From Arcobacter sp. (GTDB lineage Bacteria > Campylobacterota > Campylobacteria > Campylobacterales > Arcobacteraceae): 33,848 nucleotides of DNA. Location of the stretch: positions 1-33,848 of the forward strand of contig PKUJ01000040.1 in NCBI GenBank assembly GCA_002869565.1, written 5' to 3'. Every line of letters starts with the position of its first letter. The first letter of the stretch is position 1. Below, one piece after another: positions 1 through 33,848 of the stretch. The notes under the pieces were generated by a model. It saw only the letters and a list, made by a program, of their open reading frames with translations. It was not told the origin of the DNA and made no database searches. A program made the translations under genes and the position numbers.

Positions 1-93
1 AGTTTTTTTACAGCCATTTGTAAATTAACCTTTGTTTACTACCAATATACCATAGTTTAAGAGCTATTTTATGCACCCGTTTTTACTATTAAG

Positions 94-279
94 TCAGAAA
101 TAAGCACTTAGTCTATAATAATTTATTCTCTCTAATTTCGATAAAACATAAAAATCATTTGAAATATTAAGTTTTCTTTTTTTTAAAATTTGCAGTTGTT
201 CGTCAAAAGTTTTAAACTCTTTTCGATATGTATTTTTTTGATTTTTTACAGTTTGGAGTTGTTCGTGAAAATCAGCCAT
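94..279 (-). pseudogene. Abi family protein, N-terminal remnant
   Basis: The 61-residue product resembles the N-terminus of Abi_2 (AbiD/AbiF-like abortive infection) proteins: a 'TFDEQLQILKKRKLNI' segment, then 'LERINYYRLSAYF', the family's hallmark motif. In intact members, usually 250 or more residues, this motif is followed by aromatic residues and the rest of the domain. Here a TGA stops translation directly after it. The next 93 bases to the window edge contain no continuation that I can find in any frame. The ATG is preceded by a good Shine-Dalgarno (GAAGGGG, about 9 nt upstream), so the stub may still be translated. Abi_2 proteins are linked to phage exclusion and some act in toxin-antitoxin pairs. 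I infer a decayed defence gene. The family call rests on recalled motif similarity over a short stretch. Confidence 0.6.
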
Positions 280-461
280 CTAAGAAAACCCCTTCGTTGG
301 CACATTATTAAGAGGTGGAAAGGGTGTGTTAAAGGAATTATAACTTACTAGTTCTTTAAGTGAACTTAATTTTGTTTTTAAGATTATATACATAATTATA
401 TTATATATTTTTATTGTTTAAAAATTCAATAAATAAGTAGATTTCAAAATAAATCAAGGCG

Positions 462-519
462 AAAAAGAAAAGGTTTGTAGGAGCTTACTTGGAGTAATTG
501 ACTAAAACCTTTTCTTTTT
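462..519. repeat. Near-palindromic intergenic element, possible terminator
   Basis: Two perfectly complementary 15-nt arms lie at 462-476 (AAAAAGAAAAGGTTT) and 505-519, separated by 28 nt. The loop holds a second small inverted repeat, TTACT-tgg-AGTAA. Outside the arms, AAGGCG on the left and AACGCAGAG on the right make the similarity extend imperfectly to about 455-530. The element lies downstream of nfo (minus strand) and beyond the Abi remnant, so it could terminate nfo transcription, but the long loop and A/T-rich stem are unlike a classical intrinsic terminator. It could equally be a dispersed intergenic repeat. No second copy was seen in this window. The rest of 280-561 shows no gene. 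Confidence 0.55.
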
Positions 520-561
520 TAACGCAGAGATATGAAGAAATATGCTTATTAAAATAAGTCT

Positions 562-1407
562 TTATTTCTCAACGAGATTATAGAGAGATTCTATCTCCTC
601 CGCCCAAATCTCTTCATTAATTGTCTCTAAAACCATCGGTATATCATCCATTCTTTCATCATTCATAATAAATTTAAAAGCATCCCAACCAATTTTTCCT
701 ACTCCTAAAGAATCGTGTCTATCTACTCTACTTCCTAGTTCTGGTTTTGAGTCATTTAGGTGCATTCCCATTAGATACTCTCGTCCAACTATATCATCAA
801 ACTCTTTCCACGTTTTATCGTAGGCTTCTCTTGTTCTTATATCATAACCAGCAGTAAACATATGGCAAGTATCTATACAAACTCCAATTCTACTTTTATC
901 TTCTACTTTATCAATAATATGTGCTAAATGCTCAAACTTATATCCTAAATTACTTCCTTGACCAGCTGTATTTTCTATAACCATTTTTATATCACTTGTA
1001 GCATCAATTGCTTGATTAAGAGATAGTGCTATTCTATCTAAACACTCATCTTCACTTATTTTTCTTAGGTGGCTTCCTGGGTGAAAATTTAGCCTATCAA
1101 GTTTTAGGATTTCACATCTTTGAATCTCGTGAATAAAACCATTTAAAGATTTTTCTCTTTTATCTTCTTCTGGATGTCCAAGATTTATAAGATAAGAGTC
1201 GTGAGGCAAAATATGTTTTGCTTCTATTCCACATTTTTCAAACTCTTCAAACCATTTATCTAAAGTTTTTGTATCAAAATCTTTTGCTGCCCATTGTCTT
1301 TGATTTTTTACAAAAAGAGCAAAAGCTTTTGCTCCTATTGCACTTGCATTTATTGGCGCGTTAAAAACTCCACCACTGGCACTTACATGTGCTCCAACAT
1401 ATTTCAT
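562..1407 (-). CDS. nfo: Endonuclease IV (AP endonuclease)
   Basis: Deoxyribonuclease IV of base excision repair. It cleaves the DNA backbone 5' to abasic sites and removes 3' blocking groups. The 281-residue length and residue numbering match Escherichia coli Nfo almost exactly. All nine expected metal ligands of the trinuclear zinc site are visible: H69, H109 (in NFHPGSH), E145 (VIENTAG), D179 and H182 (CIDTCH), H216 (MHLND), D229 and H231 (DRHDSLG) and E261 (VLETI). The ATG is preceded by AAGGA at good spacing. The gene follows the small lipoprotein gene on the same strand after a 34-nt gap and may share its transcript. Confidence 0.97.
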
Positions 1408-1441
1408 TAAAATTCCTTAATACTTTTTTGGGATTGTACTA

Positions 1442-1825
1442 TTAATCTTTTTTGATTTTTATTAAAATTTTATTCTTCTTATCTCGATGAATAATCTCTT
1501 TATCTTCTTTATCAAAAAGTTCTTTTATAAAACCATCATCATAACTTTTATCTAAAAATTCATTGTTAAATGATTTTAAACTTTGACAAGAAAAAGTATC
1601 TTTACATATTTGATTATCGTAAATTTTCAGACTTAAAACCGAAGTCCCAGCAGAAAAGACTTGTACTTTTGTATAATCTTTAAACTTTGTTATAAAACCT
1701 TTATCATAAAACTTCATGCTTGGAGTTTTTATCAAAATTGTTGCACTTGAAACGACTTTTGGCTGAGTAAAAGAACATCCTATAAAAAGTAAAAGAAAAG
1801 GTAAAAAAAGAATTAATTTTTTAAT
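1442..1825 (-). CDS. Small lipoprotein with apparent ATT start
   Basis: The conserved-looking body (residues 31-127) follows an in-frame leader that forms a textbook lipoprotein signal: MKKLI, a hydrophobic run rich in L and F, then the lipobox FIGC with Cys17. No ATG, GTG or TTG occurs in frame between an upstream TAA and the TTG at 1735, which lies beyond the lipobox. Directly after the TAA comes AAGGATAAGAG-ATT-AAA-AAA, so AGGA sits 6 nt before an ATT codon at 1825-1823. I therefore place the start at ATT, giving 127 residues. A start at the TTG would lose the signal and leave 97 residues. The mature part is charged, resembles small Campylobacterota lipoproteins and has no function I recognise. 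Alternatives are an upstream sequencing error or a pseudogene using the TTG. Confidence 0.7.
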   Translation of the reverse strand: MKKLILFLPFLLLFIGCSFTQPKVVSSATILIKTPSMKFYDKGFITKFKDYTKVQVFSAGTSVLSLKIYDNQICKDTFSCQSLKSFNNEFLDKSYDDGFIKELFDKEDKEIIHRDKKNKILIKIKKD

Positions 1826-1854
1826 CTCTTATCCTTTGTTTTAAAAATTTTCAC

Positions 1855-1860
1855 TATAAT
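1855..1860 (+). promoter_or_regulatory. Probable -10 box for queH-lpxB
   Basis: A perfect TATAAT lies 37 nt before the TTG start of queH, in the short gap between divergent genes. No clear -35 is visible, as is usual for Campylobacterota sigma-70 promoters. Confidence 0.45.
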
Positions 1861-1897
1861 ACTCTAAATTAGATAAATTATAAAATCGAGGTTATAT

Positions 1898-2971
1898 TTG
1901 TTAGTACATATCTGTTGCGCTGTAGATTCACACTATTTTTTGGAAGAAATTCAAAAAGAGTATCCAAATGAAAAAATTGTTGGATTTTTCTATGACCCAA
2001 ATATTCATCCATATAACGAATATCGTCTAAGATATTTAGATGTTGAATACTCTTGTAAGAAACTTGGAATTGAACTTCTTGAAGGGCCATACAATTTAGA
2101 AGAGTGGTTAAAAAAAGTTAAAGGCTTAGAAAATGAACCTGAAAAGGGAGATAGATGTACAGTATGTTTTGATGATAGATTAGAAACAACTGTAAAAAAA
2201 GCTATTGAATTAGGTCATGATAAATTTACTACAACTTTACTAATCTCTCCTAAAAAGTCTCAAGATAAGTTAGAAAAAATTGGAGCAGAATTATCTTCAA
2301 AATATCCTTGCCAATTTATATTTAAAGATTATAGAAGTGGTCAAGGAAGCCAACTTCAAGGAGAAGTTGTAAAAGAAAATTCTCTTTATAGACAAAATTA
2401 TTGTGGTTGTCTTTTTGGACTTACAGCCCAACGTGAGCAACAAAATAAAATCATGGATGAAATGTTTAGTCCCATATCAAATCAAATACTTCCAGAATCA
2501 ATAGAGAGTAGACTTGAGTTATATAAAAAAAGAGATGAAATGGAAGAACAAAATATTCCATATAAAATCATAAAACAAAGATTTCTAAATTATAGACTTT
2601 TAAGTGGTACAACAAAAATTAATAAAAAAATTGTACCCTCTTATTTTCTTTGCTATTCAACATTAAACGGAAAAAGAATGAATGGTAGAATAGTGTATGA
2701 AAAAGATGAAATTGCTTATCTAAATCGAGATGAAGTAAAAGTATTGAGCTTAGAAATATTTAATGAACTAGGAAATAGCTCATACAAAAGTGTTAAAAGT
2801 TTAATGTTTAATCCCCCTACTTATGAATCTGAGCTAAATATCAGACATGCTATCACATCTAATCCTTACGGTCTTTCAGCTATTGTTGTTGTAGATGAAG
2901 TCATTGATGGTAAATATGAAATTGAACTAAATGCACTAACATATGAAGATGTAAAAGAAGTGATTATATGA
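1898..2971 (+). CDS. queH: Epoxyqueuosine reductase QueH, extended
   Basis: Non-cobalamin epoxyqueuosine reductase (DUF208), which catalyses the last step of queuosine synthesis on tRNA wobble G34. The catalytic region is the first ~180 residues. It carries the paired cysteines C6-C7 (HICCAVD), the CxxC at C87/C90 (DRCTVC) and the CxC at C169/C171 (YCGC), which supply the metal-site and redox cysteines of the family. After that comes a further ~175-residue region with no motif I know, making 357 residues against roughly 200 for minimal QueH. The start is TTG with GAGG 6 nt upstream. No in-frame ATG near the N-terminus would keep the essential HICC segment. It overlaps lpxB by 4 nt (ATGA), implying translational coupling. 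Confidence 0.88.
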   Translation: MLVHICCAVDSHYFLEEIQKEYPNEKIVGFFYDPNIHPYNEYRLRYLDVEYSCKKLGIELLEGPYNLEEWLKKVKGLENEPEKGDRCTVCFDDRLETTVKKAIELGHDKFTTTLLISPKKSQDKLEKIGAELSSKYPCQFIFKDYRSGQGSQLQGEVVKENSLYRQNYCGCLFGLTAQREQQNKIMDEMFSPISNQILPESIESRLELYKKRDEMEEQNIPYKIIKQRFLNYRLLSGTTKINKKIVPSYFLCYSTLNGKRMNGRIVYEKDEIAYLNRDEVKVLSLEIFNELGNSSYKSVKSLMFNPPTYESELNIRHAITSNPYGLSAIVVVDEVIDGKYEIELNALTYEDVKEVII

Positions 2972-4011
2972 AACTTTTAGTTTGTGCAATGGAAACCTCC
3001 TCAAATATACATCTTAAAGAGTTAAAAAAATATCTACATGATGATGTGGAACTTCTTGGAGTTTTTGATAAAGAACTTGGTGATCCTTTATACGATTTGA
3101 CACATTTAGCTATTATGGGCTTTGTTGATGCAATAAAAAAACTAAGATTTTTTTTCCGTCTTAGAGATGAACTCGTAGAATTAGCAAACGATTGTGACAA
3201 AGTTTTACTAATGGACAGCTCAGGATTTAATCTTCCCCTTGCAAAAAAATTAAAACAAAGATACCCAAATAAAGAAATTATCTATTATATACTTCCTCAA
3301 GCTTGGGCTTGGAAGAAAAAAAGAGTTCAAAAACTTGAAAAATATTGTACTAAACTATGCTCAATTATTCCATTTGAGAATGAAATGTACAAAGATAAAG
3401 AAAAAATCACCTACGTAGGTCACCCACTTTTAGATGAAATTAGTGCATATAAAACAACTTTAGAAAATACAAATAAAATCATATATATGCCAGGAAGTAG
3501 AAAAACTGAGATTGTTAATCATATGGACGTATTTAGACAACTATCACGTGAAATAAAAAATAAAGAACACATCCTAATAATTCCTTCAAAATTTGATGAT
3601 ACATATATAAAAAAAACTTATGGAGATATATCAAATTTTACAATTTCAAATGATGCACATAAAACTTTAAAAGAAGCAGAATTTGGATTTATATGCTCAG
3701 GTACGGCTACCTTAGAGGCATCTATAATTGGTACCCCTTTTGTAATGTCTTATGTTGCTAAAAAACTAGATTATTATATAGGTAGAAAGTTTGTAAAACT
3801 GCCTTTTATTGGTCTTGCGAATATATTCTTTTATAAAATGGGAAAGGAAGCTATTCATAAAGAATTTTTCCAAGAAGACGTAAATTTTGAGAACTTGATA
3901 AATGAATATAAAAATATGAATAGAAATGATTATTTAACAAATTCACAAATACTCAGAGACTACTTACAATTTGGTAGCTCACAAAATGTTGCTAATATAA
4001 TTCAAAACTAA
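2968..4011 (+). CDS. lpxB: Lipid-A-disaccharide synthase
   Basis: Inner-membrane-associated glycosyltransferase (GT19) that joins lipid X to UDP-diacylglucosamine to make the lipid A disaccharide. Seen motifs: YILPQAWAW (107-115), YVGHPLLDE (149-157), the nucleotide-binding PGSRKTEI (175-182) and SGTATLEA (244-251), in the usual LpxB order. At 347 residues it is shorter than the ~380-residue E. coli enzyme, and the N-terminal loop reads METSSNIH rather than SGEASGD, a divergence consistent with a Campylobacterota version. It is coupled to queH through an ATGA overlap and sits 60 nt before fabZ, next to lpxA, so three lipid A or fatty acid genes are together. Confidence 0.93.
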   Translation: MKLLVCAMETSSNIHLKELKKYLHDDVELLGVFDKELGDPLYDLTHLAIMGFVDAIKKLRFFFRLRDELVELANDCDKVLLMDSSGFNLPLAKKLKQRYPNKEIIYYILPQAWAWKKKRVQKLEKYCTKLCSIIPFENEMYKDKEKITYVGHPLLDEISAYKTTLENTNKIIYMPGSRKTEIVNHMDVFRQLSREIKNKEHILIIPSKFDDTYIKKTYGDISNFTISNDAHKTLKEAEFGFICSGTATLEASIIGTPFVMSYVAKKLDYYIGRKFVKLPFIGLANIFFYKMGKEAIHKEFFQEDVNFENLINEYKNMNRNDYLTNSQILRDYLQFGSSQNVANIIQN

Positions 4012-4071
4012 TTGTTTTTTCGCTAAAATATATGACTTTTTAAAACACACACAAAGATATAGGATATAAGA

Positions 4072-4515
4072 ATGTTAGACATTATTGAAATTCAAGAAAT
4101 TTTACCTCATAGATACCCACTTTTATTAGTAGATAGAATTACTAATATGGAAAAAGGTAAAAATATTATTGGTTACAAAAATATTTCAATTAGTGAACCA
4201 GCTTTCCAAGGACACTTCCCCGGTCATCCAATTTACCCAGGAGTTATGATTCTTGAAGGTATGGCACAAGCAGGTGGGATACTTGCACTTAAAAGCAATG
4301 ATTTAACTGCAGAAGAACTTAAAAATAAAGTAATCTACTTTATGAGTATTGACAAAGCGAAATTTAGAACTCCAGTAAGACCTGGTGATAAATTAGAATA
4401 TAGAATTGAAGTTAAAAAATTAAGAGGAAACTTAATCGTACTTGATGGAAAAGCTTACGTAGATGATGGACTTGTTGCTGAAGCTGAATTAAAAGCAATG
4501 ATAGTTGATAAATAA
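4072..4515 (+). CDS. fabZ: 3-hydroxyacyl-ACP dehydratase FabZ
   Basis: Hot-dog-fold dehydratase that converts 3-hydroxyacyl-ACP to trans-2-enoyl-ACP in type II fatty acid elongation. Its 3-hydroxymyristoyl-type substrates are shared with LpxA. The 147-residue length is typical. The catalytic histidine is H48 in [14 protein letters not shown] and the catalytic glutamate is E62 in LEGMAQAGG. The start is ATG with AGGA 7 nt upstream. The 60-nt gap from lpxB may hold a weak promoter. It is followed 37 nt later by lpxA, the order also found in Helicobacter pylori. Confidence 0.96.
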
Positions 4516-4552
4516 TAAACTAAAATTTTATGACAAAAATAATAGGTAAGAA

Positions 4553-5335
4553 ATGAATAATATTCATAAAACAGCAATAATCGAGGATGGTGCGCAGCTT
4601 GGTGATAATATCACTATCGGTGCATTTACAATTATTGGTAAAGATGTAAAAATAGGTGATAATACAACTATTGCATCACATACAGTAATTGAGGGGAAAA
4701 CTACAATTGGTGAAAATAATCAAATTTTTTCACATGCCGCAATTGGTACAATTCCTCAAGATTTAAAGTATAATGGTGAAGATGTTGAATTAGTCATTGG
4801 TAATAATAATAAAATTAGAGAATATACGCTATTTAACCCAGGAACAATAGGGGGAGGTTCAATTACTAAAATTGGAGACAATAACCTTTTTATGGGATAT
4901 ACTCATGTAGCACATGATGTTATAGTTGGAAACAATTGTGTATTTGCAAATGTAGCGACACTTGCAGTACACGTAGAAATTGATGACAATGTAGTAATAG
5001 GTGGATTAACACCTATTCACCAATTTTGTAAAATTGGGTCAAATGTAATGGTTGCAGGTGGTTCAGTTGTAACCCAAGATATACCACCATTTTGCCTAGC
5101 AGAAGGAAATCGTGCAGTTCTTAGAGGTTTAAATTTAAATGGCCTAAGAAGAAGATTTAAAGAGCGATCTGATATTGACGCAGTAAAAAAAGCTTATAAA
5201 GCAATTTTTGAATCAGGAAATGCAATTTCTGATGTAGCTAAAGAATTATTAGAAACAAACGACAATCAGTATGTTCACGAACTAGCAAACTTTGTAATTG
5301 CTACAAAACGTGGAATACCATTTAATAGAAAATAG
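4553..5335 (+). CDS. lpxA: UDP-GlcNAc acyltransferase LpxA
   Basis: Cytoplasmic trimeric acyltransferase that transfers 3-hydroxyacyl from ACP to UDP-GlcNAc, the first step of lipid A synthesis. The N-terminal two-thirds is a run of hexapeptide repeats with I/V-G-D/N periodicity (for example [10 protein letters not shown] and [10 protein letters not shown]) that forms a left-handed beta helix. The catalytic His is H121 in YTHVAHD, equivalent to E. coli H125. The C-terminal helical domain follows [22 protein letters not shown]. Length 260 residues, as expected. Its stop codon overlaps the AGGA ribosome binding site of clpX. Confidence 0.97.
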
Positions 5336-5345
5336 GACATTTTAT

Positions 5346-6563
5346 ATGAGTAAACTTGAATGTGATTTTTGTGGAACAGCAGATTCCCACGATAACCCAA
5401 TAATTTCTGGGGATAATGCCTCAATATGCAAAGCTTGTGTTAATGCGGCACATGAAATTATGGTATCAGGGAAAGAACCTGATCTTGTAGATAGCGAGAC
5501 AAAAAAAGAAGAGAGTGCTCCTGTTCAACTCAGAACTCCAGCACAATTAAAAGAAATTTTAGATGATTATGTAGTAGGACAAAATAGAGCTAAAAAAGTT
5601 CTTTCAGTTGCTGTTTATAATCATTATAAAAGAATTTTTAGACACAATGAAATAGATGATGATACAGAGATTAATAAATCAAATGTACTTTTAATTGGAC
5701 CAACAGGTTCAGGGAAAACACTTTTGGCGCAAACTATTGCAAAATATCTTGATGTACCTTTAGCTATTGCAGATGCTACTTCTCTAACAGAAGCTGGATA
5801 TGTTGGTGATGATGTTGAGAATGTTGTTACTAGACTTATTCAAGCAGCAGATGGAGATGTAAAAAAAGCAGAAACAGGTATTATTTTTATTGATGAAGTT
5901 GATAAAGTAGCAAGAATGAGTGAAAACCGTTCTATTACAAGAGATGTTTCAGGAGAAGGTGTACAACAAGCACTACTTAAAATCGTTGAAGGGGCAACAG
6001 TTAATGTTCCTCCAAAAGGTGGAAGAAAACATCCTGGACAAGATGCTATTCAAGTAGACACTACAAATATTTTATTTATTTGTGGTGGAGCTTTTGATGG
6101 TCTTGAAGATATTATCAAAAAGAAAAAAGGTGGAAATATTTTAGGTTTCAACCAAGAAAAACAAAGTAAGGTTGATGGAAATATAATTGCCGATGTAGAA
6201 GCTCATGACTTAGTAAAATATGGATTAATTCCTGAATTAATTGGTAGACTGCATATGATTGCTACATTAAATGAAATTTCTGAAGATGATATGATTCATA
6301 TTTTGACAGAACCAAAAAATGCATTAATTAAACAATATATAAAACTTTTTGAAATGGATAATGTAAAACTAAAATTTGAAAAAGCTGCATTAAAAGAGAT
6401 TGCAAAACTTGCAATTGAAAGAAAAACAGGAGCAAGAGGTCTTCGTTCAATTTTAGAAGATATTATGCTTGATATTATGTATGATTTACCAACATTTAAA
6501 GATAAAACAATTACTATCACAAAAGATGTTGTAACAAAAGAAAAAGAACCCAAAATAGCATAA
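5346..6563 (+). CDS. clpX: ATP-dependent Clp protease ATPase subunit ClpX
   Basis: AAA+ unfoldase that feeds substrates to ClpP. The N-terminal zinc-binding domain has C6, C9, C28 and C31 (CDFCG...CKAC). The AAA+ core shows Walker A GPTGSGKT and Walker [12 protein letters not shown], and the C-terminal region has [11 protein letters not shown] (sensor 2). I chose the ATG at 5346 because AGGA sits 8 nt upstream and the protein then begins with the conserved [10 protein letters not shown]. The frame is open 48 nt further upstream, but that extension would overlap lpxA and is not conserved. That gives 405 residues. It precedes mreB by 16 nt in the conserved Campylobacterota order. Confidence 0.97.
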
Positions 6564-6579
6564 GATAAGAAGGATAAGA

Positions 6580-7611
6580 ATGTTTTTAGACAAACTAATA
6601 GGTATGTTCTCTAATGATATGGCAATTGACCTAGGAACTGCTAATACTATCGTTTCTGTTAAAGGAAAAGGTATTATTATTAATGAACCATCAGTTGTTG
6701 CAGTGCAAAAAGATAGATACGGAAAAGATAAAATTTTAGCCGTTGGACAAGAAGCAAAACAAATGATTGGTAAAACTCCTTTAAATATCACAGCTGTTAG
6801 GCCAATGAAAGATGGAGTTATTGCAGATTTTGAAATGACTGAAAGAATGATTAGATATTTCATTGAAAAAGCACATTCAAGAAAATCATTTATTAGACCT
6901 AGAATTATTATTTGTATTCCATATGGAATTACACAAGTAGAAAGAAAAGCAGTAAAAGAATCAGCTTTAAGCGCCGGAGCAAGAGAAGTATTTTTAGTAG
7001 AAGAACCAATGGCAGCAGCTATAGGTGCAGGAATTCCAGTATCTGATCCTTCTGGTTATGTAGTAGTAGATATTGGTGGAGGTACAACAGAAATTGGTGT
7101 TACTTCACTTGGAGGACTAGTACTTTCAAAATCTATAAAAGTTGCGGGAGATAGATTTGATAAAGCAATTATTGATTATGTTAGACAAAACTATAATCTT
7201 TATATTGGAGAAAGAACTGCTGAAAATATCAAAATAGAAATAGGTTCAGCAATTAAACAAGATCAAGAACTTAAAATAAAAGTTAAAGGTAGAGATAATT
7301 CAGGATTACTTTCAACTATTGAATTAGGAAGTGAAGGAGTTAGAACAGCAATAAAAGAACCTCTTAGAGAGATTGTTTCAGCTGTTCCTTCAGTATTAGA
7401 AGAAATGCCACCTGATTTAGCAGGAGATGTTGTTGACAATGGTGTTATTCTTACTGGTGGAGGAGCACTTATTCGTGGATTAGATAAATACTTAGCAGAT
7501 ATTATTAAACTTCCAGTTAGAGTTGCGGATGAACCTTTATTAGCTGTTGCTTATGGTACAAGCAATGTATTAGATCAGGAAGCATTACTTAAATTAATTA
7601 CTAATGAATAA
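6580..7611 (+). CDS. mreB: Rod shape-determining protein MreB
   Basis: Actin-like ATPase that forms membrane-associated filaments directing lateral cell wall synthesis. Seen: the phosphate 1 loop AIDLGTANTIV near residue 15, the phosphate 2 region VVVDIGGGTTEIGV, and the C-terminal adenosine motif LTGGGALIRGL. The N-terminal MFLDKLIGMF is an amphipathic membrane-binding helix. Length 343 residues. Strong ribosome binding site (AGAAGGA). The 3' end overlaps mreC by 8 nt, so the two are translationally coupled. Confidence 0.97.
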   Translation: MFLDKLIGMFSNDMAIDLGTANTIVSVKGKGIIINEPSVVAVQKDRYGKDKILAVGQEAKQMIGKTPLNITAVRPMKDGVIADFEMTERMIRYFIEKAHSRKSFIRPRIIICIPYGITQVERKAVKESALSAGAREVFLVEEPMAAAIGAGIPVSDPSGYVVVDIGGGTTEIGVTSLGGLVLSKSIKVAGDRFDKAIIDYVRQNYNLYIGERTAENIKIEIGSAIKQDQELKIKVKGRDNSGLLSTIELGSEGVRTAIKEPLREIVSAVPSVLEEMPPDLAGDVVDNGVILTGGGALIRGLDKYLADIIKLPVRVADEPLLAVAYGTSNVLDQEALLKLITNE

Positions 7612-8401
7612 ATTCCTTTTCTTAATTCTTTTTCTTGGGATTAGTCTTGCCTATATTTTCGATATAGACAAGGCTGTCACAAAGATTATGAATCCTTTTG
7701 AATCAATAAAAAAAGTTTATGTAGAAACTGCCCTTTCAGTACAAACAAATATCGATAAATATTTTTCTCAAGCAAAACAAATAGAAATACTTCAAAAAGA
7801 AAATAATGAATTAAAGAAATATAAATTATTTTACAAAACAACTAAAAACAATTTAGATTCTATTCTAAAAACTATTCAAACTCCAAACTCTACAACCGAA
7901 CAAATAAAATTTACAAAAGTACTCTCTTATATAAATTTTGATGACTTTACAAAAGTATGGATAGATTTTGAAAAAAAAGATGATTCTATTCTAGGTATTA
8001 TTTCTGATGAATATGCAGCAGGAATTGTAGTAAATCAAGACGGTAGAGCAAAAGCACTTTTAAATGGCAATGAAAAAGCAAATTATTCGATTTTTGTAGG
8101 AGAAAAAAAGGCTCCTGGAATTATTCATTCTTCAAAAGAAGGTCATTATTTAGTAGCTAAATTTATTCCTATCTGGTTTGAAATTAAAGAAGGTGATGAA
8201 GTTATAACTTCAGGAATGGATAACATCTTTTTCGAAGGGTTAAAAGTTGGAAAAGTAATTGGTATTAGAAAAATGCAAGATATCCAAGAAGCAATTATCC
8301 AACCCTATGCTGATGTATTAAAACAAAAATCTTTTTTTGTTTATAAAAAGATTATAGAAGATAAAAAAGCACTAGAGAAAATAAAAAAAGAGCAAAAATG
8401 A
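7604..8401 (+). CDS. mreC: Rod shape-determining protein MreC
   Basis: Bitopic periplasmic scaffold of the elongation machinery. It has one N-terminal membrane helix (about residues 3-20), a short coiled coil (about 56-75, rich in K/E/N), then the beta-rich MreC domain with the characteristic GDEVITSGMDNIFFEGLKVGKVI segment shortened here to its core GDEVITSG. Length 265 residues. It overlaps mreB by 8 nt and the next gene by 4 nt (ATGA). No mreD follows; the next gene is metabolic. Confidence 0.93.
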   Translation: MNKFLFLILFLGISLAYIFDIDKAVTKIMNPFESIKKVYVETALSVQTNIDKYFSQAKQIEILQKENNELKKYKLFYKTTKNNLDSILKTIQTPNSTTEQIKFTKVLSYINFDDFTKVWIDFEKKDDSILGIISDEYAAGIVVNQDGRAKALLNGNEKANYSIFVGEKKAPGIIHSSKEGHYLVAKFIPIWFEIKEGDEVITSGMDNIFFEGLKVGKVIGIRKMQDIQEAIIQPYADVLKQKSFFVYKKIIEDKKALEKIKKEQK

Positions 8402-9339
8402 ATTTAATAACACAAATACTTGAAAAACAAAATGTATTTATAATTGACGGTGCATTAGGAACTCAACTACAAAAAAAAGGCTACGATGTAAATGATTCTC
8501 TTTGGTCAGCAAAATTTTTAAATGAAAACCCTGATGCCATTGCACTAGTTCATAAAGAATATTTAGAAGCAGGAGCAAATTGTATTATAACAGCTAGTTA
8601 CCAAGCTAGTTATGAAGGTTTTATCAAAAAAGGTTTCACAGAAGGAAAAGCAAAAGAACTTATACAGTCAGCAATAACCCTAGCACAAAAGACAAGAGAT
8701 GATTATTGGAATACTGTAGAAGACAAAGAAAACAGAATCAAACCTCTTGTTGCAGCTTCAATAGGTCCTTATGGCGCATATTTAGCTGATGGTTCAGAAT
8801 ATAGTGGAAATTATGGTATTACAGATGAAGAGTTAAAAGAATTTCATAAAAGAAGACTTGATGTTATCATTGAAACTTCTCCTGATATTTTAGCTTGTGA
8901 AACTATTCCAACACTAAAAGAAGCACAAATATTAAGTGATTTATTAAAAGATAAAAATATTGCTTCATGGATAACTTTTAGTGCAAAAGATGGAACTCAT
9001 ATAAATAGTGGTGATGAAATTACAAAATGTATGTCTTGGTTGAATGATCAAAATCATATAAGTGCGGTAGGTATAAATTGTACTGCACCACAATTTATTT
9101 CACCTCTAATAGAAAAAACAAAACAAGTATGTAACAAACCAATAGTTATTTACCCAAATGGTGGTTCAGAATATAATCCTATAACAAAAAAATGGGAAGA
9201 TAGTAATACAAATGCAGAATTTGGGAAAATGGCTCATCTTTGGAATAAACAAGGTGCAACTTTGATTGGTGGTTGTTGTCAAACAGGTCCAGAAGAGATT
9301 AAAGACTTAGTTAAATACTTGCTTCCAACTATAAAATAG
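8398..9339 (+). CDS. mmuM: Homocysteine S-methyltransferase
   Basis: Zinc-dependent methyltransferase of the MmuM/BHMT family, which makes methionine from homocysteine, probably with S-methylmethionine or S-adenosylmethionine as methyl donor. The N-terminus IDGALGTQLQKKG is the family signature. The three zinc-binding cysteines are C228 (GINCTAP) and C293-C294 (GGCCQTGP). At 313 residues it matches single-domain MmuM and lacks the cobalamin domains of MetH. The start overlaps the mreC stop (ATGA), so it is co-translated with cell-shape genes, a pairing with no obvious functional link. The 3' end overlaps the convergent dehydrogenase gene by 11 nt. Confidence 0.88.
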   Translation: MNLITQILEKQNVFIIDGALGTQLQKKGYDVNDSLWSAKFLNENPDAIALVHKEYLEAGANCIITASYQASYEGFIKKGFTEGKAKELIQSAITLAQKTRDDYWNTVEDKENRIKPLVAASIGPYGAYLADGSEYSGNYGITDEELKEFHKRRLDVIIETSPDILACETIPTLKEAQILSDLLKDKNIASWITFSAKDGTHINSGDEITKCMSWLNDQNHISAVGINCTAPQFISPLIEKTKQVCNKPIVIYPNGGSEYNPITKKWEDSNTNAEFGKMAHLWNKQGATLIGGCCQTGPEEIKDLVKYLLPTIK

Positions 9340-10972
9340 TTTTAATATAATCAGCTACTCTAAAAGAGTTCGCATATATTGTCCAAGTGTGGGGAACGCT
9401 TCCTCCTGTTGGCATAAAACTTCCATCTGTAACAAATAAATTTTTCAAATCATGACTTTGACAATATTTATTTAAAACAGATGTTTTGGGATCATCTCCA
9501 AATCTACAACCACCAGCTTGCAAATTAGCAGAGGGTAAAGGTGAAATATTTACATCAATATTTTTTGCACCCATTTGTTTTAAAACTTTTATAGCTTTTT
9601 TTGCTAAAAAATTACCTACTTTTACATCTTGTTTATTTGCACCAATTCTTATATTTGCAACAGGAATTCCATATTTATCTTTATACTTTTCATCAACACT
9701 TACAAAACAGTTATCATTTGGCATCCAGTCAGTAAATACTTCAAAATTCAATACTCGTTTTGTTGTAAAATTTTTATATAACTTATCTTGTAAAGCCTTT
9801 CCAAAAAGTAAGTTCCCATTATCATCATATTTCAAAATATTAGCACGTCTTATTGGATTTGCATGTTCAAGAAGAAAATCTACGGTTCCACCTTTAAAAT
9901 CTTTTGTATAATACCAATCTTTAAGTTCTCTATTTACAAATAATCCTTGGGTAAAAAGTTCATCTTTTGGTAAATCTGATTCATCAAACTCTCCACTACC
10001 AATTCCTCCACCTGTAAAAATCATATTCTTTCCAAGTTCATTTGAAGAGTTAGACAAGCCATTTGGGAAATACTCATTTTTAGAATTTAAAAGAAGTCTT
10101 GAACTCTCAACTGCTTGAGCTGCAAGAACAAAAAGTTTAGCTTCAACCTCTTTTCTTTGACCCTCTTTTGTAAAATAATAAGCCTTAGTAACTTTTGCTT
10201 TATCACTATCAAGTTTATATACAAAAGAATCCGCTTTTATTGAAAGATTCCCCGTTTTTAAAGCTGCTACTAATAATGAAGCTCTTGAACTTCCTTTCGC
10301 ACCACTTGTACAAGGATATGAACCACAATAATTAGAATAATAACAAGCATTTCTATTATCTTTTGGTTTTGAGATAATAGCTCGAGGAACTTTATATGAA
10401 CTAAAGTTTAACTCTTCACAGCTTTTGTCAAAAAGTTTTACTATAGGATGTTCTTCTAAAGCAGAATATGCATACTCTTTTTTACTTCGAGGTTCAAGAT
10501 GTTTATACTCTGTAACTTTTCCAGAAACACCAACTTCTGATTCTACTTTTGTATAATATGGCTCCATATCATCATATGAAACTGGCCAATCAACAACATT
10601 TGCACCCTTGATTTCTCCATAGCTAGTTTTTAATCTAAAATCATTTGGCTTTAATCTATGAAAGTAACCACTCATAAAATTTGATGAACCGCCTAAAATA
10701 TTACCATTCCAAAAACTCCAACCAGTTTCATAAGTAGGAAATTTTTGCCAAGAGCCATCTATAAACTCTTCAATAACATGATACTCATCTTTTAAATTTG
10801 GTGTTATAATATTTCTTCGCACAAAGGCAATCTCATCTTTAGAAAAATCTTTTTCACTATAAATAGGGCCTTTTTCTAAAATCAAAACTTTTTTGCCAAT
10901 TTTTGTAAGCTCATAAGCTATTGGTCCAGCCCCTGCTCCACTTCCTATTATACAAATATCATATTTCATCAT
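9329..10972 (-). CDS. GMC oxidoreductase, gluconate dehydrogenase-like FAD subunit
   Basis: Flavoprotein large subunit of a membrane or periplasmic sugar/sugar-acid dehydrogenase. The FAD-binding Rossmann motif GSGAGAG is at 10-16, followed by ILEKGP. A GGSSNFMSG segment follows at 94-102. The C-terminus has SVPHTWTIYANS with H528 and N535 in the active-site positions of the GMC family. Three clustered cysteines, C210, C216 and C221, resemble the 3Fe-4S site of bacterial FAD-glucose dehydrogenase alpha subunits. There is no signal peptide, so export is probably by hitch-hiking on the Tat-targeted small subunit, whose stop overlaps this start. The pair resembles Campylobacter jejuni Cj0415/Cj0414, reported as gluconate dehydrogenase. 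The substrate here is not provable from sequence. Confidence 0.85.
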   Translation of the reverse strand: MMKYDICIIGSGAGAGPIAYELTKIGKKVLILEKGPIYSEKDFSKDEIAFVRRNIITPNLKDEYHVIEEFIDGSWQKFPTYETGWSFWNGNILGGSSNFMSGYFHRLKPNDFRLKTSYGEIKGANVVDWPVSYDDMEPYYTKVESEVGVSGKVTEYKHLEPRSKKEYAYSALEEHPIVKLFDKSCEELNFSSYKVPRAIISKPKDNRNACYYSNYCGSYPCTSGAKGSSRASLLVAALKTGNLSIKADSFVYKLDSDKAKVTKAYYFTKEGQRKEVEAKLFVLAAQAVESSRLLLNSKNEYFPNGLSNSSNELGKNMIFTGGGIGSGEFDESDLPKDELFTQGLFVNRELKDWYYTKDFKGGTVDFLLEHANPIRRANILKYDDNGNLLFGKALQDKLYKNFTTKRVLNFEVFTDWMPNDNCFVSVDEKYKDKYGIPVANIRIGANKQDVKVGNFLAKKAIKVLKQMGAKNIDVNISPLPSANLQAGGCRFGDDPKTSVLNKYCQSHDLKNLFVTDGSFMPTGGSVPHTWTIYANSFRVADYIKTIL

Positions 10973-11460
10973 ACAACTTTTGCATACTTATATTTTGGTT
11001 GTGGGCGTCCAGTTTTATGATTTAAACTTTTCCAGCCTATTTCATTTTTATTTCCACCATATATTGGATCAGAAAGCATAGCTTCCACTCCATAATATAC
11101 AAGTTTTGTAAGCCAAGATTCACCATATTCACTACTATTTGTTTCTTTGATTATTCTATTTTTTTCTTCTTGATTACTTTTTAGAAAAGAAGGGAAAGCA
11201 TCATTAAAATCCAGCGCACCTTGTAGAATATAATCCATATCCTCTTTATCAAAAGTTTCGTGTTTTGAATTTATTTGCAAGTAAAATGTGGCTCCAAACT
11301 CTTTTGCACTTGGCATTGATTTAGTTTTAGGAAATAAAATATCAAATACATTATCAATAATCAACCAAGATAGAGTATTGTCATTTTGAATTTCTTTTGA
11401 ATTTAAAGCAGTACTAACTCCTAATATAGAAGTTGCAACTATAAATTCTCGTCTTTTCAT
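10969..11460 (-). CDS. Gluconate 2-dehydrogenase subunit 3-like, Tat-exported
   Basis: Small partner of the FAD subunit encoded just downstream. The N-terminus MKRREFIVATSILGVSTAL is a twin-arginine signal (RRxFI) followed by a hydrophobic stretch, and gives the likely Tat export route for the whole complex. The remainder shows the family's helical pattern, including the DILFPKTKSMPSAKEFGA region around 40-57. Length 163 residues. Its stop codon overlaps the start of the large subunit (ATGA), and it begins only 3 nt after ribE. No dedicated cytochrome c gene lies beside it, unlike the three-subunit dehydrogenases of Gluconobacter and Burkholderia. Confidence 0.82.
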   Translation of the reverse strand: MKRREFIVATSILGVSTALNSKEIQNDNTLSWLIIDNVFDILFPKTKSMPSAKEFGATFYLQINSKHETFDKEDMDYILQGALDFNDAFPSFLKSNQEEKNRIIKETNSSEYGESWLTKLVYYGVEAMLSDPIYGGNKNEIGWKSLNHKTGRPQPKYKYAKVV

Positions 11461-11463
11461 CTT

Positions 11464-12075
11464 CTAATATCTTGCCATTATATTATCAACATCACCCCAA
11501 GACAGTTTTGAATTTTCACCTTTAAACATATTATAAACATATCTAGCAAACATATCAGTTTCAAGATTTACTTTTGTTCCAACTTTATATCTTTTGAAAA
11601 GTGTATTTTCAATTGTATGAGGAATAATAGTAAGTCTAAATGAATCTTTCAACACTTCATTTACAGTTAAAGATACCCCATCAATAGTTACACTTCCTTT
11701 TGGAATGATATATTTTATATATTCATTAGGTAAAGAAACAAAAAAATCTGTAGAATTTCCATTGTTTTTTATAGTTGATATTGTTCCTAAGCAGTCAACA
11801 TGACCTTGGACAATATGCCCTTCAAATCTATCTCCCATCATCATAGCAGGCTCAATATGAACTTTTCCTCTATAATTTTCCATAGCAAGTACTTGTTGTG
11901 ATTCGGGAGACAGTTCCACAGAAAAAGTATCACTTGAAACCCTTACAACAGTAAGACATGCGCCATTGACAGCAATTGAATCACCAATTTTTGGTGAGTA
12001 TTTGGCTTTTAAAGTTAAAAAACTATTTTTTAAGCTTAAAACCTCAGCCATTTCACGAATTAGTCCAGTAAACAC
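11464..12075 (-). CDS. ribE: Riboflavin synthase, alpha chain
   Basis: Converts two 6,7-dimethyl-8-ribityllumazine molecules to riboflavin and a pyrimidine. It contains two tandem lumazine-binding repeats: the first begins MFTGLI and contains NGACLTV, and the second starts near residue 88 with GHIVQGHVD and includes GVSLTVNEV. Length 203 residues. The start codon is GTG: AAAGGA lies 5 nt upstream, and the ATG two bases upstream is out of frame. It is followed within 3 nt by the two genes of a flavin-dependent dehydrogenase, so cofactor synthesis and a flavoprotein appear to share a transcript. Confidence 0.95.
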   Translation of the reverse strand: MFTGLIREMAEVLSLKNSFLTLKAKYSPKIGDSIAVNGACLTVVRVSSDTFSVELSPESQQVLAMENYRGKVHIEPAMMMGDRFEGHIVQGHVDCLGTISTIKNNGNSTDFFVSLPNEYIKYIIPKGSVTIDGVSLTVNEVLKDSFRLTIIPHTIENTLFKRYKVGTKVNLETDMFARYVYNMFKGENSKLSWGDVDNIMARY

Positions 12076-12118
12076 ATAAATCCTTTAGCAAAATTGTAGT
12101 AAAGTTCGAAATATTTGG

Positions 12119-12124
12119 TATAAT
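12119..12124 (+). promoter_or_regulatory. Probable -10 box upstream of mnmG
   Basis: TATAAT lies in the 150-nt gap between divergent ribE and mnmG, inside the palindrome-like GGTATAATACC. It is about 120 nt before the mnmG start, which would leave a long leader. No -35 is obvious. Confidence 0.35.
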
Positions 12125-12244
12125 ACCGAAAAATTATTGAGAAGCTAATTTTTACACTTTCATAAAAGATATAATCAAATTTTAAAAACTTTTCAATATA
12201 GAAAAATAAAAACAGCCATAAGAGCTATGATAGATAGGATAATT

Positions 12245-14113
12245 ATGAATTACGATATTATCGTTGTGGGTGGGGGACATGCAGGAATTGAAGCCTCTTT
12301 AGCCGCAGCACGAATGGGTAAAAAAACCCTACTTATTACAATGTTAGTTGAGCAAATAGGTGCAGCCTCATGTAACCCTGCTATTGGTGGACTTGCAAAA
12401 GGTCACTTAGTAAGAGAACTTGATGCTATTGGTGGAGAAATGGGACTTTGTACTGATGCAACAGGTATTCAATTTAGAATACTAAATGCATCAAAAGGTG
12501 CAGCAGTTCAAGGAAGCCGTGCTCAAATTGATATGGATAAATATAGAGAGTATATGAGAAAAGTTTGTCATAATACTCCTAATTTAGAAGTTTATCAAGA
12601 TGAAGTATCTTCACTATTGGTTAAAAATGGAAATGAAGTTCATGGTGTAAATACAAAACTAGGTGAAGTATTTGAAGCTAGAAAAGTGATTATTACTACT
12701 GGAACTTTTATGAGAGGGCTAATTCATATCGGAGAAAATACGTATGATGCGGGACGTGCATGGGAACTTCCATCTTCAACACTTTCAATTCAATTAAAAG
12801 AATTAGGACTAAATGTAGGAAGACTTAAAACAGGAACACCTGCAAGGATCGACTCAAAATCTATAAATTTTGATGTAATGGAAGCACATGGTGGAGATGA
12901 AAAACCAACTCCATTCTCTTTTAGAACTGATAAATCAAACTTTAATCCAAAACAATATCCATGTTATATTACATATACAAATTTAGGAACACATGGAACT
13001 ATTTCATCAAACTTTGATAGAGCACCACTTTTCACAGGTCAAATTCAAGGTTCAGGACCTAGATATTGTCCAAGTATTGAAGATAAAGTAAATAGATTTG
13101 CAGAAAGAGAAAGACATCAATTGTTCTTAGAACCACAAACTCAAATGTGTACAGAGTATTATATAAATGGTTTGTCAACTTCTCTTCCAATTGATGTTCA
13201 AAAAGATATGATTCATTCAATCCAAGGTTTAGAAAATGCAAAAATTATTAGATATGGCTATGCTATAGAATATGATTATGTAGATCCAACTGAACTTAAA
13301 CATACACTTGAAAAAAAAAAAATAAAAAACCTTTATAATGCAGGACAAATAAATGCAACTACAGGTTATGAAGAAGCTGCGTCACAAGGTTTTATGGCAG
13401 GAATTAATGCATCACTTGCAATTGATGAAAAAGAACCATTTATACTAAGACGAGATGAAGCATATATTGGAGTTCTAATTGATGACTTAGTTACAAAAGG
13501 AACAAATGAACCATATAGAATGTTTACATCACGTGCAGAATATAGACTTCTTCTAAGAGAAGAAAATGCTGATTTAAGATTATCAAAATATGGTCATGAA
13601 TTAGGTCTAATAAATGATGAAACATTAGAAAAAGTTGAACATAAAAGAAAAACACTAGAAGATGCTGTTGAATTTATGTCACAAGAATGGTTCACATCAA
13701 AAAAAGAAAACCTTGAATTACTAGAATCTTTAGATGAAGATAAAATTAAAGATAGAGCTTTATTAATTGACCTTGTGGGAAGAAATACTATTACAAAAGA
13801 GAAATTTAATAAACTTGTACCAAGCCTTGCCCATGTAGAAGACTACTTAAAAGAGCAAATAATCATAGAAGCAAAATATTATAGATATATAGTAAAACAA
13901 CAAAAACAAATTGATAAAATGAAAAAAATGCTTAAAATGAAAATCCCAGAAAACTTTGATTATAAAGCAATCCCTGGATTGTCAAATGAAGTAGTAGAAA
14001 AATTACAAAAATTTAATCCTCCAACATTATTCAATGCAAGTGAAATATCGGGAATTACTCCATCAGCAATTGATATTATTCATATGTATGTAAATGTTAA
14101 AGGGCAGAAATAA
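12245..14113 (+). CDS. mnmG: tRNA uridine 5-carboxymethylaminomethyl modification enzyme MnmG
   Basis: FAD-binding partner of MnmE. The MnmEG complex installs the cmnm5 group on U34 of several tRNAs. The FAD motif [11 protein letters not shown] begins at residue 7; family motifs [10 protein letters not shown] and the [15 protein letters not shown] segment follow. I place the start at the ATG at 12245, because AGGA lies 5 nt upstream and the protein then starts [11 protein letters not shown] as in homologues. The in-frame ATG at 12227 adds six residues but has a weak ribosome binding site. Length is then 622 residues, typical. No hairpin terminator is visible after it. Confidence 0.96.
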
Positions 14114-14194
14114 TAAAAAGTGGTGACAAATATCTAAACTATACTATATTAAAAAATAAAAGTAGCAAAATAAAAAAACCTATAAATCGACTAT

Positions 14195-14237
14195 TATAAG
14201 TCAAACTTATATATTTTTATGTTTATTATAAGTTTGA
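14195..14237. repeat. Palindromic repeats upstream of ccoG
   Basis: TATAAGT-CAA-ACTTATA at 14195-14211 is a perfect 7+3+7 palindrome. Part of it recurs in inverse at 14227-14237: TCAAACTTATA at 14201-14211 is complementary to TATAAGTTTGA. The cluster ends just before the ccoG -10 (TATAAT, 14244-14249), so it could be a transcription factor operator overlapping the -35 region. It does not fit an FNR box (TTGAT-N4-ATCAA). Confidence 0.45.
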
Positions 14238-14243
14238 TTTATA

Positions 14244-14249
14244 TATAAT
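14244..14249 (+). promoter_or_regulatory. Probable -10 box of ccoG
   Basis: TATAAT 26 nt before the ccoG ATG, directly downstream of the palindromic repeats. The ribosome binding site AGGA lies at 14265-14268. Confidence 0.45.
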
Positions 14250-14275
14250 AGAAAAAAAATTAGTAGGATAATTTT

Positions 14276-15658
14276 ATGAAAGAATCAACAGTAAGTGTGA
14301 AAAAAACTTCACATAGAATACAAAGATATTATGCCTATGTTTTAGCAACGATAATTTCTTTGAGTATTCCATTTATTACAATAAATGGAAACCATATTTT
14401 TTTATTATCATTTGATAAAAAACAACTTCATTTAATGGGTATTGCTTTTGATATGCAAGAGTTATACATGATGCCATTTTTACTGATGTTATTATTCTTA
14501 GGAATCTTTGCTGCCACAGCTATTGGTGGTAGAGCTTGGTGTGGATGGGCCTGTCCTCAAACAATTTTTAGAGTTGTTTATAGAGATTTGATTGAAAGTA
14601 AACTTTTAGGTCTTAGAAGAATTAAGAATAAACAAAAAGAACCAGACTGGAGCAAAGCAGAAAATGCTTCTAAAAAATTAGTAGCTATTATCATTTGGTC
14701 GGCCTTATCTTTAATTGCAGCAGCTGACTTTATGTGGTATTTTGTTCCACCAGAAGATTTCTTTGCTTATATTCAAAATCCAACTGAACACTTCTTCTTA
14801 ATTGGTATCGTACTTTCAGTGGCTGCATTTTTAGTTTATGATGTAGTTTGGCTAAAAGAAGATTTCTGTGTTTACGTATGTCCTTATTCAAGAGTTCAAT
14901 CAGTTTTATATGATGATGATACATATCAAGCAATTTACTCTACAAATAGAGGTGGAAATATTTATAATGATGATAAAGAAAAAATCATCTTCAAAGCAAA
15001 AGATTTACCAGATCCAACAAATGAATGTACAACTTGTGAATCTTGTGTAACTGTTTGTCCAACACATATTGATATTAGAAAAGGTCTACAACTAGAATGT
15101 ATAAACTGTTTAGAATGTGTTGATGCCTGTACTACTGTTATGGGTAAACTTGGTAAAGAATCATTAGTTCAATGGTCAAGTACAAGAAGTATTCAGAAAA
15201 ATGAACCAACAAAAATTGTAAGAAAATCTACGATTATGTATTCTATTGCACTTATAATAATTATTGGATTATTATTTGTAATGGGTGGAAAAAAAGAGTA
15301 TATGCTGTTAAATGTTAATAAAACAACAGAACTATATAAAATTAAAGAAAACAATGTTATTTCAAATAACTTCTTATTCTTATTTCAAAATACTGATTCA
15401 AAACCACATACTTATAATCTTGAGATTATAGATCATAAAGATATTGTAATTAAAAGATTTAGACCATTTAAATTAAGTCCTAAAAAACTTGCAAAAAAAG
15501 TAGTTATATTACAAACTGATAAGTTATTAGTTAATGATAAAACAAAAGATACTCCTATTACAGTAACTATTAGAGCTTATGCAGTCGATGAGCCTGAAAG
15601 AATTTCCGTATTAAGAAAAGCTGTATTTATTTTCCCTAGAGCAGATAAATTAAAATAG
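14276..15658 (+). CDS. ccoG: Cytochrome c oxidase accessory protein CcoG (FixG/RdxA)
   Basis: Membrane iron-sulfur protein that helps mature cbb3-type oxidase by reducing copper for insertion. About five membrane helices are visible (roughly 20-37, 65-82, 135-152, 172-190 and 319-337). Cysteine motifs are RAWCGWACPQ (C89, C93), CVYVCPYSR (C198, C202) and a two-cluster ferredoxin domain, CTTCESCVTVCP (C251, 254, 257, 261) and CINCLECVDAC (C275, 278, 281, 285). The C-terminal ~120 residues form the FixG Ig-like periplasmic domain. Length 460 residues. It stands alone, with no ccoNOPQ genes nearby, and is followed by a strong terminator. Confidence 0.95.
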   Translation: MKESTVSVKKTSHRIQRYYAYVLATIISLSIPFITINGNHIFLLSFDKKQLHLMGIAFDMQELYMMPFLLMLLFLGIFAATAIGGRAWCGWACPQTIFRVVYRDLIESKLLGLRRIKNKQKEPDWSKAENASKKLVAIIIWSALSLIAAADFMWYFVPPEDFFAYIQNPTEHFFLIGIVLSVAAFLVYDVVWLKEDFCVYVCPYSRVQSVLYDDDTYQAIYSTNRGGNIYNDDKEKIIFKAKDLPDPTNECTTCESCVTVCPTHIDIRKGLQLECINCLECVDACTTVMGKLGKESLVQWSSTRSIQKNEPTKIVRKSTIMYSIALIIIIGLLFVMGGKKEYMLLNVNKTTELYKIKENNVISNNFLFLFQNTDSKPHTYNLEIIDHKDIVIKRFRPFKLSPKKLAKKVVILQTDKLLVNDKTKDTPITVTIRAYAVDEPERISVLRKAVFIFPRADKLK

Positions 15659-15674
15659 AGCATTTAAAAATCAT

Positions 15675-15710
15675 AAAAAAAGGGGAAGTTTTAATACTTC
15701 CCCTTTTTTT
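15675..15710. terminator. Bidirectional intrinsic terminator
   Basis: A perfect 15-bp stem (15675-15689 with 15696-15710) with a 6-nt TTTAAT loop. The core is AGGGGAAGT/ACTTCCCCT, flanked by seven A on one side and seven T on the other, so it should terminate ccoG on the plus strand and the small lipoprotein gene on the minus strand. Confidence 0.93.
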
Positions 15711-15726
15711 TATTTAAATATATTCT

Positions 15727-15906
15727 TTAAAATGGAATTGCAGTATCTGCTGCATCTCCGACACCAGAGACAGTGTCTCCAACAACATCAGGAGTCACAG
15801 TATTTAATACAGCACCTGTTACTCTAAATGGTAAAGCCACTACATCTCCTACTATGCAACCATTAAATATAATTGCAATCAAAATTCCTATTATATATTT
15901 TATCAT
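15727..15906 (-). CDS. Small lipoprotein, DUF6726-like
   Basis: A 59-residue gene. The product starts MIKYIIGILIAIIFNGC, a charged N-terminus plus hydrophobic helix ending in a lipobox-like FNGC (Cys17). The mature part is short, neutral and rich in V, G and D, with ALPFRVTGAV followed by VVGDTV repeats. This resembles small proteobacterial lipoproteins of the DUF6726 type, which have no known role. AGGA is placed upstream of the ATG. It ends just before the bidirectional terminator shared with ccoG. The signal, ribosome binding site and terminator together make a real gene likely; the family name is from memory and less certain. Confidence 0.72.
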   Translation of the reverse strand: MIKYIIGILIAIIFNGCIVGDVVALPFRVTGAVLNTVTPDVVGDTVSGVGDAADTAIPF

Positions 15907-16040
15907 TTAATTAAATCCTATTTTTTGATTTACGAATTATAATTTAAGTAATGTTAAAAAGAGTTATTAACTATCTTCTCATTAATTATAATATCCAAAA
16001 TATTTCAATTACTTTAACTCTTTATTAACATCTTCTTAGA

Positions 16041-16050
16041 TATAATCGCG
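16041..16050 (+). promoter_or_regulatory. Probable pyrG promoter -10 and discriminator
   Basis: TATAATCGCG lies about 50 nt before pyrG. The same decamer occurs before dnaE at 24008-24017. The GC-rich discriminator stands out in this AT-rich sequence. The upstream gap (15907-16040) also holds the inverted pair AAAGAGTTA/TAACTCTTT at long spacing but no gene. Confidence 0.5.
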
Positions 16051-16095
16051 GAATATTTTATTATAAATTTTAACTATTTTTTATGGAGTTTTTTA

Positions 16096-17712
16096 ATGAC
16101 TAAATTCATATTTGTAACAGGTGGAGTATTAAGTTCACTAGGTAAAGGTATCACTTCTGCATCAATTGCAACAATTTTAAAACAATCAGGGTTCAATGTT
16201 TCAATGCTAAAAATTGATCCATATTTAAATGTTGACCCAGGAACAATGAGTCCACTTGAGCATGGAGAAGTTTTTGTTACAGCAGATGGAGCAGAGACAG
16301 ATTTAGACTTAGGAAACTATGAAAGATTTATAGACAAAACCCTAACTGCTAAAAACTCTTTTACTACAGGACAAGTTTATCAAAGTGTAATCAAAAGAGA
16401 AAGAGAAGGTGGGTATTTAGGTAAAACTATTCAAGTAATTCCTCATGTTGTTGATGAAATCAAAAAAAGAATTTACGCAGCAGCAGAAGAACATGAATTT
16501 TTAATTATAGAATTAGGTGGAACTGTTGGAGATATTGAAGGCCTACCTTTTATGGAGTCGATTAGAGCAATTAGACATGAACTTCCAAAATCAAATACTA
16601 TGAATATTCATGTAAGTTTAATTCCATATATTAAAGCAGCAGGAGAACTTAAAACAAAACCAACTCAGCACTCAGTTCAAGAACTTAGAAGAATTGGTAT
16701 CACTCCTCACATGCTTGTATGTAGAACAGAAAGAGAACTTCCAAAAAATCTAAAAGATAAACTAGCTCTTTCTTGTGATATTGATAGAAATGCAGTTATT
16801 GAAGCTGGTGATGCACAGTCAATCTATCAAGTTCCTTTACACTTTATAAAAGAAGGAATTTTAACTCCATTATCTGATCACTTTAATATTAAAATTAAAC
16901 CTAATATGGAAAAATGGGATACTTTAGTTAAAAATATTTTAGTTACACAAAATGAAGTAACTATTGCCTTTGTTGGGAAATACTTAGATTTAAAAGAATC
17001 ATATAAATCATTAATTGAAGCTCTAATTCATTCAGGTGCACATCTAAATACAAAAGTAAATATTCACTGGTGTGATAGTGAAAGAATAGAAGATGTTGGA
17101 GCTTATGACATTATAGGAAATTCAGATGGAATTTTAGTTGCAGGTGGATTTGGACACAGAGGTGTTGAAGGAAAACTTGAAGCAATTAAATACGCTAGAG
17201 AAAATAAAATTCCATACCTAGGAATTTGTCTTGGTATGCAATTAGCAGTTATCGAATATGCAAGAAATGTATTAGGAATTGAAGACGCTAACTCAATAGA
17301 ATTTAATGATACAACAGAAAATCCACTTATTTATTTAATTGATGAATTTATGGATCAAAGAGGAAATAAACAATTAAGAACTCATAAGTCTCCAATGGGT
17401 GGAACAATGAGACTAGGTGAATATCCATTTGAACCTTTAAAAGGTTCAAATCTTCAAAAAGCTTATGGAAATGAAGAAGTTTATTTTGAAAGACATAGAC
17501 ATAGATATGAAGCGAACCCTACTTATAAAGATAGATTAGAAGAAGCTGGAATGATTGTAACAGGACAATCAAGTGGTTTAATTGAAGCTGTCGAAATCAA
17601 AGATCATCCTTGGTTTGTTGGAGTTCAATTCCACCCAGAATTTACATCTCACTTAGAGACGCCAAATCCAATTATTTTAGAGTTCGTAAGACAGGCAAAT
17701 ACACATAGTTAA
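16096..17712 (+). CDS. pyrG: CTP synthase
   Basis: Makes CTP from UTP with ATP and glutamine. The N-terminal synthetase domain starts with [15 protein letters not shown], the nucleotide-binding loop, and has the conserved [16 protein letters not shown]. The C-terminal class I glutamine amidotransferase domain carries the nucleophile C378 in YLGICLGMQ and the His/Glu pair in FHPEF near residue 514. Length 538 residues, standard. GGAG lies 7 nt upstream of the ATG. Its TAA shares one base with the ATG of recJ (TAATG), so the two are translationally coupled. Confidence 0.98.
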
Positions 17713-19277
17713 TGTCTAAAATAACTAAATCAGAACTATTTACTTTATTAGAAGCAAGACATGAGAATGACAAATATTCCAGGCTTGCTAATTTGCCCAA
17801 ACCAGATAGATTTAAAGATATTAAAAAGGCTACTTTACGAATAAAAAAAGCAATCACCAACAATGAACAAATTACCATTGTTGGTGATTATGATGTAGAT
17901 GGTGTTGTATCAACAACAATTATCGTAGATTTTTTTAAACGAATTGGTGTAGAAGTTAATTATATCATCCCTAACCGTTTTGAACACGGATATGGACTCT
18001 CCCCTAAAATAGTAGATATGATTGATGATGGTTTAGTTATTACAGTTGATAATGGTATTTCAGCTGTTGACGCAGCTTTAAAATTAAAAGAAAAAAATAT
18101 AGATTTAATCATCACAGATCACCACACAGTCGGAGAAAAAATTCCTGATGCCTTCGCTATTGTAAATCCTAAACAAGAAGATTGTACTTTTCCTTTTAAA
18201 GAAATTTGTGGAGCGCAAGTTGCCTGGTATTTGTGTGCAGCAATAAAACAAGAGATAAATGCAACAGTAGAATTACAAGAGTTTTTTGATCTTCTAAGTG
18301 TTGCTATTATTGCAGATATTATGCCTATGACTAGCCTTAATTATACTATGGTTAAACATGGACTAAAAAAGATTAAGACATCAAAAAGACCTGCCTTTAT
18401 AAAAATAAATGAAATGATGAAAAAAGAGTTTTTTGTATCAGATGATGTTGGCTTTACAATTGCACCAAAAATTAATAGTGCAGGAAGAATGGATGATGCA
18501 TCAATAGCTCTCTCTTTTTTATTATCTGAAAATGAGTATGAAGCAAATGATGGTTTACAAATGCTTGAAGAATTAAATTGTTATAGAAAAACTTTACAAG
18601 AAGAAATTTCTCAAAAAGCGAACAAGGCAACAAATAAAGAGGATAATGGAGTTATAGTCTGGGGAGAAGGTTGGCATGAAGGGGTGATTGGAATCGTTGC
18701 CTCAAAACTTTCAAATGCCTATAAAAAGCCTGCTTTTATATTCTCAATAAAAGATGGTATTGCAAAAGGTAGTGCAAGAGCAAATGCCAATATAAACCTA
18801 CATAGTATTATCTCAGAAACATCCGATTTACTTCTAGGTTTCGGTGGTCATAAAAATGCTGCAGGATTATCTTTAAAAGTTGAAAACCTTGATGAGTTTA
18901 AATCTAGAATAAATATACTATTAAATGTAGAACCAGAAGAATTACATATAGAACATGATGTTTTAGGAGAACTTGATATTTCATGTGTAGATTTAGAATT
19001 CTTGGATATTATAGAGAAATTTGAGCCATATGGATTAGAGAATCATAGACCAATTTTTAAAGTATCTAATTCAAAAGTTTTAAAATCTCAGCTTTTTGGT
19101 AGAGACCAAAATCATTTAAAACTTACTCTTAGTAATAATGGTTTTGTTTTTGAAGCACTTAGATTTAACGCTGATAGAAAAATTTTAGCGGACTATATTG
19201 ATTTAGTAGTTGCAGTAAATAAAAATGAATTTAGAGGACAAATAAATCCTCAGTTTTTAATACAAGATATATTATAA
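17712..19277 (+). CDS. recJ: Single-stranded-DNA exonuclease RecJ
   Basis: DHH-family 5'-3' single-strand exonuclease of recombination and mismatch/base-excision repair. Metal-site motifs: VGDYDVDGV (57-65), TVDNG near 111-115, TDHHTV (135-140), and the DHHA1 motif GFGGHKNAAG later in the protein. The C-terminal ~120 residues form the OB-like domain. Length 521 residues, slightly shorter than E. coli RecJ (577). It begins on the last base of pyrG, and its 3' end overlaps the convergent lipoprotein gene by 6 nt. Confidence 0.95.
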   Translation: MSKITKSELFTLLEARHENDKYSRLANLPKPDRFKDIKKATLRIKKAITNNEQITIVGDYDVDGVVSTTIIVDFFKRIGVEVNYIIPNRFEHGYGLSPKIVDMIDDGLVITVDNGISAVDAALKLKEKNIDLIITDHHTVGEKIPDAFAIVNPKQEDCTFPFKEICGAQVAWYLCAAIKQEINATVELQEFFDLLSVAIIADIMPMTSLNYTMVKHGLKKIKTSKRPAFIKINEMMKKEFFVSDDVGFTIAPKINSAGRMDDASIALSFLLSENEYEANDGLQMLEELNCYRKTLQEEISQKANKATNKEDNGVIVWGEGWHEGVIGIVASKLSNAYKKPAFIFSIKDGIAKGSARANANINLHSIISETSDLLLGFGGHKNAAGLSLKVENLDEFKSRINILLNVEPEELHIEHDVLGELDISCVDLEFLDIIEKFEPYGLENHRPIFKVSNSKVLKSQLFGRDQNHLKLTLSNNGFVFEALRFNADRKILADYIDLVVAVNKNEFRGQINPQFLIQDIL

Positions 19278-19889
19278 CACCATCGGTGCTATAATTAATC
19301 TTCTTTCTGGTTTTATGCCTTCAAGCTCTAAAATTTCAGGGTCAATTGTAGTTTCGGCATTTGATGAACTTAGAATGTTTCCATTTGTAATATCAATGAA
19401 TTTGATAAAAACAATTAAACTCTTAGTTGTAATTGTATATGTTCCAACAACAGCATATTGACTATCTACATATTTCTTATTAATATCTTTCTGTTCTCTA
19501 GTTAATAAATTTAAACCGTGTCTTCCATATTGGAAATTTTCACTTAATTCAACTTCTCGAACCATAATATTATGATTTAAAAGAGAATCTTTGAGATGAT
19601 CAGATAATAAAAACCCAAGTTTTGAACGATTTTTCAAATTATCTAAATTAACAAAATCTGATACAAGAATTACATCATCTAATTGAAGATGTTGTTTTAA
19701 TTTAGATGCCGATTTATCCACGAGATTTTTTACTAATGAATGAAAATTATTTGAACCCACCAAACTTTTATGATTAAGAGGAGAAGATTGGGCCAAATCT
19801 CTTACCATTTCAGTACAAGAAGTTAATGAAATAGTTAAAAACACTGAAGTTAGAGAAAACTTCAATGTTTTAATAAAGTATTTGTTCAT
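19272..19889 (-). CDS. FlgO-like lipoprotein (second of tandem pair)
   Basis: A 205-residue outer-membrane-type lipoprotein with an N-terminal signal and lipobox LTSC (Cys25). The body has the FlgO-domain pattern: DDVILVSDFVNLDN near 70-83, a LGFLLSDHL helix, a YAVVGTYTI strand, TNGNILSSSNA and a KPERRLII end. It is a diverged paralogue of the gene just upstream, with aligned blocks LDNLK/LDNFK, VVGTY and SSS near the C-terminus. FlgO-domain proteins are associated with flagellar motility and outer membrane rings in Vibrio and relatives; no flagellar gene is nearby here, so the role is open. The start lies 5 nt after the stop of its paralogue. Confidence 0.78.
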   Translation of the reverse strand: MNKYFIKTLKFSLTSVFLTISLTSCTEMVRDLAQSSPLNHKSLVGSNNFHSLVKNLVDKSASKLKQHLQLDDVILVSDFVNLDNLKNRSKLGFLLSDHLKDSLLNHNIMVREVELSENFQYGRHGLNLLTREQKDINKKYVDSQYAVVGTYTITTKSLIVFIKFIDITNGNILSSSNAETTIDPEILELEGIKPERRLIIAPMVL

Positions 19890-19894
19890 TTATA

Positions 19895-20557
19895 CTATTT
19901 TTCTTTTATTATTTTAATAGTTCTTGCTGGTTTACAATCTTTGAAAAGTATACAATCATTTCTTCTATTATGCACATATGTTGCTCTTGAACTTGAAATA
20001 ATTTTTCCTGTAATATTGTCAATAACTCTCGCATTTAACATAACTTTCCCAAATTGTCTTGAATAAGTTCCAACAACAACGTATGTATTAGGAATATCAT
20101 CTTTTAATTTATAAGGATTTCTGGAGATAAAGTATTCACCTTTTTCATTTATTGAAACAGCCATTTGACCTCTATATTCAATTATGTTAAATCCTCTATT
20201 TGACATTTCATTTATCAAACTCTCACTAACAATTCTTCCAAATTCTGTAGTCTTCTTGAAATTATCTAATCTTACAAATGAAGTAATCAAAACTGGTTTT
20301 GTGCTAACCATCTTTTTATTTCTCATCATTTGAGTGGCTAAAGAATTAATAGTACCTTCTAAAGTACTCTGTGTAGTTATATTATCTTGTCTATCTTGAG
20401 CAATCGCAATGTGCTGTTTAGTAACTTGAACCCTTTGATTCTCAACAGCAACATCCTTGTCTCCATAAGATGACGTAAATACTGGTTTAGATAAACATCC
20501 TGCAAATAATAATACAGCTGCTGTAACAGTACAAGCTTTAGCGAAACTTTTAAGCAT
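19895..20557 (-). CDS. FlgO-like lipoprotein (first of tandem pair)
   Basis: A 220-residue lipoprotein with signal MLKSFAKACTVTAAVLLFAG and Cys21. After a ~60-residue linker the FlgO-like domain begins with VLITSFVRLDNF, then a helix TEFGRIVSESL, the strand YVVVGTYSRQF, NITGKIISSSRA and a C-terminal KPARTIKI. The linker and two C-terminal cysteines (CILFKDC) are absent from the paralogue. The ribosome binding site is AAGGGGA, stronger than that of the downstream gene, so the pair is probably one operon led by this gene. The 146-nt gap upstream, shared with the divergent DJ-1 gene, shows no convincing sigma-54 or sigma-28 promoter. Confidence 0.78.
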   Translation of the reverse strand: MLKSFAKACTVTAAVLLFAGCLSKPVFTSSYGDKDVAVENQRVQVTKQHIAIAQDRQDNITTQSTLEGTINSLATQMMRNKKMVSTKPVLITSFVRLDNFKKTTEFGRIVSESLINEMSNRGFNIIEYRGQMAVSINEKGEYFISRNPYKLKDDIPNTYVVVGTYSRQFGKVMLNARVIDNITGKIISSSRATYVHNRRNDCILFKDCKPARTIKIIKEK

Positions 20558-20703
20558 AAAATCCCCTTTTTATAATTACATAGATTCTAGTTAAAAATAA
20601 CTTATAAATTCTTGAAAAGCTTATGTATTAAGATACAAGAAGTGCCCTAATTTTCAATATTCTATGATAAAATTATTTATATGATTTATTTAAAGGAAAA
20701 ATA

Positions 20704-21258
20704 ATGCCAAAAGTTTTAATTATTATTTCAACTGGGTTTGAAGAAATTGAAGCAATTTCAATTATAGATGTTTTAAGACGAGCAGAAATTGAAGTTGTAA
20801 TTGCAACTATAAATGATATTTTAACGGTAGGTGCACACGGAATTGTAATTCAGGCAAATCAATATCTAAAAGATATTGATAGTTCAATCTTTGACATGGT
20901 AGTTCTTCCAGGAGGAGCAGTTAATACAGAAAATTTAGCTGCAAGTTCTTCAGTAAAAGAAGTTCTTAAAAAAATGAAAAAAGATAATAAATATATTGGA
21001 GCAATATGTGCCGCACCATATGCACTTCATAAAGCAGAAGTATTAAATAAAAACTATACTTGTTACCCAAGTTTTGAGAAAAAGATTAGAGATGATGGTT
21101 ACCAAAGTGATAACCAAGAAGTGATTATAGATGAAAAAGTAATAACATCAAGAGGACCAGGAACAGCAATGACATTTGCTCTAGAACTAATAAAACTTTT
21201 AAAAGATGAGGCTACTTATCAAAATGTAAAATCTGGACTTTTAGTGAAAAATAATTAA
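20704..21258 (+). CDS. DJ-1/PfpI family protein
   Basis: A 184-residue flavodoxin-like protein of the DJ-1/YajL/ThiJ superfamily. The nucleophile elbow is GAICAAPYAL with C102, and the supporting glutamate is E16 in GFEEIEA, matching human DJ-1 C106/E18. VVLPGGAVNTENL (66-78) and the C-terminal SRGPGTAMTFALELI are family signatures. Proteins of this group have been reported as oxidative-stress chaperones or glyoxalase/deglycases; which activity applies cannot be read from sequence. The ATG has AGGA upstream. The 3' end overlaps the convergent glycosyltransferase by 4 nt. Confidence 0.9.
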   Translation: MPKVLIIISTGFEEIEAISIIDVLRRAEIEVVIATINDILTVGAHGIVIQANQYLKDIDSSIFDMVVLPGGAVNTENLAASSSVKEVLKKMKKDNKYIGAICAAPYALHKAEVLNKNYTCYPSFEKKIRDDGYQSDNQEVIIDEKVITSRGPGTAMTFALELIKLLKDEATYQNVKSGLLVKNN

Positions 21259-22397
21259 AACTCAGAAATAATCTTTTCATTCTTCTCCCAAAAATCTAAA
21301 AAACTATGAGAGATAGATTTATCTCTCATATATTCATAAGCCATTTTACTTTTTTCATAATATACCTCATCTTTAAAAGACAACTCCTTTATAGCTTTTT
21401 TCATATCTTTAGAAGAATTCATGCCTATAATATATCCAAAATCTTCATTTACAAATGTTTTTGGACCTCCTTTATTTGTTACTATTACGGGAAGTCCTGA
21501 CGACATTGCTTCTAGAACAACTTGTCCTAAAGTATCAGTAGTTGAAGGAAAAATAAAACAATCACTTGAAGCATAAAGTTTTGATAAATCTTCTTTTTGT
21601 TTTCTTCCAAGAAGTTTTATATTTGAATTTTTTTTATCTTCAAAACCTATATCAAACTCTACATCACCAACTAATATTAATTCACAGTTTATAAAATTTG
21701 CTTTTCTCCAATATCTAATCAATTTATCTACATTCTTTTCAACAGAAACTCTTCCCACATACAATACTTTAAAACTATTTCTATTTATTTCATAAGTATC
21801 CCAGATTGAATCGTCCTTAAAAGATTTATCAAAACTTGTAATATTTATTCCAGCTTTTAATATATGAATATTTTCTTTTTGAAATCCTAATTGTTCTTCA
21901 ATTATTTGTATATACTCTTTTGATCTTGAAAAAATTGCTTTATAGCCACTATAAAAAAACTTTAAAAACTTTATAGTTAAATATTTTACAAACTTACTTT
22001 TTGTATTTTTATAAAGATATGAAGGGAAATCAGTATGATAAATTCCGACAACAGGAATGCTCAATAGTTTTGCACTTATTAAAGCACAAAGACCAACCGT
22101 GCCGGGAGTAGAGATATGCAACAAATCAGGATTTAATTCTTTGATTTTAGATTTTATTTTAAAAAAATTTGGAAATACTAAATCTAAAGAGTTATAAAAA
22201 GGCATTTTTCTTGCAAAAATTGGCTTCAAATTATAAATATTTGGGATATCTTCATAATGATTTTTTTTAGTAGAGCTTATTACAGAAAAATCTTTTTCAT
22301 ATTTTATTGCCTCTTTTGCAATATCTTGGATAAACCTAGAAACTCCATTAACATCATAAACAGTGTCACTTACTAAACAAATTTTTATATCTTTCAT
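21255..22397 (-). CDS. GT4-type glycosyltransferase, Agt/SQD2-like
   Basis: A GT-B fold transferase related to SQD2/SqdX and Agt lipid glycosyltransferases. Seen: an N-terminal acceptor loop with DVNGVSRFIQDIAKE (near 15-29), YHTDFPSYL (from about 120), KVLYVGRVSVEKNVD (about 210-224), and the donor motif TDTLGQVVLEAMSSGLP, whose D288 replaces the first Glu of the EX7E motif (second Glu E296). I start at the ATG at 22397, giving 380 residues. The frame is open to 22523, but that extension overlaps the divergent gene. No Shine-Dalgarno precedes the ATG. A TATACT hexamer ends 6 nt before it, which would fit a leaderless transcript. The neighbouring PlcP-like gene suggests a diacylglycerol acceptor, by inference. 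Confidence 0.82.
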   Translation of the reverse strand: MKDIKICLVSDTVYDVNGVSRFIQDIAKEAIKYEKDFSVISSTKKNHYEDIPNIYNLKPIFARKMPFYNSLDLVFPNFFKIKSKIKELNPDLLHISTPGTVGLCALISAKLLSIPVVGIYHTDFPSYLYKNTKSKFVKYLTIKFLKFFYSGYKAIFSRSKEYIQIIEEQLGFQKENIHILKAGINITSFDKSFKDDSIWDTYEINRNSFKVLYVGRVSVEKNVDKLIRYWRKANFINCELILVGDVEFDIGFEDKKNSNIKLLGRKQKEDLSKLYASSDCFIFPSTTDTLGQVVLEAMSSGLPVIVTNKGGPKTFVNEDFGYIIGMNSSKDMKKAIKELSFKDEVYYEKSKMAYEYMRDKSISHSFLDFWEKNEKIISEF

Positions 22398-22435
22398 TTT
22401 TAAAGTATAGAAAAAATAAATTACTACTTTGTTAC

Positions 22436-22464
22436 ATGTCATTAATTTGTAATCATCATGTAAT
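22436..22464 (+). promoter_or_regulatory. Candidate PhoB box (three direct heptamers)
   Basis: Three heptamers, ATGTCAT (22436-22442), TTGTAAT (22447-22453) and ATGTAAT (22458-22464), are each separated by 4 nt, so they recur at exactly 11 bp. This is the architecture of the enterobacterial PHO box (CTGTCAT direct repeats). A TAAAAT hexamer at 22464-22469 begins 10 nt after the second heptamer, the spacing seen in PhoB-activated promoters, and lies 7 nt before the PlcP-like ATG. The site is shared with the divergent glycosyltransferase gene. Confidence 0.6.
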
Positions 22465-22476
22465 AAAATTCTTTTC

Positions 22477-23214
22477 ATGAAATATAAAAGCATCTTTATC
22501 TCGGACATACATTTGGGTACCAAATATTCAAATACACAACAACTACTTGATTTTCTTAAACAAACAGATAGTGAAAATCTATATTTAGTAGGTGATATAA
22601 TCGATGGTTGGGCAATAAAACGAAAATTTGTATGGCCACAAACTCACTCTGACGTTATTCAGAAGATTTTGAAAAAAGCTAGAAAAGGCTGTAATGTAAC
22701 TTTTATTACTGGTAACCATGATGAATTTTTAAGACCTTTTGTTCCTCTTATTTTAGGTAACTCTTTAGACATTAAAAATGAAGTTGAATATACTGCTTTA
22801 AATGGGAAAAACTATTTAATCACACATGGAGATTTTTTTGATTCTATCACCATGACAAAAAGATGGCTAGCTATTTTAGGAGATTATGGATATGACCTTC
22901 TTTTAAATATTAATCAAAAATTAAATTACATAAGAACAAAACTTAGAATAAAATCAAAATGGTCTTTATCAAAATATATAAAAGACAATGTAAAAACTTC
23001 AGTTTCATTTATTACTGACTTTGAAGCAACCCTAGCTATACATGCGAAACATAAAGGATATGATGGCATAATATGTGGACATATTCATAAAGCAGAGATG
23101 AGAATTGTAGATTCAATTGAATATTTAAATTGCGGTGATTGGGTAGAATCTTGTACGGCAATTGTAGAAACTAAAGATGGAGAATTCAAAATTATTAATT
23201 GGCTTGATAGATGA
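22477..23214 (+). CDS. PlcP/LpxH-like metallophosphoesterase
   Basis: A 245-residue calcineurin-like phosphoesterase. Metal ligands: D10 and H12 (SDIHLG), D40 (VGDIIDGW), N80-H81 (GNHDEF), H117 (THGDFFD) and H202/H204 (CGHIH). The distinctive blocks WPQTHSDVIQKIL, GNHDEFLRPF and NCGDWVESCTA match, from memory, the Sinorhizobium PlcP group, phospholipases C that release diacylglycerol from phospholipids and are often annotated as UDP-2,3-diacylglucosamine diphosphatase. It could instead be a LpxH-type lipid A enzyme. I favour PlcP because of the divergent glycosyltransferase, the downstream lipase and the candidate PhoB box. The start is the conserved MKYKSIFISD. No Shine-Dalgarno precedes it. 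It overlaps the patatin gene by 4 nt. Confidence 0.8.
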   Translation: MKYKSIFISDIHLGTKYSNTQQLLDFLKQTDSENLYLVGDIIDGWAIKRKFVWPQTHSDVIQKILKKARKGCNVTFITGNHDEFLRPFVPLILGNSLDIKNEVEYTALNGKNYLITHGDFFDSITMTKRWLAILGDYGYDLLLNINQKLNYIRTKLRIKSKWSLSKYIKDNVKTSVSFITDFEATLAIHAKHKGYDGIICGHIHKAEMRIVDSIEYLNCGDWVESCTAIVETKDGEFKIINWLDR

Positions 23215-23957
23215 ATTTAGCATTAGTATTAAGTGGAGGGGCAGCAAGAGGTGCCTTTCATTTAGGGATATTAGCTTATCTTGAAGAAAAAGCTATAGAA
23301 ATAAATGAATACTCAGGAAGTTCTATTGGCTCAATTATTAGCTGTTCCCATGCAAGTGGCATTGAAGCAAGAAAAATACTAGAAATTTTTAAAAGTGATG
23401 ATATAAAAAAAGTTTTAAAATTTAACTATTTTAAAAAAGGTCTCATAAGAATTGACAAAGAACACCAACTTCTAAATACTCTGCTTCCTATAAAAAACCT
23501 TGAAGATTTACCTAAAAAAGTTACAATCAATGCTTATGATACAAATACAAAAAAGATTTTGTATTTTGATAAAGGGGATACTCATATGTTATGTATGGGT
23601 TCAAGTGCACTTATTCCAATTTTTAGACCAATACATTATGAAGGACATAATTTAATCGATGGTGGGCTTTTTGACAATATGCCAATCAAACCATTAGAAA
23701 ATAAAGATTTTGATATATTCACAATTGATTTAATGCCCAGATCAAGTCAAGAAGAAAAAAGAAGAGGATTTAATCCTTTGAAACCTTTAAAGAAAAAACT
23801 TTTTAAAACACGTTTTAATAATGGAACTTACTCAATACATAACTCAGATGTATATATTACACACCCAGAACTACGCCATATAAATATGTTTACATTTAAA
23901 GGACTACAAGAAAGCTTTGATTTAGGATATAAAGAAGCACCTAAATATTTTTCTTAA
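23211..23957 (+). CDS. Patatin-like phospholipase
   Basis: A 248-residue Ser/Asp-dyad lipid acyl hydrolase. The N-terminus LVLSGGAARGAFHLG is the oxyanion-hole loop, the nucleophile is S38 in the GSSIG elbow (GxSxG), and the catalytic aspartate is D150 in LIDGGLFDN (DGG). No signal peptide or membrane helix, so cytoplasmic or peripheral. The C-terminal third is Lys/Arg-rich. The ATGA overlap with the PlcP-like gene means the two are co-translated, which argues that it acts on related lipids, for example releasing fatty acids during membrane turnover. Substrate unknown. Confidence 0.85.
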   Translation: MNLALVLSGGAARGAFHLGILAYLEEKAIEINEYSGSSIGSIISCSHASGIEARKILEIFKSDDIKKVLKFNYFKKGLIRIDKEHQLLNTLLPIKNLEDLPKKVTINAYDTNTKKILYFDKGDTHMLCMGSSALIPIFRPIHYEGHNLIDGGLFDNMPIKPLENKDFDIFTIDLMPRSSQEEKRRGFNPLKPLKKKLFKTRFNNGTYSIHNSDVYITHPELRHINMFTFKGLQESFDLGYKEAPKYFS

Positions 23958-24007
23958 ATAAAAAAATTTAATTACTAACACCATCTACTTTTTAAAGACC
24001 AATTAGT

Positions 24008-24017
24008 TATAATCGCG
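24008..24017 (+). promoter_or_regulatory. Probable dnaE promoter -10 and discriminator
   Basis: TATAATCGCG, 34 nt before dnaE, identical over ten bases to the element upstream of pyrG (16041-16050). No strong ribosome binding site is visible ahead of dnaE, only weak A/G-rich AAAGAA. Confidence 0.5.
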
Positions 24018-24050
24018 ATAATAAAGATTAAAGAATTATAAAGAATTATC

Positions 24051-27000
24051 ATGTCACAAATACCGCAATTTACACATTTACATTTACATACAGAATATTC
24101 GCTACTAGATGGTGCAAATAAAATAAAACCCCTAGCTAAAAAAGTAAAAAAAATGGGGATGACCTCAGTTGCTATGACTGATCATGGAAACATGTTTGGT
24201 GCAATTGATTTTTATAATGCAATGAGAGCAGAAGGCATTAAGCCAATTATTGGAATGGAAGCATATATCCACAACAGCGATGAAATTGATGATAAAACAA
24301 CTAGACAAAGATTTCACTTGTGTCTTTATGCAAAAAACCAAATAGGTTATAAAAACTTAATGTTTTTAAGCTCTCAAGCTTATATGCATGGTTTTTATTA
24401 TTATCCAAGAATAAATAAAAACTTATTACGAGAAAACTCAGAAGGTTTAGTTTGTAGTGCAGCTTGTCTACAAGGTGAAATAAACTGGCATCTAAACCTA
24501 CAAAACCAAAGAAATGTCAAAAATGGAGCTTTAGGATATGATAGAGCAAAAGAGATTGCTTTAGAATATAAAGAGATTTTTGGGGATGATTTTTATTTAG
24601 AAATCATGAGACATGGAATTGGAGACCAACTCTTTGTTGACGATCAAATTCTAAAAATTGCCAAAGAAACAGGTATAAAAATTGTTGCGACAAACGATAC
24701 ACACTATTTAAATCAAAAAGATGCCGATGCTCATGAAGCATTTATGTGTATTGCAATGAATAAACTTTACGATGATCCAAATAGATTAAGACACTCAGTT
24801 CATGAGTTTTACTTAAAGTCTCCAGAACAAATTGCAAAACTATATGCAGATATTCCTGAAGCAATTCATGCAACACAAGAGATTGCAGATAAATGTAATT
24901 TAGAAATTAAACTAGGAGACCCTACTCCACCAAACTTTAAATTTACTAGACAAAAATCTGAACTAGATAATCTTCAACTTCCAGAACCAGAACTTGAATA
25001 CTCTTTAGAAAATGACAAAGTTTTATTTATTCATGAATGTTGGAAAGGTTTAAAAAAAAGACTTCAAATAGTTGATGAATCTAAACACCAAGAATACAAA
25101 GATAGGCTACAAGTAGAAATTGATATTATCAATAATATGAAATTCCCAGGATATATGCTAATCGTATGGGATTTCGTAATTGTTGCAAAACAAATGAAAA
25201 TTCCAGTAGGACCAGGTCGGGGTTCAGCAGCAGGTTCACTTGTTGCTTTCTCCCTAGAGATTACCGATATTGACCCCATCCCTTATGGCTTACTTTTTGA
25301 GAGATTTCTAAATCCAGAAAGAATCTCAATGCCAGATATCGATATGGATTTCTGTCAAGCAAGACGTGGGGAAATTATTGATTACGTTGTTCAACAATAT
25401 GGGCGAGCCAATGTTGCACAAATTATTACATTTGGTAAACTTCTTGCAAAAGGGGTAATCAGAGACGTAGCCCGTGTTCTTGATATGCCTTACTCAAAAG
25501 CAGATGCAATGGCAAAATTAATTCCAGATGAACTTGGAATTGATTTAACAAACTCTTGGGAAAAAGAACCAAAGATAAAAGAACTTTGTGATATTGACCC
25601 ACAAGCAGCAAGAGTTTGGGAATATGCACTTGCACTTGAAGGACTAAACAGAAATGCTGGTACTCATGCAGCTGGTGTCGTAATTTCCAATGAACCTTTA
25701 TGGAATAAAACACCTTTATTTAAGCCCTCAGGGTTAGATACTCTTGCAACTCAATACAATGGTAAATATGTAGAAGATGTAGATTTAATTAAATTTGACT
25801 TCTTGGGTCTTAAGACCCTAACTGTTATTGAAGAGGCTTTAAAACTTATTGAAAAGAGACATGGAAAAAGAATAAACTTCCTTACTGCTGATGTAAATGA
25901 CAAAGGTGTTTATAACTTAATCCAAACAGGTAATACAATTGGTTTATTCCAAATAGAATCTGACGGTATGCAAGATTTATGTAAAAGATTAAAACCAGAT
26001 AATTTTGAAGATATTATCGCCGTTCTAGCACTATATAGACCAGGTCCAATGGAGTCAGGAATGCTTGATGACTTTATTGATAGAAAACATGGCCGTGCAA
26101 AGATTGACTACTTTTATGATGAATTTGATGCACCTCTTAGACCTATCCTTGAGCCAACTTACGGAGTTATTGTTTACCAAGAGCAAGTTATGCAAATTGT
26201 ACAAACTATTGGTGGTTTTTCACTTGGTGGCGCAGACTTAGTTAGACGAGCTATGGGTAAAAAAATTAAAGAAGAGATGGATAGACTTAAAGGTGAGTTT
26301 GCAATTGGTGGAGTAAAAAAAGGTTATCAAAAAGAACACTGTGAAGAGTTATTCGACCTGATTGTAAAGTTTGCTGGATATGGATTTAATAAATCTCACT
26401 CAGCAGCATATGCCCTTGTAACATTTTATACCTCATACTTAAAAAACTATTACCCATCAGAATTTATGGCCGCACTACTTACTCTTGAAAAAGACAACAC
26501 AGACAAAGTTGTAAAATATGTAGATGAAGTTAAAAGGCTAGGATTAGATCTTTTCCCACCTGATATAAATAAATCAGATCTTGTATTCTCAGCAACTAAT
26601 CTTGATGGAGATGAAGTTGTAATGTTTGGTATGGGAGCAATTAAAGGTGCAGGAGATGTAGCAATTAAATCTATTTTAGAATCTCGACATAAAGATGGAG
26701 ATTTTAAAGATTTATCAGATTTCATTTCAAGAATTGATGGAAGTAAAGTAAATAAAAGAGTTATTGAATCCCTTACAAAAGCTGGTGGTTTTGATAGTTT
26801 TGGATATTCAAGAAAATCATTATTAGAACAAATTGAAAAGATTGGTGAATCAGTAAGTGATGCCATGAAAATGAGAAAACAAGCTACAGGTTCTTTATTC
26901 GGTGATGCAAAAGAGATGACTCGAACAGAAATCGAACTTGAACATATGGAAGAGTATTCTTCAAAAGAAATTTTAGAATTTGAAAAAGCTTCTTTAGGTT

Positions 27001-27617
27001 TTTATGTATCAGGACATCCTCTTGATGAGTATAGAGAGCAATTAGATCAAATCAAATATACTTTATCCTCAGAAGTAGACGAAATTGCAGATGGTTCCCA
27101 AGCACTTTTTGTAGGAAAGATTGAAAGTATTGTACAAAAAATCTCAAAAAAAGGTAATAAATTTGGTATTGCATCTATTATGGATTTACATGGAAATATT
27201 GAACTTATGCTTTTTGAAAACAGAATAAAAGAACTTGAAGAAGATTTTGGAGTTGATTTAAAAAATCCTAGTGATTCTGAACCAATCGCTTTCAAAGTAA
27301 AAGTTTCAAAAGATGAAAACTTTACAAGAATGAATATTCTAAAAATAGAAAGCCTAAAAGATGCAAGAAAAGAAAAAATAAAAACAAAACAAAAAGTAGT
27401 TGAAGAACCACCCATGACAGTCGCAGTTCCTTTTTCTAATCAAGATAATATCATTTATAAACTTTTTGAAATAATTGCACATAATCAAGGTAAACGTGAA
27501 TTAAAACTTCTCATTAAATCAAAACTTGCAGATATTGAACTAGAAACAGGATTTAGAGTAACTTCAAATATTGAAAATCTAATAGGCCAAGTAGAAGGAG
27601 CGTATATAGTAGAATGA
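24051..27617 (+). CDS. dnaE: DNA polymerase III subunit alpha
   Basis: Replicative C-family polymerase, 1188 residues. The PHP domain opens with THLHLHTEYSLLDGA and includes MTDHGNMFG (43-50) and ATNDTHYL (213-220), so its metal-binding histidines look retained. The palm holds VGPGRGSAAGS (386-396) and MPDIDMDF with the catalytic aspartates D431 and D433. Later motifs are LYRPGPMESGM, the FAGYGFNKSHSAAYA segment and a C-terminal OB domain near 990-1090. The last codons overlap surE by 4 nt (ATGA). It has its own promoter-like TATAATCGCG. Confidence 0.98.
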   Translation: MSQIPQFTHLHLHTEYSLLDGANKIKPLAKKVKKMGMTSVAMTDHGNMFGAIDFYNAMRAEGIKPIIGMEAYIHNSDEIDDKTTRQRFHLCLYAKNQIGYKNLMFLSSQAYMHGFYYYPRINKNLLRENSEGLVCSAACLQGEINWHLNLQNQRNVKNGALGYDRAKEIALEYKEIFGDDFYLEIMRHGIGDQLFVDDQILKIAKETGIKIVATNDTHYLNQKDADAHEAFMCIAMNKLYDDPNRLRHSVHEFYLKSPEQIAKLYADIPEAIHATQEIADKCNLEIKLGDPTPPNFKFTRQKSELDNLQLPEPELEYSLENDKVLFIHECWKGLKKRLQIVDESKHQEYKDRLQVEIDIINNMKFPGYMLIVWDFVIVAKQMKIPVGPGRGSAAGSLVAFSLEITDIDPIPYGLLFERFLNPERISMPDIDMDFCQARRGEIIDYVVQQYGRANVAQIITFGKLLAKGVIRDVARVLDMPYSKADAMAKLIPDELGIDLTNSWEKEPKIKELCDIDPQAARVWEYALALEGLNRNAGTHAAGVVISNEPLWNKTPLFKPSGLDTLATQYNGKYVEDVDLIKFDFLGLKTLTVIEEALKLIEKRHGKRINFLTADVNDKGVYNLIQTGNTIGLFQIESDGMQDLCKRLKPDNFEDIIAVLALYRPGPMESGMLDDFIDRKHGRAKIDYFYDEFDAPLRPILEPTYGVIVYQEQVMQIVQTIGGFSLGGADLVRRAMGKKIKEEMDRLKGEFAIGGVKKGYQKEHCEELFDLIVKFAGYGFNKSHSAAYALVTFYTSYLKNYYPSEFMAALLTLEKDNTDKVVKYVDEVKRLGLDLFPPDINKSDLVFSATNLDGDEVVMFGMGAIKGAGDVAIKSILESRHKDGDFKDLSDFISRIDGSKVNKRVIESLTKAGGFDSFGYSRKSLLEQIEKIGESVSDAMKMRKQATGSLFGDAKEMTRTEIELEHMEEYSSKEILEFEKASLGFYVSGHPLDEYREQLDQIKYTLSSEVDEIADGSQALFVGKIESIVQKISKKGNKFGIASIMDLHGNIELMLFENRIKELEEDFGVDLKNPSDSEPIAFKVKVSKDENFTRMNILKIESLKDARKEKIKTKQKVVEEPPMTVAVPFSNQDNIIYKLFEIIAHNQGKRELKLLIKSKLADIELETGFRVTSNIENLIGQVEGAYIVE

Positions 27618-28399
27618 AGCAAATCTTATTAACAAATGATGATGGTTTTGATGCCATAGGATTAAAAGCATTAATTGAAGCCCTAAGTCCTCTGGCAAAA
27701 ATTACAGTTGTGGCACCTGCAAAAAATAAATCCGCATGTGGACACTCATTAACTTTAGATAGACCTCTAAGAATGGTAAGTATAGATGACGATTTTTATA
27801 AAATTGATGATGGAACTCCTAGTGATTGTATTTTTATTTCATTAAACAATCTATTTAAAGATGGTTATAAACCTGACTTAGTAATTAGTGGTATTAATAT
27901 TGGTGCAAATATGGGAGAAGATATTACTTACAGTGGAACAGCAGCAGGAGCTATGGAAGCTGTATTACAAGGAGTTCCAGCTATCGCAATTTCACAAGTT
28001 TGCAGAAATAAATGTCAAGATATAAAAGACGGTTGGAATTTTGCCTTAGCTAAGAAAACTATTGCTAAAATTGCAAGTCAAATTTTAGACGATGAATTTC
28101 CACTTCCAAAAAGAAGATTTTTAAATATTAATATTCCTCCAATTCAAATTGAAGAGTGTAAAGGAATTAAAATTACAAAAGCTGGCTTTAGAGAGTATGG
28201 AAATGATACACATAGGCATTTAAATCCAAGAGGAGAAGAATTCTATTGGATTGGATTACACCCTCTTATTTGGCAAGAGAGTTCAAATAAAAATTGTGAT
28301 TTTGAAGCTATTAAAGCAAATTATGTTTCTATCACACCTATAATGTTAGACTTAACATCATATAATGATATAGAAAAATTAAAAAACTGGATAAAATAA
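27614..28399 (+). CDS. surE: 5'/3'-nucleotidase SurE
   Basis: Metal-dependent nucleotidase that dephosphorylates nucleoside monophosphates, linked to stationary-phase survival. The N-terminal TNDDGFDAIG supplies metal ligands D9 and D10; S40 lies in KNKSACGHS, and the Asn ligand is in SGINIGANMGEDITYSGT. The GTPSDC motif is also present. Length 261 residues. Its start overlaps dnaE by 4 nt. It is followed 33 nt later by a small helical protein gene that probably shares the transcript. Confidence 0.96.
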   Translation: MKQILLTNDDGFDAIGLKALIEALSPLAKITVVAPAKNKSACGHSLTLDRPLRMVSIDDDFYKIDDGTPSDCIFISLNNLFKDGYKPDLVISGINIGANMGEDITYSGTAAGAMEAVLQGVPAIAISQVCRNKCQDIKDGWNFALAKKTIAKIASQILDDEFPLPKRRFLNINIPPIQIEECKGIKITKAGFREYGNDTHRHLNPRGEEFYWIGLHPLIWQESSNKNCDFEAIKANYVSITPIMLDLTSYNDIEKLKNWIK

Positions 28400-28432
28400 A
28401 ACAAAAATCGAAACTATTTAAAAGGATAATAA

Positions 28433-28693
28433 TTGATTTTAGAAAAATCGCTACAATCAACAATTGATAAACTGGTTGGAACACTAAAAGATGAAAAAGA
28501 ATTAATAGAAGTATTAAAAAGAAAATTTACTAAAAAAGAATACAAAGTATATTTTGCAAGAGAGTCAGGTAAAGATATTGAAGAAATTAAAGAATTGATT
28601 CATGACGAAGAAGAAAGAATTGAAGAACTTTATAAATCAGCATGTAAAAAATTAAATCAAGAAAAAATTAAACAAGAACTTGTTAATTTATAA
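28433..28693 (+). CDS. Hypothetical small helical protein
   Basis: An 86-residue charged protein, almost wholly predicted helix and rich in K and E, with heptad-like spacing in the C-terminal half (KDIEEIKELIHDEEERIEEL), so a coiled coil or helical hairpin. No signal peptide, cysteine cluster or known motif; I do not recognise the family. The start is TTG with AGGA exactly 6 nt upstream. It sits 33 nt after surE and its stop codon runs into the strong terminator, which makes it the last gene of the dnaE-surE unit. Confidence 0.7.
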   Translation: MILEKSLQSTIDKLVGTLKDEKELIEVLKRKFTKKEYKVYFARESGKDIEEIKELIHDEEERIEELYKSACKKLNQEKIKQELVNL

Positions 28694-28726
28694 AAAAGTA
28701 CTACAGCTTTGCTGTAGTACTTTTTT
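28692..28726. terminator. Bidirectional intrinsic terminator
   Basis: A perfect 16-bp stem (28692-28707 with 28711-28726), AAAAAAGTACTACAGC and its complement, closed by a TTT loop and flanked by A and T runs. It serves the dnaE-surE unit on the plus strand and the peptidase operon on the minus strand. The stop codon of the minus-strand peptidase lies inside the stem. Confidence 0.93.
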
Positions 28727-30083
28727 CTTTTGAAGAAGCCATAGAAATATTTTCACTCATTTTTCTATTTTTATCAAAATTAACTAAAACCATTCCTGCA
28801 AATTTATTATCTTTGTAAATCTCAACTCTAAAAATTTTTCCATTTCTATCTATTGAGTATCTTTTTAAAATTTTATCTCTACTTACTTGAACACCAGATT
28901 CGTCTCTTTTTCCTTTTTGTACAAAACCAATTATATTTACTCTAAAATCTTTTATTGGTTCAATCTCAAAATTTTCTTCCACATCAACAACTGAACCAAT
29001 ACTTACATTTTTTTGTTTTCCATCAACATTCATTGTAATGAATTTTTGTTGAACATCCATATCTAAATAATCAGCTTTTAGTGTAGCTAGTTTTCTATTA
29101 CCATAATGAATCATATAAGTATCATTTTCTTTAATAACAGTCATTAAAGGATTAGAAGGAGTAAATTCTAAATTACCATCTTTTTTTATTGGGAAATATT
29201 TAAGAACATCTCTTATCTGACTTAATGGTAATTGAATTTTATCATCATAAAAAGAGATATAAATATCATGGTCAATCACATGTCTTACAGATAAAGCATC
29301 TAAATCAAATTTTCTTTCAAATTCAATTCCCATAATTTCCATGTATTTTTCAAGAGCAACAAGATGATAGTAAGTTCTTTCATTTAAAGGAAGGTTTTTA
29401 CTAGCTTCATTACCAAAAGCTGCTTTTCCATTATTTATTGCAAAATAAGTCAATGTCTTTTCCATCTCTTTATCACCAAGTCTTGTATGAGTATTTTTAA
29501 CCATATAAGAGTGTTTTTCATTGATTAAATTTTTATTTAAATGAGTACAAACTTTTGATGAAATTTCTTCAAGGTTTCCATAAGCCTCAATATTAAGTGC
29601 AGACTGATCAATAATTGAACTTTGTCCCCATCTATTAGGGGAATGAGACCAATCAATGAATTCTTTTCTATAAAAACCACTTCCATCATGCAAGTTTAAA
29701 ACTACTTTTACTTCAGGAGATTTAATATAACTTTTTATTCTCTGAATAGCATTGTAATCAGGATCTTCAGGAGATAAGGCTGCAAATTTTCTATTCATAT
29801 CACCAAAAGGCCCACGAGAACGCTTTATTATTGAATAAAAGTTTAAATTTGGAACAATCCAAACTGAACCTTTTGTTATTTTATAATGAGTTGTAATAAG
29901 TGAAGCAGCCATAAAAGCACCAGGCTCATCACCTTGTATTCCACCAACAATCAATAGAGTGTTATCATCTTGCACTCCCTTTTTGATAAAATCAAAATCA
30001 AAACTTTGAGTACTTGCAAAAAGATTTTGAATAAATATAGTAATTATTAGTAATCTAAATAACTTTAACATGCCAAGGTTCAT
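28701..30083 (-). CDS. pgp1: Csd4/Pgp1-type D,L-carboxypeptidase
   Basis: Periplasmic zinc carboxypeptidase (M14-like, now M99) that trims peptidoglycan tripeptides to dipeptides and is needed for helical shape in Helicobacter (Csd4) and Campylobacter (Pgp1). Zinc ligands appear as Q50 and E53 in GGIQGDEPGAF and H132 in NLHDGSGFY; Gln in place of the usual His is the Csd4 hallmark. The likely catalytic Glu is E226 (FGNEASKN). A hydrophobic signal (about residues 6-22) ends near FAS. The start at 30083 has GGAG 6 nt upstream; the next in-frame ATG has none. It overlaps the M15 peptidase gene by 29 nt. Length 460 residues, close to Csd4 (438). The last ~200 residues match the beta-rich accessory domains. 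Confidence 0.88.
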   Translation of the reverse strand: MNLGMLKLFRLLIITIFIQNLFASTQSFDFDFIKKGVQDDNTLLIVGGIQGDEPGAFMAASLITTHYKITKGSVWIVPNLNFYSIIKRSRGPFGDMNRKFAALSPEDPDYNAIQRIKSYIKSPEVKVVLNLHDGSGFYRKEFIDWSHSPNRWGQSSIIDQSALNIEAYGNLEEISSKVCTHLNKNLINEKHSYMVKNTHTRLGDKEMEKTLTYFAINNGKAAFGNEASKNLPLNERTYYHLVALEKYMEIMGIEFERKFDLDALSVRHVIDHDIYISFYDDKIQLPLSQIRDVLKYFPIKKDGNLEFTPSNPLMTVIKENDTYMIHYGNRKLATLKADYLDMDVQQKFITMNVDGKQKNVSIGSVVDVEENFEIEPIKDFRVNIIGFVQKGKRDESGVQVSRDKILKRYSIDRNGKIFRVEIYKDNKFAGMVLVNFDKNRKMSENISMASSKEKSTTAKL

Positions 30084-30984
30084 ACCTTACTCCATCCTTA
30101 TTATTAATTGTATATCTCATATCAATATACTTTAGTTTTCTCATGTGAATAAACTCCTCTGTTAGAGCAAATCGTGGTGTAAAGTTTGCAAAACCTAAAC
30201 CTTTTTTTCCAACATCAAAGTCAGCAACACTATGATAAGTAAAAGCAGGAGGAGCTAAAGATTTTGAAGCCATGGCCATATTACCATTTACTGAATCAAT
30301 TTTATCTAAAAATAGTTTTGTTTGTTTTACAATACTTCTTACACCAGAAGTTAATGTTAATGAAGGTCCAATATCATCAAGCATTTTATAATAAACTTTT
30401 TCAGGCTCACCCTTAAATAAATAGTGTCCAGTGTGTGGTATTTTAACAACATCATTAGTATTTATTTTTTGAGTAATATTGTCGGATACTCTCTCTCCAT
30501 AAAAGCCATGAATAGAGGGGTCATAATAAAATATATACTCTAAGAAATTTAATTCTTCTTTAGAAAATGTAGCAATACTAGCAGAGTTGTTAGCAATTTT
30601 AATCATATCATCAAAACTTATAATATTAAAATTTCCATAACCTATGTAACGTTGAATAGATTTTAATTTTTCTTTTACTGATACAAATTCATTGAGATAC
30701 TTTTCTTCTAAAAATATGTCATTTTTCTTTTTAACATTTTGTACAGGTTCTAGTTCAACTATTTCATTTTCTTCAATGATTTTTTCTTCTTCAATGTTTT
30801 CAATATCTTTTTTTATTTCAATTTTTTCACTATCATCTTCTGTTTTACTAAATAGTTTATTAAAAAAATTTACAGGAAACAGTTGTTTTTCTACAGTAGT
30901 ATATTCACTTGCATTTAATGAAGTTACCATTGTCGGCAAGACCAATGTTGATGCTGAATATTTAAGAAAATCTCTTCTTTTCAT
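30055..30984 (-). CDS. M15-type D-Ala-D-Ala carboxypeptidase-like protein, Tat signal
   Basis: A 309-residue exported protein. The N-terminus KRRDFLKYSASTLVLPTMV is a twin-arginine signal (RRDFLK). Residues ~48-90 form an acidic Glu-rich linker. The C-terminal domain has the VanY/DacY features: SGVRS (213-217), a zinc motif HSVADFD (H251, D257), and EPWHV (302-306) at the end. The spacing H-x5-D is one residue shorter than the usual HxxGxAxD. I infer a peptidoglycan stem-peptide carboxypeptidase. It is co-transcribed and overlaps with the Csd4-like gene, so two wall-trimming enzymes that would act in sequence are linked. It starts 9 nt after the DUF493 gene. Confidence 0.8.
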   Translation of the reverse strand: MKRRDFLKYSASTLVLPTMVTSLNASEYTTVEKQLFPVNFFNKLFSKTEDDSEKIEIKKDIENIEEEKIIEENEIVELEPVQNVKKKNDIFLEEKYLNEFVSVKEKLKSIQRYIGYGNFNIISFDDMIKIANNSASIATFSKEELNFLEYIFYYDPSIHGFYGERVSDNITQKINTNDVVKIPHTGHYLFKGEPEKVYYKMLDDIGPSLTLTSGVRSIVKQTKLFLDKIDSVNGNMAMASKSLAPPAFTYHSVADFDVGKKGLGFANFTPRFALTEEFIHMRKLKYIDMRYTINNKDGVRYEPWHVKVI

Positions 30985-30993
30985 TTTGATTAA

Positions 30994-31257
30994 TTAAAGT
31001 ACCATCTTAATTTCTTCATGTTCACCTAGTATTTTATATAACTCTTTTCTATCATCTTCATTATGAACAATCAATTCGATTGAATAACTTTTAAATTTAC
31101 CTTTTTTACTTACATTCGATTCTTTTACAGAATGTTTTCTCTCACCAAAAATATCATTTGAAATATATTTTATATTAACTGTTTCAAGTATAACTATTTT
31201 ATATTTCCAAGTACAAGGATAATCTAATTCAAGTTTATGCTGATTTAAATCTATCAT
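30994..31257 (-). CDS. DUF493 family protein (HP0495/YbeD-like)
   Basis: An 87-residue cytoplasmic protein of the DUF493 group, a ferredoxin-like alpha/beta fold known structurally from HP0495 and YbeD. The pattern is the usual one: LDYPCTWKYKIV at the start, a charged middle, then KFKSYSIELIVHNEDDRKELYKIL with the second strand and helix. Function unknown; a regulatory small-molecule-binding role has been suggested for the family. It begins 1 nt after the moaC stop, with its ribosome binding site inside moaC, so it is in the same operon. Confidence 0.82.
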   Translation of the reverse strand: MIDLNQHKLELDYPCTWKYKIVILETVNIKYISNDIFGERKHSVKESNVSKKGKFKSYSIELIVHNEDDRKELYKILGEHEEIKMVL

Positions 31258-31258
31258 A

Positions 31259-31750
31259 TTATTTTGTGCCTCCTGTACTCTCTCTTAAAAACTCTCCACT
31301 CTTTCCACCGCTTTTTTTCTCTAATTGTACATCTGATATTATCATTGATTTATCAATTGCTTTTACCATATCATAAATAGTTAATAATCCAACAGAAACA
31401 CCAGTCAAAGCTTCCATTTCAACACCCGTTTGTCCATTTAATTTTGCAGTAACAATAAGTTTGAATCCTGGAAGAGAAGAAATTTCTTCAACATCACAAT
31501 TAATCCCACTTAAAAGTAAAGGATGACACATTGGTATTAAATCACTAGTTTTTTTAACCCCCATAATTGCAGCAATTACAGCAGTTTGAATAACAGGACC
31601 TTTTTTAGTACTGTTATCTATTATTGCATCAAAGGCATCTTGACTCATAGTTATTTTTCCAGAGGCAATAGCAACTCTTGTAGTATCACTTTTTCCAGAA
31701 ACATCAACCATTTTTGGTCTATTATTATCATCTAAATGTGTTAAATCCAA
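31259..31750 (-). CDS. moaC: Cyclic pyranopterin monophosphate synthase MoaC
   Basis: Second step of molybdenum cofactor synthesis: converts 3',8-cyclo-7,8-dihydro-GTP, made by MoaA, to cyclic pyranopterin monophosphate. Seen: [18 protein letters not shown] at the start, the [11 protein letters not shown] motif (near 96-106), and [24 protein letters not shown] followed by the catalytic KSGGKSG lysine region. Length 163 residues. The start is TTG, with AAGG 8 nt upstream and a TATAAT about 27 nt upstream on the minus strand. No other moa gene is in the window. Confidence 0.96.
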
Positions 31751-31777
31751 AATTTTAACCTTTTATCTTTATTACTT

Positions 31778-31783
31778 ATTATA
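31778..31783 (-). promoter_or_regulatory. Probable -10 box of moaC operon
   Basis: TATAAT on the minus strand, 27 nt before the moaC TTG, in the gap divergent from rpsU. It would drive moaC, the DUF493 gene and the two peptidases. Confidence 0.5.
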
Positions 31784-31800
31784 ACTTTTATTTAATTAAA

Positions 31801-31828
31801 TTGGAATTAAGTAAACTTTAAATATAAT
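31801..31828 (+). promoter_or_regulatory. Probable rpsU promoter
   Basis: TTGGAA (31801-31806), 16 nt, then TATAAT (31823-31828), 38 nt before the rpsU ATG. One of the few places here with a recognisable -35. Confidence 0.55.
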
Positions 31829-31866
31829 ACTACCCTAAATTTTAAAAGAAAGAGGGTGAACTTTAC

Positions 31867-32079
31867 ATGCCAGGCATTAAAGTAAAAGATAGTGAATCTT
31901 TTGACGAAGCATACAGACGTTTTAAAAAACAATGTGATAGAAATCTAATTGTTACTGAAACTAGAGCTAGAAGATTTTTTGAACCAATGACAGAGATCAG
32001 AAAAAAACAAAAAATTAACGCTAGAAAGAAAATGCTTAAGAGATTATACATGCTTAGAAGATACGAATCTAGACTGTAG
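31867..32079 (+). CDS. rpsU: 30S ribosomal protein S21
   Basis: A 70-residue basic protein of the small subunit platform, near the anti-Shine-Dalgarno end of 16S rRNA. It starts [20 protein letters not shown], and the middle and C-terminus are highly Arg/Lys-rich ([20 protein letters not shown]), typical of S21. GAGGG lies upstream of the ATG. It is a single-gene transcription unit, with its own promoter and a hairpin terminator 20 nt after the stop, separate from dnaG/rpoD with which it sits in enterobacteria. Confidence 0.97.
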
Positions 32080-32098
32080 TAATTCACAATTCTTATCC

Positions 32099-32131
32099 AA
32101 AGGTCAGTTGTTTTCAACTGGCCTTTTTTTT
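32099..32131. terminator. Intrinsic terminator of rpsU
   Basis: A 12-bp stem (32099-32110 with 32115-32126, one G-T pair) closed by TTTT, core GGTCAGTTG/CAACTGGCC, followed by an uninterrupted T run to 32131. The A-rich left flank could also serve the convergent SLC13 gene, whose stop codon is at 32130. Confidence 0.9.
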
Positions 32132-33578
32132 AATAAAAACTCAATAAGGTTATAATAAATAAAGGCCCACAAAAAGCGGCAATCAACCCAATAAGTATAA
32201 AATCTTTAGAATTCAATTTTCCAGAAGAAAAAGCAATTGCATTTGGTGGAGTAGAAACAGGTAATATCATTGCACAAGAGGCACATAAAGCAATACTTAT
32301 TACCATAAAAGAAATAATCTCTGTACCCATAGAACTCACTAATGCAACAACTAAAGGTAATATTATATTAGTTGCAGCAGTATTACTCATAAAATTTGAT
32401 ACTAATATAACTATAAAAGCAAATATAACTACAATCAAATAAATATTAAGCCCATCAATATTAAACTGTGCACCTAACCAAATATCTAAACCTGTTTTAA
32501 CAACCCCAGCACCAAGAGATAAACCTCCAATAATAAGAATAATAACATCCCATCTTATTTCTTTTATATCTTCCGTGTCAATAATACCAAATACAGTAAA
32601 AACAACTATTGGCAATAATGATACCACTGGAGTTGGAATATGATGAAATGGACCAGTAAGCCATAATAGAATTGTAATTATAAAGATAATAATAACAAGG
32701 CTTTTTTTCCAACTTGGAACAGTAGGTACTTTTGTGAATGCAGTAGTTGAATCATCAAAATGAGAAACATTTTGTATTTTATTAATATTTATATGATCTT
32801 CATTTGAAGGATATAGTTTCAAGATTAAAAATCTAAATAATATTACTAACAAAATTGCAGGAGGAAGAGCTATCATCATCCAAGATACAAAAGAAGGTGC
32901 ATTATCACCCAAAATTCCAACAGCAATTGCATTGGGAGGAGTTCCAATTATAGTTCCCATACCACCAATATTTGCAGCAATAACAATTGATAATAGGATA
33001 CCTTTTTGAAAAGGATTACCTTTTTTCATATTTCTTAATATTGGTAATAACATTGTCATCATCATTGCCGTAGTTGCAGTGTTAGAAATGAACATAGATA
33101 AAATAAAAGTAATAAACATTAAGCCTGTAAGAATATTATGTGGCTTATTACCAAAATAAAATAAAACTTTTTTTGCTAACCACAAATCCAATTTTGTTTT
33201 TGAAGCAGCAATAGCTAAAATAAATCCTGCAATAAATAAAAATATTAAAGGAGATGACCATGATTTTAAGTAATACATCCACTCCTTTGAGTTAGTATCG
33301 AAATTAAAATCATGAAAACCTAAAAAAAGTATTTCTAATGCTATGATTAGAAAAGAGACTGCAAAAGCAGGTATTGCCTCTGTCATCCATAATAATGATG
33401 AAAAACATAATATAAAAAGCATATAATTTGAATCCGAACTTAGGCCAGCATAATTAGGAGCCAATGCAATTAAAAGAGAAAAAAAGAATGAAAAAATAAA
33501 ACGACTAACTGCATGTTTTATTGAAAACTTTAATTTATGATTAATTAATTTCTCAAGATAAAATCGACTGTCTAACAA
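32130..33578 (-). CDS. SLC13/DASS family sodium-coupled anion transporter
   Basis: An inner-membrane carrier of the divalent anion:Na+ symporter family, which imports dicarboxylates, citrate or sulfate. About 11-12 hydrophobic segments span the 482 residues. Both family SNT substrate/sodium motifs are present: SNTATT at 165-170 and SNTAAT at 398-403, each followed by a hydrophobic run ending in LLP or LPL, plus paired TPPNAIA motifs. The start is TTG with AGGA 7 nt upstream; the nearby ATG is out of frame. There is a long N-terminal amphipathic stretch before the first helix. The substrate cannot be assigned from sequence, and the gene has no metabolic neighbours to hint at it. Confidence 0.9.
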   Translation of the reverse strand: MLDSRFYLEKLINHKLKFSIKHAVSRFIFSFFFSLLIALAPNYAGLSSDSNYMLFILCFSSLLWMTEAIPAFAVSFLIIALEILFLGFHDFNFDTNSKEWMYYLKSWSSPLIFLFIAGFILAIAASKTKLDLWLAKKVLFYFGNKPHNILTGLMFITFILSMFISNTATTAMMMTMLLPILRNMKKGNPFQKGILLSIVIAANIGGMGTIIGTPPNAIAVGILGDNAPSFVSWMMIALPPAILLVILFRFLILKLYPSNEDHININKIQNVSHFDDSTTAFTKVPTVPSWKKSLVIIIFIITILLWLTGPFHHIPTPVVSLLPIVVFTVFGIIDTEDIKEIRWDVIILIIGGLSLGAGVVKTGLDIWLGAQFNIDGLNIYLIVVIFAFIVILVSNFMSNTAATNIILPLVVALVSSMGTEIISFMVISIALCASCAMILPVSTPPNAIAFSSGKLNSKDFILIGLIAAFCGPLFIITLLSFY

Positions 33579-33652
33579 ACTTCATTCCTCACGTATATTG
33601 TAAAATAAATGTTAATAATAGCAGATATATAATATATAAAAAGTAAAAAGAG

Positions 33653-33729
33653 TGGTGCCCACAACAGGAATCGAACCTGTAACCTCTTGCTTACCATGCA
33701 ATTGCTCTACCGATTGGAGCTATGCGGGC
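33653..33729 (-). tRNA. tRNA-Thr (anticodon GGU)
   Basis: The minus strand folds as a 77-nt tRNA including encoded CCA. The acceptor stem GCCCGCA pairs with TGTGGGC (one G-T), the D stem is GCTC/GAGC, the anticodon loop ATGGTAA has GGT at 34-36, the variable loop is AGGTT, and the T arm is ACAGG-TTCGATT-CCTGT. The discriminator is A. The outermost anticodon-stem pair (27-43) is an A-G mismatch; the other four pairs are canonical. Confidence 0.96.
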
Positions 33730-33751
33730 TTAGGATACGCTAGAAGAGCAA

Positions 33752-33848
33752 TTATTGTCTCTTGTAAGCATCTTTGTTAGGAATCATTTTCTTAGGCCCA
33801 AAAGTATTTCCACCAACAAATAAAGAAGGCTTTTTAATAATAGGCTTC
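33752..33848 (-). CDS. Hypothetical protein, C-terminal fragment
   Basis: An open frame enters from the right edge and ends with CAA-TAA at 33752. The 31 visible residues are Lys/Pro/Gly-rich (KPIIKKPSLFVGGNTFGPKK, then MIPNKDAYKRQ). The basic, proline-containing tail looks coding, and the stop falls 22 nt before the tRNA gene. I do not recognise the protein. Confidence 0.45.
   Translation of the reverse strand, partial: KPIIKKPSLFVGGNTFGPKKMIPNKDAYKRQ

Follow-up and report, generated by a model that had tools for sequence, protein, structure and literature searches.

Does the divergent promoter described below control a set of genes with which a relative of Arcobacter replaces its phospholipids when phosphate is scarce? 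The original prediction placed three contiguous genes here: a glycosyltransferase on the minus strand, and a phosphoesterase and a patatin on the plus strand. Reading the open reading frames of the window, that is, the whole stretch of DNA analysed (33,848 nucleotides), we found all three as claimed, at the following positions.

21255..22397, minus strand: GT4 glycosyltransferase (GT), candidate diacylglycerol glycosyltransferase; 380 aa; Pfam Glycos_transf_1, 96.0 bits (cut-off 26.4)
22398..22476, no strand: divergent promoter between GT and the phosphoesterase; 79 bp, holding the top three pstS-box matrix sites of the window
22418..22436, minus strand: Pho-box-like 11-bp direct repeat toward GT, beginning 39 nt from its ATG; matrix score 12.9, window rank 2
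22437..22455, plus strand: Pho-box-like direct repeat toward the phosphoesterase, beginning 40 nt from its ATG; matrix score 12.3, window rank 3
22448..22466, plus strand: second Pho-box-like repeat toward the phosphoesterase, overlapping the first and adding a third 11-bp unit; matrix score 14.7, window rank 1
22477..23214, plus strand: PlcP-like phospholipase C (metallophosphoesterase; PE), predicted; 245 aa; Pfam Metallophos, 56.4 bits (cut-off 21.5)
23211..23957, plus strand: patatin-like acyl hydrolase (PAT); 248 aa; Pfam Patatin, 90.5 bits (cut-off 27.7)

The GT coordinates assume the ATG start at 22397; the listed TTG at 22523 is an unlikely start, as it would make GT overlap PE. The stop of PE and the start of PAT share the ATGA at 23211-23214. 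The nearest named PE loci by sequence include those of Arcobacter, Poseidonibacter and Malaciobacter, and judged in this way the host is a relative of Arcobacter. The gene arrangement is kept among relatives and thus reflects more than chance. The cluster is widespread in Campylobacterota, being found in Arcobacter relatives, Sulfurovum, Sulfurospirillum, Sulfurimonas and others.

The claim that phosphate regulates these genes was borne out at the level of predicted sites, since boxes of the pstS type in the divergent promoter face both GT and PE. A three-unit pattern derived from the window itself was dropped, as it gave the exact window site and two one-mismatch sites, three in all against two in a reversed control. 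We therefore used an independent matrix built from pstS promoters. The first pstS candidate (L046) was rejected, as we read it as a tungstate-type binding protein. Among the 67,660 scored positions of the 33.8-kb window, the three best sites all lie in the 79-bp promoter, in both directions, and the next best scores 9.0; 11-bp direct repeats are thus common to this promoter and to pstS. A site at -39 or -40 before PE is common among relatives. In 36 of the 46 named Campylobacterota loci, one of the top three sites of the locus on either strand lies in the stretch upstream of PE, while in the other 10 this stretch falls outside the top three; for the LpxH-like control gene, the corresponding count was 0/20. 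In a comparison of 28 loci, uncorrected for kinship, those with a divergent GT have the higher minus-strand box scores. Genome-wide, the pstS-type pattern has two exact matches, one upstream of pstS and one upstream of a PHO4-family transporter gene, and only these carry weight because the count with two mismatches (37 sites) is near that of the reversed control (31). PE adjoins pst/phoU genes in L158, L163 and G016. The regulator of the pst operon falls short of the PhoB cut-off (170.6 against 296.2 bits).

Similar boxes also precede olsF, the ornithine-lipid synthase gene, in most relatives examined. Among the 37 loci of relatives with an ORF confirmed as olsF, the stretch before this gene holds a top-three site of the locus in 30 and falls outside the top three in seven. 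The organism's own OlsF, encoded elsewhere in the genome, reaches 832 bits on the equivalog model NF052615 (cut-off 620). A PF13444 protein of approximately 570 aa, counted as OlsF, occurs in 30 of the 31 PE-positive genomes (the remaining one has a fragment) and in 7 of the 29 PE-negative genomes, an association uncorrected for kinship. In five of the 46 named loci, PE lies within 4 kb of olsF, and one of these (L178) reads regulator-PE-GT-olsF. The link to olsF was absent from the original prediction. Betaine-lipid synthesis was rejected as a diacylglycerol sink, as the BtaA family (PF11899) was found in none of the 60 genomes.

As for PE, its assignment to the PlcP group rather than LpxH held. 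PE aligns over 239 aa with a Pseudomonas aeruginosa PlcP homologue, the counterpart of PA3219 by gene order, at 46% identity (242 bits), as against 30% over 118 aa (36 bits) with Escherichia coli LpxH and 22% with the LpxH-like protein of its own genome. It keeps the metallophosphoesterase site together with the N-x-GDW block (SDIHLG, GDIID, GNHDEF, HGD, GHIH, NCGDWVE). The three blocks predicted as marks of the PlcP group (WPQTHSD, GNHDEFLRPF and NCGDWVESCTA) are all present in PE; however, the first is not general, with W-x-Q-x-HSD in only 20 of 41 aligned PE/PlcP rows, whereas N-x-GDW occurs in 41/41 of these rows and in 0/8 LpxH rows. That PE is the organism's LpxH, acting in lipid A synthesis, might be argued from its top NCBIfam matches, both of them LpxH models (56.4 and 47.1 bits), from the LpxH-like paralogue reaching only 39.1 bits on TIGR01854, the model behind the second score, and from the name UDP-2,3-diacylglucosamine diphosphatase given to PE relatives in public records. 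Yet both scores of PE are far below the cut-offs (134 and 190.35, respectively). In the tree, a long branch with support of 100/100 splits seven LpxH-like rows from the PE/PlcP rows, E. coli LpxH itself being too long to place. The 231-aa paralogue, also below the cut-off of 190.35, is presumably the genome's LpxH; such a gene is found in 58 of the 60 genomes searched (own included), as against 31 for PE at an identity of at least 55%. Taken with the box counts given above for the two genes, this makes the LpxH reading extremely unlikely, and we dropped it. PE is thus PlcP-like by sequence, a predicted phospholipase C, and not the genome's only LpxH candidate. The diphosphatase label is carried by 24 of the 32 matched plasmid records, which suggests that PlcP-like genes in public records are often labelled as this lipid A enzyme.

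The glycosyltransferase is harder to place, and the expectation that it would be Agt-like held for its donor-site motifs, its position in the tree being less clear. GT carries GRVSVEKN, FPSTTDTLG and YHTDF, which are of the GTcp/Agt type; compared with the reference motifs GRVAXEKN and FPSXTDTFG, the second has F replaced by L, the Asp is present, and the His of YHTDF is taken as the dyad partner. According to the GTcp motif paper, such motifs are common in GT4 enzymes, and the match is therefore weak evidence for Agt/GTcp. Identity to Agt1 and Agt2 homologues is only 22-26%. In the tree, a 99/100 split divides the Agt1-type rows from a group with GT and Agt2, but this group also takes in E. 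coli WaaG and WaaB, whose long branches sit between GT and Agt2, so that GT is not clearly placed in an Agt clade. A GT orthologue adjoins PE in all 16 genomes that have one among the 60 searched, while 15 of the 31 PE-positive genomes have no orthologue at E 1e-40. In the type strains of Poseidonibacter and Malaciobacter, plcP-patatin has no GT next to it. We regard GT as a candidate diacylglycerol glycosyltransferase, its product being predicted from sequence.

Three further alternatives bear on what the enzymes do. GT might not glycosylate diacylglycerol at all, but make a GpgS-like glycosyl-phosphatidylglycerol or an envelope glycan and be co-regulated with PE for that purpose. The low identity to Agt homologues would allow this, and the best NCBIfam model of GT is the equivalog for GpgS, a GlcNAc-phosphatidylglycerol synthase (NF053787, 131.9 bits). 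However, the cut-off of that model is 480, and it does not discriminate, since an Agt2 homologue scores about the same (135.2). Moreover, a Pho box would hardly be expected to drive the synthesis of a lipid that retains phosphate, and the constant pairing with PE and the GTcp donor motifs also point elsewhere; we consider this reading unlikely. The patatin, for its part, was predicted to be a new component co-translated with PE. It is indeed a regular neighbour, being the next gene after PE in 35 of the 46 named loci and in 25 of the 31 PE-positive genomes (counts likewise uncorrected for kinship), but orthologues also persist without PE in G013 (70% identity, no box nearby) and G030 (52%), so that it is a putative new component. 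These two genomes, together with weak NCBIfam hits, all far below cut-off, to several patatins with other functions, would suit a positional hitch-hiker, for instance, a housekeeping lysophospholipase outside the lipid swap. Against this stand the steady position after PE and the conservation of catalytic Ser38 and Asp150 in 37/37 aligned sequences; the glycine-rich oxyanion loop is kept as well (two glycines in 37/37, the third in 36/37). No leader is obvious on the patatin by sequence or hydropathy, and it is thus probably located in the compartment of PE. The hitch-hiker reading therefore seems somewhat unlikely, and we favour acyl recycling of the released diacylglycerol. Finally, Pho control and a phospholipase C activity alone would fit the scavenging of phosphate from externally acquired lipids, the cell's own lipids not being replaced. 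We find this very unlikely: neither PE nor PAT has an obvious export signal, and boxes that also face GT and precede olsF point to the synthesis of substitutes.

The cluster is best read as part of a Pho-controlled lipid-remodelling regulon extended by ornithine lipid, and the window likely holds its core, with plcP-patatin and GT acting alongside pstS and olsF. The pst operon ends in genes for a PhoR/PhoB-like pair, which would be expected, once phosphate runs low, to bind the 11-bp direct repeats and switch on the one divergent promoter, plcP-patatin rightward and GT leftward, as well as pstS and olsF. PlcP would then cleave the phosphate headgroup from membrane phospholipids, and GT would transfer a sugar from its presumed donor to the resulting diacylglycerol, giving a phosphate-free glycolipid, while OlsF would make ornithine lipid. 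Surplus diacylglycerol or lyso-lipids are probably deacylated by the patatin, the fatty acids being re-used, for example, for ornithine lipid. A bolder version, which we think rather unlikely, is that PlcP and its co-translated patatin form in Campylobacterota a two-step stripping unit (headgroup, then acyl chains) feeding OlsF, so that the swap could proceed without glycolipid and GT would be an optional second outlet for diacylglycerol. Across the 46 loci, 31 have the patatin only, seven GT only, four both and four neither (Fisher p 0.0014); as mutually exclusive outlets, the two found no support in a tree-controlled test, which had only two pairs on supported branches.

If correct, this reading defines a regulon (box, pst operon, plcP-patatin, GT and olsF) and adds the recycling of acyl chains by a co-translated patatin as a possible new enzyme step. 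It also predicts that cluster-bearing Campylobacterota trade phospholipids for glycolipids and ornithine lipids at scarce phosphate, a point left open by the covered passages of a 2016 paper (PMC5193443). The view that the system was undescribed in Arcobacter relatives has to be narrowed, since that paper already lists agt homologues, as candidates still to be tested, in Arcobacter, Sulfurovum and Thiovulum; among the best-ranked open-licence papers, judged by title and the start of the abstract, none reports PlcP or this patatin in Campylobacterota.

Known systems offer several parallels. Judging by its title, an OlsF study in Vibrio cholerae describes phosphate-controlled ornithine lipid synthesis and would resemble our case in having an ornithine-lipid synthase under a Pho box (here, a Pho-box-like site). 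The likeness extends to Acinetobacter olsB, where ornithine-lipid synthesis is phosphate-controlled through a Pho box (PMC11828411); unlike our cluster, the portion of that paper considered has no matches for plcP and patatin. In Desulfovibrio alaskensis G20, which has Agt and OlsF, glycolipid and ornithine lipid replace phospholipid at low phosphate (PMC5193443), the same pairing that we predict from genes; that text has no mention of patatin, and its passages covered here include neither PlcP nor a Campylobacterota Pho box. PlcP-Agt remodelling, as covered in the parts considered of the papers on P. aeruginosa (PA3219/PA3218/PA0842; PMC8528852) and on Pelagibacter, Phaeobacter and Erythrobacter (PMC4796936), likewise has a PlcP-type phospholipase adjoining a glycosyltransferase with Pho boxes upstream. 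Unlike in those systems, the genes here are divergent rather than in one operon, GT is distant from Agt, plcP has a patatin gene behind it, and the host belongs to Campylobacterota.

The genes and boxes of the cluster are best explained by a Pho-controlled lipid-remodelling module. It comprises a glycosyltransferase (GT), a PlcP-like phosphoesterase (PE) and a patatin-like protein (PAT), all well over their Pfam cut-offs, and 79 bp separate the divergent GT and PE genes.

Genes of the cluster (ORF and Pfam evidence) and Pho-box-like sites of its promoter (matrix score)
21255 (stop) to 22397 (most likely ATG), minus: GT, GT4 glycosyltransferase
22418, minus: Pho-box-like site, 12.9, starting 39 nt before the GT ATG
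22437, plus: Pho-box-like site, 12.3
22448, plus: Pho-box-like site, 14.7
22477-23214, plus: PE, metallophosphoesterase
23211-23957, plus: PAT, patatin-like protein, ATGA overlap with PE

The genome holding the window (3.49 Mb, 99.7% complete, the window being contig 38) was counted among the 60 relatives' genomes compared, and Arcobacter, Poseidonibacter and Malaciobacter were among the named PE loci nearest in sequence.

An alternative for PE is the lipid A enzyme LpxH. PE scored 56.4 and 47.1 bits on the NCBIfam LpxH models, with cut-offs of 134 and 190.35. As references, two overlapping genes of the P. aeruginosa record L041, one labelled LpxH and the other encoding a glycosyltransferase, were taken, by gene order, to represent the PA3219 (PlcP) and PA3218 (Agt1) homologues, respectively; in record L042, the glycosyltransferase gene that neighbours plcR and a phospholipase C gene was presumed to be the PA0842 (Agt2) homologue. 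PA3219, PA3218 and PA0842 are the PlcP, Agt1 and Agt2 of PMC8528852, which gives 46% identity between S. meliloti PlcP and PA3219. PE shares 46% identity with the PlcP homologue of L041 (239 aa, 242 bits) and 30% with E. coli LpxH (118 aa, 36 bits). Among the blocks that the original prediction had assigned to the PlcP group, N-x-GDW occurs in 41/41 PE/PlcP rows and 0/8 LpxH rows, and GNHDE in 37/41 and 0/8, respectively; WPQTHSD proved less general, with W-x-Q-x-HSD in 20/41. In the PE tree, a branch 9.3 changes per column long (support 100/100) separates seven LpxH-like rows from the PE/PlcP rows, the E. coli LpxH branch (10) being too long for placement. The genome also encodes a second LpxH candidate of 231 aa, scoring 39.1 bits on TIGR01854 (under the cut-off); the genome search with this model did not list PE, though PE reaches 47.1 bits on it. 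This LpxH-like gene is present in 58/60 relatives, and PE (at least 55% identity) in 31/60, as counted from the table. The second candidate, the scores, the block and the tree together argue against PE being a functional LpxH and the only one in its genome, so that, judged from sequence, PE is PlcP-like, as had been predicted. Among the plasmid records matched by PE, 24/32 are labelled UDP-2,3-diacylglucosamine diphosphatase; in many cases, these are probably PlcP-like genes annotated as LpxH.

Upstream of PE, TGT-N-AT-N5-TGTAA-Y-C repeats with 11-bp spacing are common to many relatives. A 19-bp matrix was built from pstS promoters (30 loci, 28 boxes found, effective number about 6; L078 and L080 lacked a box and that of L065 was misplaced) as an independent test of the PE boxes; this set contains the genome's own pstS but no plcP promoter. 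When both strands of the window were scanned (67,660 positions), the top three sites all fell within the GT-PE promoter, one plus-strand site starting 40 nt before the PE ATG; the fourth-best score was 9.0, and scores of the promoter's kind are expected by chance about 2-11 times per Mb per strand. A site ranking among the top three of its locus, on either strand, falls in the 160 nt before PE in 36/46 named Campylobacterota loci, and in the control stretch, 160 nt before the LpxH-like gene, in 0/20. Across 28 loci (counting the genome's own and excluding L037 and L038; kinship ignored), the minus-facing score was greater with a divergent GT (n = 16) than without (n = 12; p = 9e-6), and the plus-facing score did not differ (p = 0.14).

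Genome-wide, exact matches to the pstS-type pattern number two, one before pstS and one, in the reverse orientation, directly ahead of a PHO4-family transporter (C21:148062-148078), where the box might mediate repression at low phosphate. With up to two mismatches, 37 sites were found versus 31 for the reversed control; weaker single sites thus prove nothing. One such two-mismatch site precedes pstC (C29:38635-38651). Elsewhere, a strong pstS-type site (20.5 bits) occurs at 7879 of locus L156, and the gene that follows it falls outside the sequence covered; this locus also carries a GDPD-family gene (PF03009) alongside PE and GT.

By our reading, the genome's own pst operon runs pstS, EAL/GGDEF-type gene (L051:8649-10406, contig C29), pstC, pstA, pstB, phoU, small membrane protein, response regulator and histidine kinase; the regulator's top match is PhoB (170.6 bits, under the 296.2 cut-off). 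Upstream of pstS, a minus-strand gene (L051:11674-12519) encodes a 281-aa protein with several RRKDD motifs in its C-terminal half. In another genus of the family (G016), a single gene separates PE-PAT from a downstream pstS-C-A-B-phoU-regulator-kinase series; PE follows pstC-pstA-pstB-phoU in L158, and PE-PAT is convergent with phoU-pstB-pstA-pstC in L163. A response regulator is directly upstream in L178 and L184 and about 2.8 kb upstream in L160, and a PHO4-type gene ends about 3.7 kb away in L182. Such phosphate genes were found in 6/46 named loci by tblastn, free of the matrix.

Many relatives encode a protein of roughly 570 aa that matches PF13444. In the genome of the window its gene lies at L249:1885-3594, and the product scores 832 bits on the OlsF (ornithine-lipid synthase) equivalog, whose cut-off is 620; the L163 protein passes as well (783.8). 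Such a protein is present in 30/31 PE-positive relatives, the remaining one (G044) having a PF13444 fragment about 1.1 kb downstream of PE, and in 7/29 PE-negative relatives (G013, G021, G023, G030, G049, G056 and G058), with kinship ignored in these counts. In the G044 locus (L279), from a draft genome containing masked regions and interrupted frames, the PE frame is followed first by an apparent patatin remnant and next by olsF. In 37 of the 38 olsF loci compared, the ORF used is full-length and 43-100% identical to the genome's own OlsF; in L279, a different gene had been picked. The 200 nt before olsF include a site from the top three of the locus in 30/37 (rank 1 in 25), comprising 27/30 PE-positive and 3/7 PE-negative genomes. 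In 5/46 named loci (L160, L162, L163, L178 and L182), PE and olsF are no more than 4 kb apart; L178 has the order regulator-PE-GT-olsF, and in L163 olsF and PE-PAT are divergent.

GT orthologues (at least 46% identity) occur in 16/60 relatives, beside PE in 16/16; four genomes carry a second copy elsewhere, 38-39% identical and without a box. GT has, as GRVSVEKN, FPSTTDTLG and the YHTDF histidine, the donor motifs described for the Agt relative GTcp in PMC8231724, and is 25.5% identical to the Agt2 and 22.2% to the Agt1 homologue. Its top NCBIfam model is GpgS (131.9 bits, cut-off 480; for GpgS, see PMC12713373); with the Agt2 homologue reaching 135.2 bits there, this model cannot separate the two activities. 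The GT tree splits GT from Agt1-type rows (99/100) and places it on the Agt2 side, together with E. coli WaaG and WaaB and the Thiodictyon row.

PAT directly follows PE in 25/31 PE-positive relatives and 35/46 named loci; the latter comprise 31 with PAT only, 4 with PAT and GT, 7 with GT only and 4 with neither, some contigs ending nearby. Ser38 and Asp150 are conserved in 37/37, and PAT has no obvious leader. Orthologues persist without PE in G013 (70%) and G030 (52%); the G013 genus member has no strong GT or PE matches, and its patatin copy (L138, G013:C2:10701-11441) has no Pho box nearby. PAT is therefore a common but non-obligatory partner of PE. We favour putative acyl hydrolysis of diacylglycerol or lyso-lipids as its role, and the fatty acids freed might then pass to OlsF.

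Overall, the cluster is a variant of PlcP-Agt remodelling and no new kind of system. The suggestion that it was undescribed in Arcobacter relatives needs correcting, as PMC5193443 already indicates agt homologues in Arcobacter, Sulfurovum and Thiovulum. A Thiodictyon plasmid has the same divergent GT-PlcP arrangement. Compared with PlcP-Agt remodelling, the cluster described here differs in that GT and PE diverge from one promoter, GT is only distantly related to Agt, the patatin is co-translated with PE, and the Pho box recurs before olsF.
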